Part shown: positions 1 through 64,000 of the stretch, piece by piece | How the letters are laid out: each line of letters opens with the position of its first letter | Position numbering within the stretch: position 1 is the stretch's first letter | Assembly (NCBI RefSeq): GCF_020164435.1 | Contig: NZ_JAIUDQ010000002.1 | Coordinates: 1 to 64,000 of the forward strand | DNA: 64,000 bases | Direction of reading: 5' to 3' | Source of the DNA: Phyllobacterium lublinensis | Lineage (GTDB): Bacteria > Pseudomonadota > Alphaproteobacteria > Rhizobiales > Rhizobiaceae | Notes under the pieces: generated by a model | Databases searched by the model: none | What the model was told of the DNA's origin: nothing | Seen by the model: only the letters and a program-made list of their open reading frames with translations | Program-made: the position numbers and the translations under genes

Positions 1-1
1 C

Positions 2-76
2 GGCAACAACCAGGGTGGCAACAACCAGGGTGGCAACAACCAGGGTGGCAACAACCAGGGTGGCAACAACCAGGGT
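2..76 (+). repeat. Five perfect 15-bp tandem repeats inside a coding region
   Basis: The unit GGCAACAACCAGGGT occurs five times head to tail with no mismatch. The unit length is a multiple of three, so each copy encodes GNNQG and copy-number change would not shift the frame. The array may extend beyond the left edge. Perfect identity at the DNA level suggests recent slippage-type expansion. Confidence 0.95.
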
Positions 77-115
77 GGCGGCAATCACGATGGGCCCGGC
101 GGCAAGAACAAATAA
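2..115 (+). CDS. C-terminal end of a Gly/Asn/Gln-repeat protein (partial)
   Basis: Only the last 37 codons are inside the window, and the 5' part lies upstream. The frame reads five perfect GNNQG pentapeptides and then a Gly/His/Lys-rich tail (GGNHDGPGGKNK) ending in TAA at 113-115. Composition is low complexity and hydrophilic, as in secreted or cell-envelope proteins of rhizobia with disordered Gly/Asn tails. No domain can be assigned from this fragment. A strong hairpin follows at 160-188, so the message probably ends there. I do not recognise the family. Confidence 0.6.
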   Translation, partial: GNNQGGNNQGGNNQGGNNQGGNNQGGGNHDGPGGKNK

Positions 116-159
116 GTTCATTGCCTGAGTCTCGCCTGAAAGAGGCACACAAAATGACA

Positions 160-195
160 ACAGGCTCCGCTTAATCGGCGGAGCCTGTTTCTGTT
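160..195. terminator. Rho-independent terminator after the repeat protein
   Basis: An 11-bp perfect stem (160-170 pairs with 178-188) encloses a 7-nt loop and is followed on the plus strand by TTCTGTTTC. It lies 45 bases after the plus-strand stop codon and just past the stop of the minus-strand small gene, so it may serve both. Confidence 0.75.
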
Positions 196-208
196 TCAGA
201 ATTGGGGG

Positions 209-340
209 TTACCGGCTGTATAACCACCCGGCAAAGAGTACCAACATGGTGATAACCACAAAAAGTACCACATAGGGTCGCATAGGCGTGAGGTATGGCT
301 CGTATTCGGTTTTCTGAGGGGTGCGGTCGTCCGGGTCCAT
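209..340 (-). CDS. Small single-pass membrane protein, 43 residues
   Basis: The minus strand gives an uninterrupted 43-codon frame. Residues 1-22 are polar and acidic at the start (MDPDDRTPQKTE), and residues about 23-40 are a solid hydrophobic helix (YVVLFVVITMLVLFAGW) ending in a short YSR tail. That layout fits an N-in, single-span small membrane protein. No convincing Shine-Dalgarno is visible before the ATG at 338-340, which lowers confidence in the start. A 12-bp inverted repeat lies just upstream (366-407) and a terminator-type hairpin just downstream. No family is recognised. Confidence 0.5.
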   Translation of the reverse strand: MDPDDRTPQKTEYEPYLTPMRPYVVLFVVITMLVLFAGWLYSR

Positions 341-365
341 ATGATGGTCACGCAAGTGGAAGGGG

Positions 366-407
366 AGAGGCCCGGCCGGGCATTGGGGGACTGAGGGCCG
401 GGCCTCT
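366..407. other. Perfect 12-bp inverted repeat, GC-rich hairpin
   Basis: Bases 366-377 are perfectly complementary to 396-407, with an 18-nt loop. There is no T tract on either side, so it is not a classical terminator. It sits between the small membrane protein gene and the DUF1810 gene and could be a transcript-stabilising hairpin or a weak terminator. Confidence 0.4.
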
Positions 408-523
408 GCTGGTCAATCAGCAGCGCAAATCTGCATGGATATTACAGTCGATTCAATAACCGGTTCCTCGCTATAATTTCTTAGATGCAGGACGTGGACC
501 GGTCGTGAGTAGGGAGAATTGGC

Positions 524-958
524 ATGTCACAACGCAATTCGTTCGATCTCCAGCGGTTTGTCGTGGCGCAGGCCCCGGCCTTTGACGCAGCACTGAAGGA
601 ACTGCAAAGCGGACGAAAGCAAACCCACTGGATGTGGTTTGTCTTTCCGCAAATGCGTGGCCTTGGCCACTCTTCCCAAGCGGAGTTTTATGGCATTGCG
701 TCTTTGGACGAGGCAAGAGCATATCTGGCCCACGAGTTGCTTGGAATGAGACTCGTTCAATGTACAGAAACCGTCCTGCACACTGAGGCTAGTTCGCTGT
801 ACGCTCTCTTCGGTTCTCCTGACGACATGAAGTTCAAGTCGTGCATGACGCTGTTCTCGGTGGCTGCTGATGAACCGGACAATCTGTTTCTTGAAGCCTT
901 GCAGCGCTGGTGCGACGGGAGTCTGGATGAAAGAACATTGGCTCTGATTTCAAACTGA
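524..958 (+). CDS. DUF1810 family protein
   Basis: A 144-residue protein that matches the DUF1810 (COG5579) family in length and hallmarks: an N-terminal FDLQRFVVAQ, the block THWMWFVFPQMRGLG at about residues 35-49, then FYGIASLDEARAYL, and FKSCMTLFS in the C-terminal half. The family is a small cytosolic fold of unsettled function, sometimes misnamed calpastatin. A purine-rich stretch (AGTAGGGAGAATTGGC) precedes the ATG and supports this start. It stands alone, upstream of the TetR gene, and nothing nearby suggests a pathway role. Confidence 0.85.
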   Translation: MSQRNSFDLQRFVVAQAPAFDAALKELQSGRKQTHWMWFVFPQMRGLGHSSQAEFYGIASLDEARAYLAHELLGMRLVQCTETVLHTEASSLYALFGSPDDMKFKSCMTLFSVAADEPDNLFLEALQRWCDGSLDERTLALISN

Positions 959-976
959 CGCAGCCAATTGCCGGTG

Positions 977-1006
977 TTGCCTTGAACGTACAAGTTCGTC
1001 CATTAT
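977..1006 (+). promoter_or_regulatory. Autoregulated promoter of the TetR gene with 20-bp operator
   Basis: A -35 box TTGCCT (977-982) and a -10 box CATTAT (1001-1006) are separated by 18 bases. The spacer and the start of the -10 are filled by the palindrome TGAACGTACAAGTTCGTCCA (983-1002). The same sequence, 18 of 20 positions identical when read in the opposite orientation, sits between -35 and -10 of the divergent aroQ promoter at 4584-4613. This is the expected arrangement for a TetR repressor that controls itself and its target operon. Confidence 0.75.
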
Positions 1007-1050
1007 GTGCTGCAAGAGAAACAGATCATAGTGATTGGATACAAGTAGGT

Positions 1051-1716
1051 ATGTCGACATCAACATCCCTTCGCAAGCGCGCTTCGAATGAGCGAAGCCG
1101 GACTAACGATCCGGATCGCACCAAGGCCGACATACTTGCGGTGGCAACCGAAGAATTTGCTACCTATGGTTTGAGTGGTGCCCGTGTCGATGCGATCGCG
1201 GAACGGACCCGTACGTCAAAGCGCATGATCTACTATTATTTCGGCGGCAAAGACGGGCTGTATCTGGCGGTCCTCGAGAAGGCTTATGCCGATATTCGGG
1301 CCATCGAAGCCGCATTGGACCTTGATATGCTCGACCCCATCGACGCGTTACGCCGCGTGATTGACCAGACCTTCGAAAATGATGATAGTCATACGGATTT
1401 TGTGCGGCTGGTTACCATCGAAAACATCAACCAGGGCAAGCACCTCGCCGAGGCGCTGTCAATTCGTGAGATCAATCTTCGCATCATTCAGATCATCGGT
1501 GCCATTCTCGAACGCGGCCGTGCTTCGGGTGTGTTTCGGTCTGACCTGGAGCCTGTGGATGTGCATATGATGATCAGCGCGTTCTGCTTCTTCCGCGTTG
1601 CAAACCGTCACACCTTCGGTGCGATCCATCGCGTTGATCTCTCGGAGCCCGGGAGGCGTCAGAAGCATAAGCAGATGATATCCGATGCTGTCATAGGTCT
1701 GCTTCAGCAAAAGTAG
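1051..1716 (+). CDS. TetR-family repressor of the quinate/shikimate genes
   Basis: A 221-residue TetR/AcrR-type repressor. The N-terminal HTH is clear: ILAVATEEFATYGLSGARV leads into the recognition helix region and TSKRMIYYYFGGKDGLYLAV, followed by a helical ligand-binding domain. The frame is open further upstream to a TTG at 982, but that TTG is inside the predicted -35/operator, so the ATG at 1051 is the better start. Position next to quinate/shikimate genes and a shared palindrome in both promoters imply it represses them. The inducer is probably quinate, shikimate, dehydroshikimate or protocatechuate, which is inference. Confidence 0.85.
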   Translation: MSTSTSLRKRASNERSRTNDPDRTKADILAVATEEFATYGLSGARVDAIAERTRTSKRMIYYYFGGKDGLYLAVLEKAYADIRAIEAALDLDMLDPIDALRRVIDQTFENDDSHTDFVRLVTIENINQGKHLAEALSIREINLRIIQIIGAILERGRASGVFRSDLEPVDVHMMISAFCFFRVANRHTFGAIHRVDLSEPGRRQKHKQMISDAVIGLLQQK

Positions 1717-1745
1717 CGGGCGGAAAGTCGTTCCGCCCGCATTTT
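1716..1745. terminator. Bidirectional terminator between convergent genes
   Basis: A perfect 10-bp stem (1716-1725 with 1731-1740) and 5-nt loop are followed by ATTTTG on the plus strand. On the minus strand the sequence after the stem is TACTTTTGC. It sits exactly between the TetR stop codon and the stop codon of the convergent permease gene. Confidence 0.9.
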
Positions 1746-1748
1746 GCA

Positions 1749-3065
1749 TCAGGCAGGGACGGCAACAAGTTTCTTGCCGAGGTCGTGCATCGGTGTGCGA
1801 TAGGTTTCGGAAGCGGTTGCGGCAGAAATCGCGGCGATGGTAGCGGTAACCGACGTGAACGCCGCCACCGGAACCCAACCCATCGGCCCCGTTCCCAGCA
1901 GAGCTGCGCTGATCGTTGGCGCAAAGCCGCCGAGAGCAAAGCCGATCTGTGTACCAATCGCCATGCCCGAGAGCCGCACACGCGTATCGAACATCTCGCC
2001 GTAGAGTGCGGGCCAGACCCCGTTGGAGGCGCTGTAGACAATGCCCGAAAGCAATATGCCAAGAACGAAGATCAGCGGAAGGTTGCCTTGGCTGATTGCC
2101 CAGATATAGGGCCAGATCAGGACGGCGCAGCCAAGGGCTCCGGTTATGAAGATTGGCTTGCGACCGATGCGGTCAGCGAGTGACGCCCACAGGGGGATCG
2201 CGCCAAGTGCCACGAGATTGGCGAGAACGAGAACAGTCAACATTGTCGACCGGTCAATCTGCATCGTATTGACCGCGTAGGAGAGCGTAAACACGCTGAA
2301 AATGGTGCTGACTACAGAAATCAGCGCGGCAAAGATGATGCGCAGGACATCGGCCCAATGATTGGTGAACAGCAGCACGAAAGGTACCTTGGCGGTTTCG
2401 TGCCTGTTGGTCTCCTCGAGAAAGACCGGTGTTTCCGGCAGGCTTCGGCGCACCCAGAACCCGACAGCCACAACAGCAAGGCTGAGGAAGAAGGGAATGC
2501 GCCATCCCCATGACAACAGATCTGCCTCCGGCAATTTCGAGATCGGGATGAACACCAGGGTCGCCAGGATAAGTCCAGCCTGTGTGCCGCTCAATGTGAA
2601 GCTGGTAAAAAACGCACGCCTATGTGGGGGAGCGTGCTCGAGTGTCATCGAATTCGCGCCAGCTTGCTCGCCGGCCGCCGAAATACCCTGCAGCAGGCGC
2701 GCAATCACGAGAAGGACCGGTGCCAGGATGCCGACATGGTCATAGGTCGGAAGGCAACCAATGAGGAAGGTCGAAATTCCCATCAGCAGGAGCGTGAAGG
2801 TCAGCACCTTCTTGCGTCCGAACTTGTCCCCTACATGCCCGAGTATGACAGCGCCAAACGGCCGCGCGATGTAGGCAACGCCAAAAGTCGCAAATGACGC
2901 GATGGCAGCAGCCTGGGGATTGGCGGCCGAAAAGAAGATCTTCGGAAAGATCAGCGCGGCGGCCGTGCCATAGATGAAAAAATCATAATATTCGACAGCG
3001 CTGCCGATCCAGCTGGCAAGCGCTGCTTTCCCGGGTGCTTTCACACCTGCTATTGGTTGATGCAT
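1749..3065 (-). CDS. MHS-family MFS permease, probably shikimate/quinate uptake
   Basis: A 438-residue major facilitator with 12 predicted hydrophobic spans. The N-terminal ASWIGSAVEYYDFFIYGTAA, the loop GDKFGRKKVL and LLQGISAAGEQAGA are hallmarks of the metabolite:H+ symporter group that includes shikimate permease ShiA and KgtP. It is last in the minus-strand operon aroQ - dehydrogenase - permease, 43 bases after the dehydrogenase stop, with AGGAGA upstream of the ATG. Context with dehydroquinase and shikimate dehydrogenase makes shikimate or quinate the likely substrate. The family alone does not fix it. Confidence 0.88.
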   Translation of the reverse strand: MHQPIAGVKAPGKAALASWIGSAVEYYDFFIYGTAAALIFPKIFFSAANPQAAAIASFATFGVAYIARPFGAVILGHVGDKFGRKKVLTFTLLLMGISTFLIGCLPTYDHVGILAPVLLVIARLLQGISAAGEQAGANSMTLEHAPPHRRAFFTSFTLSGTQAGLILATLVFIPISKLPEADLLSWGWRIPFFLSLAVVAVGFWVRRSLPETPVFLEETNRHETAKVPFVLLFTNHWADVLRIIFAALISVVSTIFSVFTLSYAVNTMQIDRSTMLTVLVLANLVALGAIPLWASLADRIGRKPIFITGALGCAVLIWPYIWAISQGNLPLIFVLGILLSGIVYSASNGVWPALYGEMFDTRVRLSGMAIGTQIGFALGGFAPTISAALLGTGPMGWVPVAAFTSVTATIAAISAATASETYRTPMHDLGKKLVAVPA

Positions 3066-3108
3066 GGACGTCTCCTCTTCGTCGTGAAAATAAACGGGTG
3101 GACCCGGC

Positions 3109-4014
3109 TCAGGCGATGGCCTCCTTCGCCTCTAAGCCGAGTTGAATGAAATGGCGCAACATGCGCTCGTGATCGGGTTTCACACCTGTAAACAGGCGGA
3201 ACGCTTCGACGGCTTGGAACACCGCCATGCCACCTCCGTCGAGTGTGCGGCAGCCTATGCTCCGCGCCGCCCGAAGGAGTGCAGTCTCAAGCGGGAAGTA
3301 GACGATCTCCGCCACCCAGAGTTCCCGCCGGAGCAATTCGGCCGGCAGCGGCATACCGGGATACTTGTCCATACCGGTCGGCGTACAATGGACCAGGCCA
3401 TCGGCGACAGCCATCTCCGTAGCAAGGTCGTGCGAGACCCGCACTTGATGCGTTCCAAAGCGCTCGAAACGCCTGTTAAGAGAGGCGGCCAACTCCTCAG
3501 CCCGACCATTGTCCCTGTCTGACAGAATGAGTTCGCGCACGCCCAGTGTCATGAGTGCATGGGCAACAGCCGCACCCGCGCCGCCCGCGCCAAGTTGCAC
3601 CACAGAAGACAGGCTGGCGCCGGGCAAGCCCCGCTTGAAGCTCTCCGAAAAGCCCCACCAGTCGGTATTGTGGCCAATGCGGCGGCCGTTGCACAGAACG
3701 ACGGTATTAACGGCCCCGAGTGCAGCAGCATCGGCTGATAGTTCGTCAAGATAGGGTATGACCGCCTGCTTGCACGGGTGCGTAACATTCAAACCGGTGA
3801 ACCCCGTCAGCTCTGCAGAGGCAAGCAGTTCCGGAAGGGCTGCTGCGCCCAATCCAAGGCGCTCGAGATCGATGCTCTGGTAAATGAGACGGAATCCTTG
3901 CTCATCTCCCTCGCGCTCGTGCATTGGTGGTGTGCGTGACGCCTGGATTCCTGCACCGATCAGCCCAAGCAGAAAGCGTGAAGGTTCAGCATTGATTTTT
4001 GGTGGATGAATCAT
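3109..4014 (-). CDS. Shikimate/quinate dehydrogenase (AroE/YdiB/QsuD type)
   Basis: A 301-residue NAD(P)-dependent dehydrogenase that oxidises shikimate to 3-dehydroshikimate and, in catabolic members, quinate to 3-dehydroquinate. The catalytic lysine is K82 in NVTHPCKQ and the catalytic aspartate D118 in HNTDWWG. The Rossmann loop is [10 protein letters not shown] (141-150). At 301 residues it is longer than biosynthetic AroE (about 270) and closer to catabolic quinate/shikimate dehydrogenases. Its ATG overlaps the aroQ stop by four bases (ATGA), so the two are translationally coupled. The catabolic role is inferred from operon context. Confidence 0.9.
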
Positions 4015-4466
4015 GGAGCGACCTTTTCAAGAAGCGTGGCAAGTCGGCGAAGGGCGAGCGTATATCCCTGTGTGCCGCAGCCGCAGATCACCGCGGTTGC
4101 GACATGGGAAGGGTAACTATGATGGCGGAATGGCTCGCGGCGATGGATGTTGGAAATGTGGACTTCGATGATCGGGCACGGACACGCAGCAAGGGCATCC
4201 ATTATCGCAACTGACGTATGCGAATAGGCTGCAGGGTTGATGATGATCCCTCCGACAGTCTCGCGCGCTTCGTGTAACCAGGAAATAAGTTCGGCTTCGG
4301 CATTGCTTTGGCGGAAGTCCACGGACAGGCCAAGTTCGCTGCCGACGCGCTTGCACTTGGCCTCTACATCCCCAAGGGTTTCGGTGCCGTAGATTTCCGG
4401 CTGCCTCTTTCCGAGGAGATTGAGGTTCGGTCCATTCAGGATCAGAATCTGGCGGGCGTTCAGCAT
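4011..4466 (-). CDS. aroQ: 3-dehydroquinate dehydratase, type II
   Basis: A 151-residue type II dehydroquinase that dehydrates 3-dehydroquinate to 3-dehydroshikimate. Family signatures are present: [14 protein letters not shown] near the N-terminus, the flexible lid with R21 and catalytic Y26, NPAAYSH with H83, and [13 protein letters not shown] with E101 and H103. The frame is open upstream, but homology begins at MLNARQ, and this ATG (4464-4466) has GGGAGTTCAGGATC before it. It is first in the minus-strand operon, downstream of the operator at 4588-4607. The position next to QuiC indicates a catabolic paralogue rather than the aromatic biosynthesis enzyme. Confidence 0.95.
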
Positions 4467-4583
4467 GATCCTGAACTCCCTGCCGATAGCGGGAACTGCC
4501 CGGCGCGTGCACAATTCGGTTCCATGTCTCCTCCCTGACCACCGCACAATTCCCGCACATGAGGGGTCGTCCGGTATTGACGT

Positions 4584-4613
4584 ATAATGTACGAACTGGT
4601 ACGTTCATGTCAA
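4584..4613 (-). promoter_or_regulatory. aroQ operon promoter with TetR operator
   Basis: On the minus strand a consensus -35 TTGACA (4613-4608) and -10 CATTAT (4589-4584) are 18 bases apart. The palindrome TGAACGTACCAGTTCGTACA (4607-4588) occupies the spacer. It matches the TetR gene operator at 983-1002 in 18 of 20 positions. The plus-strand genes starting at 4692 could use an overlapping promoter (TTGACG at 4577, 17 bases, TACGTT), so one site could control both directions. Confidence 0.75.
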
Positions 4614-4691
4614 CAGGTTACGAAAACAGTCTCGAAATGCCCAAAGATGACCTGATACGATGGTATCCAGTACAGCCAGGGAGAGGCCAGG

Positions 4692-5537
4692 ATGAATCCA
4701 GTCGTCATAGCAGTTGCCATAACCGGTTCGGTGCCCCGCAAACGCGACAACCCTGCGGTTCCTGTCAGCACTTCCGAGCAGATTGAATCAACGCACGAGG
4801 CCTATGAGGCCGGCGCATCGCTCGTCCATATTCATGTCCGCAACGACGATGAAAGTCCTTCGTCCGACCCTGAACGCTTTGCGGCGGTGCAAGCTGGTAT
4901 CATCCAGCATTGCCCTAACATGATTGTGCAGTTCTCCACCGGCGGCCGGGGTCGCGATCCGGGTGCGCGAGGCTCTTCACTTTACCTGAAGCCCGACATG
5001 GCCTCGCTGTCGACGGGCTCAGTCAACTTCCCGACGATCGTTTACGAAAACCATGCGGTGCTAGTCAGAGACCTTGCAGGAAGAATGCGTGAAAATGGTG
5101 TGAGACCGGAGATCGAGATCTTCGACCTGTCCCACCTGCATGGCGCGCGGCGGCTTGTTGAAGAGGGCATGATGGACGAACGTCCGCATGTTCAGTTCGT
5201 AATGGGCGTCGAGAACGCTCTGCCAGCCGACGAGCATGTTCTCGATCTTCTGCTTGGCGAACTCCGCCGTATTCTGCCGAAGGCCACCTGGACGGCAGCC
5301 GGGATTGGCCGTCATCAGGCACCGGTTATGGAATGGGCCTTGCAGCGCGGGGCAGATTCCGTCCGGACTGGGCTTGAGGACAATATCCGGGTCACCAAAG
5401 ACCGTTTGGCTCGCAGTAATGCGGAACTTGTGACGATTGCCGCCGAGGCAATCACGCGCCACGACCGCCGTACCGCCACCTGCAGCGAGGCACGCAACAT
5501 TCTTGCCATCTCAAAGGTGAGGGGAGATTTGTCATGA
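4692..5537 (+). CDS. Beta-keto acid cleavage enzyme (BKACE, DUF849)
   Basis: A 281-residue TIM-barrel protein of the family founded by Kce, which condenses a beta-keto acid with acetyl-CoA to give acetoacetate and a shortened acyl-CoA. Zinc ligands H46 and H48 (HIHVRNDD), the ISTGG-like loop QFSTGGRG and the R225/E229 block VRTGLEDN are all present. The Kce residue E14, which holds the substrate amino group, is replaced (ITGSV), so 3-keto-5-aminohexanoate is an unlikely substrate. Its ATG is preceded by GGGAGAGG and its stop overlaps quiC by four bases. In a protocatechuate-forming operon, beta-ketoadipate or a related keto acid is an attractive guess. Confidence 0.88.
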   Translation: MNPVVIAVAITGSVPRKRDNPAVPVSTSEQIESTHEAYEAGASLVHIHVRNDDESPSSDPERFAAVQAGIIQHCPNMIVQFSTGGRGRDPGARGSSLYLKPDMASLSTGSVNFPTIVYENHAVLVRDLAGRMRENGVRPEIEIFDLSHLHGARRLVEEGMMDERPHVQFVMGVENALPADEHVLDLLLGELRRILPKATWTAAGIGRHQAPVMEWALQRGADSVRTGLEDNIRVTKDRLARSNAELVTIAAEAITRHDRRTATCSEARNILAISKVRGDLS

Positions 5538-7426
5538 AAACGTCGATTGCCACTGTTTCGCTCAGTGGCGAACTCCCGGAGAAGCTCGATGCGATCGCAC
5601 GGGCAGGATTTGACGGTGTCGAGATATTCGAGAACGATTTTCTAGCCTTTGACGGCAGCGCGCGCGAAGTGGGTGCGATGGTGCGCGACCATGGCCTGGA
5701 AATTACCCTGTTCCAACCGTTTCGCGATTTCGAAGGCATGCCCGAACCGCAGCGGTCACGCGCTTTCGACCGTGCCGAGCGCAAGTTCGACGTGATGCAG
5801 GACCTGGGCACTGACCTGGTGCTGGTCTGTTCGAATGTATCACCCATTGCCCTCGGCGGACTCGATCGTGCCGCCGCTGATTTTCATGAACTCGGCGAGC
5901 GGGCCGCCAAGCGCGGCTTGCGCGTGGGCTACGAGGCGCTGGCCTGGGGGCGGCACATCAATGACCATCGCGATGCCTGGGAAATTGTCCGGCGTGCCGA
6001 CCACGCCAGTATCGGTCTCATCCTCGACAGCTTCCATACGCTCGCTCGCAAGATCGACGTCAATTCGATCCGTTCGATCCCTAAGGAAAAGATATTCATC
6101 ATTCAATTGGCCGATGCACCGCTGATCGACATGGACCTGCTTTATTGGAGCCGCCACTACCGCAACATGCCGGGAGAAGGTGATCTTGCTGTGCTTGACT
6201 TCATGCGCTCTGTTGCCGCTACAGGATATGACGGCTATCTGTCGCTCGAGATTTTCAACGACCAGTTCCGCGGCGGCTCGCCGCGGTCGATCGCAATCGA
6301 TGGGCATCGTTCGCTGATCTATCTTGGCGATCAGGTCAAGCGGAGCGAGCCCGACACCATCATGAAAGTCCCGCCAATGCCGGCGCCCATCGAGGTCGAG
6401 GGTGTCGAATTCGTGGAGTTCGCCGCCAATGAAGAAGAAGCTGCGGAGCTTGCATCTCTGTTGCATACGCTGGGTTTCCGCAAGACGGGGACACACAAGA
6501 CCAAGCAGGTGGTCCGCTACAGTCAGGGCGGTATCAATCTTGTGATCAACACCGAACGGGAGGGCTTTGCCCATTCGTCTTACGCGGTTCACGGCACTTC
6601 GGCCTATGCTCTCGGCCTCAAGGTTGCGGATGCTTGTGCAACAGTTGCACGTGCCAGGGCGCTTGGAGCGCAGCCGTTCGAGCAGGCTGTTGGACCGTCA
6701 GAGCTCGGCATGCCAGCCATTCGCGGTGTCGGCGGCGGGGTACTGTACTTTGTAGATGACAAATCGGAACTGAAGAACATCTGGACGATCGAATTTGACC
6801 CTGTTGCAGACGATGCTGCAGCACAGAATGCCGGCCTGAGACAGTTCGACCATGTTGCCCAGACCATGAACTTTGATGAAATGCTGACTTGGCTTCTCTT
6901 CTACACTTCGATCCTCAAAACCAGGAAGACACCGATGGTCGATATCATCGATCCTGCCGGTATTGTACGCAGCCAGGTTGTTGAAAACGAAACCGGCTCC
7001 TTGCGCATTACCATGAATGGCGCCGAAAACCGGCGCACGCTGGCAGGTCATTTCCTGGCAGAGAAATTCGGATCGAGCATCCAGCATCTGGCGTTTCGGA
7101 CCGATGATATTTTCGAAACAGTCGCAGCGCTGAAAGCCAATGGCTTTGTGCCACTGCAAATATCGCAGAACTATTATGACGACATAGAAGCCAGGTTCGG
7201 TCTTGATCCCGAGCTTGCCGACCGGCTCAAGGCGGCCAACATCCTCTATGATCGCGACGACAATGGCGAATATTTCCAGCTGTACAGCCCGAACTACGGT
7301 GAGGGGTTCTTCTTCGAGATTGTGGAGCGCAGGGCCTACAAGGGCTATGGCGCGCCAAACGCAATCTTCCGGATTGCCGCTCAGAAACGCTACATCCGGC
7401 CACAAGGCATGCCAAAGGGTCACTGA
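5534..7426 (+). CDS. quiC: 3-dehydroshikimate dehydratase fused to an HPPD-like domain
   Basis: A 630-residue two-domain enzyme of the QuiC1 type. Residues 1-290 form an AP-endonuclease-2-like TIM barrel that turns 3-dehydroshikimate into protocatechuate. The metal ligands fall at E134 (GYEALAWG), D165 (LILDSFH), Q191 (FIIQLADAP) and E239 (LSLEIFND), which are the expected positions. Residues about 290-630 are two vicinal-oxygen-chelate repeats like 4-hydroxyphenylpyruvate dioxygenase with an intact iron triad H440, H518 and E595, so this half could be catalytically active. The ATG overlaps the BKACE stop (ATGA). Confidence 0.94.
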   Translation: MKTSIATVSLSGELPEKLDAIARAGFDGVEIFENDFLAFDGSAREVGAMVRDHGLEITLFQPFRDFEGMPEPQRSRAFDRAERKFDVMQDLGTDLVLVCSNVSPIALGGLDRAAADFHELGERAAKRGLRVGYEALAWGRHINDHRDAWEIVRRADHASIGLILDSFHTLARKIDVNSIRSIPKEKIFIIQLADAPLIDMDLLYWSRHYRNMPGEGDLAVLDFMRSVAATGYDGYLSLEIFNDQFRGGSPRSIAIDGHRSLIYLGDQVKRSEPDTIMKVPPMPAPIEVEGVEFVEFAANEEEAAELASLLHTLGFRKTGTHKTKQVVRYSQGGINLVINTEREGFAHSSYAVHGTSAYALGLKVADACATVARARALGAQPFEQAVGPSELGMPAIRGVGGGVLYFVDDKSELKNIWTIEFDPVADDAAAQNAGLRQFDHVAQTMNFDEMLTWLLFYTSILKTRKTPMVDIIDPAGIVRSQVVENETGSLRITMNGAENRRTLAGHFLAEKFGSSIQHLAFRTDDIFETVAALKANGFVPLQISQNYYDDIEARFGLDPELADRLKAANILYDRDDNGEYFQLYSPNYGEGFFFEIVERRAYKGYGAPNAIFRIAAQKRYIRPQGMPKGH

Positions 7427-7447
7427 CACCTGATTGGATTGGTACGA

Positions 7448-7471
7448 GGCCCGCCGATCACTCAGCGGGCC
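7448..7471 (+). terminator. Weak hairpin after quiC
   Basis: A perfect 7-bp stem (7448-7454 with 7465-7471) with a 10-nt loop lies 22 bases after the quiC stop. There is no U tract, so termination here would be weak or Rho-assisted. It also lies beyond the stop of the convergent SPW gene. Confidence 0.4.
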
Positions 7472-7497
7472 CCGCAATTAGCGTCCCGGCATTGTGT

Positions 7498-7857
7498 TTA
7501 GGCGTGAGCGTGGGGATGGTGATAGCCCCAGACCGCCCAGGCCGATATGGCGGCCACAAGAAGCCCAAGAACGACATGCGTCCACATCGCGTTGGTACTG
7601 GCGGCGAAACCGAGCAGCCAGGGGGACGCGATCAGCCAAAGACCAAGTACGAGATTCGCCCATTCCTCCCATTCGGCGAAAGCCGAAATTGCCGCAACCG
7701 CCAGTGCACCGAGCACGATGGCCACGGCCCATGCGTTCCAGGTCGGCGTATCCTCTGACATAAAACCGACGACCCAAGGTGAGATGAACAGGCATACCGC
7801 CAAGGCCAGGTTGAGCCAGTCTTGCGGTTTCTTGCCTTCCATAAGTGCGTTTGCCAT
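7498..7857 (-). CDS. SPW repeat membrane protein
   Basis: A 119-residue four-span membrane protein with two SPW repeats: FISPWVVGF at residues about 24-32 and IASPWLLGF at about 75-83, each followed by a second hydrophobic helix. The C-terminus is His-rich (YHHPHAHA). A perfect AAGGAGG stands before the ATG. The family (Pfam SPW) has no firm function and often appears beside stress or redox genes. It is monocistronic here, and a 15-bp palindrome lies in its promoter region. Confidence 0.88.
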   Translation of the reverse strand: MANALMEGKKPQDWLNLALAVCLFISPWVVGFMSEDTPTWNAWAVAIVLGALAVAAISAFAEWEEWANLVLGLWLIASPWLLGFAASTNAMWTHVVLGLLVAAISAWAVWGYHHPHAHA

Positions 7858-7899
7858 AACAACCTCCTTAGATGAAGCTTAAGCAAAGCATTACTATCC

Positions 7900-7914
7900 G
7901 CGTGCATTGCACGC
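7900..7914. promoter_or_regulatory. 15-bp palindrome upstream of the SPW gene
   Basis: GCGTGCATTGCACGC is a perfect inverted repeat around a single central T, 43 bases upstream of the SPW start codon. The rest of the gap 7858-8117 is AT-rich (for example AATAAAATATT at 7920-7930) and shows no gene. A dimeric regulator site is the simplest reading, but no regulator is identified. Confidence 0.4.
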
Positions 7915-8117
7915 TTAAGAATAAAATATTCCTGTTGCCGGGAGCTTTCAAGAGATTTTCAGCGGTAGAGTCTTAACGTTTTCGAGAGTAAATTCTCCAA
8001 AAGCATGGTTCGAGCGATTTCAACGCACAACCGCAGGATGTTTTACTGGAAATCGCATGTAGTTTTGAATTCTCAATCAAGTAGCTGTTGGTGCTGGCCG
8101 AACTGAAAACTTGCACT

Positions 8118-9341
8118 TCAGGTGGTTGGGCCGGCCGTATGCAGCCAGGCCTCGATTCCCTGCGCCGCCGCCCTTCCGGTCGCGAAGCAGGCTGTAAGCA
8201 GGTAACCTCCGGTAGGGGCTTCCCAATCGAGCATTTCCCCTGCGACGAATATTCCGGGCAGGGCCTTCAGCATGTATCGGTCATCGACACTGTCCCAGGA
8301 AACGCCGCCCGCCGACGAAATGACCTCCGCGATGGGTCGTGGTCTGACGACGGATAGCGGCAATGCCTTGATGCGTTGCGCAAGACGTTCGGTGTCGGCA
8401 ATGTCGGCGGCTTCCGCCAATGTCCGCAACAATGCGGCCTTGACGCCCTCCAGGCCAGCACCCTTGCGAAGGCGATTGGATACACTTGCCTTGGCGTCCT
8501 GCCGTGCAAGATCGCGGGCCAGGCGCGTGGCAGTCCGGCCCGGCGAGAGGTCGAGCAGGAGGGATGCCTTTCCCACCGCTACAAGATCGTTACGCAAACT
8601 TGCGGCGTGGGCATAGACAAGGCTGCCTTCGATCCCCGTGCGCGTGATAACGAATTCGCCTGGGAACGTACCGGCATGGGAAGTTGCTGTTACGGATTTT
8701 ACAGGTTCACCGGCGAAACGCTCCCCGAACGCGTCGGTCCAATCAACGTCGAAGCCGCAATTGGCGGGCTGGAGATCAGCAACCTCTACGCCGGCAGCGC
8801 GCAGTAACTCGAGCCAGGACCCATCGGACCCCAGTCGCGGCCAGCTCCCCCCGCCGAGCGCCAACAAGGCGGCATCAGACTTAACCAACCTTGTTCCTGC
8901 GGGAGTTTCGAAGGAATAGCCGCCATCCTTGAAACCTGTAAAGCGATGGCGCGTCAGGATCCGGACACCTTGAGCCTCGAGTCTGCCGAGCCACGCGCGC
9001 AGGAGCGGAGAGGCCTTCATGACTTTCGGAAATACGCGTCCGGACGAACCCACAAAGGTTTCCGTGCCGAGTGAAGTGGCCCACGCACGAATATCTTCTG
9101 GCGTGAACGCGTCGAGCGCTGGACGCAATTGGCCGGAGGCAGTACCGAACCGTTGCACAAACTGCGAATAATCTTCGCCATGGGTGATGTTCAGGCCGGA
9201 CTTTCCGGCTAGCAGGAACTTGCGGCCAACGGTTGGCATGCTGTCGTAGATCGTTACAGCATGACCGGACAACGACAGGCGCTCGGCTGCCATCAGGCCG
9301 GCGGGGCCGCCGCCAACAATTGCAATCTGTTTTCTGGACAT
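8118..9341 (-). CDS. FAD-dependent oxidoreductase of the HI0933/TIGR03862 group
   Basis: A 407-residue flavoprotein. The N-terminal dinucleotide fold is IAIVGGGPAGLMAAERL, followed by the group-specific VGRKFLLAGKSGLNITH. The C-terminus carries the FAD-binding end motif GIFVAGEMLDWEAPTGGYLL. These features define the YhiN/HI0933-like family, whose reaction is not established, and the length fits. The frame is open 16 codons upstream, but the ATG at 9339-9341 directly precedes the conserved start of the Rossmann strand. It is apparently monocistronic. Confidence 0.85.
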   Translation of the reverse strand: MSRKQIAIVGGGPAGLMAAERLSLSGHAVTIYDSMPTVGRKFLLAGKSGLNITHGEDYSQFVQRFGTASGQLRPALDAFTPEDIRAWATSLGTETFVGSSGRVFPKVMKASPLLRAWLGRLEAQGVRILTRHRFTGFKDGGYSFETPAGTRLVKSDAALLALGGGSWPRLGSDGSWLELLRAAGVEVADLQPANCGFDVDWTDAFGERFAGEPVKSVTATSHAGTFPGEFVITRTGIEGSLVYAHAASLRNDLVAVGKASLLLDLSPGRTATRLARDLARQDAKASVSNRLRKGAGLEGVKAALLRTLAEAADIADTERLAQRIKALPLSVVRPRPIAEVISSAGGVSWDSVDDRYMLKALPGIFVAGEMLDWEAPTGGYLLTACFATGRAAAQGIEAWLHTAGPTT

Positions 9342-9456
9342 ATGTTGGTCTGGCACCCGAATCCTTTGGCAGCAGTTTTGGACCGCCATGACCCCAAGTG
9401 CAAGACTCTATTCCCTGACGTCTCTCGGCAGAGTTAGCCTAGTTTACCACAGAAGG

Positions 9457-9485
9457 AGGGGCACGCCTTGTTGGAGCGTGCCCCT
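9457..9485 (-). terminator. Terminator of the substrate-binding protein gene
   Basis: A perfect 10-bp GC-rich stem (9457-9466 with 9476-9485) with a 9-nt loop lies immediately past the stop codon of the minus-strand gene that ends at 9494. On the minus strand the stem is followed by CCTTCTGTGG, so the U tract is poor. Confidence 0.6.
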
Positions 9486-9493
9486 GTTTGCAC

Positions 9494-10483
9494 CTACTTC
9501 TGTATGCAGGTGTCGACCGTGTCCTTGGTGCATTCGTCAAGACCCGTAAAGACCGGATCCTCCACTGGCTTACCCTCGATCAGGTCGATCATGACCGACG
9601 GAGCCTTATAGCCCATCTCGAACGGCCGCTGTCCGACGAGCGCGGTTACAAGGCCTTCCTTGGCGATTGCGACTTCTTCACCGATCGTATCGGCGGCGCC
9701 GATGACGAACTCGTTGCTGGCGATCTTGTCAGCCAAAGGCTTGAACAGGTCGCGATAGGGCTGAGGCGCACCAAACAGCGGCCAGCCGCCCATGATGCCG
9801 AAAGCATCCAGTTTTGGGTTGGCAGCAAGAATGTCTGTCATCGCCTGGACACCCTTGGCGCCATCATCATTGGTGAAGACAGGGCAGCCCGCGACTTCCG
9901 TCCAACCACCTTCGCCCTTCAGCTCTGCGAGGCCCTTCTGGCCGGTCAGCGCATCGCGCATCCCCTGAGCGCGGCGCAGGATATTATCTGCACCGGTGTT
10001 GCCTTCGATCGTGCAGACCGTGCCGCCATTGGGCTTGGCCTTCTTGATGTATTCGCCGATCTTGAAGCCCATCAGGTAATTGTCGGTGCCGAGGTAGGTC
10101 TTGCGAAGCGCAGAGTCTTCCGCGGCGAGGTCCGCGTCGAGCGTCATTACGGGAACCGACGGATTGGCCGTCTTGATGGTTTGAGCGATCAGCTTGGCAT
10201 TGGATGGCGAGATGGCAATCGCGGCCGTGTCGGCTTTGCCGAGAACGTCCTGAACGATTTGCGCCTCCCCAGCTTCATCGGATGTTGATGCTGGGCCAGT
10301 ATAGAAGCACTCATATTCCGAGCTGGCGTTCTCCTTGTTCCACTTCTGGCAACCTTGATTGATTGCCTCGAAGAAAGGATTGTCGAGACCCTTTACGACG
10401 ATGACAAGCTGTTTTTTTGCAAGGGCAGGTCCGGCGCCAAGTGCCAGAACCGCAGCAGTGATGAGCAGTAGTGATTTCCTCAT
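9494..10483 (-). CDS. Sugar ABC transporter periplasmic binding protein
   Basis: A 329-residue periplasmic binding protein of the Peripla_BP_4 (RbsB/FrcB-like) class. Residues 1-22 are a typical signal peptide (MRKSLLLITAAVLALG to ALA). KKQLVIVVKGLDNPFFEAIN begins the mature fold, and AIAISPSNAK and GTVCTIEGNTGADN are class-typical. Several cysteines in the mature protein could form periplasmic disulfides. The matching ATPase and permease are divergently transcribed from 11018, so the importer is split across a 535-base divergent regulatory region. Confidence 0.9.
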   Translation of the reverse strand: MRKSLLLITAAVLALGAGPALAKKQLVIVVKGLDNPFFEAINQGCQKWNKENASSEYECFYTGPASTSDEAGEAQIVQDVLGKADTAAIAISPSNAKLIAQTIKTANPSVPVMTLDADLAAEDSALRKTYLGTDNYLMGFKIGEYIKKAKPNGGTVCTIEGNTGADNILRRAQGMRDALTGQKGLAELKGEGGWTEVAGCPVFTNDDGAKGVQAMTDILAANPKLDAFGIMGGWPLFGAPQPYRDLFKPLADKIASNEFVIGAADTIGEEVAIAKEGLVTALVGQRPFEMGYKAPSVMIDLIEGKPVEDPVFTGLDECTKDTVDTCIQK

Positions 10484-10501
10484 TTGTTCCTCCCATAAAC
10501 A

Positions 10502-10521
10502 GACGGACGTTGGTGTCCGTC
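10502..10521. promoter_or_regulatory. Inverted repeat upstream of the binding-protein gene
   Basis: GACGGAC and GTCCGTC are perfect complements separated by six bases, 19 bases upstream of the start codon. It could be a 5'-UTR hairpin or an operator. It overlaps no other feature. Confidence 0.35.
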
Positions 10522-10529
10522 ACACCAGA

Positions 10530-10742
10530 TTAACTTCGGATACTGTGCAGGACGGCGCATTTTGCAGACGCTTGAATCGCCATGCCAAGTCGAAGAGCAT
10601 TTTTCAGTCCATAACTCGAATTCCAGCCCAAGAGGTGTTTTGCCTTGCTTGTGTCCACCCAGTCCCTGAGTTGAGACTGGTCGCAGAGCGCGCGGATGTG
10701 AGCATTGGAAAATCGGTGTGATCGGGCGTCCTCCCCCGACCT
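10530..10742 (-). pseudogene. Remnant of an NAD-dependent epimerase (C-terminal end)
   Basis: The minus strand has an open stretch ending in TAA (10530-10532) that reads like the C-terminus of an extended SDR: RDWVDTSKAKHLLGWNSSYG, then LKNALRLGMAI. The D-[TS]-SKA-x-x-LLGW block is the classic end of UDP-sugar-type epimerases. No Rossmann domain or start codon precedes it, so it is a truncated remnant. It is not a copy of the intact epimerase at 12902, whose end reads NRKAREVLGF. The remainder of the gap, 10743-11017, shows no gene. It should contain the promoter of the ATPase-permease-epimerase unit. Confidence 0.5.
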
Positions 10743-11017
10743 TGCCTACCGCGCTGGTGACAAGGATTTTCCTCCCAACACTAGCTAATATCGCCGAAGT
10801 TCGTACGTCAACGGCTATTTGTCATATAAAACGATTTTTGGGTGTTGCGGGCTTGAATTCACCTGAAAGTTGATTGATGCTCGCGTCCGAACGCCTAGAA
10901 TGAGCTCACCGTTTTCCGTGGAGGAACTTGGACAACGGGATCGCGACAACGTCCGCCACGATTGCGAACGATGCCTGACGACGCCGAGCATGCAACGGAC
11001 GGGAGGCTATACGACGG

Positions 11018-11761
11018 ATGGCAGTTCTTGAGCTTATCAATATTTCGAAACATTTCGGCGCCATCCAGGCTGTCAGTGACGTTTCAATTTCCATAGAAGC
11101 CGGCGAGGTGGTTGGCCTGATGGGAGACAATGGAGCCGGCAAATCGACGCTCGTCAAAATGATTGCCGGCAACTTTCGACCCAGCCATGGTTCCATGCGG
11201 ATGGATGGCACCGAACTTAATCTTCACAAGCCGGTCGAAGCCCGCCAGCATGGCATCGAGATCGTTTATCAGGACCTTGCGCTGTGCAACAATCTGACTG
11301 CGGCGGCGAATGTGTTTCTCGGCCGGGAGCTTCGGCGCGGCTTCGGCCCCTTTCGAATTCTCGATTACGCCACGATGTACCGTCGGGCAGGTCAGATTTT
11401 TGCGGAGCTTAAATCGGAGACGCGCCCGCGCGATCTTGTCAAGCAGATGTCTGGTGGTCAGCGCCAGGCAGTCGCGATTGCCCGGACCAGACTGTCCGAG
11501 GCGAAGATTGTGCTGATGGACGAGCCAACTGCTGCTATTTCTGTGCGGCAGATCGCTGAAGTCCTGAACTTGATACGTCACCTGCGAGACCAGGGCATCG
11601 CGGTCGTTCTCATCAGTCATCGGATGCCGGATGTCTTTGATGTTGCCGATCGCGTGATTGTCATGCGTCGTGGCAGGAAAGTAGCGGACAAGCGCATTGA
11701 AGCAAGTTCACCCGAGGAAGTAACGGGGCTGATTACCGGCGCCATCGAACAAGTTGTATAA
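11018..11761 (+). CDS. Sugar ABC transporter ATPase, single domain (FrcA-like)
   Basis: A 247-residue ATPase with one complete nucleotide-binding domain: Walker A GDNGAGKST, Q-loop VYQDLALCNN, signature MSGGQRQAVAIAR, Walker B IVLMDEPTAA and H-loop ISHRMPDV. Most RbsA-type ATPases are about 500 residues with two domains. The half-size form matches the fructose importer FrcA. It is 38 bases before the permease gene and in the same unit as the downstream epimerase. The substrate is not fixed by sequence. Confidence 0.9.
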   Translation: MAVLELINISKHFGAIQAVSDVSISIEAGEVVGLMGDNGAGKSTLVKMIAGNFRPSHGSMRMDGTELNLHKPVEARQHGIEIVYQDLALCNNLTAAANVFLGRELRRGFGPFRILDYATMYRRAGQIFAELKSETRPRDLVKQMSGGQRQAVAIARTRLSEAKIVLMDEPTAAISVRQIAEVLNLIRHLRDQGIAVVLISHRMPDVFDVADRVIVMRRGRKVADKRIEASSPEEVTGLITGAIEQVV

Positions 11762-11799
11762 TCGGCGCTCGCCTAAATGAAAGAAATTGAAGGTCGACA

Positions 11800-12798
11800 A
11801 TGGCAATAACTCTTGACCAGACGATCGGACAGAAGCAGCAGAGCTGGCTCTCCGAAAAGTTGGCGAGCCAGACATTCTGGGTTCTCGTCGCCGTCGTTCT
11901 CGCCTGCATTTTCCTGTCGTTCGCCACGGATTCGTTTGCGACGTCAAAAAACCTCTACAACATCACGCGCAATGTCACATTCGTCGCGATCATCGCTCTG
12001 GGCATGACACTCGTCATCATCACTGGAGGCATCGATCTTTCAGTGGGTTCGGTGCTCTGTCTTTGCAGCATGATACTCGGCGTCGTCATGCATGCGGGGT
12101 ACAGCATCGAGGTCGGGATAGCGGCTTCGATCGCCACGGCTCTCGCAGTCGGCGCATTTCACGGACTGTTGATCGCCTATATCGGCATGCCGCCATTTGT
12201 GGTGACGCTTGGCACATTGTCCATCGCGCGCAGTCTGGCGATGGTAGCCTCCGGCAACACGGTAGTGTTCCAGTTTGGACCTGATCACGACAAGCTTCTT
12301 GCCCTCGGCGGGGGCGCTTGGCTTTTTGGTATCGCGAACCCGGTCCTTTACATGATTGTGCTGGCATTGCTGACGGGCTTCGTGCTCCGCTGGACCAAAT
12401 TCGGTCGTCACGTCTACGCGATCGGCGGCAATGAGCACGCCGCGACGCTTACAGGTGTACCGGTCAAGCCGATCAAGGTGGCGGTGTACATGATTTCCTC
12501 GCTTTCAGCGGGTATCGCCGGCATCATCCAAACCGGTTGGCTCGGCGCCATTACGACCAACATTGGCACTGGCCTCGAACTCCAGGTTATCGCGGCAGCG
12601 GTTATTGGCGGAGCTGCACTGGCCGGTGGTGTCGGCACGGCCTTTGGGGCCCTTGTCGGTGCGGCACTCATAGAAGTTATCCGCAATAGTCTTGGGCTGC
12701 TCGGTATCAACGCCTTCTGGCAAGGTTGCTTCATTGGCGGCGCCATACTGCTGGCGGTCTTGTTCGACCGGCTGCGGAAATTCCGGCAGAGCGACTAA
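11800..12798 (+). CDS. Sugar ABC transporter permease (RbsC/FrcC-like)
   Basis: A 332-residue inner-membrane permease of the BPD_transp_2 family with about ten hydrophobic segments. The family hallmarks are GMTLVIITGGIDLSVGSVL in the first third and AAVIGGAALAGGVGT followed by GALVGAALIEVIRNSLG near the C-terminus. It forms an importer with the ATPase at 11018 and the binding protein at 9494. Confidence 0.92.
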   Translation: MAITLDQTIGQKQQSWLSEKLASQTFWVLVAVVLACIFLSFATDSFATSKNLYNITRNVTFVAIIALGMTLVIITGGIDLSVGSVLCLCSMILGVVMHAGYSIEVGIAASIATALAVGAFHGLLIAYIGMPPFVVTLGTLSIARSLAMVASGNTVVFQFGPDHDKLLALGGGAWLFGIANPVLYMIVLALLTGFVLRWTKFGRHVYAIGGNEHAATLTGVPVKPIKVAVYMISSLSAGIAGIIQTGWLGAITTNIGTGLELQVIAAAVIGGAALAGGVGTAFGALVGAALIEVIRNSLGLLGINAFWQGCFIGGAILLAVLFDRLRKFRQSD

Positions 12799-12901
12799 CG
12801 GGTCAAGCGACTTCGCAGTTCCTGCCTGACAGGGACGAAAGCGCGTGTGGAGACATCCCCAGCGCGGCGGCAAGGTTTCGAATATCCAAGGAGATACCAA
12901 G

Positions 12902-13795
12902 ATGAAGAAGCGGATTGTATTCACCGGTGGCACCGGCAAGGCCGGACGTCACGTCGTCCGTTATCTGGTCGACCAAGGTTACGACATCCTGAATGTCGAT
13001 CTTGTGCCGCTCGAACAGCCGGGCGTAAACACGTTGATCGCCGACATTGCCGATAGCGGAGAGATGTTCAATGTTTTGACCAGCCATTTCGGTTTCGAAG
13101 GCTTCGAGACCGGCAAGGGCCCAGGACCTATAGATGCTGTCGTGCATTTCGCAGCGGTGCCGCGTGTTCTCATCAAACCGGACAATGAAACGTTCCGCAT
13201 CAACACCATCGGGACGTACAACGTTATTGAAGCCGCCGTTAAGCTCGGCATCAGGAAGATCATTATCGCTTCCAGCGAAACGACCTACGGCGTCTGCTTT
13301 GCGGAAGGCGACAAGGACTTCCATCATTTTCCGCTTGAGGAAGACTACGACGTCGATCCCATGGACAGTTACGGTCTTTCCAAGCTCGTGAATGAAAAGA
13401 CCGCTCGCGCCTTCGCCATGCGGACAGGGGCTGATATTTACGCGCTGCGGATCGGAAACGTGATCGAGCCACATGAATATGATCGCTTCCCTGCATTTCT
13501 TGCTAACCCGATGTCACGCAAGCGCAATGCGTGGAGCTATATCGATGCCCGGGACCTCGGGCAGATCGTTGATCTGGCAATACGCAAGGATGGTCTCGGT
13601 TTTCAGGTGTTTAACGCAGTGAACGACACCATTACCGCCACGCTGCCTACACGGGAGTTTCTGGCAAAATACTGTGCCGGTGTGCCGGTGCAACGGCCGC
13701 TCGCTGAGTTTGAAGCGCCATTGTCCAATCGCAAGGCACGCGAGGTGCTCGGCTTCAGGGAAGAGCACGACTGGCGCAAATACGTTCCACGTTGA
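12902..13795 (+). CDS. NAD-dependent epimerase/dehydratase (extended SDR)
   Basis: A 297-residue extended short-chain dehydrogenase. The NAD loop is VFTGGTGKAGRHVV at the N-terminus, the HFAAVPR strand follows, and the catalytic motif is YGLSK with an upstream Ser in IASSETTYG. The ATG at 12902 follows AAGGAG, so it is preferred over an upstream in-frame start at 12845. It is the third gene of the ATPase-permease unit, so it probably acts on the imported sugar or sugar acid. Uronate or aldose dehydrogenase activity is possible as well as epimerisation. Confidence 0.85.
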   Translation: MKKRIVFTGGTGKAGRHVVRYLVDQGYDILNVDLVPLEQPGVNTLIADIADSGEMFNVLTSHFGFEGFETGKGPGPIDAVVHFAAVPRVLIKPDNETFRINTIGTYNVIEAAVKLGIRKIIIASSETTYGVCFAEGDKDFHHFPLEEDYDVDPMDSYGLSKLVNEKTARAFAMRTGADIYALRIGNVIEPHEYDRFPAFLANPMSRKRNAWSYIDARDLGQIVDLAIRKDGLGFQVFNAVNDTITATLPTREFLAKYCAGVPVQRPLAEFEAPLSNRKAREVLGFREEHDWRKYVPR

Positions 13796-13985
13796 AATTG
13801 ATGCTGGGCCGGCGACCCAGGCTTCTCCACGAGGATCCCGAGTTGCAATCGTCCCATAAATAAATTCTACTTCTGCTGGAAACATTGGCAAATTGTTCTG
13901 CGACTTGCCAACGAGGATGACTAGCATGCGAGTTCGAAACCGAAACCCGTAGGATACGCTCCTACCTCAGCTTGCAGGGAACATC

Positions 13986-14867
13986 ATGATTTTGAAGAGT
14001 GTCGCCTCGATTGGACTTGGCGTTTTGGTGGCTTTGGCGGCGACAACGTCGGGTATCGCCCAAACCGTGAAAATTGGCAGCAAGAACTTTACCGAGCAAT
14101 TTGTTGTCGCCGAGATCTACGCTCAGGCTCTGGAAAAAGCAGGCATTACTGTTGAGCGCCGGCTCAATCTCGGGGCAACGCTGATTGCTCATTCTGCTCT
14201 GACGAATGGTGAGATCGATCTATATCCGGAATATACCGGCACTGCGCTGGCTGCCGTGGTGAAGGGCGACCTCTCGGGTTCTGCCGACAAGATCTACAAG
14301 GACGTCAAGGATTATTACGAGAAGAACCTGCAGCTGACACTGCTCGATCCGACGCAAATCAATAATGGCTATGCGATTATCACGCTTCCGGAGACGGCCG
14401 AGAAATACAAGCTCAAGACATTGACGGACCTTGGACCGGCGTCAAAGGAACTATCCTTCGGTGCTGAGGGCGGCTTTGGTGAACGCAAGGACGGTCTTCC
14501 GGGTCTGAAGCAGGTCTATGGCATTGAATTCAAGGATTTCCGCATCTTTGCCAAACTGGGCATCCGCTACAGTGCGCTGACAAGCAAGAACATTGATGTC
14601 TCCTACGGCTTCAGCACCGACTGGCAGATTGCCGACAGCAATCTCGTGGTGCTTGATGACGACAAGCATCTGTTTCCGCCCTACTATCTCGTACCGGTCG
14701 TCCGCCAGGACGCGCTTGCCAAGAATCCGAAGATTGCCGAAGTGCTCAACAAGGTAAGCCCGCTGCTGACGAATGAGATCATGCGTGATCTCAACGCGGC
14801 GGTAGAGCGGGACAAGAAGGAGCCAAAGGAAGTTGCAGAGGAATTCCTGAAGGCCAAGGGAATTTGA
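13986..14867 (+). CDS. Quaternary-amine ABC transporter binding protein (OpuC/OsmF type)
   Basis: A 293-residue periplasmic protein of the OpuAC family. Residues 1-26 are a signal peptide ending in GIAQ. The mature start TVKIGSKNFTEQFVVAEIYA and LYPEYTGTAL are diagnostic of OpuC/OsmF-type binding proteins, which hold trimethylammonium groups in an aromatic cage. Two permeases and an ATPase follow, giving a complete importer. Because the remaining operon genes are catabolic enzymes rather than osmoprotection genes, uptake is probably nutritional. EgtU, an ergothioneine binder, belongs to the same broad class. Confidence 0.92.
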   Translation: MILKSVASIGLGVLVALAATTSGIAQTVKIGSKNFTEQFVVAEIYAQALEKAGITVERRLNLGATLIAHSALTNGEIDLYPEYTGTALAAVVKGDLSGSADKIYKDVKDYYEKNLQLTLLDPTQINNGYAIITLPETAEKYKLKTLTDLGPASKELSFGAEGGFGERKDGLPGLKQVYGIEFKDFRIFAKLGIRYSALTSKNIDVSYGFSTDWQIADSNLVVLDDDKHLFPPYYLVPVVRQDALAKNPKIAEVLNKVSPLLTNEIMRDLNAAVERDKKEPKEVAEEFLKAKGI

Positions 14868-14916
14868 TCGGGTTGCTGTGAACCGCAAAGTTCCGGCGGT
14901 CATTTGAACATCAGCG

Positions 14917-14938
14917 GCGGAGATGATCCCATCTCCGC
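14917..14938 (+). terminator. Intra-operon hairpin after the binding-protein gene
   Basis: A perfect 9-bp stem (14917-14925 with 14930-14938) and 4-nt loop are followed by TGTTTCGTT. Hairpins at this place in ABC operons commonly reduce read-through into the membrane components and protect the abundant binding-protein mRNA. Confidence 0.65.
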
Positions 14939-14967
14939 TGTTTCGTTACTGAGGCAGGACAGCAGGT

Positions 14968-15582
14968 TTGAACTGGGCACCCAAAAACATTCCGGAAATT
15001 CTGACGGCGACCTGGCAGCATCTTGTCCTCTCGGTGTCCTCCGTACTCATCGGGTTGGTGATCGCCTTGATCCTTGGGATCCTGTGTGCCCGCCGGCAGA
15101 GGCTTTATGCTTTCGTCCTGACCATCACAGGCATCATCTTCGTCATACCTAGTCTTGCGTTGTTCGCGCTGCTCATCCCCTGGCTTGGCCTGGGAACCAA
15201 GCCTGCGCTTGTCGGGCTCTCCTCCTATTGCCTGCTCATACTCCTGCGCAATGTCGTTACCGGCCTTCGGGGTGTGCCGTCTGATGTGCTCGGTGCGGCC
15301 GACGGCATGGGCTACAGTGCGTGGCAGCGCCTTGTCCGCATAGAACTGCCGTTGGCTCTGCCGCTCATCGTCTCGGGCGTTCGGATCGCTCTCGTCACGG
15401 TCATCGGCATCGCGACAGTTGCCGCTTTCATCGATGGCGGCGGTCTTGGCACCATCATCCTCATGGGGATCGATCAAAGCTATACGGAGAAAATACTCGT
15501 TGGCGGCATTCTGACGGCGTTGATGGCCACGTTCTTCGATGTGCTCCTCAGCAAAGCTGAAAAACTGCTGGTTCAGGGGTGA
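14968..15582 (+). CDS. Quaternary-amine ABC transporter permease 1
   Basis: A 204-residue permease of the BPD_transp_1 family with about five hydrophobic segments. The EAA-type loop reads DVLGAADGMGYSAWQRLVRI, and VTVIGIATVAAFIDGGGLG is the family C-terminal motif. The start is TTG at 14968, behind GAGGCAGGA. No ATG is available near the conserved N-terminus. It pairs with the second permease at 15590, as in OpuCB/OpuCD. Confidence 0.88.
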   Translation: MNWAPKNIPEILTATWQHLVLSVSSVLIGLVIALILGILCARRQRLYAFVLTITGIIFVIPSLALFALLIPWLGLGTKPALVGLSSYCLLILLRNVVTGLRGVPSDVLGAADGMGYSAWQRLVRIELPLALPLIVSGVRIALVTVIGIATVAAFIDGGGLGTIILMGIDQSYTEKILVGGILTALMATFFDVLLSKAEKLLVQG

Positions 15583-15589
15583 TGACAAT

Positions 15590-16231
15590 ATGCTAGTCAC
15601 CGCATTCACCTGGATCATCAACAACCAGTCCGAGTTCTATGAGGCCCTTGGCCGGCATCTCGTCATGTCGGGAGTATCGTTGGCATTTGCGTTGATGATT
15701 GGATTGCCGCTCGCCGTTCTGATCATCAATCGCGGCGGACTTGCCATGATCGTCATCAATACCATCAACGCACTGCGGACCATTCCCAGCCTGGCGATCT
15801 TGGCCATCATGATGCCGCTGCTTGGCATCGGCCTCTGGCCCTCGATCGTGGCATTGACGGTCCTTGCCCTGCCGCCGATCCTGCTTAATTCCTTTATCGG
15901 CTTGCGCGATGTGGATCCGGATGCAGTCGAGGCAGCGACTGGCATGGGCATGAGTCGCCGACAGATATTGACCAAGATCCGCGTCCCGCTTGCCGCGCCT
16001 GCCATGTTCGCCGGAGCACGCACGGCAGCGGTTCAGGTTCTCGCGGGCGCCACGCTTGCACCTTTCATCGGGGGCGGCGGACTTGGGGACTTCATTGCTG
16101 TCGGAATCAGCATGATGGACATGTCACGCCTGCTCGTCGGTGCCATTCCCATAGCGATACTGGCGCTCGCCACCGAGTTCATTCTCGGCCTCGCCGAGAA
16201 ATACTTCTTTGGAGAAAGAGCCACTGCATGA
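15590..16231 (+). CDS. Quaternary-amine ABC transporter permease 2
   Basis: A 213-residue BPD_transp_1 permease, paralogous to the gene just upstream. Its EAA loop is DAVEAATGMGMSRRQILTKI, and GATLAPFIGGGGLGDFIAVG closes the core. The ATG at 15590 follows CAGGGGTGA, so it is chosen over an open extension upstream that would overlap the previous gene. The stop overlaps the ATPase start (ATGA). Confidence 0.9.
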   Translation: MLVTAFTWIINNQSEFYEALGRHLVMSGVSLAFALMIGLPLAVLIINRGGLAMIVINTINALRTIPSLAILAIMMPLLGIGLWPSIVALTVLALPPILLNSFIGLRDVDPDAVEAATGMGMSRRQILTKIRVPLAAPAMFAGARTAAVQVLAGATLAPFIGGGGLGDFIAVGISMMDMSRLLVGAIPIAILALATEFILGLAEKYFFGERATA

Positions 16232-17160
16232 TTACGATGGAGCATGTCACCAAACGCTATACCGAGGGTGGCGCGGCTTCGGTCGATGACCTGTCGCTCG
16301 TTGTTCCCGAGGGGACGACGACAGCCCTGATCGGACCCTCCGGTTGCGGCAAGACCACGACCATGAGGATGATCAACAGGTTGATCGATCCGACCGAAGG
16401 CAAGATCATCGTCAATGGGGAGGACGTAACCAGGGTTGATCCCGTCAAGCTGCGCCGCCATATCGGTTATGTGATACAGCAAGTCGGCCTTTTCCCGCAC
16501 ATGACAATCGCGCAGAACATTGCGGCGGTGCCGAAACTCCTTGGCTGGACCGAAGCAAAAATCAGGAGCCGCACGGCAGAATTGCTCGACCTTGTCGGCC
16601 TGGATCCCGACGAAATGCTCAGGCGCTATCCCCGGCAACTTTCAGGTGGACAACGCCAGCGGATTGGCGTGGCGCGTGCGCTCGCCGCTGACCCTCCAGT
16701 GTTGTTGATGGATGAACCTTTTGGAGCGATCGATCCGATTGCCCGGACTCGCCTTCAGGACGAATTTCGCCAGATATTGCAGCGCGTGCGCAAGACGGTC
16801 GTGCTCGTCACCCACGACCTGGACGAGGCGATTCGGCTTGGCGATCGTATCGCCATTATGAAAAATGGAAAGATCGTGCAGTATGATACGCCGGACGCCG
16901 TGCTATCCAATCCTGCGGATGCCTTCGTGGAAAATTTTGTCGGCATCGATCGGGCGATCAAGCGGCTCAGCCTTTTCACGGTCAAGGATGTCATGGACAG
17001 CCTTGCGCCGCGTGAGGACAGTGCGAAAGTGACATCGGGCAGCAATCTGCGCGATGCGCTGGCATTGATGGTCGCCGCCAATAGCGACGTTCTCGCCGTC
17101 GTTGACGATGGCGGTTCTGTAAAGGGTCAGTTGACGCGAGACGCAATCTTCTCGGTATGA
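16228..17160 (+). CDS. Quaternary-amine ABC transporter ATPase with CBS remnant
   Basis: A 310-residue ATPase of the OpuCA/ProV type. Walker A is GPSGCGKTT, the signature LSGGQRQRIGVARAL, Walker B VLLMDEPFGAIDP and the switch VTHDLDEA. The last about 65 residues (FTVKDVMDSL to the end) are a single degenerate CBS-type segment, whereas osmosensing OpuA/ProV proteins carry a full tandem pair. That truncation argues against ionic-strength gating and for a nutrient importer. Confidence 0.9.
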   Translation: MITMEHVTKRYTEGGAASVDDLSLVVPEGTTTALIGPSGCGKTTTMRMINRLIDPTEGKIIVNGEDVTRVDPVKLRRHIGYVIQQVGLFPHMTIAQNIAAVPKLLGWTEAKIRSRTAELLDLVGLDPDEMLRRYPRQLSGGQRQRIGVARALAADPPVLLMDEPFGAIDPIARTRLQDEFRQILQRVRKTVVLVTHDLDEAIRLGDRIAIMKNGKIVQYDTPDAVLSNPADAFVENFVGIDRAIKRLSLFTVKDVMDSLAPREDSAKVTSGSNLRDALALMVAANSDVLAVVDDGGSVKGQLTRDAIFSV

Positions 17161-17187
17161 TTTCACTCACATTGGGAGAGCCAAGCA

Positions 17188-17937
17188 ATGTCGATCGCCT
17201 ATCGTTCCTCGGAAGTCCCGGCGGTATTGATTGAACCGACCAGCCGCCGTATTCGCCTCAAGCTCGGTGACCGGTTTATCGCCGACTCCACGCGTGCCAT
17301 CGTCATCTACGAGAATGGAGCCCGCCCGACCTATTATTTGCCGAAGACTGATTTCGTGAGCGGCGCACTGTCCGCTGCGTCAAAAAGCGAACCGGCTCCG
17401 CTTTATGGCACGAAGACATTCTGGTCCCTGCAGTCCGAGGGCACATCCTTGCCCGACAAGGCCTGGAGTTATGATGGAGCAAAGCTTGGCACTCCCGAAC
17501 TGGCCGAATATTTGACGGTCGACTGGCGTTCTGTACGCTGGTTCGAGGAGGATCAGGAAATTTTCGGTCATCCTCGAAATGCCTATCATCGCATTGACAC
17601 CCTGCCGAGTTCGCGGCTTGTTGAGGTCATTGTTGACGGTAAGCCGGTTGCCCATACCAGACGGGCGATCTTCCTGTTCGAAACCGGAATGATTGCCCGG
17701 TATTATTTCCCGGTCGAAGATCTGGTCGCAGGGACGCTTGTTCCAAGCGACTACACGACATATTGCCCCTATAAGGGACCGGCCGCCTATTACCATTTCG
17801 AACTCGACGGCAAGCGCCACGAGAACATCGTCTGGTACTATGTCGAACCATTTCCGGAAGCCAGCAAGATCAAGGGGCTGATCTCATTCTACAATGAGAA
17901 GGTTGACACGATCCGCGTCAACAGTGGCACAGAATAA
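17188..17937 (+). CDS. Tandem DUF427 protein
   Basis: A 249-residue cytosolic protein made of two DUF427 copies. Each contains an RAI[VF]-x-[YF]E[NT]G block (RAIVIYENG at about 31-39 and RAIFLFETG at about 161-169) followed by TYYLPKTDF or RYYFPVEDL. The second copy also has the family ending ENIVWYYVEPFPEA. The function of DUF427 is unknown. Here it is inserted between the importer and two flavin monooxygenases and its TAA overlaps the next ATG by one base, so it is co-translated with them and probably belongs to the same pathway. Confidence 0.88.
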   Translation: MSIAYRSSEVPAVLIEPTSRRIRLKLGDRFIADSTRAIVIYENGARPTYYLPKTDFVSGALSAASKSEPAPLYGTKTFWSLQSEGTSLPDKAWSYDGAKLGTPELAEYLTVDWRSVRWFEEDQEIFGHPRNAYHRIDTLPSSRLVEVIVDGKPVAHTRRAIFLFETGMIARYYFPVEDLVAGTLVPSDYTTYCPYKGPAAYYHFELDGKRHENIVWYYVEPFPEASKIKGLISFYNEKVDTIRVNSGTE

Positions 17938-19010
17938 TGCACCTTGGAATGTCGATCACGCCGTTCGGTCATCACCCTGCAGCATGGCGTACCGGCAGAT
18001 CGGTAGAGGCGATCGGTTTCAATCGCCTCGCGGCACAGGTCGCCAAGGCTCAAGCGGGAAACCTTGCATTCGTGCTGCTCGCAGACCGCTTCGGACAACG
18101 GCCGCTCCATGACTTGTCGCCGGAAGCCGTACCCTTTGAACCGACAACACTTGCAGCTGCACTCGCAACCGCTTCGCGCCAAATCGGCATCATCGCCAGT
18201 GCCGCGACCAGCCAGCACGAGCCGTATAATATTGCCAGGCGCTTTGCGTCGCTGGATGCGATCAGTGCCGGAAGATCCGGCTGGAACCTGGTCGTGTCAG
18301 CAGAGGCCTTGGCGCGGGATAAAGAATACGTCGAAGTGGTCAGCGGGCTTTGGGATAGCTGGGAGGAAGACGCGTTCATCTGCGACAAAGCTGCGGGTCG
18401 CTTCTTCGTCCCGCATAAAATGCACGTGCTTGATCACAGAGGCGAACATTTTACGGTGCGCGGCCCCCTTAACGTCAATCGATCGCCGCAGGGAAAGCCA
18501 GTGATTGCCCACAAGCTGACTCTCCCGACATTTGAGATTGCAGCGCAATATGCCGAAGTGATCTTTATTGATGCGCCATCGCCGGAAAAGGCCAACGGGC
18601 TCGTTGCGGCCTTTGCTCGACGACTTCACCATTATGGCCGCGACAGATCCGATGTGAAAATACTTGCTGATGTCGTCATTTACCCTGGTGCGACGTCTGC
18701 CGGAGCACAGGAATTGCGCGACAGTCTCGATGCGATGGCTGGGCATGTTCAATGGTCAAACGCGCTTCAGCTTGTAGGGGATACGAGGGAAATTGCTGAT
18801 CGCATGCAGCAGTGGACTCAGGCGGGCATCGTTGACGGGTTTACCATTCTGCCATGCCTCGTACCGGAGAGTGTTCATGCGTTGGTCGACCATATCGTTC
18901 CCGAACTGGACAGGCGCGGATTGCTTCAAAGATCTGACGAAGGCTTCACCTTGCGTGATCATCTTGGGTTGCGAAAGCCGCAGCATCCGGCCAGCCAGGT
19001 GGTGGCGTGA
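17937..19010 (+). CDS. FMN-dependent LLM-class monooxygenase, NtaA/DszA type (1)
   Basis: A 357-residue luciferase-like TIM barrel. IGIIASAATSQHEPYNIARRFASLD and the following SAGRSGWNLVVSA are hallmarks of the NtaA/SnaA/DszA/DmoA branch, which use reduced FMN and O2 to cleave C-N or C-S bonds. It is shorter than typical members (about 430-450) and lacks part of the central insertion seen in the downstream paralogue, so the active-site cover differs. No flavin reductase gene is in the operon. It must be supplied from elsewhere. Confidence 0.88.
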   Translation: MHLGMSITPFGHHPAAWRTGRSVEAIGFNRLAAQVAKAQAGNLAFVLLADRFGQRPLHDLSPEAVPFEPTTLAAALATASRQIGIIASAATSQHEPYNIARRFASLDAISAGRSGWNLVVSAEALARDKEYVEVVSGLWDSWEEDAFICDKAAGRFFVPHKMHVLDHRGEHFTVRGPLNVNRSPQGKPVIAHKLTLPTFEIAAQYAEVIFIDAPSPEKANGLVAAFARRLHHYGRDRSDVKILADVVIYPGATSAGAQELRDSLDAMAGHVQWSNALQLVGDTREIADRMQQWTQAGIVDGFTILPCLVPESVHALVDHIVPELDRRGLLQRSDEGFTLRDHLGLRKPQHPASQVVA

Positions 19011-20329
19011 TGAGCGCGGGAAGGTCAATGAAACTTGGTGCTTTCCTGATGGCGGGCGGCCATCATATCGCGGCGTGGCGCCATCCGCTTGCCGTCGCGG
19101 ACGCAGGTGCTGATATTGCTCATTTCATAGCGCTGGCGCAGATCGCCGAAGCTGCGAAATTTGACATGATCTTCATTGAGGACGCGGCGGCCATCCGTGA
19201 GCGTAATGCCAATATTGCGAGCCAGGCGTCCCGCTCGACAATGTTCGAGCCATTGAGCCTGTTGGCAGCGCTTGCCGTGAACACGTCGCATATCGGGCTG
19301 GTAGCAACGGCGTCCACAACCTACAACGAACCCTATGGTCTTGCACGGACTCTGGCCTCCATCGATAACCTGAGCCGCGGTCGCGCCGGCTGGAACCTTG
19401 TAACGTCGGCAAGCGAGCTTGAAGCGGAGAATTTCGTTTCAAGCGGTTTGCGGCCGCATGCACAGCGCTATGAACGGGCGGAAGAGTTTGTCGGGGCGGC
19501 AATCGCAACCTGGGATAGTGTCGATGCCGGTGCGTACGTGGTCGACGGTGGAATCTATGCCGATCCGTCCGGGTTACATCCTGTCGATCATCTAGGGACG
19601 CATTTCACTGTTCATGGGCTTCTTGACAGTCCACGCTCTCCCCAAGGTCGTCCGGTAATGGTTCAGGCTGGAGCATCTGACGCTGGCAAGAATCTCGCGG
19701 CCCGCACTGCCGACGTGGTGTTCACGGCGGCCCAGACCCTGCAAGAGGCGCAGGAATATTACGGCGATCTGAAATCTCGCATGCCCGCCTTTGGTCGCAA
19801 TCCAGATGATCTGAAGATATTGCCTGGCGTATTGCCCATAGTCGGCCGCACCGAGAGCGAGGCTCGGCAAAAGTATGCGGAGTTGCAGGAACTCATACCC
19901 GATGAGGTCGGCGTGGCACTGCTTGCCAGCTATCTCAGCATCAAGGACCTGTCACAATATCCATTGGATGGTCCGTTACCGGCAATGCCGCAGACCGATG
20001 GCATACAGAGTCGCCAGCAGCTGATTATCGATCTCGGGCGTCGTGAAAATCTTTCGATCCGGCAGCTTGCACGCCACTTTGCCGGGTCGCGCGGACACTG
20101 GCAAATCATCGGAACGCCGACTCAGATTGCCGATGAGCTGGAGGAGCGCTTCCGCGCAAAGGCGGCAGACGGGTTCAACATAATGGGTGCATATTTCCCG
20201 GCCGGGCTTGAAGACTTTATCTCCCTCGTCATTCCAGAACTATGCCGCCGCGGGCTCTTTCGGAAGAATTACGAGGGGCGGACACTGCGTGAGAACCTTG
20301 GAATAAAGATACCTGCGCATGGCGCATGA
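19010..20329 (+). CDS. FMN-dependent LLM-class monooxygenase, NtaA/DszA type (2)
   Basis: A full-length member (439 residues) of the same branch: LGAFLMAGGHHIAAWRHP at the N-terminus, FIEDAAAIRE, ASTTYNEPYGLARTLASID and SRGRAGWNLVTSA, and the C-terminal FRAKAADGFNIMGAYFP. The ATG at 19010 overlaps the previous stop (TGATG). An alternative ATG at 19028 follows GGGAAGG and would remove only six residues. Two adjacent paralogues imply either two successive oxidations or two subunits. Confidence 0.9.
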   Translation: MSAGRSMKLGAFLMAGGHHIAAWRHPLAVADAGADIAHFIALAQIAEAAKFDMIFIEDAAAIRERNANIASQASRSTMFEPLSLLAALAVNTSHIGLVATASTTYNEPYGLARTLASIDNLSRGRAGWNLVTSASELEAENFVSSGLRPHAQRYERAEEFVGAAIATWDSVDAGAYVVDGGIYADPSGLHPVDHLGTHFTVHGLLDSPRSPQGRPVMVQAGASDAGKNLAARTADVVFTAAQTLQEAQEYYGDLKSRMPAFGRNPDDLKILPGVLPIVGRTESEARQKYAELQELIPDEVGVALLASYLSIKDLSQYPLDGPLPAMPQTDGIQSRQQLIIDLGRRENLSIRQLARHFAGSRGHWQIIGTPTQIADELEERFRAKAADGFNIMGAYFPAGLEDFISLVIPELCRRGLFRKNYEGRTLRENLGIKIPAHGA

Positions 20330-21345
20330 ATAGAGAGAAAAGCATGCAACCCATCTATATCGATTATCTGAACGCATTGGACATCGATGCATTGGCCCTG
20401 ACCAATGCGGAAATTTTGTCAGCGATCGAAATCTCGCTCGCCGCACAGGGCAATGGTGAAACCGTGATCGAGCCGCGTGTCCACCTTGAACCGGATACAG
20501 CTTTTCATGGTCATTTCAATGTGCTGCGGGGTTACGTTGCCCCTTTGAACCTAGCTGGCGTCAAGATAGTTGGCGACTTTGTCGACAATTACAAGCTGCA
20601 GTATCCATCTGAATTCGGCGTCCTCAACCTGTTTGACCCGCGTACAGGCGTCCCCCGCGCCATTCTGGATGCGACTGTCATAACGGATATGCGCACGGGC
20701 GCAATTACTGCCCTCGGCGCTAAGTATCTTGCTCGCACCGGTTCGAAAATCCTTGGCCACATCGGGGCACGTGGTACCGCCTATTGGAACGTGCGGCTGC
20801 TGGACCATCTATACGATTTCGACGAGATTCGCGTTCATTCGCGGCGGCCGGAAAGCCGGGACGCGTTTGCCGAGAAGCTGTCAAACGATCTCGGCAAGAA
20901 GATTGTCGTAACCAACGACTGGCAAAGCTGTGTGGAGGGTGCCGACATTGTGGTTGAGGCATCGCGCCTGCCGGAACCGTATCCAATGCTGAAGACCGCC
21001 TGGATCAAGCCAGGTGCTTTCGTCGTACCCTACGGAACAATGAGCGCGGTGGAATTGTCATTGACCGATATCATGGACAAGCTCGTGGTGGATGATTGGG
21101 GCCAATGCAAGGGCGGCAAATTTGGCTCGCTAAGGGCGCACGTCGAAGCCGGCAAACTATCCGAACAAACTTTGCACGCCGAGCTTGGCCAAATTGTTGC
21201 GGGTCGCAAGATCGGGCGTGAGACCGATGCCGAGACGATTCTGTTCTGGCATAGAGGTCTGTCGCTGAGCGACATTGCGCTTGGCCACGCCCTGCTCGAA
21301 AAAGCCAAGGCGGCTAACATTGGCCAAAGGTTACGTTTCGCATGA
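20326..21345 (+). CDS. Ornithine cyclodeaminase/mu-crystallin family protein
   Basis: A 339-residue protein of the OCD family, NAD(P)-dependent enzymes that either deaminate ornithine or reduce cyclic or open imines. FNVLRGYVAPLNLAGVKIVG and LLDATVITDMRTGA-like segments (ILDATVITDMRTGAITAL) form the substrate site, and GHIGARGTAYWNV is the nucleotide loop. The start at 20326 overlaps the preceding stop (ATGA). An ATG at 20344 is possible. In this operon a reductive or deaminating step on an imine made by the flavin enzymes is plausible. Confidence 0.87.
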   Translation: MNREKSMQPIYIDYLNALDIDALALTNAEILSAIEISLAAQGNGETVIEPRVHLEPDTAFHGHFNVLRGYVAPLNLAGVKIVGDFVDNYKLQYPSEFGVLNLFDPRTGVPRAILDATVITDMRTGAITALGAKYLARTGSKILGHIGARGTAYWNVRLLDHLYDFDEIRVHSRRPESRDAFAEKLSNDLGKKIVVTNDWQSCVEGADIVVEASRLPEPYPMLKTAWIKPGAFVVPYGTMSAVELSLTDIMDKLVVDDWGQCKGGKFGSLRAHVEAGKLSEQTLHAELGQIVAGRKIGRETDAETILFWHRGLSLSDIALGHALLEKAKAANIGQRLRFA

Positions 21346-22817
21346 GACCGATCATATTCAACGGAACCGGTGTCAAGATTGCCGACATTGCGGCAATTGC
21401 CCGCAAGGATGCACAGGTCGAGGTCGATCCCAATGTCTATGATCGCCTGACGAGAGCCCGCGCGCTTCTCGATCGGGCAGCCGCTTCCGGCCAGAAGATA
21501 TATGGTCTGAACACCGGCCTTGGCGCCAATCTCAAGACGTCGGTCACCACGGATATCAGCATGTTCCAACAGCAGCTGGTCCGCGGACGAAGCGTCGGCG
21601 TTGGGCCATCCTTGCCCCGCGACCTGACCCGGGCGGTGCTGGCTGCGAGGCTATCGATGCTTTCGGTCGGAGGATCGGGGACATCCCCTTCAGTCTTCGA
21701 TGATCTGCTGGCGCTGTTGAACATGAAAGTTCATCCGGTCATTCCGTCAGTGGGCTCGATCGGCGCAGGCGATCTCGTATTGCTGGCATCGGTCGCCCAA
21801 ACGCTGATCGGCGAGGGTAGGGCGGAGTTCCAAGGACAGGTCTATCCGTCTGCGCAGGCGCTTGAAATGGCTGGTCTGGCCCCTTCCAGACTTGGCCCGA
21901 AAGATGGCCTGTCTCTGCTCAATGCCTCGGCGGTATCGGTTGGCCAGGCGGCTTTGGTGGCTGTAGATGCAACCAGCCTCATGGATTTCCAAAGACAGGC
22001 AGCGGCACTCAGCTTCGAGGCTCTTGGCGGCAATCCCCTTATTCTGGCGCCCTCGATCCAGCGTGCCCGGCCTGCCGGCGGGCAGACCGAAGAGGCGCAG
22101 ATACTGTTGGCGCTGCTTGAGGGTTCGTCACTGTTTGATGCCGATCCGGCGATACAGGATCCGCTGAGTCTGCGCTGCGTTGCGCCGATCCACGGCGCGT
22201 TTGTGAATGCATTGAACGCAGCGACGGAGGCCGTCGAGATCGAACTGAATGCTGCGGCGGACAATCCCCTGGTCGTGCTTGAAGAAAATAGGGTGTTGTC
22301 GACAGGTAATTTCCATACGCCGGCATTGGCGCTCGCTTTCGAAGCCATCGGTGTCGCAATAGCACAAATGGCGCTCGCCAGCGCGGCGCGCTTCATCCAG
22401 CTAACGGGTGCGGGCCGGAATGGTTTGCCGCGCTATCTTACCCCGATGGGCGGCGCTTCCGCAGGATTCGTGCCGCTCCAGAAAACCGTCACGGCCCTGA
22501 TTGCGCAAATTCGGCACAAGGCCAATCCGGTTGTGCTCGATTTCCTTCCGGTCTCGGAGGGCGTTGAAGACCACGCGACACAAACACGTCTGGCCGTTGC
22601 GAAGGCGGCCGAGATTGTCGATTCGTGGCGTTATGTGGTCGCTTGCGAACTCTTGGCCGCAGCCCAGGCGATCGATCTCAAACCCGGTCACATCTGTGGC
22701 AGGCGATCGTCACAGACATACCGGTTCGTACGCGAGGCTTCTTCCAAGCTGGCGGAAGACCGCGCCCTCGGAATTGATGTGTCTGAACTGGCTGACCGCC
22801 TTCGCGGTGAAACCTAG
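21342..22817 (+). CDS. Ammonia-lyase homologue lacking the MIO serine
   Basis: A 491-residue member of the histidine/phenylalanine ammonia-lyase superfamily. Conserved residues include Y54 (YGLNTGLG), N194 (LLNASA), the QDPLSLRC block with R278, N308 (DNPLV), F324/H325 and the EDH motif at 409-411. The cofactor-forming segment reads GSIGAGDL (138-145), whereas family members have GSxGASGDL, so the Ser of the Ala-Ser-Gly that cyclises to MIO is absent. A MIO-free lyase of this fold, ergothionase, removes trimethylamine from ergothioneine. The linked quaternary-amine importer supports a trimethylamine-lyase role. The ATG overlaps the upstream stop (ATGA). Confidence 0.88.
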   Translation: MRPIIFNGTGVKIADIAAIARKDAQVEVDPNVYDRLTRARALLDRAAASGQKIYGLNTGLGANLKTSVTTDISMFQQQLVRGRSVGVGPSLPRDLTRAVLAARLSMLSVGGSGTSPSVFDDLLALLNMKVHPVIPSVGSIGAGDLVLLASVAQTLIGEGRAEFQGQVYPSAQALEMAGLAPSRLGPKDGLSLLNASAVSVGQAALVAVDATSLMDFQRQAAALSFEALGGNPLILAPSIQRARPAGGQTEEAQILLALLEGSSLFDADPAIQDPLSLRCVAPIHGAFVNALNAATEAVEIELNAAADNPLVVLEENRVLSTGNFHTPALALAFEAIGVAIAQMALASAARFIQLTGAGRNGLPRYLTPMGGASAGFVPLQKTVTALIAQIRHKANPVVLDFLPVSEGVEDHATQTRLAVAKAAEIVDSWRYVVACELLAAAQAIDLKPGHICGRRSSQTYRFVREASSKLAEDRALGIDVSELADRLRGET

Positions 22818-22840
22818 CGGAGGGCTTGGGCGCCAGGTTT

Positions 22841-22862
22841 GCCCGGCGATCTTCCGCCGGGC
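22841..22862 (+). terminator. Hairpin at the end of the betaine-type operon
   Basis: A perfect 8-bp GC stem (22841-22848 with 22855-22862) with a 6-nt loop begins 23 bases after the lyase stop. No U tract follows. Confidence 0.5.
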
Positions 22863-23298
22863 CTGTCGGAGTGGCGTCAATGGCGTCAAGACAAAATGGG
22901 TATGGGTGATACTTTCCAACCGATGCGCTTTCTTGCCCACCAGCCTTCTCCCCTATTTGCTTTAGACTTGTTGCGCCGGCCGAGGGTGGCAGCGGCACGC
23001 GCTGCCGCGAGGGGCCTCTCGCAACCTGCTTAGCTAATTCCGATGGCACTTGGCATGATTAGGATTTGTGCAAAGTAGCCTCCAGGTATTTCAGTGACCA
23101 AAACAAAATCTGAACGAAATTGAGTTTGGCAAGCCGAAGGACTGCCGACGCGGCGGAGGATCGGGCTGAAGCAGTGGCGGTTGGACGATAAGGAAACGCA
23201 ACGCATCGCCGACGTAACCATCGATCAACATGGCCGATCGGCGGCCATTCTCAAACCGAAGGCTGAAGAAAACTATCCCTAAACCAAGAGGAAACACC
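22863..23298. other. Intergenic region without a recognised gene
   Basis: About 435 bases separate the lyase operon from the amidohydrolase array. I see no convincing coding frame and no tRNA-like fold. The AT-richer part around 23040-23130 is the most likely promoter zone for the downstream operon, but no -35/-10 pair stands out. A purine-rich AACCAAGAGGAAAC just before 23299 is the ribosome-binding site of the next gene. Confidence 0.5.
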
Positions 23299-24171
23299 AT
23301 GAGTGAAATCGTCGACATCCACCCGCACATCGTGTCTGCAGATGAAGCACGCTATCCGGTCACGCCGATCGGCGGCAAGCGCTCAGACTGGTCGCATGAG
23401 CGTTCGATCACGCTGGAGCAGCTCATCGAAAGCATGGACGAGGCCGGTGTGGACAAGGCGGCCGTCGTGCATTCCTCAACTACCTATGGCTTTTCCTGCG
23501 AGTATGTCTCGGATTCGGTCCTGCGTCATCCCGATCGGCTGACCGGGGTGTTCTCGGTCAACGTGCTTGAGCCGAGCGCGCCGGCCGACATGAAGAAGTG
23601 GTTCGAGCGCGGCTGCACGGGCATGCGCATTTTTTCGCGCGGCAGTACACTGTCCGGGTCCTGGCTTGCCATCGATGATCCGCGCATCTTCCCCTGCTAC
23701 GAATATGCGTCCGAAAAGGGCATATCCATCGCTTCCAACATCACGGTGGAATTGTTCGACCAGCTGGAAAACGTGCTCAAGCAGTTTCCCAAGGTGAACT
23801 ATGTTCTCGACCACCTCGGCAGGACGGACTTCCATTCCGATGGTGCGCCATTCAAGGCGGCCGAACCCCTGTTTCGCCTAGCCAAATATCCGAACCTTTA
23901 CCTGAAGGTCGCGACCCGCAACTTCTCCGAGGCAAACAACGGCAAGTCGACTTCCGAAACCCTGTTCAAGAAGCTGACGTCGGAATTCGGCGCCAACCGC
24001 ATGGCTTGGGGGTCAAACTATCCGGCATCGGCGGGAACGTTGAAGGAATTGCTTCAGCTGGCGAAGACCGGCCTTTCATCCCTGCCGCAGGCCGACCAGG
24101 ACTGGATTCTCGGCAAGACGGCGCTGCATCTCTATCCGGTGCTCGACAAGAACAAGGCCGCTGCGGCCTGA
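23299..24171 (+). CDS. Amidohydrolase-2 family protein, tandem copy 1
   Basis: A 290-residue TIM-barrel metal hydrolase related to 2-pyrone-4,6-dicarboxylate lactonase (LigI) and other PF04909 members. IVDIHPHIV supplies the first metal histidines, YVLDHLGRTDF the next strand, and MAWGSNYPAS the C-terminal aspartate/asparagine region, where Asn stands in place of the usual WGTDWP Asp. The ATG at 23299 has AAGAGGAAA upstream. The first 147 codons are nearly identical to copy 2 while the rest diverges. Lactone or amide hydrolysis of a polycarboxylate is inferred. Confidence 0.87.
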   Translation: MSEIVDIHPHIVSADEARYPVTPIGGKRSDWSHERSITLEQLIESMDEAGVDKAAVVHSSTTYGFSCEYVSDSVLRHPDRLTGVFSVNVLEPSAPADMKKWFERGCTGMRIFSRGSTLSGSWLAIDDPRIFPCYEYASEKGISIASNITVELFDQLENVLKQFPKVNYVLDHLGRTDFHSDGAPFKAAEPLFRLAKYPNLYLKVATRNFSEANNGKSTSETLFKKLTSEFGANRMAWGSNYPASAGTLKELLQLAKTGLSSLPQADQDWILGKTALHLYPVLDKNKAAAA

Positions 24172-24771
24172 ACTGCTGCGGTATCGTGGATCATTCGAGG
24201 TTGGCCGAGCTCGGGCTTGGTCAGCGTCTCGGATAGCGGACCCAGCCGACACATGACGACCATATGGCGCACTGCCTTGAGTGCGTCCAATCACAAAAGC
24301 GGTTCCGAGAACCGGGCAAGGGAGAGAAGAATGAGTGAAATCGTCGATATCCACCCTCACATCGTGTCTGCAGATGAAGCGCGCTACCCGGTCACGCCGA
24401 TCGGCGGCAAGCGCTCCGACTGGTCGCATGAGCGTTCGATCACGCTGGAGCAACTTATCGAAAGCATGGACGAGGCCGGTGTGGACAAGGCGGCCGTCGT
24501 CCATTCCTCGACCACCTACGGTTTCTCCTGCGAATATGTATCGGATTCGGTCCTGCGTCATCCCGGTCGGCTGACCGGGGTGTTTTCGGTCAACGTGCTT
24601 GAGCCGAGCGCGCCGGCCGACATGAAGAAATGGTTCGAGCGCGGCTGCACGGGCATGCGCATCTTTTCGCGCGGCAGCACGCTGTCCGGTTCCTGGCTTG
24701 CCATTGACGATCCACGCATTTTCCCCTGCTACGAATATGCGGCAGAAAAGGGCATATCCATCGCTTCCAAC
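23299..24771 (+). repeat. Near-identical 441-bp direct repeat (5' halves of copies 1 and 2)
   Basis: Bases 23299-23739 and 24331-24771 align without gaps. Hand counting gives 28 mismatches, almost all at third codon positions, that is about 94 percent identity. Identity ends abruptly after the codons for IASN. The boundaries suggest recent gene conversion, or duplication followed by replacement of the 3' half. Confidence 0.9.
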
Positions 24772-25200
24772 GTGGCCTTCAAGGATTACGACCAGATGGA
24801 GAATGTGCTGAAGCAGTTCCCGAACGTCAAATTCATCACTGACCACATGGGAAACAGCGATTTCAGTGACGGTGCGCCGTTCAAGGCGGCCGAACCCCTG
24901 TTTCGCCTGGCCAAATATCCCAACCTGTTTCTCAAGGTCGTCACGCGCAATTTTCAGCAGTCCAACAATGGCGAGGCAACATCCGCAACGGTGTTCGAGA
25001 AGATCGTTTCGGAATTCGGTGCCAATCGCATGGCCTGGGGCTCCAACTACCCGGCGTCCGCCGGCTCGCTCAAGGACCTTCTTACACTGGCAAGGAAATC
25101 GCTTTCCTCGCTGCCACAGAGCGACCAGGACTGGATCCTCGGCAAGACGGCGCTTCATCTTTATCCGGCTCTGGTCAAGCAGAACGTCGCGGCAGCCTGA
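24331..25200 (+). CDS. Amidohydrolase-2 family protein, tandem copy 2
   Basis: A 289-residue paralogue of the gene upstream. Residues 1-147 differ from copy 1 at only two positions, then the sequence changes sharply (NVAFKDYDQMENVL against NITVELFDQLENVL). FITDHMGNSDFSDG and MAWGSNYPAS keep the fold motifs. The start follows GGGAGAGAAGA. The different C-terminal halves line the substrate pocket in this fold, so the copies may act on related but distinct substrates. Confidence 0.87.
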   Translation: MSEIVDIHPHIVSADEARYPVTPIGGKRSDWSHERSITLEQLIESMDEAGVDKAAVVHSSTTYGFSCEYVSDSVLRHPGRLTGVFSVNVLEPSAPADMKKWFERGCTGMRIFSRGSTLSGSWLAIDDPRIFPCYEYAAEKGISIASNVAFKDYDQMENVLKQFPNVKFITDHMGNSDFSDGAPFKAAEPLFRLAKYPNLFLKVVTRNFQQSNNGEATSATVFEKIVSEFGANRMAWGSNYPASAGSLKDLLTLARKSLSSLPQSDQDWILGKTALHLYPALVKQNVAAA

Positions 25201-25281
25201 CACCGCTCCGGTCAAGCGCGGAGCATATGACAGGAAAATTGAGCGGGCGGCATTCCAATGGGCCCGCAAGCGAGGAAACAG

Positions 25282-26190
25282 ATGAGCGAGATCGTTGATA
25301 TCCACCCGCATATCGTCTCCGATGACGAGAAGCGCTATCCAATCACCCCGATCGGCGGCAAGAGGTCCGACTGGTCGCATGAACGCTCGGTGACGACGGA
25401 AACGCTGCTTCAGTCCATGGCCGAGGCGGGGGTCGACAAGGCTGCTGTCGTTCACTCCTCGACCACATACGGCTTCTCCTGCGAGTATCTGGCAGATGCC
25501 GTGGCGGAGCATCCGGACAAGCTGACGGGGGTGTTTTCGATCAACGTCCTGGCACCTGACGCCGCCGAGACAATGCGGCACTGGTACGAAAAGGGCCTGA
25601 CGGGGATACGCATCTTCACGCGAGGCAGCACGATGAAAGACGCGTGGCTTGCCATCGACGATCCCAGGGTATTTCCCTGCTACGACTATGCCGAACAGAA
25701 CCGCATCCCGGTTGCCGTCAACGTGACGATTGACGTCCTCTCGCAGCTTGAGAATGTGCTGAAGCAGTTTCCAAGGGTCAACTTCATTCTTGACCAGCTC
25801 GGCAAAGCCGATTTCAGCAGCGGAGCGCCCTATGAGCCTGTCCAGCCGCTGTTCGACCTTGCGAAATATCCCAATCTTTATCTGAAGCTCAAGAGCGCTG
25901 CCTTCTCTGAGGCGAAGAAGGGCAACTCCACGCCAGAAGCGATGTTCGGCAGGCTCGTGGCCGAATTTGGTGCCAATCGCCTGGCCTGGGGTTCGAACTA
26001 TCCGGCATCCAACGGCTCGTTGAAGGACCTCCTGGACCGGGCAAGGCAGGGCCTCTCTTCGCTTTCAGGGAGCGATCAGGATTGGATCCTCGGCAAGACC
26101 GCCCTTCATCTCTACCCGGCTCTCGACCGCGCACTGCCGCGGTCTGAGACCGCCCAGCGGCCAGCATTCGTTGCAAAGGGAGGTCGCTGA
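25282..26190 (+). CDS. Amidohydrolase-2 family protein, tandem copy 3
   Basis: A 302-residue third paralogue, with the same IVDIHPHIV and GGKRSDWSHERS N-terminus but about 70-75 percent identical overall by eye, so older than the copy 1/copy 2 split. FILDQLGKADF replaces the DH(L/M)G histidine with Gln (DQLG), which touches a usual metal or base position. LAWGSNYPAS is retained. The start follows GCGAGGAAACAG. It precedes the CapA-like gene by one base, so all belong to one operon. Confidence 0.86.
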   Translation: MSEIVDIHPHIVSDDEKRYPITPIGGKRSDWSHERSVTTETLLQSMAEAGVDKAAVVHSSTTYGFSCEYLADAVAEHPDKLTGVFSINVLAPDAAETMRHWYEKGLTGIRIFTRGSTMKDAWLAIDDPRVFPCYDYAEQNRIPVAVNVTIDVLSQLENVLKQFPRVNFILDQLGKADFSSGAPYEPVQPLFDLAKYPNLYLKLKSAAFSEAKKGNSTPEAMFGRLVAEFGANRLAWGSNYPASNGSLKDLLDRARQGLSSLSGSDQDWILGKTALHLYPALDRALPRSETAQRPAFVAKGGR

Positions 26191-26191
26191 A

Positions 26192-27556
26192 ATGGTCTAT
26201 TCCTCCGAGGGCAGAGACATCCGGTTCGTGGCGGTCGGTGACGCCATGCCAACGCGTAGTCTGACGCGGTTCGAAGAACCCGAATATCTGCAGCTGGTCG
26301 AATTGCTTCGATCCGCGGACGCGTCGATTGCCAACCTGGAAACGACCGTTCGCACCGAGAATGAGGGCAACCCGAACGTTTCGACAGGAACCATCATGTC
26401 GACCCCGCCCGAACTGGTGGGCGATCTCCAATGGATGGGCATCAACCTGGTGTCCGCCTCCAACAACCATGCCTGCGACTATGGTGTCGGCGGTATTCTC
26501 GCGACGAAGAAATACCTTGGCGAGGCGCGGCTGCCATTTGCCGGGATTGGTCCGACCCTGATGACGGCGCGAGCGCCCGGCTATCTCGACACCAGGAACG
26601 GACGGGTGGCGATCGTATCGGCGACCTCGTTCTTTGGCGCCCATGCGCGGGCAGGAGACAGCAGGCCGGATACGCCCGGCCGGCCGGGCATCAATCCGCT
26701 GCGGTTTACCAAGGTGCATACCGTCGATGAAAAATCGTTCGGTGAGATTTCACGGATGAAGGAAGCGCTTGGCTATGCCAAGGCGCAGAAGCGAAATGCC
26801 AGCCACTTCTATTCCAGCACCGAAGCGCCGCTGGATCGCGCAGAAGAGATTGTCTTCCTCGACAACAAGTTCCGCTTGGGTTCGGATTTTTCCGTGACGA
26901 CCGCCGTTCATCCGGAAGATGCGGCAGACAATCTGCGCCAGATCAGTGACGCCCGCCGGCGCGCCGATTGGGTGGTGTTTGCCTTTCACAACCATGAGCT
27001 CGGCCCGGCCGGTCAGGAAGAGGCCAAATCCAAGGCGGACATGGAAGAACCGGCGACGTTTGCGCTTGAGTTCTGCCACGCCGCGATCGATGCCGGTGCA
27101 GACATGGTGGTCTGCCACGGCCCGCATGTGCCCTTCGGCGTCGAGATCTACAAGGGAAAGCCAATCCTGCATTCGCTGGGCAACTTCATTCTCCAGAACG
27201 ATACGGTGACTGCCTATCCGGCCGACGCCTATGCGCGCTTCGGCATGGCCGTCGATGCCACGCCCGCCGACTTCATTGAAGAACGCTCCGGCAACGGCAC
27301 GAAAGGTTTCGACGGCTCGCGACGATATTGGTCGAGCATCGCAGCTGAATGTGAATTCAAGGCGGGTCGCCTCTCGAAGCTGATCCTGCATCCACTCGAC
27401 CTTGGCTATGGCACGCGGCGGTCGGAACGGGGCAGGCCGGTTATTGCCACCGGCGAGGTTGCACAGTTCGTGCTGGAGCGCGTCAAACATCTCAGCGAGC
27501 GCTTCGGCACCACAGTGGTGATCGAGGGAGAGCGCGCAACCGTTGCCATCGAATAA
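26192..27556 (+). CDS. CapA-family metallophosphatase-like protein
   Basis: A 454-residue protein of the PGA_cap/CapA family, which shares the calcineurin-like metallophosphatase fold. Motifs in order: VAVGDAMPTR, NLETTVRTE, SASNNHACDYG, AFHNHE, and CHGPHVPFGVEIYKGKPILHS followed by LGNFIL. There is no signal peptide or membrane anchor, unlike CapA proteins of capsule synthesis, so it is probably cytosolic and catabolic. The ATG at 26192 follows GGGAGGTCGCTGAA and is one base past the amidohydrolase stop. The activity is unknown. An amidase or ligase-like role on a polycarboxylate is speculative. Confidence 0.84.
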   Translation: MVYSSEGRDIRFVAVGDAMPTRSLTRFEEPEYLQLVELLRSADASIANLETTVRTENEGNPNVSTGTIMSTPPELVGDLQWMGINLVSASNNHACDYGVGGILATKKYLGEARLPFAGIGPTLMTARAPGYLDTRNGRVAIVSATSFFGAHARAGDSRPDTPGRPGINPLRFTKVHTVDEKSFGEISRMKEALGYAKAQKRNASHFYSSTEAPLDRAEEIVFLDNKFRLGSDFSVTTAVHPEDAADNLRQISDARRRADWVVFAFHNHELGPAGQEEAKSKADMEEPATFALEFCHAAIDAGADMVVCHGPHVPFGVEIYKGKPILHSLGNFILQNDTVTAYPADAYARFGMAVDATPADFIEERSGNGTKGFDGSRRYWSSIAAECEFKAGRLSKLILHPLDLGYGTRRSERGRPVIATGEVAQFVLERVKHLSERFGTTVVIEGERATVAIE

Positions 27557-27600
27557 CGCCGGCGCCACGGGGCATTGGCATCATATGCAAGGAGACAGTC

Positions 27601-28581
27601 TTGGCTAACAACGACAAACCGGTTGGCATTTCCCTGCGGACCTATGGCCATACCGCCGATATCAAGAACGGGAATATCCCCGTTGACGGCGCAAAGCTCG
27701 ATTTCATCGAGGTCGTTCCGCAGGTTGCCGCATTCAGGCGCATGATCCGCGACGTCGAGTTCGAAATCTGCGAACTGGCGCCGACGACCTATTTTATCGC
27801 CAAGGCCATCGGCCATGCGCCCTACAAGGCGCTGCCGGTCTTTTTCGAGCGACGATTCCATCACGGAGGCTTCGTTGTCCGCGAGGATTCCGGCATCAAT
27901 ACCGTGCGTGACCTCGAGGGCAAGCGGGCAGGGGTCCGGTCCTATTCCGGTACGACCGGCGTGTGGACCCGCGGTGTCTACATCAACGAGTTCGGCCTTG
28001 ACAATGACAGGGTGACTTGGGTTGTCGATGACGAGGAGCACGTCACGCAACTGAAACTGCCACCGAATGTGGAGCATGCCCCGCCGAAATCACTGCCGCA
28101 GCTGATGGCATCGGGCAGTATCCAGGGAGGCTTCCTGAGCCGGGCCGACAAGGCGGCGAATGACGGCCATGCTGGCCTGGGTCGGGCCGGCCTTTCGGCG
28201 GAAACCGCGCAGTATCGCGAGCTCGTGGACAATCCGTTCGAACGCGGCGTTGAATGGTACAATCGCACAGGCATTTATCCGATGCACAGCCTGCTGGTTA
28301 TTCGTGACGACGTGCTGGCCGATCGGCCCGGCTTGGCCCATGCGCTCTATGATGCCCTCAAGGAAGGCAAGCGCCGCTACCTGGGAAGCCTCGACAACGG
28401 CACCGCCGACGCGGCGATCGACAATCGCTATCGCAAGCAGCAGAAGGCGGTGGGCGATCCGCTGCCATATGGCTTGAGGGCGAATATGCCAACGCTCGAA
28501 GCGCTGATGACTTATGCAGTGCAACAGAAGCTGATTCCCCGCGCCCTGCCGGTCAAGGATCTCTTCCTCGACATCGATTAA
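27601..28581 (+). CDS. 4,5-dihydroxyphthalate decarboxylase family protein (alpha type, copy 1)
   Basis: A 326-residue protein with the two-lobed binding-protein fold used by 4,5-dihydroxyphthalate decarboxylase (Pht5). Diagnostic blocks are VEFEICELAPTTYFIA, ALPVFFERRFHHGGFVVR and DLEGKRAGVRSYSGTTGVW, then a C-terminal GIYPMHSLLVI. There is no signal peptide and no matching permease, so it is more likely a cytosolic enzyme than a transporter component. The start is TTG behind AAGGAGACAGTC. It is followed six bases later by a beta-type paralogue. Confidence 0.8.
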   Translation: MANNDKPVGISLRTYGHTADIKNGNIPVDGAKLDFIEVVPQVAAFRRMIRDVEFEICELAPTTYFIAKAIGHAPYKALPVFFERRFHHGGFVVREDSGINTVRDLEGKRAGVRSYSGTTGVWTRGVYINEFGLDNDRVTWVVDDEEHVTQLKLPPNVEHAPPKSLPQLMASGSIQGGFLSRADKAANDGHAGLGRAGLSAETAQYRELVDNPFERGVEWYNRTGIYPMHSLLVIRDDVLADRPGLAHALYDALKEGKRRYLGSLDNGTADAAIDNRYRKQQKAVGDPLPYGLRANMPTLEALMTYAVQQKLIPRALPVKDLFLDID

Positions 28582-28586
28582 GCGCG

Positions 28587-29495
28587 ATGGTGAGGCTTCG
28601 CACGCTTCTCGGCAACCATGCCCATCTGCAGCCTCTGAAGGACGGCCGCATCCGTTCCCCAAGGGTGACGCTGGATTTCGCCGACGAACCCCAGCCGCAC
28701 GAGGCCTTCAAGCCGTTCGTGCGCGATCTGGCGTTTGATTGCGGTGAGCTTGCCATCGTCACCTATCTTCAGGCCAAGGCCTTCGGAAAATCGCTTGTGT
28801 TGCTGCCCGTCGTCGTCAGTTCGCGCTTTCACCACGGCAGCATCTGCTACAACTCTGCCCACGGCGAACTTTCGCCGAAGGATATTGAGGGCCGTTCGGC
28901 CGCCGTCCGCACATATTCCCAGACAACGGGCGTCTGGGTCCGAGGAATCCTCGATCAGGACTATGGCGTCGACAGCGATCAGGTCACCTGGGTGACCTGC
29001 GACGAGTCACATCTGGCGGAATATTCCGATCCGGCCAACGTCGTTCGCGCAGCGCCCGGCCAACAGCCGGACGGTTTGCTGGGAGACGGGGAGGTCGCGG
29101 CGGCGATCCCCATCTCGCTTGCATCGAGGGCGCTCTATACACCTCCCTATAGGACACTCGTTCCGGATCCCCAGGCGGCAGCGATGCAATGGTATGAGCG
29201 GCACCATATCGTACCGGTCAATCACCTCTTCGTTGTGCGCAAGTCGATCGTGGAATCCGATCCGGAGTCGGTCGTGGAGCTGGTGCGCATGCTCCGCGAG
29301 AGCAAGGAAGCGGCGGGCGCCAGGTCGGACCTCGGCATAGACATGGTGCCGTTCGGCATCGAGGAGAATCGCAGGAATCTCGAACTGGTTATCCAGTTCG
29401 CCTATCAGCAGCACCTGATCGATCGGCCGTTCGAGGTCGATGAGCTGTTCGATGACATTCGAGGCATCGCCGGGGCCGCGGGCATGACAAGCTAG
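28587..29495 (+). CDS. 4,5-dihydroxyphthalate decarboxylase family protein (beta type, copy 1)
   Basis: A 302-residue relative of the upstream gene. It has LRTLLGNHAHLQPLKDGRI at the start, LAFDCGELAIVTYLQAKAFG instead of the alpha-type ICELAPTTY, and AAVRTYSQTTGVWVRGIL. The alpha and beta types are clearly distinct subfamilies and occur side by side here and again at 42259/43299, which suggests a heteromeric enzyme or two sequential steps. No Shine-Dalgarno is obvious. Translation is probably coupled to the upstream gene. Confidence 0.8.
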   Translation: MVRLRTLLGNHAHLQPLKDGRIRSPRVTLDFADEPQPHEAFKPFVRDLAFDCGELAIVTYLQAKAFGKSLVLLPVVVSSRFHHGSICYNSAHGELSPKDIEGRSAAVRTYSQTTGVWVRGILDQDYGVDSDQVTWVTCDESHLAEYSDPANVVRAAPGQQPDGLLGDGEVAAAIPISLASRALYTPPYRTLVPDPQAAAMQWYERHHIVPVNHLFVVRKSIVESDPESVVELVRMLRESKEAAGARSDLGIDMVPFGIEENRRNLELVIQFAYQQHLIDRPFEVDELFDDIRGIAGAAGMTS

Positions 29496-29509
29496 GAGGA
29501 GCGCTCACA

Positions 29510-30871
29510 ATGGCGGATGAAACATCGCAGCTTGCCGAATATGCAGCCGGTCTCAGATACGAAGACATCCCGCCGGACGTGCTTCGCCGTGCCAAGGACT
29601 GCCTCATCGATTCGGTTGCCATTGGTTATCGCGGCAGCCGTGCGAGATGGATCGACATCCTAAAGGGATATGTTGGGACACCCGCGACGGGCGCTTCGGT
29701 CCTGTTCTCAAATATCGCGCCGAACAGCACGCCCGAGATTGCTGCGCTGGTGAATGGGCTGCTGATCCATGGCCTTGAAATGGACAGTCTTCGCAAACCG
29801 GGCGTTGGCGTGCATCCAGGTGCCACCATCATTCCGGCTGCGCTCGCAGTAGCGCAGCAGAAGAATGCTTCCGGAACCCAGCTGCTGACGTCGATCGTGG
29901 CGGGTTGCGAAGTGCTCATCCGCGTTGGCAAGGCGACGAAGCAGTCCATTGAAACCAATGGCTTCCATGCACCGGCGATCACCGGTCCGTTCGGCTCAGC
30001 CGCCGCCGCGGGCCATCTGCTGGGTATCGACGGCGCAAGGATGGCAAGCGCTTTCGGCATAGCGGGTTCGATGAGCGGCGGACTGATGCAGTTTGCAGCT
30101 GGCGGCGGGCCCCTGGTGAAAAGGCTTCATCTCGGCAAGGCGGCCCAGAACGGGGTTGCGGCCGCACTGTGGGCAGCATCAGGCATGGTCGGACCATCGG
30201 GCGTCCTGGAGGGCAAATACGGCCTGCTGAACGGTTTCTGTTCCGAGCATGATGCCAGCCTGCTTGTCGTTGGGCTTGGCGAGACGTTCGAGACGCTGTC
30301 GATTTGCTTCAAGCGCTACGCCGCGCACATCACCGCCCACATGCCGATCTTTGCCGTGGAGGTTCTGCGTTCGGAAAACAGCTTCGTTCCGGACGATGTG
30401 GAGCGCGTGATTGTGAGGGGCACGCATCGTATGGTTCATCACAATTCGAACCAGCAGCCGAGCGACCCGATCAGCGCATCCTACAGCATCCCGTTCTGCG
30501 TGGCGGTGGCGCTCTACGGCCACGAGGCCGACCCTGATGCCTTTGGGGAACAGTCGTTGCGCCATGAGGGCATGCGTCAGCTTCGCGACCGTATCTCCGT
30601 CGAGCTGCGCGACGGTGCCGGCGGTCATTCCGACTGGACCGCGGAGATCGAGATCGAGCTCCGCGACGGGCGTGTCTTGCACCGCTATCAGGAGGATTTT
30701 CCGGGCACGCCGACGATGCCGACAACCGCCGAGCAATTGGGACGCCGCTTCTTGACCCTCACGGAGCCTGTGTGCGGTCACCACGGCGCAAAGGACCTGC
30801 TAGCGCGGTTGGAAAACATCGAGAACGAAAGTGGAATTACGTGGATCGGGCAGCTCCCGCACGCTGCTTGA
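29510..30871 (+). CDS. MmgE/PrpD family protein (1)
   Basis: A 453-residue member of the MmgE/PrpD family (2-methylcitrate dehydratase, cis-aconitate decarboxylase and relatives). Features are AKDCLIDSVAIGYRG near residue 30, GLLIHGLEMDSL, GVHPGATIIPAALA, and PFGSAAAAGHLLGI, with a C-terminal domain containing MVHHNSNQQPSDP. A strong GGAGGA precedes the ATG. It sits in the same operon as the decarboxylase-like pair. Dehydration or isomerisation of a tricarboxylic acid is the expected chemistry. Confidence 0.88.
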   Translation: MADETSQLAEYAAGLRYEDIPPDVLRRAKDCLIDSVAIGYRGSRARWIDILKGYVGTPATGASVLFSNIAPNSTPEIAALVNGLLIHGLEMDSLRKPGVGVHPGATIIPAALAVAQQKNASGTQLLTSIVAGCEVLIRVGKATKQSIETNGFHAPAITGPFGSAAAAGHLLGIDGARMASAFGIAGSMSGGLMQFAAGGGPLVKRLHLGKAAQNGVAAALWAASGMVGPSGVLEGKYGLLNGFCSEHDASLLVVGLGETFETLSICFKRYAAHITAHMPIFAVEVLRSENSFVPDDVERVIVRGTHRMVHHNSNQQPSDPISASYSIPFCVAVALYGHEADPDAFGEQSLRHEGMRQLRDRISVELRDGAGGHSDWTAEIEIELRDGRVLHRYQEDFPGTPTMPTTAEQLGRRFLTLTEPVCGHHGAKDLLARLENIENESGITWIGQLPHAA

Positions 30872-30975
30872 CAGCCTGCGCGTCTCCGGTCAGGCAGCAG
30901 GGCGAGAAGGTTCGAGGAGATTCGCATGATTGACCATTGGCGGTCCGAAGACAGAGCCGTCTGGCGGAGGCGCGA

Positions 30976-31533
30976 ATGACCGAGGTCAAGCAGAATGGGC
31001 CTTCGGTCCTGCAGATGTTCACCATCGCCTTCAAGGTCAGCATGTTCAGCTTTGGCGGTGGAGTCTCGGGCTGGACGTTTCGAGAATTCGTCAACAAGCG
31101 CGCATGGGTTACGGAAGTCGAATTCCTCAGCGACATGGCGGCCGCCCGCATTCTGCCGGGAGCCAATTCGGCTAACGTCACGGCCATTCTGGGCTATCGG
31201 CTTCTGGGTGTAAGGGGGGCGATCGCAGGACTCGCGGGCAACCTGATCGGCCCGTTCTGTCTGGTGCTTGCCATCTTTTATCTGCTCCGATGGTTCACGG
31301 GGCCCGCGATGGATGCGGTCATGCAAGGAGCTGCGGCGGGGGCAATCGGTCCCGTTTTCTACGTGATGGTCCGGAGCATCCGGCATGGTGGCAAGGAATG
31401 GTATGGAGCATTGGTCCTTATCGCTACCGCCGTCGCAGTCCTTGCGAAAATTCCCCTGTTGCTGACGGTCGCCGTTGCACTGTGCATCAGCTTCGCCGGG
31501 GTAAGACTTTTTGGGCGCACCCATGAAGGATGA
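30976..31533 (+). CDS. CHR-family transporter, N-terminal-half protein
   Basis: A 185-residue membrane protein homologous to one half of ChrA. MFSFGGGVSGWTFREFVNK and AARILPGANSANVTAILGYRLLG are family motifs, with about five hydrophobic segments. The ATG at 30976 follows GGAGGCGCGA. It overlaps the next gene, which encodes the other half, making a short-chain two-gene CHR system. Members transport chromate or sulfate-like anions. Here the setting suggests an organic or inorganic anion linked to the pathway. Confidence 0.85.
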   Translation: MTEVKQNGPSVLQMFTIAFKVSMFSFGGGVSGWTFREFVNKRAWVTEVEFLSDMAAARILPGANSANVTAILGYRLLGVRGAIAGLAGNLIGPFCLVLAIFYLLRWFTGPAMDAVMQGAAAGAIGPVFYVMVRSIRHGGKEWYGALVLIATAVAVLAKIPLLLTVAVALCISFAGVRLFGRTHEG

Positions 31534-32074
31534 GGGCTTCAATCTTCTGATAAAGCTGTTCCTGGTCTTCGCCCCGCTTTCATTGTCGGCGTTCGGCGGA
31601 GGCATATCCGTCCTCTCGGCGATCCAGCATCAGGTGGTCGATGTCTATCACTGGACGACGGGTCCGGAGTTCCTGGAACTCTTTGCAATTGCGCGGGCAG
31701 CACCCGGTCCCGGCTCGATGATGTTGACCACGCTGATCGGTCTGAAAGTCGCGGGCATACCCGGCGCGCTGGTCGCCACGATCGGCATGTTCCTGCCCTC
31801 GTCGATCCTTTGCATCGCCTGTGCCGCCATATGGGGCCGTTATCGTACCCATCCCGTCATGCGAACCCTGGAAAAAGCGCTGCTGCCCATCGGGGCGGGC
31901 CTGCTCATTGCAGGTGTCACCAGCATCGGCATGCTGGTTTCGACCAGCCTCGGCCTGCTGGCAATTGCTGCGGCATCGGCGGCGGCATGCCTGTTGTTGC
32001 CTGGCCTGCATCCCCTGATCGTCATCGGTGCCGGAGCTGTGGCCAACCTTCTGATCAGCCTGCTCTTTGGCTGA
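31523..32074 (+). CDS. CHR-family transporter, C-terminal-half protein
   Basis: A 183-residue partner of the preceding gene. SLSAFGGGISVLSAIQHQVV and ARAAPGPGSMMLTTLIGLKVAG carry the CHR motif (APGP), and five hydrophobic segments follow. Its ATG lies 11 bases inside the previous gene. A TTG 12 bases earlier is a less likely start. It ends 31 bases from the stop of the convergent PrpD gene, with no terminator hairpin visible between them. Confidence 0.85.
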   Translation: MKDEGFNLLIKLFLVFAPLSLSAFGGGISVLSAIQHQVVDVYHWTTGPEFLELFAIARAAPGPGSMMLTTLIGLKVAGIPGALVATIGMFLPSSILCIACAAIWGRYRTHPVMRTLEKALLPIGAGLLIAGVTSIGMLVSTSLGLLAIAAASAAACLLLPGLHPLIVIGAGAVANLLISLLFG

Positions 32075-32104
32075 GCGAGCCGCATCACGGAGGTGCGTTG
32101 GGCT

Positions 32105-33499
32105 TTATGGGGTGAGCGAGGAAAGCAGCTCGGCCATGTCGGTTTCACTATCGAGCGCCCAGAGACGCCTCAAAGCCGCCCGGGCGCGATCTTCTCCCAG
32201 AACCGGGGTGACAAGGCCGACAAACTTGGTGCTCAGCCCTTCGTCGGAAAGCGGGAATTCCGGCGCGCCGAGCGCCTCGTCCACCTGCTTGGTGAAGCGA
32301 CCCTGCTTCGTGGTGACCGTGACTTTCGACGGTCGCAAGGCTGGGTAGAGCTTGTCCATTTCCTCCGTCACGACCACCCGAACCCGACCGCACAGGTTAG
32401 CAATGGAGGGGTCATCGAGAACCTCACGCTCGAAATGTCCGAGCTGGATGTCGTGATATGTCGCCGAGATCGCCATGATGAATGGAAAGCTCAGCTGAGC
32501 GGATGCAAAATCATTCCATCCCATATCCGCAAATTCACCGGCAAGATGGTAGGTTTCGACGAGGATCTCATCTATTTCCGACGCCTCTATTCCGAACTCG
32601 TGAATGAGGAAGATCAGCGCTTCCGCGGCTGGTTGCAAATGCCTGCAACAGGCGAAAGGCTTTATATAACATCTACTTATCAGGTAGTGTGTTCCATTTG
32701 AAGGGGTGAATTTTTCCGCTTCGGCACCGGAGGCAAAACATTGAAGGAAGCCATCCTTGCCCTCGACGACGTTGGGCGGTCCGGCAATTCCCTCCTTCGC
32801 AAAGAGAGCCGCCTGAAGTCCCTCGCGAGCGGCATGCCCGCCATGCAGGCGTTTTACCTCGGCACCTCCGCTCACATAGGCATGCAGGCCTGCCGCGCTG
32901 CTGGCCGCAAGTCCGAGCGCGTTGGATGAGGCCTGGTGCGACAGGCCAAGCAGTTTGGCAGCACCGGCCGCGGCGCCGAGCGTCCCGATTATACCAGTGG
33001 GATGGAACCCCCTGCGCCTGAGCACGGGGTGCACGGCCTGTGCAATGGACAGCATCGTCTCATAGCCGGCGACCATGGCCGTGAGGAAATCGGTGCCTGG
33101 ACTCCCCCGGTCGAACGCGATCGGAAGAATGGCGGAAACGATTGGAGCCCCCGGGTGGACCGCACCTTGCCGAAAACCGTCATCGAGTTCAATGCCGTGG
33201 GCGGATATCCCGCCAAGATAGGATGCGTCCAGAATATCAGCGCGCCTGGCCCGGCCGGGAACCGGAACGCTGCCCGCCGGTCTGAGGCTTGAAAGCAGGT
33301 GTTCGGCCTGGGTCGTGATTTCGCTCTGCGCTCCGGCAATCATGGCGCCGATTGTATCCAGGCAGTGCCGTTTTGCGGCGTGCCGGACGTCGTGGGGCAA
33401 GTTCGACCAGACGAGCTCCTGATTGAGCCGCAACATTTCAGCGGTCGGCGTCGGGCCCGCTTGCGCATCGATATCCGTCTCCCTGACGACATGTCCCAT
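32105..33499 (-). CDS. MmgE/PrpD family protein (2)
   Basis: A 464-residue member of the same family as the gene at 29510 but on the minus strand and quite diverged. CLDTIGAMIAGAQ, YLGGISAHGIELDDGFRQG, VHPGAPIVSAILPIA, and FHPTGIIGTLGAAAGAAKLL are recognisable, and EVKRLHGGHAAREG marks the family core. GGAGGAAAATA stands before the ATG at 33499. The frame upstream of it has no homology. It is the second gene of a two-gene minus operon behind a decarboxylase-like gene. Confidence 0.87.
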   Translation of the reverse strand: MGHVVRETDIDAQAGPTPTAEMLRLNQELVWSNLPHDVRHAAKRHCLDTIGAMIAGAQSEITTQAEHLLSSLRPAGSVPVPGRARRADILDASYLGGISAHGIELDDGFRQGAVHPGAPIVSAILPIAFDRGSPGTDFLTAMVAGYETMLSIAQAVHPVLRRRGFHPTGIIGTLGAAAGAAKLLGLSHQASSNALGLAASSAAGLHAYVSGGAEVKRLHGGHAAREGLQAALFAKEGIAGPPNVVEGKDGFLQCFASGAEAEKFTPSNGTHYLISRCYIKPFACCRHLQPAAEALIFLIHEFGIEASEIDEILVETYHLAGEFADMGWNDFASAQLSFPFIMAISATYHDIQLGHFEREVLDDPSIANLCGRVRVVVTEEMDKLYPALRPSKVTVTTKQGRFTKQVDEALGAPEFPLSDEGLSTKFVGLVTPVLGEDRARAALRRLWALDSETDMAELLSSLTP

Positions 33500-33622
33500 T
33501 ATTTTCCTCCGACCGCTGATTTGAGGAGCGCTCCGCACCCCGCTTTTCCCTTGGTCGGCCGCGACGAGCGGTCGACCGGCAAGACAGGCGGCGAAGCATC
33601 GCTGCATTCGCCGGCAGGTCGT

Positions 33623-34603
33623 TCAATCGAAGTTGTAGAACAGGTCTTCGATGGGCATGCGCGTGGGCATCAGACCCTGTTGGAAAGCATAGGTTCGCAG
33701 CGCTTCAATTGACTGCAGGTTGGCTTTCAGGCCGTAGGGCATCGGGTCAGGGCCAACGAGATCGATCATCTTGCGAACGCTGTTGTCCTTCTTTTCCGTC
33801 GCCTCGCCACTGCGCACTTTTTCCAGATAACGCTCCTTCGATTCGAGGAAGGCATCATAGAGCCGGCGGGGCAGGTCCGGGTACTTTGCTGCAACTTCAT
33901 CCTTGATGACGATCGTGCCGTGGCAGGGCAGGATACCGGTGCGCTTGTACCATTCCGCTTCTGCGGCTTCCGCGTCCGGGATAAGTTCGCGATAGGTGTC
34001 GGTGGGATAGCTGGGCTTTGCCGCCCAGTCCTCGCGGGGTTTGCCCTCGCGGCCGATCCCGGCATTGGCAAGAAACCCTGCCTGAATCTCACCATTTGCC
34101 ATCATGCTGGCCAGCGACTTGTCTTCCGGAACGTGCTGGACGTTGTCTGGCAGCTTGAGTTCCTGGACGTGCTCTTCGTCATCTACCATCCAGTTCACCT
34201 TGTAGGGGTCGACGCCGTATTCATTCTGGAGAATGCCGCGCGTCCACACACCGGTGGTAACTGTATAGGCACGAACACCAACCTTCTTGCCTTCCAGATC
34301 CTTGGGCGTGGAAATACCCGAGTCCGGGCGAACGACAAGCCCGTGATGGTGGAAGCGGCGACCAAAGAATACCGGCAGAGCCTTGAACGGCTTACCAAAA
34401 CCGCGCGCGATCATATAGGTCGTCGACGCAAGCTCGCAGATGTCGAATTCCACGTTCCGCACCATGCGCCGATACGCTGCGATCTGCGGCTTGATATCGA
34501 GAAATTCGAAATCAACGCCCGGAACCGTCACGGAACCGTTCTTGAGGTCTGCCGTCTGGCCGTGCGTGCGCACGGCTGCAGTGAAGGTATGCGTGTCTGC
34601 CAT
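33623..34603 (-). CDS. 4,5-dihydroxyphthalate decarboxylase family protein (alpha type, copy 2)
   Basis: A 326-residue alpha-type member, exactly the length of the copy at 27601. VEFDICELASTTYMIARGFG, ALPVFFGRRFHHHGLVVR and LEGKKVGVRAYTVTTGVW match its relatives. It has no adjacent beta-type partner and is followed by a PrpD gene. ACGGAGGAACACCT precedes the ATG at 34603. The long frame extending upstream has no homology and is not coding. Confidence 0.8.
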   Translation of the reverse strand: MADTHTFTAAVRTHGQTADLKNGSVTVPGVDFEFLDIKPQIAAYRRMVRNVEFDICELASTTYMIARGFGKPFKALPVFFGRRFHHHGLVVRPDSGISTPKDLEGKKVGVRAYTVTTGVWTRGILQNEYGVDPYKVNWMVDDEEHVQELKLPDNVQHVPEDKSLASMMANGEIQAGFLANAGIGREGKPREDWAAKPSYPTDTYRELIPDAEAAEAEWYKRTGILPCHGTIVIKDEVAAKYPDLPRRLYDAFLESKERYLEKVRSGEATEKKDNSVRKMIDLVGPDPMPYGLKANLQSIEALRTYAFQQGLMPTRMPIEDLFYNFD

Positions 34604-35001
34604 AGGTGTTCCTCCGTAGCGGCGACCGGACGGCGAACACTTGAGCAGTCGCGTCCGGAAGATCGCCTGTTTTGACGGTTCTCTAGTATCCCTCCCGCGC
34701 GCGCCGCTCACATAGAATCCTCGGGCGAGGCCATAAGATTCGGGGACATCGAATAGCAGCGCGTCGCCATAAGATTCTCGGAAACTGTATTTTCGCAGGC
34801 GATTGGATGTTCTAGCTCTAACAAACATTGCAATGGCGAACAGCGTCATTGGCCAGTGTTTGAGCGGGAGGAGGACCCGATCAACCGGGCTGCAATCACA
34901 GGTGATCCCGCAAGGAACGCACCAGCGGGGAACCGGTACCGTACGAAGTGAGGAGAATTGGAATACGAGGGCAGGCGAAGTAATAACAAAGGGAGGAACC
35001 A
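34604..35001. promoter_or_regulatory. Divergent control region between decarboxylase-like and tctC genes
   Basis: About 400 bases without a credible gene separate two divergent transcription units, so promoters for both must lie here. I could not identify a confident -35/-10 pair or operator. A LysR-type regulator encoded at 40753 is a candidate for binding here. Confidence 0.45.
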
Positions 35002-36036
35002 TTGAACGTCATCAACGCATTCAGAACTTCCGGATTGACACTGGCACTATGCCTGTCTGCACATTCGGTCGCATCGGCCCAGACGGTCGAGGAATTCTAC
35101 AAGGCAAACACGGTCACGCTGGTCGTCAGCGCCGCTCCCGGGGGAGCTGCGGACTTCTTTGCCCGAGAATTCCTGCCTTATCTGTCCAAGTACATTCCCG
35201 GCCAGCCAAAAATAATCGTCGAGAACCAGCCAGGTGCCGGCGGCATGGTCACAGCGCTTCAATTGCAAAGCACGCGGCCTCGCGACGGTACCGTGATTGC
35301 GCTTCTGCAGCGCAACAACATGTATCTGCCGCTGGTGTCCGAGGAAAACAAGGCATTCGATCCACGTCAGATCAAGTGGCTGGGCAGCCTGAACAAGGAA
35401 AACTACACGGTCGCCGCATGGGATTCTGCCCCGGTCAAGAAGGCGGAGGATCTGTTTACCACCACGCTGAAGATCGGCTCGACCTCGTTCGCCAACGAGA
35501 ATCGCACTTTCCCCGCCATGCTCAATCAGTATTTCGGTACCAAGTTCGATATCGTCACGGGCTATGAAGGCAGTGAGGCGATCGGTCTTGCGATGGAGCG
35601 CGGCGAGGTCCAGGGTCGCATGCTGACCGTCAACAACCTTACCGCAGGCAATGAAGCCGGTTGGGTCAAGGAAGGGAAGCTGCACGTCATCGTACAAGTT
35701 GGCGTGGAGAAAAGCCCTGCGTTTCCTGATGTTCCGAACATCACGGAATTCAGCAAGGACCCGGAGGTTTTGGCATTGGCCAACTTCATGTTCGCTCCGC
35801 TCAATGCCGGCCGGCCGTTCGCCGTACCGCCTGGCATCCCGGAAGATCGCCTTGCCGCACTCCGCAAGGCTTTTGATGAGGCGGCGGCCGACCCGGACTT
35901 CCTGGCAGCCATGAAAAAGATGAACTCATCGGTCGAGCCGATCACGGGTCAGGAGGTCGAGGCAATCATCGCATCGCTCTACGCGACACCGGAATCGGTG
36001 GTCGCCAAGGTCAAGGCATTGATGACACCGCAATAA
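35002..36036 (+). CDS. tctC: Tripartite tricarboxylate transporter binding protein TctC (1)
   Basis: A 344-residue periplasmic protein of the Bug/TctC family. A signal peptide ends at ASAQ (residue 27), the mature protein starts TVEEFYKANTVTLVVSAAPG, and IIVENQPGAGGMVTALQL is the family motif. The start codon is TTG behind AAGGGAGGAACCA. A close paralogue follows 71 bases downstream and the TctA-type membrane protein after it, giving two alternative receptors for one transporter. Substrates of such systems are di- and tricarboxylates. Confidence 0.9.
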   Translation: MNVINAFRTSGLTLALCLSAHSVASAQTVEEFYKANTVTLVVSAAPGGAADFFAREFLPYLSKYIPGQPKIIVENQPGAGGMVTALQLQSTRPRDGTVIALLQRNNMYLPLVSEENKAFDPRQIKWLGSLNKENYTVAAWDSAPVKKAEDLFTTTLKIGSTSFANENRTFPAMLNQYFGTKFDIVTGYEGSEAIGLAMERGEVQGRMLTVNNLTAGNEAGWVKEGKLHVIVQVGVEKSPAFPDVPNITEFSKDPEVLALANFMFAPLNAGRPFAVPPGIPEDRLAALRKAFDEAAADPDFLAAMKKMNSSVEPITGQEVEAIIASLYATPESVVAKVKALMTPQ

Positions 36037-36107
36037 CCAAGGTGTTTGCAACGGAAAATGGTCGACAGCCCAAAGCTTTCGACCCAAGAATAAATCAGGA
36101 GGATCCA

Positions 36108-37142
36108 ATGAAACTGCTTAAAATGGTGAGGATCGCGGGTGCTGTATTCGGCGCTGGTCTTGTTCTGACTGGCGCTGCTCAGGCCCAGACGGTCGAGGAA
36201 TTCTACAAAGGCAAAAACCTGACATTCATCATCAGTGCTGCTGCTGGCGGCTCCACGGACTTTTTCGGTCGGGCCTTTGCAAAGTATTATGCAAAGCACA
36301 TCCCCGGTCAGCCCAACGTGATCGTTGTCAATCAGCCGGGTGCCGGGGGCCTGCTGGTCGGAACGCAGCTCCAGACCACCCAGCCGCGTGACGGAACGGT
36401 GGTTGCACTCCTGCAGCGCAACAATCTCTACCTGCCGCTGGTATCGGACGAGAACAAGGAATTCGATCCACGCAAGGTGAACTGGCTCGGCAGCCTGAAC
36501 AAGGAAGAATATGCCATTACTTCGTGGGAAACCTCTCCGGTCAAGAAAACCGAGGACCTGTTCACGACCCAGATGACGATGGGCGCAACGGGCTATGCCA
36601 ACGAAACCCGCACCATCCCGGCGCTCATGAACGAGTATCTGGGGACCAAATTTGACATTGTCATGGGCTATCAGGGCAGCGAAGAAGTGGGCCTCGCCAT
36701 GGAACGCGGGGAGGTCAATGGAAAGGCCGGCACGGTCAGCAACCTCGCGACCGGCGCTGAAGCAGGGTGGGTCAAGGATGGCAAGCTGAAGGTTCTGATG
36801 CAGATCGCCATGCAGCCGAATCCGAGCCTTCCGGAAGTGCCCAACATCATGACCTACATCAAGGATCCTGATGTGAAGTCGCTGTTCACCTTCATGGTTT
36901 CGCCCTTCGAGGCTGGCCGTCCGATGGCGGCACCGCCGGAAGTGCCTGCTGATCGCCTCGAAGCCTTGCGCAAGGCCTTTGACGATGCTGCCGCAGATCC
37001 GGAATTCATCGCCGATCTGAAGAAGGTGAACTCAACCGTCGAACCGGTATCCGGCGTTGCGGTGCAGGAGATCGTCGAGAATCTCTACAAGACGCCGCAA
37101 CCCGTTCTTGATAAGGTCAAGGCGCTCATCAAGAAGCAATAG
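36108..37142 (+). CDS. tctC: Tripartite tricarboxylate transporter binding protein TctC (2)
   Basis: A 344-residue paralogue of the gene upstream, same length and about two-thirds identical by eye. It has a signal peptide ending AAQAQ, then TVEEFYKGKNLTFIISAAAG and VIVVNQPGAGGLLVG. The residues between strands differ (for example TGYANETRT against TSFANENRT), so ligand preference may differ. CAGGAGGATCCA precedes the ATG at 36108. A stable hairpin follows the stop. Confidence 0.9.
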   Translation: MKLLKMVRIAGAVFGAGLVLTGAAQAQTVEEFYKGKNLTFIISAAAGGSTDFFGRAFAKYYAKHIPGQPNVIVVNQPGAGGLLVGTQLQTTQPRDGTVVALLQRNNLYLPLVSDENKEFDPRKVNWLGSLNKEEYAITSWETSPVKKTEDLFTTQMTMGATGYANETRTIPALMNEYLGTKFDIVMGYQGSEEVGLAMERGEVNGKAGTVSNLATGAEAGWVKDGKLKVLMQIAMQPNPSLPEVPNIMTYIKDPDVKSLFTFMVSPFEAGRPMAAPPEVPADRLEALRKAFDDAAADPEFIADLKKVNSTVEPVSGVAVQEIVENLYKTPQPVLDKVKALIKKQ

Positions 37143-37160
37143 CCTCAAACGCTGCGTGAA

Positions 37161-37194
37161 GCGGTTCGCGTGTAGAAAACACCATGCGAACCGC
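37161..37194 (+). other. Hairpin between tctC and the tctA-type gene
   Basis: A perfect 9-bp stem (37161-37169 with 37186-37194) in the 127-base gap, without a U tract. It likely tunes expression between the abundant binding protein and the membrane subunit. Confidence 0.5.
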
Positions 37195-37269
37195 AAAGCC
37201 TTGTGCCGGTCTTGAACCGTGGTTTCGCCATGGGCGAACAAACCTTTCTGGAAAATTGGGAGAGAAATT

Positions 37270-39360
37270 GTGGCACCTGACGTAAGCATGCTCGGAGCAG
37301 CCTGGGACGCTTTGGTAATCCTGTCTGATCCGATGCGTCTGGCGGTTCTTGCCCTGGCTGCGCTGCTGGGCGTAATCCTGGGCATCCTGCCGGGTATCGG
37401 TGGACTCGCCGGGACAGCGCTCTTGCTGCCTTTCACGTTCACCATGGACCCCTATACGGCGTTTGCCTTCCTTCTCGGTCTCGGGGCGACCACGTCGACA
37501 GGCGATCCTATTCCGGCGGTTCTGTTCGGTGTGCCCGGTGGCGCAGGGTCGGCCGCGACCGTGCTCGATGGCTTGCCCATGGCGCGGCGAGGTGAAGCCG
37601 GTCGCGCGCTTAGTGCGTCCTACATGTCGTCTCTCATGGGCGGCCTGTTCGGTGCAGTCCTGATGGGTGCCGCCGTTCCGGTCCTGCGGCCCATCATGCT
37701 CAATGTCGGCACGCCCGAAATGGCGGCACTGGCGATCCTTGGTCTGTCCATGGTCGCGGCTCTCAGCGGCAACGCGCCCCTGCGCGGACTTGCAGCCGCC
37801 TGCATCGGCATCATCATCGCAATGATCGGCACTGATCCGCGCACCGGCACATTCAGGTGGACGTTCGACACGCTCTATCTCTGGGATGGCATGCCCCTGG
37901 TCCCGATTACGCTCGGGCTGTTTGCCTTGCCGGAACTGTGCGACCTTGCGATCGGCAGAAACTCCATCTCGGAAGGAGCACGTTACAGCATCAAGTCGGG
38001 AATGTGGCTGGGTGCGCAGGACTGCTTCAGGCACTGGTGGCTGATCCTGCGCTGCAGCTGGATCGGCGCCGCCCTTGGCGCGGTGCCGGGAATTGGCGGC
38101 GCAGTCGTGGACTGGATGGCCTATGGACATGCGGCGCGAACCGAGAAGGACGCAGACAAGACATTCGGAAAGGGTGACGTTCGTGGCGTGATCGCATCTG
38201 AAAGCGCCAACAACGCGAAGGAGGGCGGCTCGCTGCTCACGACGGTCGCCTTTGGTATCCCCGGCAGCGCCGGCATGGCGATCATCCTCGGCGCGTTCAT
38301 CGCCCAGGGGCTCATTCCAGGGCCGGACATGCTCGGCAAGAACCTCGCCATCACCTATTCGATGGTGTGGAGCATAGCCATCGCCAACATCATAGGCGCT
38401 GGGCTTTGCTATCTGTTCAGCGGGCAGTTTGCGAAGCTGGCCACTCTTCGGTACACGCTCATTCTGCCGGTGGTGCTCAGCATCATCTATATCGGCGCCT
38501 TCGGCGGATCGCGCCAATGGGGCGATCTGTTCGCATTGCTCGCATTCGGCATTCTCGGCTGGGTGATGAAGCGCATGAGGTGGCCACGCCCGCCGCTGAT
38601 CCTCGGCGTCGTCCTGGGGGCCTCGATCGAACGCTACATGTTCATCTCCATAAAGCTGGATGGCGCTGGCTGGCTCTTCCATCCTGTCGTTCTAGTCTTC
38701 TTTGCCATCGCCGGCTACGGGCTGCTTGGACCGTTCATCAAGAAGTCCCGGGAGAAACGCCGTGCGATAGCCGCGGGCGAAATTGCCGCAAAGTCTGCAA
38801 AACCCGCAAATGGCAACAGATTTTCGTTCCACCTTGCCGATTTGTTCCCGGCGGCCCTGTTCGTCGCCATTGCCACGCTGCTTTACCAGACGCTTGGCTG
38901 GTCGGGGCAATCGGCACTGGTTCCGCGCATCGTCTGCATTGTCGCGCTGTTTGCGATTGGTGCAAGCCTCCTGCAGGGCGCTTGGGGCCGGACGGAAGGC
39001 CTGAGCTTTGCCAAGCAGGCGGAAGCGGAGGCAATGGAAGGGCTGCACATGGATACGCAGAGCGACACCGACCATGTCGATCAACGCGATATTCTACTGC
39101 GCGCCGGCATGTTCTTTGGATGGCTTATCGCCTTCATGGCATCCATGGCGATCATCGGGCTCATTCCAACGATACCGCTTTTCGTCATCGCCTTCATGCG
39201 CGTTGAGGCGCGTGAACCTTGGAAAATCGTCCTGCCACAGGCAATCCTGTTGACGATCTTCGTCTACGTGGTCTTCGACAAACTGCTCAACCTGCCTTGG
39301 CCGCAGACACTCATGCACCATCTGTTCCCGGCATTCGCAAGCCTTATACCATCCATGTAA
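37270..39360 (+). CDS. TctA-TctB fusion, tricarboxylate transporter membrane protein
   Basis: A 696-residue integral membrane protein. Residues 1-500 are the TctA domain: LLGVILGILPGIGGLAGTAL, TSTGDPIPAVLFGVPGGAGS, and the second PGIGGAVVDWMAYGHA repeat. Residues about 535-690 contain four further hydrophobic segments like the small subunit TctB (DUF1468). In classical systems tctA and tctB are separate genes. The GTG at 37270 follows GGGAGAGAAATT. Together with the two TctC proteins it completes the importer. Confidence 0.88.
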   Translation: MAPDVSMLGAAWDALVILSDPMRLAVLALAALLGVILGILPGIGGLAGTALLLPFTFTMDPYTAFAFLLGLGATTSTGDPIPAVLFGVPGGAGSAATVLDGLPMARRGEAGRALSASYMSSLMGGLFGAVLMGAAVPVLRPIMLNVGTPEMAALAILGLSMVAALSGNAPLRGLAAACIGIIIAMIGTDPRTGTFRWTFDTLYLWDGMPLVPITLGLFALPELCDLAIGRNSISEGARYSIKSGMWLGAQDCFRHWWLILRCSWIGAALGAVPGIGGAVVDWMAYGHAARTEKDADKTFGKGDVRGVIASESANNAKEGGSLLTTVAFGIPGSAGMAIILGAFIAQGLIPGPDMLGKNLAITYSMVWSIAIANIIGAGLCYLFSGQFAKLATLRYTLILPVVLSIIYIGAFGGSRQWGDLFALLAFGILGWVMKRMRWPRPPLILGVVLGASIERYMFISIKLDGAGWLFHPVVLVFFAIAGYGLLGPFIKKSREKRRAIAAGEIAAKSAKPANGNRFSFHLADLFPAALFVAIATLLYQTLGWSGQSALVPRIVCIVALFAIGASLLQGAWGRTEGLSFAKQAEAEAMEGLHMDTQSDTDHVDQRDILLRAGMFFGWLIAFMASMAIIGLIPTIPLFVIAFMRVEAREPWKIVLPQAILLTIFVYVVFDKLLNLPWPQTLMHHLFPAFASLIPSM

Positions 39361-39386
39361 GCCTACTGGCCGGGAACGCCCATCTG

Positions 39387-39421
39387 AGCGCCGCCCCGTG
39401 TGGAAATTGCGGGACGGCGCT
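39387..39421 (+). terminator. Hairpin after the TctAB gene
   Basis: A 12-bp stem with one mismatch (39387-39398 with 39410-39421) and 11-nt loop lies in the gap before the MFS gene. No U tract is present, so termination may be partial. Confidence 0.45.
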
Positions 39422-39447
39422 GATCGTCAGGAAACAGGATATTCAGA

Positions 39448-40704
39448 GTGAATTTAGTCCCGATTGCTGAAAAAGCAGCACAGGCAGATGAACAGTCCCC
39501 GTTCTCAGATCCCGACGTCATCCGCTTGCTGTGCGGCCGGTTTCTCTGGATCGCCGGCACCCAGATCTGCAACGTCGCAATTGGCTGGTTCATCTACGAC
39601 CTGACACGAAGCGCCTGGTCGCTTGGCCTTGTCGGCCTTGCAGCATTCGCACCCAAGCTGCTTCTCAGTCTCGTGGCCGGTGTCGTCGCGGATCGCTATG
39701 ACAGGCGATGGATCGCAGCAATATGCCTCGCCAGCAGTGGCCTGGTCGGCCTCGGGCTGCTGTTTGCGGTCGTGAATCCTGGCACCTCCATTGGCGCCAT
39801 ATACATTCTCTTCATGGTTTCCGGGGCGGCGAGGAGCTTTGCGGGACCTGCGATCCAGGCAATGATCGCCAACGTTGTCCCCCGTGCGCAGTTCAGCCGG
39901 GTCGTTGGAATGTCGTCCTCGGTCGGGCAGACTGCTATCGTTATGGGACCGATGTTGGGTGGATTTTTGTACATCGGGGGAGCTTGGCTCCCTTTCGCCT
40001 GCGCCTCGGCATCCTTCCTTGTGGCAAGCGCCCTTTATCTCGGCATCCGTAAGCACAATCACACTACGTCCAAGGAGCCGGTGAAGTTCTCCGACGCGCT
40101 TGCCGGACTCGTCTTCATGTGGCATCGCCCCGTGATCCTGGGGGCGATTTCGCTGGACATGTTCTGCGTGCTTCTCGGCGGGGCAACGGCCCTCCTTCCC
40201 ATCATAGCCAGTGAAATTCTGCATATCGGACCATTGGGACTTGGATTGCTGCGCGCCATGCCTGGCGTCGGCGCGATTACCCTCGGCATCGTCCTGTCCT
40301 ATCGCCCGATCGAGCGCCGGGCAGGGGCAAAGCTCTTTACGGCAACGACCATCTTTGGATTGGCCACTATCGGCCTCGGTCTGTCGGCGAATTTCTACCT
40401 GTCGTGTCTGTTCTTGTGGATCATCGGCGCGTCTGACGTGTTTAGCGTCGTCATCCGGCAGACGCTCGTCCAGAGCGACACGCCGGATGCCATGCGTGGT
40501 CGCGTTGCGGCCGTAAACACGCTCTTCATCGGTGCCTCCAACGAACTTGGCGAGTTTGAATCCGGCGCGACCGCCGCGTTGTTCGGATTGGCGCCCGCGA
40601 TCCTGCTCGGCGGCGCCGGAACAGTCGCAGTTTCGATCCTGTGGGCCATGATATTCCCGAATCTGAGGCGCCGTGACAGACTTGTCCGGTCATCGGCGAC
40701 GTGA
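39448..40704 (+). CDS. MFS transporter, EntS/DHA3-like
   Basis: A 418-residue major facilitator with 10-12 hydrophobic segments. WFIYDLTRSAWSLGLVGLAAF and VAGVVADRYDRRWI (the motif-A loop) with SGAARSFAGPAIQAMIANVVP are typical of the DHA3/EntS-type exporters. The start is GTG at 39448 behind GGAAACAGGAT. Its position between the Tct importer and the LysR gene suggests efflux of a pathway intermediate, but exporters of this class are broad, so the substrate is unknown. Confidence 0.82.
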   Translation: MNLVPIAEKAAQADEQSPFSDPDVIRLLCGRFLWIAGTQICNVAIGWFIYDLTRSAWSLGLVGLAAFAPKLLLSLVAGVVADRYDRRWIAAICLASSGLVGLGLLFAVVNPGTSIGAIYILFMVSGAARSFAGPAIQAMIANVVPRAQFSRVVGMSSSVGQTAIVMGPMLGGFLYIGGAWLPFACASASFLVASALYLGIRKHNHTTSKEPVKFSDALAGLVFMWHRPVILGAISLDMFCVLLGGATALLPIIASEILHIGPLGLGLLRAMPGVGAITLGIVLSYRPIERRAGAKLFTATTIFGLATIGLGLSANFYLSCLFLWIIGASDVFSVVIRQTLVQSDTPDAMRGRVAAVNTLFIGASNELGEFESGATAALFGLAPAILLGGAGTVAVSILWAMIFPNLRRRDRLVRSSAT

Positions 40705-40752
40705 GGCCGGCGGGCTTTGAAGGTCGATGCCATAATGTGCTAATAGTTGGAT

Positions 40753-41994
40753 ATGGTCACAATGATCGCGCGTGAACCCAAAATATTCTTTCCCAGCCTG
40801 ACGCAGCTGAGGGCGTTCTCCGAAGCCGCACGCCTGGACAGCATTTCGCGGGCGTCCGAAGAGCTTCGCAGGTCGCAGTCGGCGGTCACCCAGGCGATTC
40901 AGAACCTTGAAGTCGAGCTCAATGTGTCGCTGCTGGCCCGGACAAGCACCGGATCCTATCTCACCGATATGGGGCGAATTCTGCACCGGCGGGCTGCCGC
41001 CTGCTTTTCGAGAATGGATATCGGCCTTCAGGATATCTCTGATGATGATCCGATCAGCCTGGCAAGAGCATCTGCCGTCGCCCGCAGGATTACGAAATCG
41101 CAGATTCTTGCGCTGATCGCGGTTAACGAACATGGCTCGTTCGCGCAAGCGGCACGTCATGTACAGGTCTCGCTCACATCGCTTCACCGCTCGGCCCGGA
41201 GTTTGGAACATCAGGTCGGGCGTAAGCTGTTCAAGAACACGGCCCAGGGGGCCACCACCAACGAGGCAGGCGCAAAACTGTCGAATCATCTGCTTCTGGC
41301 AATCCGCGAGCTGGAATGGGCAGAGGAAGAAATAAGGGCCCAGAAGGGCGTCCTTCGTGGTCGTCTCCTTGTGGGCTCCCTCATGCTTGCCGGCAGCTAT
41401 TTCATCTCGCTTGAGCTCGTTCACTTCATTCCGAAATATCCTGAGGTCAAAATCAACCTCGTCAACGGAACATATGATGTCCTGCTGACCAAACTCCGCT
41501 CGGGAACAATGGATTTTCTACTGGGAATCCTGAAGAATCCGCCGCCAATTGATGATGTGACCGAGGAAATCCTGGGATATGACCCCTATGTCATCGCCGT
41601 TGGCCGGCAGCATCCCCTGACATCCAAAAAGAAAGTCACTCTTGAAGATTTGCGCGCTTCGGAATGGCTGTTGCCGCAAACCAGCGCCCACAGGCGGGGC
41701 GCCTTCGACCGGTTGTTCAAGAGCGGATCGCTACCTCGCTACAACATAGAGACGCATTCGCTTCCGACCATTTTCGTGATGCTGGCAAGCGGTGATCGCA
41801 TGGCGCTTCTCACCCAGTCTGAGCTGGCTTTCGAACAAAGGCTTGGCAATCAGCTCGTAGCACTCAACTACAAAATAGATGAGCCGCCGGCCGCGCTTGG
41901 CGTTACGTGCCGAAAGAATTGGGAGCCGACGCGCTTGCAACGAACATTCCTCGACTTCCTGAGAGAACAGGCCAAGGCGCGTCTGGCGCAATAG
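40753..41994 (+). CDS. LysR-type regulator with two N-terminal HTH domains
   Basis: A 413-residue regulator, over 100 residues longer than usual LysR proteins (about 300). Residues 15-73 form one HTH_1 domain (LTQLRAFSEAARLDSISRAS) and residues 112-172 a second (ITKSQILALIAVNEHGSFAQ). From about residue 185 a normal LysR effector domain begins with GRLLVGSLMLAGSY. A TTG six bases earlier could also serve as start, and no ribosome-binding site is clear. It sits in the middle of the polycarboxylate gene set and is its only encoded regulator, so it likely controls these operons. Confidence 0.86.
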   Translation: MVTMIAREPKIFFPSLTQLRAFSEAARLDSISRASEELRRSQSAVTQAIQNLEVELNVSLLARTSTGSYLTDMGRILHRRAAACFSRMDIGLQDISDDDPISLARASAVARRITKSQILALIAVNEHGSFAQAARHVQVSLTSLHRSARSLEHQVGRKLFKNTAQGATTNEAGAKLSNHLLLAIRELEWAEEEIRAQKGVLRGRLLVGSLMLAGSYFISLELVHFIPKYPEVKINLVNGTYDVLLTKLRSGTMDFLLGILKNPPPIDDVTEEILGYDPYVIAVGRQHPLTSKKKVTLEDLRASEWLLPQTSAHRRGAFDRLFKSGSLPRYNIETHSLPTIFVMLASGDRMALLTQSELAFEQRLGNQLVALNYKIDEPPAALGVTCRKNWEPTRLQRTFLDFLREQAKARLAQ

Positions 41995-42258
41995 CGGCGA
42001 CCTGTCGACCAGCATGATCTACTGATTCTTCTTGCCGCCCCGTGCGCCCCCGCACGCGGCAGATGGCCGTCTTGTGGGTGTTTTCGCTGCCCGCTTCACA
42101 AAAACAGATGGCATCGAACATCAATGGAATTTGATTTGCGACCCTCCAAAAGGCGAGTTTCAGCCAGCAAAGAATTGTGCTGGGATCGGTGAAGCAGAGC
42201 AGGTGGACACTCCGTCCGCCGCGTCGTTTCGGGATAGCCATCCAGCCCGCCAGAATGG

Positions 42259-43260
42259 ATGAAACGCTTGGAAACGAAGCTAGCCCCCGTAACTTTGGAC
42301 GTCGCCTTGCGCAAGCAGGGCCATACAGATGATCTGCGCGATGGCGTAGTGAAAATCCGCGGGGTAGGCCTCAATCATATCGATGTCCAACCCGCCATAG
42401 CGGCTTACCGGCGGATGGTGCGTGACGTCGAGTTTGACCTCTGCGAAATGGCGCCGACAACCTATTACATTGCCCGCGCGCACGGTGCTCCATTCAAGGC
42501 ATTGCCAATCTTCCTCACCCGGCGGTTCCATCACCTCGGTTTCGTTGTGCGTGACGATGCGGGCATCAGGAGTCCGAAGGATCTCGAAGGCAAGAAGGTC
42601 GGTGTGCGCGCCTACTCGGTAACCACCGGGGTCTGGGGCCGCGGTATCCTCGCCAATGAATATGGCGTCGACATATCCAAGGTGACGTGGGTCGTCGATG
42701 ACGAGGAGCACGTGCAGCAGTTGCAGCTGCCCGACAATGTCGAGCACGTACCGGCAGGCAGGTCTCTGGCGTCAATGATGGCATCGGGTGAAATCCAGGC
42801 AGGTTTCACTGCAAATGCCGGCATCGGTCGCGAAGGACCGCCGCAACCGGGCTGGGAAGCGAAAAAGCATACCGAAACCACCTCTTACAAGGAGCTTTGG
42901 CCAAACGGTCTCGAGCTCAGCGCGCAATGGTTTCGGCGCACCGGAATCTATCCCTTTCACGGACTTGTGGTGGTCAAGGACTCTGTCCTGAATGCCCATC
43001 CATGGATTGCCGACGAACTGTTCAGGGCATTTTCACAAGCCAAGGAGAATTGGCTGAAGCGGTTGCACGCGGGCGAAGCGACGAGTGCTGAAGATCTGGA
43101 ATACAAGCACTTTTCCGCCATCGTCGGCGATGACCCGCTTCCCTACGGGATTGCCGAAAATCTCCCGACGATCGAGGCGCTTATCGATTACTCGGTCCAG
43201 CAGAAACTCATGCCCAGGAGACTGTCGGTAGACGAGCTGTTCGTCGACGCAAAAGCATAG
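42259..43260 (+). CDS. 4,5-dihydroxyphthalate decarboxylase family protein (alpha type, copy 3)
   Basis: A 333-residue alpha-type member. VEFDLCEMAPTTYYIARAHG, ALPIFLTRRFHHLGFVVR, LEGKKVGVRAYSVTTGVW and VTWVVDDEEHVQQLQLPDNV match the copies at 27601 and 33623. It opens the operon that runs through LigJ, the aldolase, the TcuA-like enzyme and PrpD, about 260 bases after the LysR gene. That gap shows a GC hairpin near 42040 and no gene. There is no signal peptide. Confidence 0.8.
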   Translation: MKRLETKLAPVTLDVALRKQGHTDDLRDGVVKIRGVGLNHIDVQPAIAAYRRMVRDVEFDLCEMAPTTYYIARAHGAPFKALPIFLTRRFHHLGFVVRDDAGIRSPKDLEGKKVGVRAYSVTTGVWGRGILANEYGVDISKVTWVVDDEEHVQQLQLPDNVEHVPAGRSLASMMASGEIQAGFTANAGIGREGPPQPGWEAKKHTETTSYKELWPNGLELSAQWFRRTGIYPFHGLVVVKDSVLNAHPWIADELFRAFSQAKENWLKRLHAGEATSAEDLEYKHFSAIVGDDPLPYGIAENLPTIEALIDYSVQQKLMPRRLSVDELFVDAKA

Positions 43261-43298
43261 AACTCGCGAAGTCAAAGAATAAACTGGAGGAAATGTCC

Positions 43299-44189
43299 AT
43301 GGTTCAGGCCCAAGCCGCCGCGACGAAAAAATTGAAGGTCAAGACGCTTCTCGGTGCGAAACCGTGGAACGAACCGCTGCGCAACAATTCAATTGTTTCA
43401 GATGTTGTCGATTTCGATTTTTACGATGCCGAAGAGATCAGCGACGAATTCAAGCCGATGGTGCGGGAGCTGGCCTATGACTGCGGCGAGCTGGCGATCG
43501 TTACATTTCTGCAGGCAATGGCCTACGGCAAACCTCTCGTTCTTTTGCCGTTCGTCGTGTCGGGCAAGTTCCATCACAAGAGCTTCGCATACAATTCGGA
43601 ACTGGGTGAGCTGACGCCTTCGACACTTGCCGGCAAGCGTATCGGTGTGAGGACCTATTCGCAGACCACTGGCGTCTGGGTGCGCGGCATCCTGCAGAAT
43701 GATTATGGCGCTGATTTCAGCAAGTCCACATTCATCACGTTCGACGATGCGCATCTGGCCGAACATACCGATCCGGCCAACTGCGTGCGCGCGGCGGCCG
43801 GCAAGAAGCTCATTCCCATGCTGTTGGGAGGGGAACTCGATGCAGGTCTGCTTGGCAGCAACATGCCGAAAGACCCCAAGCTGAAGACCCTTATTCCAAA
43901 TCCGCCGGAAGCCGAGAAGGAGTGGGAGGCAAAGCATGGCGTGACGCCAATCAACCACATGTTCGTTGTGACCAGGGAACTTGCTGACAACCGCCCCGAT
44001 GCCGTCCGATCCATCTTCGACATGTTGGCGGAAGCTCGCTCCAGAACGAAGTCCGAGTTTCCGGTCGGGCTCGATGGCAACTGGAAGGCCCTGGAGCTAG
44101 TGAGCGAGTACGCCTTCCAGCAGGGCGTCATCCCGCGGCGCTTTTCCATAGACGAGCTGTTCGCCGACGCTGCCAGGATCCTGCGCTGA
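43299..44189 (+). CDS. 4,5-dihydroxyphthalate decarboxylase family protein (beta type, copy 2)
   Basis: A 296-residue beta-type member, partner of the gene just upstream. LAYDCGELAIVTFLQAMAYG, LLPFVVSGKFHHKSF and GVRTYSQTTGVWVRGIL correspond to the copy at 28587. Two in-frame ATGs are available. GGAGG ends at 43290, so the ATG at 43299 has the normal spacing and the one at 43293 is too close. The repeated alpha-beta order supports a functional pair. Confidence 0.8.
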   Translation: MVQAQAAATKKLKVKTLLGAKPWNEPLRNNSIVSDVVDFDFYDAEEISDEFKPMVRELAYDCGELAIVTFLQAMAYGKPLVLLPFVVSGKFHHKSFAYNSELGELTPSTLAGKRIGVRTYSQTTGVWVRGILQNDYGADFSKSTFITFDDAHLAEHTDPANCVRAAAGKKLIPMLLGGELDAGLLGSNMPKDPKLKTLIPNPPEAEKEWEAKHGVTPINHMFVVTRELADNRPDAVRSIFDMLAEARSRTKSEFPVGLDGNWKALELVSEYAFQQGVIPRRFSIDELFADAARILR

Positions 44190-44238
44190 GGCCACCCTAA
44201 CCCTGCACATTCACCGCAAGTAAAAGTGAGCGGATAAA

Positions 44239-45264
44239 ATGATCATCGATTGTCATGGACACTACACAACTGCCCCGAAGGGTCTGCCTCTTTGGCGCGA
44301 GGCACAGATTGCTGCTCTCAAGGACCCGGATAACGTACCGGCCAAGGGCACAGTCAATATTTCAGACGACGAGATTCGCGAGACCCTGGAGACGTGGCAG
44401 CTCAAGCAGCAGCGCGAGCGCGGGACGGATCTTGCGTTGTTCTCGCCGGGTGCCGGCAAGATGTCCCACCATATCGGCAACGCAACGACCAGCCAGCATT
44501 GGTCGGAACATTGCAACGATCTCATCTACCGCGCCTGCAATATCTTTCCCGAGAACTTCATCGGAGTCTGCCAGCTGCCGCAGTCGCCGGGTGTCAATCC
44601 TGCCAACTGCATTCCCGAGCTGGAACGGTGCGTCAACGAGCTGGGCTTCGTTGGCTGCAATCTCAATCCGGATCCGTCCGGCGGCTATTGGACAGATCCC
44701 CCGATGACGGACCGGTGGTGGTACCCGCTCTACGAAAAGATGGTCGAGCTCGAAGTTCCGGCGATGATCCACGTCTCCGCTTCCTGCAATCCCAATTTCC
44801 ATGGCACCGGCGCCCACTACCTTTGCGGTGACACGACCGCCTTCATGCAGTTGCTGCTGTCGACGCTGTTCAAGGACTTTCCGACCCTGAAATTCATCAT
44901 CCCGCATGGCGGCGGGGCGGTACCCTATCACTGGGGCCGTTACCGGGGCCTGGCACAGGACATGAAGCTGGCACCGCTGACCGAACTGCTGCTCGACAAT
45001 GTGTTCTTCGACACCTGTGTCTACCACGATCCGGGCGTTCAGCTTTTGACCAAGGTGATCCCGATCAAGAACGTGCTGTTCGCGTCGGAAATGGTCGGCG
45101 CTGTGAAGGGTATCGATCCGCAAACCGGGTTCAACTTCGATGACACGAAACGCTACATCGATGGCGCCCCGCTGACGGCCGAAGAACGCGCGATGATTTT
45201 CGAGGGCAATGCCCGGCACGTCTATCCGCGTCTCGATGCCAAGCTGAAGAGCCGTGGCCAGTAA
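44239..45264 (+). CDS. ligJ: 4-oxalomesaconate hydratase LigJ
   Basis: A 341-residue amidohydrolase-fold hydratase that, in the protocatechuate 4,5-cleavage and gallate pathways, converts 4-oxalomesaconate to 4-carboxy-4-hydroxy-2-oxoadipate. Length and sequence match LigJ closely: MIIDCHGHYT at the start, LERCVNELGF, GCNLNPDP, and RYIDGAPLTAEE. The zinc site is intact at the expected positions H6, H8, H178, H223 and E284. It is followed by an HpcH/HpaI aldolase that can perform the next step. No lig dioxygenase genes are in the window. Confidence 0.88.
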   Translation: MIIDCHGHYTTAPKGLPLWREAQIAALKDPDNVPAKGTVNISDDEIRETLETWQLKQQRERGTDLALFSPGAGKMSHHIGNATTSQHWSEHCNDLIYRACNIFPENFIGVCQLPQSPGVNPANCIPELERCVNELGFVGCNLNPDPSGGYWTDPPMTDRWWYPLYEKMVELEVPAMIHVSASCNPNFHGTGAHYLCGDTTAFMQLLLSTLFKDFPTLKFIIPHGGGAVPYHWGRYRGLAQDMKLAPLTELLLDNVFFDTCVYHDPGVQLLTKVIPIKNVLFASEMVGAVKGIDPQTGFNFDDTKRYIDGAPLTAEERAMIFEGNARHVYPRLDAKLKSRGQ

Positions 45265-45296
45265 CGTCCGATCATATTTCGAAAGCGAGTAACCAG

Positions 45297-46190
45297 ATGG
45301 CAAACCTACCACGGCTCAACGGCATCATCCGCGCACTTGAGCAGAACCTGCCGGCATTCACATCCTTCGCCATGCCCGACATCACGACGGCGCTTGCCTT
45401 CAGCAAAACCAAGTATGATGGCGTGGTTTTCGAGATGGAGCACAATCACTATGACGTCTCCAACCTGCGCGACAGTCTCCAGTATTTACTCAACCGGGAG
45501 CTTATCGCAAAGTCTGGCTCTGTCGCCCCGGCGGTGACGCCGATTGTCCGTATCCCGCCCAACGGATCGGAGATGAACCAGTTCATCGCCAAGCAGGTGC
45601 TCGATGTCGGCGCCTATGGTGTGGTCTGGCCCCACATAAGCACCGCCGAAGAAGCTTACAATGCCGTTTCCGCATGCCGGTACTCGCGCCCGAAGTCTGC
45701 GGAAAACTATGAACCGGCAGGCATCCGCGGTGATGGCCCGGGCAAGGCGCTGCGCTACTGGGGCGTGAGTCAGAAGGAATATTACGAACGGGCAGACGTC
45801 TGGCCGCTCGTGCCGACCGGTGAAATCCTCGTCGTCACGATGATCGAGGACAGCAAGGGGGTCGGCAATCTCGACGACATCCTGTCGCGTGTCGATGGCA
45901 TTGGTATCGTATTGATCGGCGAAGGTGACCTCAGCCAGGATCTTGGCCACCCGCGTGACTACGAGCATCCAGTCGTGCGCGAGGCGATGGCCCACGTGGT
46001 CGCGACCTGCAAGAAGCACAATGTCGTGGTCGGCCACCCGCACGTCAACAAGAACAACGTCGAGAGCGTTCTGCAGCAAGGGTATCGGTTCCTTATGGCG
46101 GGGCCGACGACGAGCTATCCGGCGCTCGAAAAGGGCCTCGAACTGTCGGGGCGTCAGTCCGAGAAGGCATCGGGGGGCAACGACCACTAA
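45297..46190 (+). CDS. HpcH/HpaI-family aldolase
   Basis: A 297-residue class II pyruvate-type aldolase. The catalytic histidine is H49 in VVFEMEHNHYD, and the metal ligands correspond to MIEDSKGVGNL and LIGEGDLSQDLG. It is located directly after ligJ, so a natural role is cleavage of a 4-hydroxy-4-carboxy-2-oxoadipate-type product to pyruvate and oxaloacetate, replacing the unrelated LigK. A degenerate insert about residues 125-155 (RYSRPKSAENYEPAGIRG) is longer than in HpaI. Confidence 0.86.
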   Translation: MANLPRLNGIIRALEQNLPAFTSFAMPDITTALAFSKTKYDGVVFEMEHNHYDVSNLRDSLQYLLNRELIAKSGSVAPAVTPIVRIPPNGSEMNQFIAKQVLDVGAYGVVWPHISTAEEAYNAVSACRYSRPKSAENYEPAGIRGDGPGKALRYWGVSQKEYYERADVWPLVPTGEILVVTMIEDSKGVGNLDDILSRVDGIGIVLIGEGDLSQDLGHPRDYEHPVVREAMAHVVATCKKHNVVVGHPHVNKNNVESVLQQGYRFLMAGPTTSYPALEKGLELSGRQSEKASGGNDH

Positions 46191-46312
46191 GCATTGACCG
46201 GCGGTGCCGGGCCCGCCAGCCGTTGCGCCCTGGCAACGGCTTGAACGGCTGCGCCAACCGGAATCCATTGTGCCGGTCTGTGCCGGCGGGCAAGAACAAA
46301 GGGTGGAGAAAC

Positions 46313-47806
46313 ATGAAAATCAATATCGAAGACGTGGACGTGCTTGTCGTCGGAGCCGGTAATGCGGCCTCGTGCGCAGCTCTGTCAGCCAGGGAAGCCG
46401 GCGCACGCGTCGCGATGATCGAGACCGCTCCGGAAGAAGCACGTGGTGGCAACTCGGCCTATACCGGTGGTGCTTTCCGCTTTCCGTTCACGAGCGTCGA
46501 GCAACTGCTCGAACTTTCGCCAGACCTTGCCGAAATGGACCTGTCGAAGATTGATTTCGGCACCTATCCCAAGGAACAATATTTCTCCGACGTTGCCGAA
46601 TGGACGGAATACCGCTGCGATCCTGTCCTGACAGAAATTCTCGTCGACAACAGCTACCAGGCGGGCCTCTGGCTGCGCGGCCACGGCGTTCGCTTCCAGC
46701 CTGCCTTTGGCCGGGTAGCGTTCAAGGTTGGCGATACCTTCCGGTTCTGGGGCGGACTTGCTTGCCACATCTGGGGCGGCGGCGAGGAATTGCTGCGGGC
46801 ACAATACAAGGCGCTGGAGAAGGCAGGCGTCAAGGTGAACTACAACACCACCTGTGTGGGCCTGCTGGAAGGCGACGGCCAGATCGAAGGCGTAAAGGTG
46901 CGCACTGCCGACGGCGTGGGAGAAATCCGCGCGAAGGCGGTCGTTCTGGCCTGCGGCGGGTTTGAATCGAGCCCGGAAATGCGCGCGCGCTATCTCGGCC
47001 CCAACTGGGATCTCGTGAAGGTTCGCGGCACCCGCTACAACACCGGCCGCGGCCACCAGATGGCCATCGAGGCCGGGGCAGCCGTTACCGGACATTGGTC
47101 GGGAGCGCATGCCTGCCAGTGGGACATGAATGCACCCCCCTATGGTGACCTGTCCATCGGCGACAAGTTCCAGAAGCACAATTATCCGCTCGGCATCGTC
47201 GTCAATGCGCGCGGCGAGCGCTTCATCGACGAGGGCCTGGATTTCCATGTCCTGACCTACGCGAAATACGGCCAGGAAATGGTCAAGCAGCCTGGCTTGA
47301 TTGCCTGGCAGGTCTTCGACCAGAAGGTGACGAAGTATTTCCGCGATGAGTACCGTATGCGGCCGGTCACCAAGGAAACCGCCGATACGCTCGAGGAACT
47401 GGCCACCAAGCTTGCCGGCGTCGATCCGGAGGGGTTCCTGAAAACAGTACGGGAGTACAATGCCGCACCACGTCCGGACGTGCCCTTCGACCCGAGTGTG
47501 CATGATGGCCTGAAGACCAGCGGCCTGGCCATCGACAAGACCAACTGGGCCAATCGTCTGGATTCGCCGCCCTATGAAGCCTTCGGCGTGACAGCCGGCA
47601 TTACCTTCACCTTCGGCGGATTGAAAATCTCGACGGAAGCCGAAGTGGAGGATGCATCAGGCAAGCCGATCAAGGGTCTGTTCGCCGCCGGAGAGATCGT
47701 TGGGGGACTCTACTATCACAATTATGGTGCGGGGACGGGGTTGGCCGCTGGCGCCGTCTTCGGTCGCATTGCCGGCGCAAGCGCTGCACGGTTGGCGCGG
47801 GGCTAA
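46313..47806 (+). CDS. tcuA: FAD-dependent dehydrogenase, tricarballylate dehydrogenase-like
   Basis: A 497-residue flavoprotein of the fumarate-reductase/TcuA family. The FAD loop is VLVVGAGNAASCAALSARE, the second dinucleotide region is AVVLACGGFESSPEMRA, and GLFAAGEIVGGLYYHNYGAG closes the FAD site. TcuA oxidises tricarballylate to cis-aconitate. Related enzymes oxidise other saturated polycarboxylates. The ATG at 46313 follows GGGTGGAGAAAC. TcuB, the usual electron-transfer partner, is not in the window. The gene name is by similarity and the substrate is unproven. Confidence 0.82.
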   Translation: MKINIEDVDVLVVGAGNAASCAALSAREAGARVAMIETAPEEARGGNSAYTGGAFRFPFTSVEQLLELSPDLAEMDLSKIDFGTYPKEQYFSDVAEWTEYRCDPVLTEILVDNSYQAGLWLRGHGVRFQPAFGRVAFKVGDTFRFWGGLACHIWGGGEELLRAQYKALEKAGVKVNYNTTCVGLLEGDGQIEGVKVRTADGVGEIRAKAVVLACGGFESSPEMRARYLGPNWDLVKVRGTRYNTGRGHQMAIEAGAAVTGHWSGAHACQWDMNAPPYGDLSIGDKFQKHNYPLGIVVNARGERFIDEGLDFHVLTYAKYGQEMVKQPGLIAWQVFDQKVTKYFRDEYRMRPVTKETADTLEELATKLAGVDPEGFLKTVREYNAAPRPDVPFDPSVHDGLKTSGLAIDKTNWANRLDSPPYEAFGVTAGITFTFGGLKISTEAEVEDASGKPIKGLFAAGEIVGGLYYHNYGAGTGLAAGAVFGRIAGASAARLARG

Positions 47807-47844
47807 CCGGCGGCACCGCCAAAACCTGTCAAGGAGAAGACACG

Positions 47845-49266
47845 ATGGGATCGACGTATCGCACCGGTTCTGACCCATTCGCGCCCATTCGCGAAATGGC
47901 AAAGTGGACCCTGCAGGAGGACCCCGCATGGTCTTCCGGAAAGATTGCAACCCAGACGAGGCTGCTTATTCTGGATTCGATTGCCTGCGCGATCGCCGCG
48001 CTTGATGCGACCACGCCGCGCCGTGTCGCGACGATGCTCGGTCAACTGGGCGGCAATCCGCAATGCACCATCATAGGCGAGGGGGAGAAATCTAGCATTC
48101 TCAATGCCGTGCTGATGAATGGCGCACTGGTGCGGTCGCTGGATTTCAACGACGTGCAGTTCTTCCTCAAGGAGGATAAGCTCAGCGTTGCTGGCCATTG
48201 CAGCGACAACATCCCCGTCGCCCTCGCGGCCGCCGAGCAATTCGGCTCGTCCGGCTCAAAAATGATCGAAACGATTGCGATGGGCTACGAACTCTTCGGC
48301 CGATTGCGCTCTCTGATGCCTTTCATCTCGGCATGGGATGGCACAAGTGCATCGGGGCTGGTAGCTGCGGCCATGTATGGCAGGCTGGCAGGCTTCGACA
48401 GCGAGACCCAGGCACACGCCATTGCGTTGGGAGCGATCCGCTGCGCGACGCCTTCAGTCGTGCGCTGGGGCAAGCTGTCGGGAGCCAAGAATCTCGCCAA
48501 TGCCTTCATCGCACAAAGCGGCGTGCAGGCAGCGATCCTTGCCGGGCTGGGCGTGACCGGTCCGCTCGAGGTACTCGACGACCGAGGCGGCCTGCACCAG
48601 GTGTTCGATCCATTGCTCGGCATGGAAAAGCTGTGGGCACCGCTGGAGGGCGTGCCATATATCATGACCTCGCACATCAAGCCCTATGCCTGCATAGGCA
48701 CCGCCCAGACCACGATTGCGGCGGCGCTGGCGCTCCATGACCGGGTCAAGGAGCGGGTGGACCAGATCAGGAAGATCGAGGTCATCATGGCCGACCTGCC
48801 GATGATCCGCAAACAGCAGGACGAATTGCACCGCCGTTATCCCAAAAGCCGCGAGGCAGCCGACCACAGCTTCACCTTCCTGCCTGCCATCGCCATGGTG
48901 GAAGGCAGGATGACCGACGAACAGTTCCACGACAGGCGCTGGGAAAAGCCGGACATGACGCACCTGATCGAACTCACCAAGCTTTCAGTCGACCCCGGTC
49001 TTGCGGCAAGAGCGCCGGGAAGCATGCCGAGCCGCATCGTGGTCACTTTCGCCGATGGCAGCAGGATCGAGGAAGAGTGTCTCTTCGACCCCGGGCACTC
49101 TTTCCCGGATACAGGGCTCGATGAAAAAGTGGTCCGGCAGAAGTTCAACGACATCGCATCCGCCCGGTTGACGGAGGTTCAGATCGAAGGAATGATCGAG
49201 GCGGCAAACGACATCGGAACCACCGGAATAGAACCGTTGATGCAGGCATTGCGACATATCGCATGA
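47845..49266 (+). CDS. MmgE/PrpD family protein (3)
   Basis: A 473-residue third MmgE/PrpD member, last in the ligJ operon. LLILDSIACAIAALD, NGALVRSLDFND, HCSDNIPVALAAAE and SGAKNLANAFIAQSGVQAA are family blocks. The motif LDFND with downstream GHCSDN resembles the PrpD active-site region more than the first two paralogues do. Coming after a tricarballylate dehydrogenase-like enzyme, hydration or isomerisation of an aconitate-type product is likely. Confidence 0.88.
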   Translation: MGSTYRTGSDPFAPIREMAKWTLQEDPAWSSGKIATQTRLLILDSIACAIAALDATTPRRVATMLGQLGGNPQCTIIGEGEKSSILNAVLMNGALVRSLDFNDVQFFLKEDKLSVAGHCSDNIPVALAAAEQFGSSGSKMIETIAMGYELFGRLRSLMPFISAWDGTSASGLVAAAMYGRLAGFDSETQAHAIALGAIRCATPSVVRWGKLSGAKNLANAFIAQSGVQAAILAGLGVTGPLEVLDDRGGLHQVFDPLLGMEKLWAPLEGVPYIMTSHIKPYACIGTAQTTIAAALALHDRVKERVDQIRKIEVIMADLPMIRKQQDELHRRYPKSREAADHSFTFLPAIAMVEGRMTDEQFHDRRWEKPDMTHLIELTKLSVDPGLAARAPGSMPSRIVVTFADGSRIEEECLFDPGHSFPDTGLDEKVVRQKFNDIASARLTEVQIEGMIEAANDIGTTGIEPLMQALRHIA

Positions 49267-49308
49267 GCCGCGGTTTAACGGCCGCCGGCATCGCTCGAAT
49301 CGCTAGCA

Positions 49309-49557
49309 TCGCCGATCACCTATCCGAAACCAGATGGCGTCCTGACCTTCGACCGCCTGTCCTCAGTGTTCCTGTCCAACGCCAACCATGAGGAGAACGA
49401 GTCGTTTCACCGGATCGTCAAGGATCGGGCACGGCAGAGAACATCCGAGCACGATGTCTATGCCGGATCGCCACCCGCTATTGGTCCTGCGGGCGGCTAT
49501 CTCGCGGCTTCAGCAGCATGCTCCCCCTGGGTGTCATGCTCTACAGTTCGACTGTAA
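49309..49557 (+). pseudogene. Remnant of electron-transfer flavoprotein-ubiquinone oxidoreductase
   Basis: An 82-codon stretch reads SPITYPKPDGVLTFDRL then SSVFLSNANHEENE and later SEHDVYAGS, which is the C-terminal part of ETF-QO just before its 4Fe-4S domain. The usual continuation with the CxHCKTCD cysteines is lost: the frame runs out of homology and stops at TAA 49555-49557. No N-terminal FAD domain precedes it. It is therefore a truncated relic, probably left by a rearrangement at this operon border. The rest of the gap to 49629 is non-coding. Confidence 0.75.
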
Positions 49558-49629
49558 CAATACTATGAGAACTCCCCAGGCGGAAACCGTTTACCACTAC
49601 GGCTTTGGCGAAGATGGCGGAGCCATCCG

Positions 49630-50658
49630 CTATCTGATCTCGTCGGTAGCGGCCGGCGCCTCACGACGCGTCGAGCCTTTTTTGGTCAGCAAGCCGAGAG
49701 CGTTCGCGGCCTTTCTCTTTGCCCGGTAGCGGTTGAACTGCTGGTCTGCCAAGACCCCGAACAGGATCACTACTCCCATCACCGCGAAATTGAGCGAAGA
49801 AGGTATGCCGAGAAGATTGACCAAGTTCTGCAACTCCTGAAGCAATACGACGCCCAGCACGACGCCGATGATCGAGCCTTCTCCGCCACGCAAGGAGAAG
49901 CCCCCCAAAACGGCGGCTGCGATAGCGTAGAGTTCGTAGAAATTGCCATGTGACGATGGTTGCACCGATCTGGTGAACATAGCGAAATAGACCGCTGCGA
50001 CGGCGGTCAGTACAGCGCAGATAACATACGCAGCGGTGATGACGAAACCGGTGCGAATGCCCGAGTACCGTGCCGCATCCTCATTCTTGCCCACTGCCTG
50101 CAGATGCCGGCCGAATACAGAGCGGTGAAGCAGGAGCCAACAGACTACACCGATGAAGATCATGGCGTAGAAGGAGTGCGGAATCCCAAACGAGCGCCCA
50201 ATCGTCAGCCATTCCAATCCTGGATAGTTTGCGCCGAAGGGAAAGCCGGCAGTAGCTTCGCCCGTATAGCCGCGCGCTACACCGCGATAGATCAGAAGGC
50301 CACACAGTGTCACCACGAAGGGTTGCATTTTGAGTTTGGTGATCAAAAAGCCGTGAGCCAGGCCCAGGAGCGTTCCGATAGCGATAACGACAAGGATCGC
50401 CACTGGCCACGGCACTCCAAACTTTCCAACCATATCGACAAATATTACACCGAGCAGCGCAATCATCGACCCAACCGACAGATCAATACCACCCGTCATG
50501 ATCACAAAACCCTGCCCGATAGCGAAGAGGCCAAACAGGCCGATCAGGTTGGCCGTATTGCCCAAATTGATTGGCGAAAGAAACAACGGATTTCGCAGAT
50601 AGACGACCGCCCCCACAATTATGATCAGAACTGCCAGCCCGAGGTCTTTTTTATGCAT
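49630..50658 (-). CDS. Sugar ABC transporter permease (RbsC-like)
   Basis: A 342-residue BPD_transp_2 permease. GQGFVIMTGGIDLSVGSMIAL is the family signature, followed by MQPFVVTLCGLLIYRGVARG and AAAVLGGFSLRGGEGSI. It is the last gene of a three-gene minus operon (binding protein, double-domain ATPase, permease). The substrate class of these systems is pentoses, hexoses and polyols. The nearby isomerase and oxidoreductase genes fit a sugar or polyol. Confidence 0.92.
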   Translation of the reverse strand: MHKKDLGLAVLIIIVGAVVYLRNPLFLSPINLGNTANLIGLFGLFAIGQGFVIMTGGIDLSVGSMIALLGVIFVDMVGKFGVPWPVAILVVIAIGTLLGLAHGFLITKLKMQPFVVTLCGLLIYRGVARGYTGEATAGFPFGANYPGLEWLTIGRSFGIPHSFYAMIFIGVVCWLLLHRSVFGRHLQAVGKNEDAARYSGIRTGFVITAAYVICAVLTAVAAVYFAMFTRSVQPSSHGNFYELYAIAAAVLGGFSLRGGEGSIIGVVLGVVLLQELQNLVNLLGIPSSLNFAVMGVVILFGVLADQQFNRYRAKRKAANALGLLTKKGSTRREAPAATDEIR

Positions 50659-50666
50659 TGGTTTTC

Positions 50667-52181
50667 CTAATCTGCGCCGACAGCGAGCTTGAGCACATTG
50701 TGTTCCGAAAACTCCGATCGCGACAGCGATCCGGCGATTTCTCCTTCCCGCAACACGACGATACGGTCGGACACGCCGATCACTTCTTCCATGTCGCTGG
50801 AGATCATCATGACCCCAACACCTGCGTCTGCCAAAGCGCGCATGAGCCTGTAGATTTCAACCTTGGAGGCGACATCAATGCCGCGGGTGGGCTCGTCAAA
50901 AATGATCAATATCGGCCGCATGGAAAGCCATTTGCCCAACACAACCTTTTGTTGATTGCCCCCGGAGAGTTCGGCGGTAGTACGCATGACATCGGTGGTT
51001 CTGATTCCGAGTTTTGCACGCTGATCTTCGGCGCGCGCCTTGACCAAGTTTTGCGAAACGAAGCCGTTGCGCGATACTGCGCTCAGATCGGCGAGGCAAA
51101 TATTCTCGCAGATCGCGCTTTCTAGTAAGAGGCCGGTACGTTTGCGATCCTCCGGCACGAGATAGACCCCCGCTTCGATGGCGTCACGCGGTGAAGCCGC
51201 CTTGAACGGCTTGCCCGCCAGCATGATCTCGCCCTCGAGAATGGTACCGATACCGAAAATGGCCTCGGCCAGTTCCGTTCGTCCCGCGCCGACCAGCCCG
51301 GCCACTCCCAGAATTTCCCCGTAATGGATATCGAATTCGACCAGCGCGGATGGTTTTGCACCGGTTCTGACAGCCGTCAGGGACAAGATTGCCCCTCCAG
51401 CAGGTTTGGCCGGCGGCGCATATAAAGAATTAAGATCGCGTCCGATCATCATTCGGATCATGGCATCATGATTTATTTCAAATTTGCTGAGTTCACCGGC
51501 CGCCTTGCCGTCGCGCAGTGCGAAGACGCGGTCGGCACATTCCTCAATCTCGCTCAAACGATGCGATATGTAGATGACAGCGATGCCCTCGGCCTTGAGA
51601 TCGGCAATGACGTTCATCAGAGTTTTCGTTTCTGACAGAGTCAGTGACGACGTCGGTTCATCCATTATGATGACGCGCGCCTTGATGGAGAGTGCCTTGG
51701 CGATTTCGAGTAATTGCCGTTCGGCCAATGATAGATCAGCTACCAGTGTGTCGGGCTTGAACGTGGCCCCTACGCGTCGCAGAAGCGGTTCGGCCGCGGC
51801 ACGCATGGTTTTATCATCCAATAGCCCGAGGAAACCCGACCGTATTTCGCGCCCCAAGAACATGTTGGCAGCGACATCGAGATTGTCGAAGACATTCAGT
51901 TCCTGATGCACGAACGCGATCCCGGCGGACTGTGACTCGGTCACATGAAATTGGTCGCATCGTATATCATCCACAATGATATGGCCCGAACTGGGTTGTA
52001 CAATACCTCCCAGAATTTTCATCAGCGTGGATTTGCCGGCACCATTCTCCCCGATCAGGGCCAGCACTTCGCCAGCCATGACCGACATGGAAACATTAGA
52101 GAGGGCCACCACGCCGGGATAAGCTTTCGAAATGCTCTCAAGCACCAACAGGGGGCGTTTCCGGTCCGATTCACTCGTCAT
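50667..52181 (-). CDS. Sugar ABC transporter ATPase, two domains (RbsA-like)
   Basis: A 504-residue ATPase with two nucleotide-binding domains. The first has Walker A GENGAGKST, signature LSLAERQLLEIAKAL and Walker B VIIMDEPTSSLT. The second has the usual degenerate Walker A (GLVGAGRTELAEAIFG) with a canonical signature LSGGNQQKVVLGKWL and DEPTRGIDV. The length matches RbsA/XylG. It is eight bases upstream of the permease gene. Confidence 0.93.
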   Translation of the reverse strand: MTSESDRKRPLLVLESISKAYPGVVALSNVSMSVMAGEVLALIGENGAGKSTLMKILGGIVQPSSGHIIVDDIRCDQFHVTESQSAGIAFVHQELNVFDNLDVAANMFLGREIRSGFLGLLDDKTMRAAAEPLLRRVGATFKPDTLVADLSLAERQLLEIAKALSIKARVIIMDEPTSSLTLSETKTLMNVIADLKAEGIAVIYISHRLSEIEECADRVFALRDGKAAGELSKFEINHDAMIRMMIGRDLNSLYAPPAKPAGGAILSLTAVRTGAKPSALVEFDIHYGEILGVAGLVGAGRTELAEAIFGIGTILEGEIMLAGKPFKAASPRDAIEAGVYLVPEDRKRTGLLLESAICENICLADLSAVSRNGFVSQNLVKARAEDQRAKLGIRTTDVMRTTAELSGGNQQKVVLGKWLSMRPILIIFDEPTRGIDVASKVEIYRLMRALADAGVGVMMISSDMEEVIGVSDRIVVLREGEIAGSLSRSEFSEHNVLKLAVGAD

Positions 52182-52291
52182 TTATCGGGGCCATCTGATT
52201 CACCAAAACAGAGATAGTAGAAGCTGCTTGACAAGCTCGCACCGGGCCGGTTGAACAGCCCCTGCCCGATGCGCCGCATTTGCCGGGAGGA

Positions 52292-53239
52292 CTACCCGCC
52301 AAGACGCTGTTTGAGTTCCGCCTCGAAGGCATCGACGTTGGCAGCGTTGATAACTTTGGTAGGTACAATAATGAGGCCATCCGCCGGAACCCCCGACTTG
52401 TCACCCTCGAGATACTTCGCCATAAGATGCATGCCTTGATAGCCCCACTGGTAAGGATCCTGCACGACCGTTCCGGCGAACTTGCCTTCCCGCACGGCTC
52501 CGAGGGTAATCGGGTCTTCGTCGAATGCGATGACCGTGATGGCGCCCAGCTTGCCCGCAGCCTGGAGGGCCTCGTAGATCTTTGGTGGATTGTAGGAATA
52601 AAACCCTACCATGCAGGTGATGTCCGGATTGGCGGCAAGCACGTCATCGACATTAGACCGGGCGCGGGCGAAATCGACGTCGTCGCCGCGCACGTCGGCA
52701 AGCTCGATCCCGGATCCTTCCACCGCCTTACGGAAGCCGGCGATACGCTCAACAGCGTTGTCGGCTCCCAGGAACCCGACGAAACCCATGCATTTCCCAC
52801 CCTTGGGCATCGCGGCGACTGCGATTCCACCAGCCTGCACGCCCGCTAAAGTGTTGGAGGACCCAAGATAGGCGATACGCTTGCTGGCAGGCGCGTCACT
52901 GTCCGTGGTGAACAGCGGCACTTGGGCCGCAATACGATTGAATGCGTCGATGGAGTTCTTCGGGTCAGCCGACGATATCATGATCGCATCGGTGCCGGCA
53001 GCCACAAGGTCATCCATCAGAGCATTCTGCAGAGCAGCAGTACCTTGAGCCGGATAACGGAACTGCAGTTCGTAGCCCGGCAACTCCTCTTGGGCCTTCT
53101 TGACGCCGGCTTCGGCGAGCTTCCAGAAGTCCGAAGCGGCATTCACGACGAAAGCCAACTGGGGCTTATCCTGGGCGACAGCGGAGCCGGTAAGACCGGA
53201 AACCACCATAGCGATCGAGACGGCAAGGTTCAGTTTCAT
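52292..53239 (-). CDS. Sugar ABC transporter periplasmic binding protein (RbsB-like)
   Basis: A 315-residue Peripla_BP_4 protein. The signal peptide ends near SAVAQ (residue 23). QLAFVVNAASDFWKLAEAGV opens the mature fold, followed by AIMISSADPKNSIDAFN, FTTDSDAPASKRIAYLGSSN and VIAFDEDPITLGAVREG. The spacing DSDAP and the ligand-contact aspartates are as in ribose/allose binders. It is first in the operon. Its upstream region (53240 on) should contain the promoter. Confidence 0.92.
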   Translation of the reverse strand: MKLNLAVSIAMVVSGLTGSAVAQDKPQLAFVVNAASDFWKLAEAGVKKAQEELPGYELQFRYPAQGTAALQNALMDDLVAAGTDAIMISSADPKNSIDAFNRIAAQVPLFTTDSDAPASKRIAYLGSSNTLAGVQAGGIAVAAMPKGGKCMGFVGFLGADNAVERIAGFRKAVEGSGIELADVRGDDVDFARARSNVDDVLAANPDITCMVGFYSYNPPKIYEALQAAGKLGAITVIAFDEDPITLGAVREGKFAGTVVQDPYQWGYQGMHLMAKYLEGDKSGVPADGLIIVPTKVINAANVDAFEAELKQRLGG

Positions 53240-53800
53240 TGCTTATCCTCCCATTTTGAGAGCATGACCGCGGCCATGCTCGTCGGTGTATTGGATGCCC
53301 CAAGCAATCTGTTACCACATGGCCGTATATATCCTTTGCTTGGGCGTGCGCCTGGACGGTCCCAAATCGGATTGCCCCGGAGCCGGCGTCGGATATTGGC
53401 ACATGTCTTACCCGGGTACCAGACAGGCTGCGGGTCATCGTGCGCTCCGTCATAGGCGGCGATTTATGAGGAGATTTAGGTAGACGCCAGACGCCAAACG
53501 AGCCGCATTCGTACCCTTAGTATTGTCGAGCCAGTGTTTGTAAAGGGCCGTCGGAACTTCTACCACCGGCAAGCCGTACGAGGAGTTCGATTTGGCTCGA
53601 CGCAGGCGCACTCCACCAGCACATCCCTCTCTGCCTCGCGGGCATTCGCACAGTTCTGCGGAACAACTTCGACGAAATGCGTCAGTCTGCGTCATTGATA
53701 ACAAAAGTGCGAACTTGTCTCCCCAAAGGCAGTCAAATACAGCTTCGTGAGAAGCGCACAATCACCAGCACGTCTCTTTCCTTACTTGCCGCGACTTTGG
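53240..53800. other. Intergenic region with a possible gene relic
   Basis: About 560 bases lie between divergent transcription units. On the minus strand, 53450-53620 reads as a plausible C-terminal tail (YGLPVVEVPTALYKHWLDNT, then NAARLASGVYLNLLINRRL and stop) that looks protein-like in composition but has no recognisable upstream part. It may be a decayed gene. The rest is AT-richer and should hold the promoter for the binding-protein operon. I cannot name the relic. Confidence 0.35.
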
Positions 53801-55045
53801 ATGGCATCCGCTATGGCTATGAACCGAATTCGCGTCGACAAAATCCGTAGCTCGAAGAGAGCGCGGTGCGCCCTGTTCTTTCTGGCTGGTGGACTCGGAA
53901 TCGGCGCATGGGCCTCAAGCCTGCCGTTGCTCTCCGGAACGATGGGCCTGGACAAGGGGCAACTCGGAATTCTGCTCCTGTGTTTTGCGGCCGGGGCGAT
54001 AGTCCTCATGGTAAGAATGGGCGGGACCATTGACCGGATGGGCGGCAGCCATTTCTTTAGCCTAGGCGGCTGCGTCATATTCGGTTGCGCAATATTCATG
54101 ATCCCGTTGGTGCAAGGCCTGCTACCGCTAGGACTGCTTGTCTTCATTGCCGGAGCCGGCTTTGGAACGCTCGATGTTTCAATGAACACTGAGGCTTCCG
54201 AGATCGAGCGCGCGAGGGGCAGGCATCTGATGTCGTCATTCCATGCCTTGTTCAGCATCGGGAACATCCTCGGCGCCTTTCTCGTTGGCAAAGTCGTGGC
54301 CTATGGGGGAAATTTGCAGTGGTGCCTAGGGGGCGGTGGAGCCCTCGTAATTTTAACGGCGCTCTCAACGTGGTTTTTCGCCAGGAGTGCCACCAGTCAA
54401 GGTTTGCACGCCGATACCGCTACCAATGCCAAACTAGACGCCAGACTCAATGTCTCGCAGAAGGCCCTTGTGCTGGTACTTGGCGTGATCGCGTTCCTGG
54501 CGTTGCTCGCGGAAGGCGGGATGATGGACTGGACTGCAATCTACATGGTCGACACCCTAGGTGCTTCCGAAAGCGTTGGAGCTTATGCATTTGCCGTCTT
54601 TGCTGCCGCCATGGCTATTGGCAGGTTGATTGGTGATTATGCGACGAAACGAATTGGCCATGTGAATCTTCTCAGAATAGGGGGTGTCGTATGCGCTGTG
54701 GCGCTTATGACAATGCTGATCACAAAGGGTGTGGTAACATCTTTGGTGGTGTTAGGAATTTGCGGCTTAGGTGTGGCCAATATGGTGCCGGCGGTCTTCG
54801 CGTCAGCCGGTAACATTGGCGCTCATGCAGCCGGGCGCGCAATGTCCATTGTAACAACGATGGGATATAGCGGTCTTTTGCTTGGACCTGCTTTGCTGGG
54901 TTTCGTTGCACAGGCTTCCAGCCTAACAGTTAGCCTCGCACTCATCATGCTGGCTTTTGCTCTTATCTCGGCAGGAACCTTTTATCTCAACCGGCGGCTC
55001 AAGGACCATCACGAAAAGTATCGGCCAGGCAAATGCCTTGCTTGA
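53801..55045 (+). CDS. MFS transporter, YbjJ/FucP-like
   Basis: A 414-residue major facilitator with 12 hydrophobic segments. GGLGIGAWASSLPLLSGTMG and FGTLDVSMNTEASEIER resemble the YbjJ-type group. The motif GGTIDRMGGSHFF stands in the loop between helices 2 and 3. The start is uncertain: no ribosome-binding site is visible, and ATGs at 53801, 53813 and 53819 are all possible, plus a GTG at 53747. It may import or export the sugar or acid handled by the neighbouring isomerase and oxidoreductase. Confidence 0.78.
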   Translation: MASAMAMNRIRVDKIRSSKRARCALFFLAGGLGIGAWASSLPLLSGTMGLDKGQLGILLLCFAAGAIVLMVRMGGTIDRMGGSHFFSLGGCVIFGCAIFMIPLVQGLLPLGLLVFIAGAGFGTLDVSMNTEASEIERARGRHLMSSFHALFSIGNILGAFLVGKVVAYGGNLQWCLGGGGALVILTALSTWFFARSATSQGLHADTATNAKLDARLNVSQKALVLVLGVIAFLALLAEGGMMDWTAIYMVDTLGASESVGAYAFAVFAAAMAIGRLIGDYATKRIGHVNLLRIGGVVCAVALMTMLITKGVVTSLVVLGICGLGVANMVPAVFASAGNIGAHAAGRAMSIVTTMGYSGLLLGPALLGFVAQASSLTVSLALIMLAFALISAGTFYLNRRLKDHHEKYRPGKCLA

Positions 55046-55086
55046 TCAGGTGATGCAATTGACGCGAGATCGACGATCGTAGCAGA

Positions 55087-55974
55087 TCATGCAAGGACCA
55101 ATCGCTCCATCAAGGTCTTCAACTCCTGTGCCACGTCGTAACTGTTGTCCTGGTGCTGCCGATTGCAAAAAAGCTCGCAGCTCCACCAGCCCTGAAATCC
55201 GGTTGACTTCACGGCGTCCACCCATTCCTGCAAGTTGAGGATGCCGTTCCCCGTCGGAACGTCGCGTAATATAGCCTCGTTGGGAATTCCCCCACTGAAG
55301 GGCAGTGAATCGCACAGGTGCACGCCGTAGATAAGGTCCTTATCGAAACGCGCAATCCTTTCCGGCGTATCACCCGACGTGTATGAATGCCAGAAATCGA
55401 TAACCAACCGCACATTGTCGCGTTGGCAGAGATCAATAATCCGCATCTGTGCATCCATGGTGTTCAGTGGGGTCCAGGAAAGAGCTTCGAGATATACGAT
55501 CAACCCATAGTTTGCAGCGATATCGGCAACCGCGCGCAAGTTCTCGGCAGTGAGGACAGTCTGTCTATCCAGGGGTAGATCAATGAGTCCTCGATAAATA
55601 TCGGGATAGCGCTCGGTGGCGTTTTGCTCAAACACGCGAATATCCAGAGGCCCGGTAATTGCCTCAATGCCTTGTGCGCCTGATGCCGCAGCGAGACTGC
55701 ATAGGCGTTCCGCCTCGAGCAGCATGTCTTTGCGGTTCGCTCCCTGCCGCTCAACATCGATCAAGAACCCAATGCCGGGCATGGACAGGCCATCAAGTCG
55801 CGACCTCAGTTCTTCTTCTGAGAAGCCTGCCCCAAGAAACGCTGAGATTTTGGTTCCTGAAGTTTCGAGGCCGTCGAACCCAAGGGTCCGGGCGATGTCG
55901 ATGTCAATTGCTAGTGTATTCCATTTGGAGGCCATCGAGTGGTAAATCAGTTGGTTCTTGTTGGGGTTAAGCAT
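55087..55974 (-). CDS. Sugar phosphate isomerase/epimerase (AP-endonuclease-2 TIM barrel)
   Basis: A 295-residue TIM barrel of the xylose-isomerase-like superfamily. Metal ligands are recognisable in VYLEALSW (Glu), LVIDFWHSY (Asp/His), GVHLCDSLPF (His/Asp) and a late WWSCELF (Glu). It is immediately downstream of the Gfo/Idh gene, on the same strand, separated by 33 bases. The pair of a TIM-barrel isomerase and an Idh-type protein is common in inositol and other sugar catabolic operons. The substrate is unknown. Confidence 0.85.
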   Translation of the reverse strand: MLNPNKNQLIYHSMASKWNTLAIDIDIARTLGFDGLETSGTKISAFLGAGFSEEELRSRLDGLSMPGIGFLIDVERQGANRKDMLLEAERLCSLAAASGAQGIEAITGPLDIRVFEQNATERYPDIYRGLIDLPLDRQTVLTAENLRAVADIAANYGLIVYLEALSWTPLNTMDAQMRIIDLCQRDNVRLVIDFWHSYTSGDTPERIARFDKDLIYGVHLCDSLPFSGGIPNEAILRDVPTGNGILNLQEWVDAVKSTGFQGWWSCELFCNRQHQDNSYDVAQELKTLMERLVLA

Positions 55975-56007
55975 GGTTCAGCCTACTTTCGACGTGTCTG
56001 GGATCTG

Positions 56008-56997
56008 TCAGAAGATGATTGTTCGCCGCTTTTTTTGAGCAGCAACGATGGCTTCGACGGCTTTCAGTGCAACGACATTGTCTTTGCCCAGGCAAACCCA
56101 TTCCGAAGGACAGTGGATGGAGCTCAGGAAGCCTTTAATCATCGTGTGGTGCGGATCACGCTCTCTGACAGGTATTAGTTCGCTTCGTGTCGCTGTTCGA
56201 CGGACGAGCGTTCCCAGTCCCTTGTTGTTCAGTGTACTATGAGCAATGAGTGCGCCGTGATCACCTGCCAGCATGACTACGCTTTCAAGCTCGGTCGTCG
56301 AAAAGCTTTCATAGGCTTGAAAAACGACGTTGCCGGTCATGCGAATAGCGTAGGCGGTCTGCTGCCTCGGGTCACCCGCTGCTTCCGAAGGTAGTGAAGT
56401 TACTTCAACCGGTTCACGCCCTGTCAGGAAACGCGCCAGATCGATATCCTCAAGCGAAGCATTGAGGAGGATGTCACCTGGCATGGCGTGGTCCGTTCTG
56501 CGGTTGGGATGAGGTTGAAAAGGCGCTGCACGGATGATCAAAATTGACTGCAGCGCACCAATCTCGCCTTCCAGAAGCAACCGGCGCATCGTCTGATGTA
56601 TGGTCGACGAACGCAATGGTTGATACACGGCAAGCGTAACGCCTGCCTTCTCGCACTCAGCGACAAGCGAACTTGCGACCCGGCTTCTATCGGAAATCGG
56701 CCAGTCACACAGAACATGCTTTTTAGCAGTTGCTGCCGCGACAATATAATGCTTGCGTCTTTGGCGCGCTGCACTGACGTATACGAAACGTACGAGCGGA
56801 TCCTCTAACGCCCTTCGCGCATCAGTTGATGCGTTGAGAATGCTCATGTCCTCAGAGAAGTGTTTTGCGTACTTTTTACTGCTGCTAACAACCCATCGAG
56901 GATTGTGCCCGGAGGCGCGAATCGCCGCTACAATGTGTTCGGATGCGATGGTACCCGTACCCATCATTGACCATCCTGCTGCCTCGCCAGAGTCCAC
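56008..56997 (-). CDS. Gfo/Idh/MocA-family protein without the EKP lysine
   Basis: A 329-residue protein with an N-terminal dinucleotide fold (WSMMGTGTIASEHIV) and a C-terminal alpha/beta domain. The family catalytic motif (C)EKP is replaced by KHVLCDWPI at residues 94-101, so the lysine that normally binds cofactor and substrate is a tryptophan. The start is GTG at 56997 behind AAGGAATAAACG. It is probably co-transcribed with the isomerase. It may be a non-canonical oxidoreductase or have lost activity. Confidence 0.82.
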   Translation of the reverse strand: MDSGEAAGWSMMGTGTIASEHIVAAIRASGHNPRWVVSSSKKYAKHFSEDMSILNASTDARRALEDPLVRFVYVSAARQRRKHYIVAAATAKKHVLCDWPISDRSRVASSLVAECEKAGVTLAVYQPLRSSTIHQTMRRLLLEGEIGALQSILIIRAAPFQPHPNRRTDHAMPGDILLNASLEDIDLARFLTGREPVEVTSLPSEAAGDPRQQTAYAIRMTGNVVFQAYESFSTTELESVVMLAGDHGALIAHSTLNNKGLGTLVRRTATRSELIPVRERDPHHTMIKGFLSSIHCPSEWVCLGKDNVVALKAVEAIVAAQKKRRTIIF

Positions 56998-57083
56998 CGT
57001 TTATTCCTTAGGTTGAGTGTAGTGACTTTGTACGCGGGCGCTGGAAGTCACAATTTCGCAGACCGTTGAAGTCCTTGTCAAAC

Positions 57084-57102
57084 TGACGTATTTTTAGCGT
57101 CA
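57084..57102. promoter_or_regulatory. Palindrome between the divergent Gfo/Idh and HTH genes
   Basis: TGACG (57084-57088) and CGTCA (57098-57102) are inverted arms around TATTTTTAG in the 127-base divergent promoter region. This is a reasonable operator for the adjacent HTH protein, but with 5-bp arms it could be chance. Confidence 0.35.
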
Positions 57103-57124
57103 ACGTGCTTCACATAGGCGGACA

Positions 57125-57949
57125 ATGGAATATTGGGGAATGAACAAAGTTGCCTTGGCGGCCAATTTGAGGACGCTCTGCGAAACGCAAGGCTCCGTCG
57201 CTGCGGTGTGTCGCAAGATTAATGTGAATCGCCAGCAGTTCAACAAGTACCTTTCCGGCACCCATGTCCCTTCAGCCACAAACCTGAGGATCATCGCGAA
57301 CTATTTTGGTCTAAGCGTCTCCATTCTTTTTTCCGACCCGAATGAATTTCGCACGCTGGTGGACGGTAACTTTTTCCACGCTATGGCAACTGCGCGGCAA
57401 TTGCCGGAGTTCTCCCGCTTCGTGTCGAGCATGATCGTTGAGAACAACGCCGATCGTGAGGATATTGTGGGTGTCTACGACCGCTATCAATTCTCGTCAA
57501 TCTATAAGGGATTCGTACTCCGATCAGCCTTTTGCATCTACCGGAATAAGGAATTTCTCCAGCACTATTATGTTGAAAGGTTCCCGAGTTTTGATGATCC
57601 GAGCAAGATTGAATATGTCTTCAAGTATTATGGCTTCTGCTTTCCGGTGGCGGATCGTTTGTTCACTGCAGATTTTGAAGGCATTCAATCAAATGAACTG
57701 ACGTTCGGAGTGTACGCTCAAGTCAAACGCAACACCAAGAAGTTCATGTTCGGTATTTCGAGCGGTATCGCAGCGACTGTATTTCGCCAGCCTTATTCAA
57801 CCAAGGTTGTGCTGCATTATCGTGGACCTGGCCTGCTGCGTCGCGAACATCTCAAAGAACTCACCGTGATGGATCGCAACGATCCCGCGATCCCACGTGA
57901 AGTCCTTCAATATCTGGGTGACGGTTCTGACATGATCCAAATGAGCTAG
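57125..57949 (+). CDS. HTH (XRE-like) transcriptional regulator
   Basis: A 274-residue protein. Residues about 6-65 form a lambda-repressor-like HTH: LAANLRTLCETQGSVAAVCR, VNRQQFNKYLSGTHVP, NLRIIANYFGLSV. The remaining 200 residues are a mixed alpha/beta domain with no family I recognise, possibly ligand binding. An ATG at 57140 is an alternative start. Base composition is visibly lower in GC than the neighbouring operons (one 60-base line counted at 45 percent). It lies between the isomerase operon and the unknown gene, which it probably regulates. Confidence 0.78.
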   Translation: MEYWGMNKVALAANLRTLCETQGSVAAVCRKINVNRQQFNKYLSGTHVPSATNLRIIANYFGLSVSILFSDPNEFRTLVDGNFFHAMATARQLPEFSRFVSSMIVENNADREDIVGVYDRYQFSSIYKGFVLRSAFCIYRNKEFLQHYYVERFPSFDDPSKIEYVFKYYGFCFPVADRLFTADFEGIQSNELTFGVYAQVKRNTKKFMFGISSGIAATVFRQPYSTKVVLHYRGPGLLRREHLKELTVMDRNDPAIPREVLQYLGDGSDMIQMS

Positions 57950-57992
57950 GTAGTGTCGGATATCAGTCCGTTCCGCTAGGCTGCAATGCCGG

Positions 57993-58694
57993 TCATGGAT
58001 GGAGTTCGACAGCAAGCCAGACGCTGTCGGTATCGGCGTAGTACCGGTGCCAAGGATAAGTCCATTGGTTCGGGCCCGTCACTCTGCAGAACGGGTCATG
58101 CGAATAACCGATTGGCATCACTACGTCTTCATAGAGTGTTGATGGGTCACGTTCCCGAAATTTCTGCATCCGACCGACGCCATGAATCTGGGTGTGCGTT
58201 TCCAGGAACGGATGCTCATGGTGGATGTAGCAATCCGTATCCCCAGGCGACCACCAGAGATTTAGCTTGATGGTGAAGGTCTGGTCGGCCTCTGAGCGGC
58301 GAAGCTCGTTGGTGAACACGCGTGGATCAAGGGTCACAGTGCCGATTTCGTCCTGTGGGGAAATGTAGAGTGGCGTGTCCCGAGGGAAGCTGCGAATACG
58401 ATTGCCAAGCCAATCCCACCCTCGGAACATACAGCCTCCAAGATTGGTAGGTTGGATCACTTTGATGATGGCTGCGCGCTCGGCAGACCGAATTCGCCCA
58501 CCCTTGAGCCATGTCGATTTCCAAGCCGGTACAATCGCAGGATGGTCGTCCCCCGTCACCATGGGTGAGGGGCTGATGTTGACTACCACAGCGTCCTTAA
58601 CGTCGTAGTCAAACACATCCTCCACGAGGTTAGCGGTGATAAATTCATCCGCGAACGCAAGTTCTCTTGTACGGTTGTGCACTTCGGGCCTCAT
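57993..58694 (-). CDS. Unrecognised protein with a His-rich, cupin-like motif
   Basis: A 233-residue soluble protein without signal peptide. A central segment NLWWSPGDTDCYIHHEHPFL and ETHTQIHGVGRMQKF, followed by PIGYSHDPFC and YPWHRYYADTDSVWLAVELH, has the His/Glu spacing of a metal-binding cupin, but no specific family comes to mind. The frame is open to a TTG at 58745. The ATG at 58694 fits the start of the conserved-looking sequence better. It faces the ThDP enzyme gene divergently, with a palindrome between them, so it may act in that pathway. Confidence 0.7.
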   Translation of the reverse strand: MRPEVHNRTRELAFADEFITANLVEDVFDYDVKDAVVVNISPSPMVTGDDHPAIVPAWKSTWLKGGRIRSAERAAIIKVIQPTNLGGCMFRGWDWLGNRIRSFPRDTPLYISPQDEIGTVTLDPRVFTNELRRSEADQTFTIKLNLWWSPGDTDCYIHHEHPFLETHTQIHGVGRMQKFRERDPSTLYEDVVMPIGYSHDPFCRVTGPNQWTYPWHRYYADTDSVWLAVELHP

Positions 58695-58780
58695 TCTACG
58701 AACCAATGTATCGATATTAGCAAGCCACAGCGCGCGGCAGCGCAAAAGTGCGCGGATCGATTAATTTATTCGCACAGTGA

Positions 58781-58803
58781 CGCAATGCCGAACTCACATT
58801 GCG
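58781..58803. promoter_or_regulatory. Operator-like palindrome in the divergent gap 58695-59063
   Basis: CGCAATG (58781-58787) and CATTGCG (58797-58803) are perfect inverted arms around nine bases. The gap of about 370 bases otherwise shows no gene. The open frame before 59064 lacks homology. The palindrome lies between the unknown gene and the ThDP enzyme gene and could be bound by the HTH protein encoded at 57125. Confidence 0.45.
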
Positions 58804-59063
58804 AATGATCACGGTCGGATGACAGGTGCTGTGCGCGCAACCGCCTGGTTTGAAACCATGGCTCCAGTCAGAGTTAACGTGTGAGATCCTCTACACAGTG
58901 GATGCATCGTGAACCTAATTGTGCGTCAGCTCGCGTCAGCGTTTACGTTCCTGCGAACTTGATGTTCACGCTGCCCCGCCGGACAATGCCATCACGTTGG
59001 AAGGCATCAGAGCCTGACACCCTTCCAGTCAGAACAATAACGAGCTTAGAGGGTCGAGATCAA

Positions 59064-60866
59064 ATGAAACTGACAGGTGGCCAGGTAGTTGCAAGAGCAC
59101 TCAAGGAATATGGTGTTGAATATGTCGCCGGCGTGCCTGGGCACGGGATCTGGTCGTTGTTCGACGCATTTCTGCAGGAAGGCTCGGAATTGCCATTCAT
59201 CCAGGTGATGCACGAGCAGAGTGCCGTACATATGGCAGACGGCTATTTTCGTGCGTCAGGACGCCCGATGGCCTGCTCGACGTCAGTAGGGCCGGGTGCT
59301 GCAAACACGATCATCGGTCTGGCGACCGCCTATTGCGACTCCACCTCGCTATTTTATGTCTCCGGCTCGCCGCAGACCTATATGCACGGCCACGGCACCA
59401 TGCAGGAACTGGAGCGACAGCAGGACAACGCGTTCCCCCGGATAACGGAACAGGTGACAAAGCGCGCCTGGCAAGCAAACTCGGTTTCAGTGCTTCCAAG
59501 CATCATGCACCGCGCATTCAGCGCCATGATGACGGGGCGTCCCGGTCCAGTCCATGTCGAGGTACCGATGGACGTACAGGTCGAGGCGGCGGATGTTACA
59601 ATCCACCCCTTGGAAAAGCGCTTGCCAGTCGGTGTCGCCTATCCCGATCCGAAAGCAATTGAGGCTGCCGTTAGGCTCCTCTTGACGGCGGAGCGGCCGG
59701 TGATTGTCGCTGGCGGCGGAGCGATCAGCGCAAATGCATCAAGCGAATTGACACGCCTTGCAGAAAAATTGGGCGCCGCCATTTCAATCACTTGGAATGG
59801 AAAGGGTGCAATCTCAGAAGACCATTCATTGTTTATCGGCGCGGTAGGCCAGACTGGCACGACGTGCGGCAACAGGATCACTGCGTCGGCAGATGTCGTC
59901 ATATCCGTCGGTTGCCGCTTCACCGACTGGTCTGCCTCATCTTATGCCAAGGGCGTGTCCTTCTCGATCCCCTCGGCCAAGCTTATCCATATCGACCTGG
60001 ACCCACGCGAGATTGGGAAGAATTACGAAACCGAGGTCGGCATCGTTTCCGATGCCAAAGTCGCGCTGGAAGCAATACTCGGCATGATCTCCGATGCCGA
60101 CTCGACAAGGATGCTGGCGCGTCGTGAGACCTTCCTGGCAGATGTTCAGAGAGCCAAGTCTGACTGGGACGAACAAGTTGCTCCACGACTGAATAGTCGC
60201 GAGACCCCATTTACCTCTCAACGACCCCTGGCTGCATTGCGTAATGTGCTCGATCGCGACGGCATCGTCGTGGTCGGTTCGGGCAACACGCAAGGTGCGG
60301 TGAAGCAAAGCTTCCCGGTTTATGAACCGCGAACGCACCTGACATCCGGATCCTATTCACCGATGGGCTGGGCGGTCCCGGCCGCCCTTGGCGCTAAACT
60401 GGCTCGCCCCGACCGTCAGGTTGTGGCCATTGTGGGCGACGGCGATTTTATGATGTCCCTGCCCGAAATGGGTACGGCGGTTATGAATGGCATCAACGTC
60501 GTGTTCCTGGTGTTGAACAATTCAGGCTACATGTCTATCCGGGGCGGTCAACGCAAGTTCATGGGCCGCCATGTCGCATCCGAATTCAACCATCACTCGG
60601 GGAATGGCGAACCTTACTCGGCTGACATAGCTGCTTCGGCGCGTGCCTTCGGGCTTGAAGCGTGGAAGGTCGAGAAGGACGAAGATCTGGAAAGCAGTTT
60701 GAAAGCTGCGCTCGAATGTGGCGGGCCGGCTTTGGTGGAAGTTATCGTATCGCGCGATGCTGCAGGGCCGTTCGCAACGGGTTGGTGGGACTTCCCGTCG
60801 CCGGCCTACTACGACAAGGAACAGGCTGCTTACGTCCAGATGCGTGAACTGGAACAGCACCTGTAA
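59064..60866 (+). CDS. ThDP-dependent enzyme, acetolactate synthase-like
   Basis: A 600-residue enzyme of the acetolactate synthase/pyruvate decarboxylase family with three domains. The catalytic glutamate is E51 in VMHEQSAVHMADGYFRASG, the central domain includes RPVIVAGGGA, and the ThDP/Mg motif runs from GDGDF (458-462) to NNSGY (485-489). The C-terminus has an unusual GPFATGWWDFPSPAYYD. The ATG at 59064 follows GAGGGTCGAGAT. The position before a HisD-like dehydrogenase and a sugar importer suggests catabolic decarboxylation or C-C cleavage of a keto acid rather than branched-chain synthesis. Confidence 0.86.
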   Translation: MKLTGGQVVARALKEYGVEYVAGVPGHGIWSLFDAFLQEGSELPFIQVMHEQSAVHMADGYFRASGRPMACSTSVGPGAANTIIGLATAYCDSTSLFYVSGSPQTYMHGHGTMQELERQQDNAFPRITEQVTKRAWQANSVSVLPSIMHRAFSAMMTGRPGPVHVEVPMDVQVEAADVTIHPLEKRLPVGVAYPDPKAIEAAVRLLLTAERPVIVAGGGAISANASSELTRLAEKLGAAISITWNGKGAISEDHSLFIGAVGQTGTTCGNRITASADVVISVGCRFTDWSASSYAKGVSFSIPSAKLIHIDLDPREIGKNYETEVGIVSDAKVALEAILGMISDADSTRMLARRETFLADVQRAKSDWDEQVAPRLNSRETPFTSQRPLAALRNVLDRDGIVVVGSGNTQGAVKQSFPVYEPRTHLTSGSYSPMGWAVPAALGAKLARPDRQVVAIVGDGDFMMSLPEMGTAVMNGINVVFLVLNNSGYMSIRGGQRKFMGRHVASEFNHHSGNGEPYSADIAASARAFGLEAWKVEKDEDLESSLKAALECGGPALVEVIVSRDAAGPFATGWWDFPSPAYYDKEQAAYVQMRELEQHL

Positions 60867-60963
60867 ATGAAGTGATCGGGGGCACGGATGCCCCCTTGGT
60901 CTCCCCCCTTTAATCACCTTGGACTGCGGAGCACGTGGCTTCCGCAAACGAAGAGTCATTCTC

Positions 60964-62280
60964 ATGATACGGCACATCAAGACAGCTCAGGCTTCAATTG
61001 CAGGCGGCACCGACGGATCAGTTACCAAAGCCGTCGAGGCGCTCCTTGCCAAGGTGGAAACCGGCGGCGATAAGGCAGTCCGGGAACTCTCCGTCCAGTT
61101 TGATAGGCTTGATCGCAACTCCTACCGCCTAACGAACGACGAAATCGCGGACGCAATTAACTCATTGACCAAGCGTGAGCGGGAGGACCTTGATTTCGCT
61201 CAGGAACAGGTTCGCAAGTTCGCTCAAGCTCAAAAGGACAGCCTGAAGGATCTGGAGATAGAGACGCTACCGGGCGTGATCTTAGGTCATCGCAATGTCC
61301 CGATCCAGAACGTGGGTTGCTATGTCCCAGGTGGCAAGTATCCGTTGCTGGCTTCTGCTCACATGACCGTGTTGACCGCACGCGTTGCGGGCTGCGAGCG
61401 CATCATTACCTGTGCCCCACCCTTCAAAGGTAAGATCTCCGAAAAAATTGTGGCAGCTCAAGCACTCGCTGGTGCAGACGAAATCTATTGCCTCGGCGGC
61501 GTCCAAGCAATCGCAGCTATGGCTTTCGGGACCGAGACGATCGATCCGGTGGATATGCTGGCCGGACCGGGCAATGCTTACGTCGCCGAGGCCAAGCGCC
61601 TGCTGTTCGGCAAAGTCGGCATCGATCTCTTCGCTGGCCCCACCGAGACCCTTGTAATCGCCGACGACAGTGTTGATGGCGAACTGGTCGCCACCGACCT
61701 TCTTGGACAGGCCGAGCACGGGGTCAATTCACCGGCCCTTTTAGTCACCAATTCGGAAAAGCTTGCCCGTGAAACACTCGCAGAGATCGACCGGCTGCTC
61801 GGCATCCTGCCGACTGCCGAGATAGCAAGGAAGGCATGGGAAGATTTCGGCGAGATCATTCTGTGCGACACGATCGACGAGATGGTCGCTGAAGGAGACC
61901 GGGTTGCGTCCGAGCACGTCCAGGTCATGACCCGGGATCCTGACCACTTCCTGAACAACATGAAGAATTATGGTGCGCTGTTCCTTGGCCCCCGCACCAA
62001 TGTCGCATTTGGCGACAAGGTCATCGGCACAAATCACACACTGCCGACGAATAAGGCTGCCCGCTACACCGGCGGCCTCTGGGTCGGCAAATTCCTGAAG
62101 ACCTGCACCTACCAGCGCATCGAGACGGACGCAGCGTCGGCGCTGATCGGTGCATACAGTTCAAGGCTCTGCCTCATGGAAGGCTTCGCCGGACATGCGG
62201 AGCAGGCAAACGTACGCGTCCGCCGCTATGGCGGTCGCAACGTACCTTATGCAGCAGCGGCAGAGCCGATCGACGCGTAA
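60964..62280 (+). CDS. Histidinol dehydrogenase-family protein, HpsN-like
   Basis: A 438-residue zinc- and NAD-dependent dehydrogenase of the HisD fold. Zinc-site regions are [13 protein letters not shown] (Gln, His), [14 protein letters not shown] (Asp) and [10 protein letters not shown] (His). The catalytic Glu-His pair is in ASEHVQVM. Outside his operons, members such as HpsN oxidise sulfopropanediol or related diols twice to the acid. Here it stands between a ThDP enzyme and an ABC importer, so a primary alcohol to carboxylate oxidation of the imported compound is likely. The ATG at 60964 is preferred over an upstream TTG. Confidence 0.87.
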
Positions 62281-62355
62281 TCCGAACGGCAAGTCCGGCT
62301 GCCGATCAACTGCCGCACAGAGTTAACCACCAATGCCAAAAACAGGGGAACTGAC

Positions 62356-63606
62356 ATGAAATTGACCACTCTTCTCGCCGCTTCTATATCCCTTTTGCCG
62401 GCCGTTGCCATGGCGGAAGACAAGGGCAAGGTAGAAGGCATTCATCATTGGGTATCCGAGAGTGAGGTGAACGCACTCAAGGTCATCACCGACAAGCTCT
62501 CAACCAAGGGATATACCTGGCAAGACAGCGCCGTTGGCGGCCTGTCGGGCGCCAACGCCCTTCAGGCGCTCCGAACCCGGCTGGCAGCAGGTAATCCACC
62601 GGCGACAATGCAGTTTCTCGGTTATGAGGGACTCGACTGGGCCAAGGAGGGTGTCCTGCGCTCGCTCAACGAGTTGTACACCACGAATGGATGGGACAAG
62701 GCACTTGCGCCGCAACTCTTGGCATTCGTCAAGACCGGTGACGATTACATCTCTCTGCCGATCAACATGCACCGCCAGAACTGGGTATGGGCTAATAAGG
62801 CCGTTTTCGACAAGGCCGGCATTGCCGAGCCGAAGAGCTGGGATGAACTCATCGCGGCTGGTGACAAGCTCAAACAAGCTGGCGTGGTGCCGCTCGCGAT
62901 TGGCGACGAGCCGTGGCAGATACTCGAGGTCTTCGAAGCGATCCTCGTCGACGTCAACGGTCCTGATTTCTATAAGAAAGTGGTCATCGACCTCGATGAA
63001 AGTGCCCTTTCCAGCGAGCAAATGGTCGATGTTTTTGATAAACTTCGCAAGGTCCGTGGTCTCGTTGACGATGGTTTCACCGGCCGCGATTGGGCTGTCG
63101 CAACCGGTATGGTGGCGAGCGGTAAGGCTGGCATGCAGATTATGGGCGATTGGGCCAAGGGCGAATTCCTCGCCAAGGGCATGAAACCGGGCGTTGATTT
63201 CCTTTGCTTCCCCACTCCAGCTGCAACCCCCAACTATAAATTCGTCATTGACGCATTCGGACTTTTCAAAATCGATGACGCAGCGATTACGGCGGGCCAG
63301 GATGCCTGGGCAGAGTCCATCATGGATCCGGAAGTCCAGAAGAACTTCAACAAAATCAAGGGTTCAATTCCGGCCCGCTCCGACGTCTCTGTCGAAGATT
63401 TTGACGCCTGCGCCCAACGCAGCTTTGCCGATCGCGAAGCGGCCGTTTCCAGCGGTGCTATGCTCGGTGGATTAACCGAGGGTTTCGCCGCACAGCCACA
63501 GTTCGCCGGTGTCTTCAGTGACGTCGTGGGCAAGTTCTTCGTCACTGACATGTCATCTAATGATGCCGTTCAGGCGCTCGTTGATGGAATCAACAATGCG
63601 CGCTGA
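62356..63606 (+). CDS. Carbohydrate ABC transporter binding protein (MalE/UgpB class)
   Basis: A 416-residue SBP_bac_1-type protein. The signal peptide is residues 1-21 (LLAASISLLPAVAMA). The mature region has IHHWVSESEVNALKVITDKL, RLAAGNPPATMQFLGYEGLDW, and INMHRQNWVWANKAVFDKAG followed by PKSWDELIAAGDKLKQAG, which are class-typical. AGGGGAACTGAC precedes the ATG. A hairpin and a MalF-type permease gene follow. Confidence 0.92.
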   Translation: MKLTTLLAASISLLPAVAMAEDKGKVEGIHHWVSESEVNALKVITDKLSTKGYTWQDSAVGGLSGANALQALRTRLAAGNPPATMQFLGYEGLDWAKEGVLRSLNELYTTNGWDKALAPQLLAFVKTGDDYISLPINMHRQNWVWANKAVFDKAGIAEPKSWDELIAAGDKLKQAGVVPLAIGDEPWQILEVFEAILVDVNGPDFYKKVVIDLDESALSSEQMVDVFDKLRKVRGLVDDGFTGRDWAVATGMVASGKAGMQIMGDWAKGEFLAKGMKPGVDFLCFPTPAATPNYKFVIDAFGLFKIDDAAITAGQDAWAESIMDPEVQKNFNKIKGSIPARSDVSVEDFDACAQRSFADREAAVSSGAMLGGLTEGFAAQPQFAGVFSDVVGKFFVTDMSSNDAVQALVDGINNAR

Positions 63607-63620
63607 TCCTGATCTGATCA

Positions 63621-63646
63621 GCCAGCCGGGGTGTCACCCGGCTGGC
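63621..63646 (+). terminator. Intra-operon hairpin after the binding-protein gene
   Basis: A perfect 10-bp stem (63621-63630 with 63637-63646) and 6-nt loop lie 15 bases after the stop. With no U tract it probably stabilises the binding-protein message and lowers read-through into the permease gene. Confidence 0.6.
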
Positions 63647-63685
63647 GCGTCAAGTGGCATTAGCGAAAACATTGGGAACGCGGTC

Positions 63686-64000
63686 ATGCGCAGTACACTT
63701 TCGCTGAAGGATAGGTTCACGCTTTGGCTGCCTCGGCTCGTTCTATCTCCGAGCCTAGTTGCGGTGTTTGTGGGGGTCTATCTCTTCATTGCCTGGACAG
63801 GTTGGATTTCGCTGTCTTCGTCCAAAATGGTTCCGCAATACGATTTCGTTGGCCTCGAGCAGTATGTGCGCCTGTGGGCGACCCCACGGTGGGGCACCGC
63901 TGTGGCCAATCTGTTCGTATTCACGGCGCTGTTTCTTACAATTACAATTTCGGTCGGTTTGGCTATTGCGATTCTGCTTGACCAGCGAGTCCGCGCTGAG
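63686..64000 (+). CDS. Carbohydrate ABC transporter permease (MalF-type), partial
   Basis: The first 105 codons of a permease that continues past the window edge. After a short cytoplasmic segment (MRSTLSLKDRF) there is a first membrane helix around LVLSPSLVAVFVGVYLFIAW, the family segment FVGLEQYVRLWATPRWGTAV, and a second helix LFVFTALFLTITISVGLAIA. This matches the N-terminal end of MalF/UgpA-type subunits and completes the operon pattern of binding protein then permease. Confidence 0.88.
   Translation, partial: MRSTLSLKDRFTLWLPRLVLSPSLVAVFVGVYLFIAWTGWISLSSSKMVPQYDFVGLEQYVRLWATPRWGTAVANLFVFTALFLTITISVGLAIAILLDQRVRAE

Follow-up and report, generated by a model that had tools for sequence, protein, structure and literature searches.

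Fungi and actinomycetes produce ergothioneine, whose removal is poorly mapped. One route reportedly opens with a trimethylamine-lyase, uses a thiourocanate hydratase and a thiohydantoin desulfurase, and ends in glutamate; a second is said to combine a trimethylamine-lyase with reductive desulfonation of ergothioneine sulfonate to urocanate. The former is the five-step catabolism of Beliaeva, Leisinger and Seebeck (2021, as cited in PMC9732360), and the latter the ergothioneine-sulfonate pathway of Agrobacterium radiobacter (Yan, Huang and Zhang, ACS Catal 2022;12:4825, as cited in PMC13405746). Here we analyzed a 64,000-nucleotide stretch of Phyllobacterium lublinensis (NZ_JAIUDQ010000002.1, positions 1–64,000; the window), in which nine genes at 13986–22817 had been predicted to form an undescribed betaine-degradation operon. 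We estimate a probability of about 0.47, slightly under even odds, that this operon catabolizes an imported ergothioneine-family, histidine-type betaine by an oxidative route.

All nine open reading frames lie on the forward strand. An OpuAC-family periplasmic binding protein (SBP, 13986..14867), recognized from Pfam PF04069, PDB relatives and residue contexts, is followed after a 100-base gap by two OpuC-type permeases (both PF00528). Permease 1 (14968..15582), found in 18/18 Phyllobacterium loci, is listed with a TTG start; permease 2 (15590..16231) is listed from 15539, and its true start is likely the next ATG at 15590, which removes the overlap with permease 1. The ProV/OpuCA-type ATPase (16228..17160; TIGR01186, 349.9 bits at a cut-off of 326.6) overlaps permease 2 by 4 bases and precedes, across a 27-base gap, a protein with two DUF427 domains (17188..17937; two stretches of PF04248). 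LLM1, a shortened luciferase-like subunit (17937..19010; Bac_luciferase/TIGR03860, residue table, PDB relatives including 7e36_A and 7e36_B), overlaps the DUF427 gene by a single base. Overlaps of 4 bases each then join LLM1 to LLM2, an NtaA/DszA-family FMN monooxygenase (19007..20329; Bac_luciferase, TIGR03860 531.8 bits), LLM2 to OCD, an OCD/mu-crystallin-family NAD(P)-dependent protein (20326..21345; PF02423, OCD_Mu_crystall), and OCD to a MIO-less lyase of the aromatic-amino-acid-lyase family (21342..22817; PF00221, Lyase_aromatic; best PDB match ergothionase 6s7j). The predicted single-strand layout with tight junctions from permease 2 onward is thus borne out by the coordinates, and the proposed family names by Pfam and NCBIfam profile searches. 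Amidohydrolase genes downstream (from 23230) were found in 0/18 Phyllobacterium stretches and the permease and SDR genes upstream in only 2/18, so 13986–22817 bounds the unit well. Scans for promoters and terminators gave no excess over shuffles, and the RNA fold 3′ of the lyase had a z of −1.76. Genes for a flavin reductase, a sulfite exporter or a sulfite oxidase were not recognized within the operon.

The nine genes form a genuine operon, conserved beyond what chance would give. Its gene order, on which the original prediction had staked itself, is identical in 18/18 fetched Phyllobacterium loci and is kept in Rhizobium as well; junctions from LLM1 onward are mostly overlaps of 1–7 bases in Phyllobacterium, and dN/dS for the nine genes is 0.013–0.135 against the nearest relative (L022). 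In a scan of genome contigs, 30 of the first 32 loci carried the operon complete, DUF427 aside. That gene is present in 9/18 Phyllobacterium loci and in 15 of the 30 complete operons; being missing from half of them, it is optional and not a core component. LLM1–LLM2 and OCD–lyase form two pairs that are also found apart, yet mostly within the same genomes. Of 297 genomes of the family, 30 had LLM2 relatives (E ≤ 1e-150), 25 had the lyase (E ≤ 1e-100) and 18 had both (2.5 expected), an apparent significance inflated by kinship between genomes. The shared genomes include rearranged loci and four with the pairs at separate places. At these cut-offs the lyase is absent from 12/30 LLM2 genomes, one of which (G894) carries a lyase just below threshold at L181, and LLM2 is absent from 7/25 lyase genomes; some LLM2 matches at 55–58% may be paralogues. 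OCD precedes the lyase in 80/80 loci kept, and 5/18 order-level OCD stretches are without lyase.

The two FMN monooxygenases originally proposed are better replaced by one enzyme. LLM2, whose best PDB match is 7e36_B, keeps seven of the eight NtfO2 FMN residues in 19/19 sequences, whereas LLM1 is without T133, H151 and Y155 in 19/19 (FMN residues as given in PMC8027225). The pair is best read from these residues as one FMN monooxygenase, a heterodimer that has only one active site, LLM2 being the predicted catalytic subunit and LLM1 its non-catalytic partner. Glu58 is invariant in LLM2 at a flavin-contact position that is Ala in NtfO2 and neighbouring paralogues. That the heterodimer is a dedicated ergothioneine S-oxygenase converting the highly stable thione to a sulfinate or sulfonate, with rhizobia then using ergothioneine through an Arg83-type lyase and an OCD-fold reductive desulfonase, is a possible but doubtful specification of the oxidative route.

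In that route, an OpuC-type transporter would import a carboxylated trimethylammonium compound, and FMNH2-dependent LLM1–LLM2, through LLM2, would oxygenate this betaine, with the thione sulfur as the likeliest site, to a sulfinate or sulfonate. The lyase would then eliminate trimethylamine as ergothionase does, drawing on its conserved Lys381 and Glu409, while Arg83 is positioned so that it could bind the oxidized, anionic sulfur substituent. OCD, a predicted reductive desulfonase, would deliver a hydride, donated by NAD(P)H, to the electrophilic C2 of the ring and expel sulfite, yielding urocanate that could feed the ordinary Hut pathway. What the sequences show directly is which genes are there and how they are conserved, the linkage of the two gene pairs, the missing MIO serine, the residue changes and the Hut genes; the substrate, each catalytic step and the order of the steps are inferred.

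Rearranged loci bear on the order of these steps. The importer is in line with LLM1–LLM2 in L171, L175, L180 and L181 (4/12 LLM stretches), with OCD–lyase on the other strand or elsewhere, which suggests that oxygenation lies upstream. This argument is weakened by L172–L174, where LLM1–LLM2 lie downstream of OCD–lyase on a single strand, with an importer that runs divergently (L174) or falls outside the stretch, and by L176–L179, which have no importer beside the LLM pair. The order seen in L172–L174 would also suit a reading in which the heterodimer acts not on sulfur but on released trimethylamine by oxidative N-demethylation, comparable to the action of NtaA on nitrilotriacetate, while the lyase and OCD use imported ergothioneine sulfonate. 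NtaA and EDTA monooxygenase relatives cleave C–N bonds of tertiary amines, 3sdo and 5dqp are among the PDB matches of LLM2, and its invariant Glu58 would suit a cation. We nevertheless consider this reading rather unlikely, given the four loci that align the importer with LLM1–LLM2 instead of OCD–lyase, and the MttB-family genes in this genome and at L050, which represent another methylamine route.

On the import side, the SBP is EgtU-like in sequence, and its PDB relatives include binders of glycine betaine, choline and carnitine; entry 8dp6, under the title 'Osmoprotection protein', is H. pylori EgtU. By motif register, the SBP keeps the quaternary-ammonium aromatic cage with its Asn base and the Lys/Thr/Arg carboxylate contacts (K33, Y83, T86, N127, Y129, R167, F209 and Y234). 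This cage, together with MttB and BCCT genes adjoining relatives, agrees with the trimethylammonium substrate originally predicted. The ergothioneine determinants reported for SpEgtUC in PMC9732360, Gly244, Phe293 and Glu375, are replaced by Phe, Tyr and Gly, the last position being Thr in five other SBPs; this comparison is by motif register rather than residue-by-residue SpEgtUC alignment, and the SBP recount covers 39 rows with three loci listed twice. With these determinants replaced, ergothioneine binding of the EgtU kind appears unlikely, and assignment of the SBP as EgtU was rejected. The ATPase had been said to lack a full pair of CBS domains, and indeed a single CBS match was found at 21.4 bits, below the cut-off of 24, pointing to at most one, degenerate domain.

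The lyase was anticipated to be MIO-less and of the ergothionase kind, which is what we found. Its MIO serine is absent (SIGA-GD, with a gap at HAL Ser143), as in 60/60 rows of the Arg83 group, and its best PDB score is to ergothionase (278 bits; HALs ≤ 255 bits), although its identity to ergothionase (32%) does not exceed that to P. putida HAL (33%). It scores 379 against the hutH equivalog cut-off of 539. HAL Tyr280 is replaced by Leu, as in ergothionase; equivalents of HAL Glu414 (60/60 group rows) and Arg283 are kept, as is ergothionase Lys383 (6s7j numbering; Lys in 60/60 Arg83 rows), which we take to be catalytic. In HAL, Tyr53, His83, Tyr280, Arg283 and Glu414 are functional residues. 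The ring-side His83 is Arg in 60/60 group rows, and Lys63 of ergothionase is Leu in this lyase and Leu, Val, Ile, Ala or Ser across the group. Among MIO-less rows examined in full, in a table leaving out L022–L039 and 42/48 of loci L092–L139, the His83/Lys63 pair occurs only in ERG_Td, L141 and L152. A tree of 36 hand-picked rows resolved three separate groups, with the Arg83 group comprising 27 rows (support 98/94). Identity as ergothionase was rejected on the separate clade and the lost His83/Lys63 pair, and identity as HAL on the separate clade and the missing Ala-Ser-Gly MIO tripeptide. We predict from these residues and the tree a trimethylamine-lyase of a third MIO-less clade, members of which database records name histidine ammonia-lyase or hutH. 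The structure model of the lyase was poor (mean pLDDT 68.6, built from 5 sequences). Ergothionase itself also accepts ergothioneine sulfonic acid.

Neighbouring genes connect the lyase and OCD with histidine, sulfur and methylamine metabolism. The genome's own HutC/F/I/H/G/U cluster lies on this contig at a distance of ~225 kb, and in Rhizobium sp. NFR07 (L085, 1/32 loci) a urocanase 87% identical to the HutU of that cluster lies directly upstream of the whole operon. Urocanase, HutI and HutG with a BCCT transporter adjoin lyase–SBP–OCD in L149, and OCD sits inside a hut operon in L143. YeiH is a sulfite exporter, and YeiH-type genes adjoin lyase–OCD in R. johnstonii (L140) and Polaromonas (L141), recur in the L050–L052 and L151 clusters, and lie ~4 kb from LLM1–LLM2–lyase–OCD in L173; the sulfur chemistry originally envisaged is strengthened by these exporters. 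MttB adjoins the lyase in L050 and L055. Together, the urocanase, HutI/HutG, YeiH-type, MttB and BCCT neighbours suggest, as the substrate, a histidine derivative that bears a trimethylammonium group and oxidized sulfur. The oxidative ergothioneine reading leaves unexplained the OCD genes beside MIO-containing HutH in L143, L147 and L150. Genes of L040 were read from their translations as what are presumably Rieske, DMGDH and glycine-cleavage proteins. A PhnD/SsuA-like protein that follows OCD or the lyase elsewhere was considered as a DszB-like desulfinase and rejected, its PDB matches (E ≤ 0.1) being only AioX-like proteins and ArrX; this genome has only a weak match to it.

These neighbours also weigh on two other substrates. 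Were the substrate hercynine (histidine betaine), which has no sulfur, the lyase would give urocanate directly and the LLM pair and OCD would do something else; the loss of Lys63, the EgtU sulfur contacts (as given in PMC9732360) not kept in the SBP, and the grouping in L149, where no desulfurizing gene was recognized, all accord with this. YeiH-type exporters in several lyase–OCD clusters do not, and hercynine would leave OCD without a reaction and invariant Arg83 without an obvious role toward a bare imidazole, making it an improbable substrate. Another aromatic amino-acid betaine, such as hypaphorine or tyrosine betaine, whose acrylate product would enter CoA-dependent beta-oxidation, is more improbable still: the CoA transferase, SDR and MaoC genes upstream of the lyase in R. 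johnstonii (L140) and the small residue at the SBP Glu375 position of LLM operons, where a larger ring could fit, would suit it, but the imidazole-side Glu414 is kept throughout the group, urocanase, HutI and HutG are neighbours, and CoA transferase and MaoC matches are absent from stretches L060–L091 at E ≤ 1e-15. An osmoprotectant importer adjoining unrelated oxidoreductases by chance, as the OpuC class and the osmolyte-binding relatives of the SBP might suggest, is hardly credible and was set aside in view of the order and overlaps conserved in Phyllobacterium and Rhizobium, the importer's linkage with the LLM pair in rearranged loci (L170 in addition to the four above) and the sub-threshold CBS domain of the ATPase.

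If the oxidative ergothioneine reading is true, root-associated bacteria would have an oxidative entry route for ergothioneine, the MIO-less lyases would gain a third clade, now recorded as histidine ammonia-lyase or hutH, and an OCD-fold enzyme would break a C–S bond through hydride transfer; a number of genes annotated as hutH or 'ornithine cyclodeaminase' could then be renamed correctly. Compared with described systems, the SBP resembles that of the EgtU ABC transporter in its aromatic cage and differs in the determinants described in PMC9732360 and in an operon with separate SBP, two permeases and ATPase. The lyase shares with ergothionase (Treponema denticola, 6s7j/6s7q; Burkholderia sp. 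HME13) its family, the missing MIO serine, Leu for Tyr280, the Glu414 and Arg283 equivalents and Lys383, and departs from it in clade, Arg83, Leu63 and its OCD and LLM neighbours. LLM1–LLM2 recalls the hydroxylases NtfO1–NtfO2 and StmO1–StmO2 (PDB 7e36; PMC8027225) in pairing an O2 that binds FMN with an O1 that is shortened and evolves faster, but those serve a polyketide pathway, and NtfO2 has Ala58 where LLM2 has Glu58. The five-step ergothioneine route has a trimethylamine-lyase in common with what is predicted for this operon and differs in its hydratase and desulfurase: neither a thiourocanate hydratase nor a thiohydantoin desulfurase gene was recognized among the nine. The published ergothioneine-sulfonate pathway probably comprises the lyase and OCD steps proposed here, so the claim that no such pathway had been characterized is doubtful for the OCD–lyase half and may be true of the LLM pair alone. 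The likeness to that pathway thus probably lies in OCD and lyase, and the difference in the importer and the LLM1–LLM2 pair, an oxidizing half that may be new.

The nine ORFs at 13986-22817 all lie on the forward strand, and every family was confirmed by Pfam and NCBIfam: an OpuAC-family binding protein (SBP), two permeases and the ATPase of an OpuC-type importer, DUF427, two luciferase-like FMN monooxygenase subunits (LLM1 and LLM2), an ornithine-cyclodeaminase/mu-crystallin-family protein (OCD) and a MIO-less lyase. From permease 2 to the lyase the genes are tightly packed, with overlaps of 4, 1, 4, 4 and 4 bases and a single 27-base gap, as originally described. The original prediction of an undescribed betaine-degradation operon is confirmed as an observation and partly supported in its interpretation. 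It had named recurrence of the gene set in other genomes as one check, and the order SBP–permease 1–permease 2–ATPase–LLM1–LLM2–OCD–lyase is identical in all 18 Phyllobacterium loci fetched, nine of which also carry DUF427. A lyase orthologue (65–81% identity) is present in 18 of 19 other Phyllobacterium genomes examined, and dN/dS against the nearest relative (L022) is 0.013–0.135 across the nine genes. Downstream of the operon, three similar Amidohydro_2 (PF04909) genes stand in tandem (23230-26190); these were not found in the stretches of 18 Phyllobacterium relatives.

A scan of genome contigs yielded at least 505 relatives, and the best 80 loci were retained (L060-L139). Among L060-L091, the first 32 of these loci (from Phyllobacterium, Rhizobium and their close kin), the complete set occurs with DUF427 in 15 and without it in 15; one locus, cut by a contig end, begins at permease 2 (L076), and one holds OCD–lyase alone (L084). 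The other 48 (L092-L139), nearly all from Mesorhizobium, carry OCD then lyase in 48/48, with OCD split in two in one, and neither SBP nor LLM genes were found in their fetched stretches (0/48). Aligned OCD and lyase are at most 27 bases apart in 80/80 best loci. At L111 (Mesorhizobium ciceri WSM1271, 8998-10001), OCD is divided between two adjacent reading frames and may be interrupted.

Across 297 family genomes, 30 contain LLM2 relatives (E ≤ 1e-150) and 25 the lyase (E ≤ 1e-100); 18 contain both, where independence would predict 2.5 (hypergeometric p 1e-15, a value inflated by kinship of the genomes). Twelve of the 30 LLM2 genomes supplied 13 fetched stretches; LLM1 adjoins LLM2 in 12 of these stretches, the thirteenth (L182) being a separate lyase locus of genome G797. 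Importer, LLM1, LLM2, OCD and lyase stand in line at L170, while importer–LLM1–LLM2 is divergent from OCD–lyase at L171, directed towards it at L175 and L181, and without it at L180. OCD, lyase, LLM1 and LLM2 follow in line at L174, where the importer is divergent, and at L172 and L173, with no OpuC importer within the stretch; L173 has a YeiH-type gene ~4 kb away. In L176-L179, from four genomes of a single genus taken for Mesorhizobium, LLM1–LLM2 lies next to a LysR-type gene, with OCD–lyase elsewhere (L044-L047). Throughout, OCD stays with the lyase and LLM1 with LLM2; the importer accompanies the LLM pair at only part of the loci. The strongest evidence for a common pathway is that these genes remain linked through such varied layouts; the order of its steps cannot be read from this linkage.

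The lyase best matches ergothionase in the PDB (278 bits; HALs ≤255 bits), though in plain identity it stands at 32% with ergothionase and 33% with P. putida HAL. The MIO serine is absent, as predicted. Leu occupies the HAL Tyr280 position, as in ergothionase, and equivalents of Glu414, Arg283 and ergothionase Lys383 are retained. Arg replaces HAL His83 in 60 of 70 aligned lyase rows, all 60 lacking the MIO serine and retaining Lys383, Glu414, Arg283 and Tyr53, whereas ergothionase, L141 and L152 have His83 with Lys63. In a maximum-likelihood tree built on 36 rows, three groups come apart: ergothionases (100/100), MIO lyases (100/100) and the Arg83 lyases (98/94). The lyase thus probably works as ergothionase does, and it lies outside the ergothionase clade.

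Neighbouring genes carry further signs of substrate. YeiH-type genes accompany lyase and OCD in R. johnstonii pRL12 (L140: YeiH-type exporter, CoA transferase, SDR, MaoC, HutC, lyase, SBP, OCD, PhnD/SsuA-like protein, transporter), Polaromonas (L141: YeiH, lyase, OCD) and L050 (MttB, lyase, Opp transporter, OCD, YeiH). Histidine-utilization genes appear at L149 (urocanase, BCCT, HutI, HutG, lyase, SBP, OCD, transporter), L152 (OCD, urocanase, ergothionase-clade lyase) and L085, the one locus of the 32 with urocanase immediately 5′ of the operon (87% identity to P. lublinensis HutU). Among 18 other order-level genomes with OCD, the lyase lies within the fetched stretch in 13 and was not found there in five. 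A PhnD/SsuA-family protein of ~270 residues with no recognisable signal peptide follows OCD or lyase in many clusters (L140 10020-10838; L142 12498-13310; L143 10034-10840; L147 9816-10619), a solute-binding-fold protein that is perhaps intracellular; it was unmatched next to the operon in Phyllobacterium loci L060-L074 and L088. At L055 (7736-9016), a mandelate-racemase/enolase-superfamily protein between Opp transporter and OCD is perhaps a betaine epimerase.

Taken together, the trimethylammonium, imidazole (Hut) and sulfur (YeiH) signs point to an oxidised form of ergothioneine as the putative substrate. A C2 sulfonate would be compatible with lyase Arg83; OCD could then deliver hydride to C2, with sulfite leaving to give urocanate, which would fit its imine-reductase fold. 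In L143, L147 and L150, OCD of the operon's type adjoins MIO-containing HutH, a setting that the proposed role leaves unexplained. A study of an ergothioneine-sulfonate pathway in Agrobacterium radiobacter reportedly agrees with the proposed reading. The P. lublinensis assembly (88% complete) carries hutC, F, I, H, G and U and gave no match to EgtD, so this genome would use up rather than synthesise ergothioneine-type compounds. Its second quaternary-amine locus (L167, C1:108500-128400), which resembles L050, encodes two MttB-family, DMGDH-like, desaturase-like, PhnD/SsuA-like and OpuC-type proteins.

The top PDB matches of the SBP are engineered sensors, followed by 8dp6, Lmo1422 and SpEgtUC. 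Gly244, Phe293 and Glu375 are described as important for ergothioneine binding by EgtU in PMC9732360, whereas by motif register the window SBP has Phe, Tyr and Gly there, with cage and carboxylate contacts retained. The Glu375 position is Gly in 39/39 SBP rows from LLM operons (three loci entered twice), Thr (five) or Gly (one) in six more LLM-linked SBPs, and Glu in four loci without LLM genes (L140, L052, L149, L151). The SBP is predicted to take a carboxylated quaternary ammonium compound and to hold it otherwise than EgtU holds ergothioneine.

In the PDB, LLM2 best matches 7e36_B (E 1.1e-110), and the matches of LLM1 include both 7e36 chains. PMC8027225 gives 7E36 as the structure of NtfO1-NtfO2, a heterodimer in which O1 lacks the lid and O1 sequences evolve apart faster. 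Of eight NtfO2 residues reported there near FMN, LLM2 keeps seven in 19/19 sequences, whereas Thr133, His151 and Tyr155 are missing from LLM1 in 19/19. A ~55-residue stretch, taken for the lid, is absent from the LLM1s in the residue alignment. Compared with the window proteins, the 18 relatives average 83% identity in LLM2 and 59% in LLM1. A single active site per LLM1–LLM2 pair is a better reading than the two FMN monooxygenases first proposed. The pair resembles NtfO1-NtfO2, with FMN residues kept in the O2-type partner and lost in the O1-type. It differs at NtfO2 Ala58, which is Glu in the window and other operon-borne LLM2s examined; the neighbouring paralogues of L034/L067/L072 and L085 have Ala. 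PMC13405746 cites an ergothioneine-sulfonate catabolic pathway, with reference to Agrobacterium radiobacter. The OCD–lyase half is probably this already known pathway, and the predicted LLM heterodimer with its importer, acting on a putative substrate, may be new.
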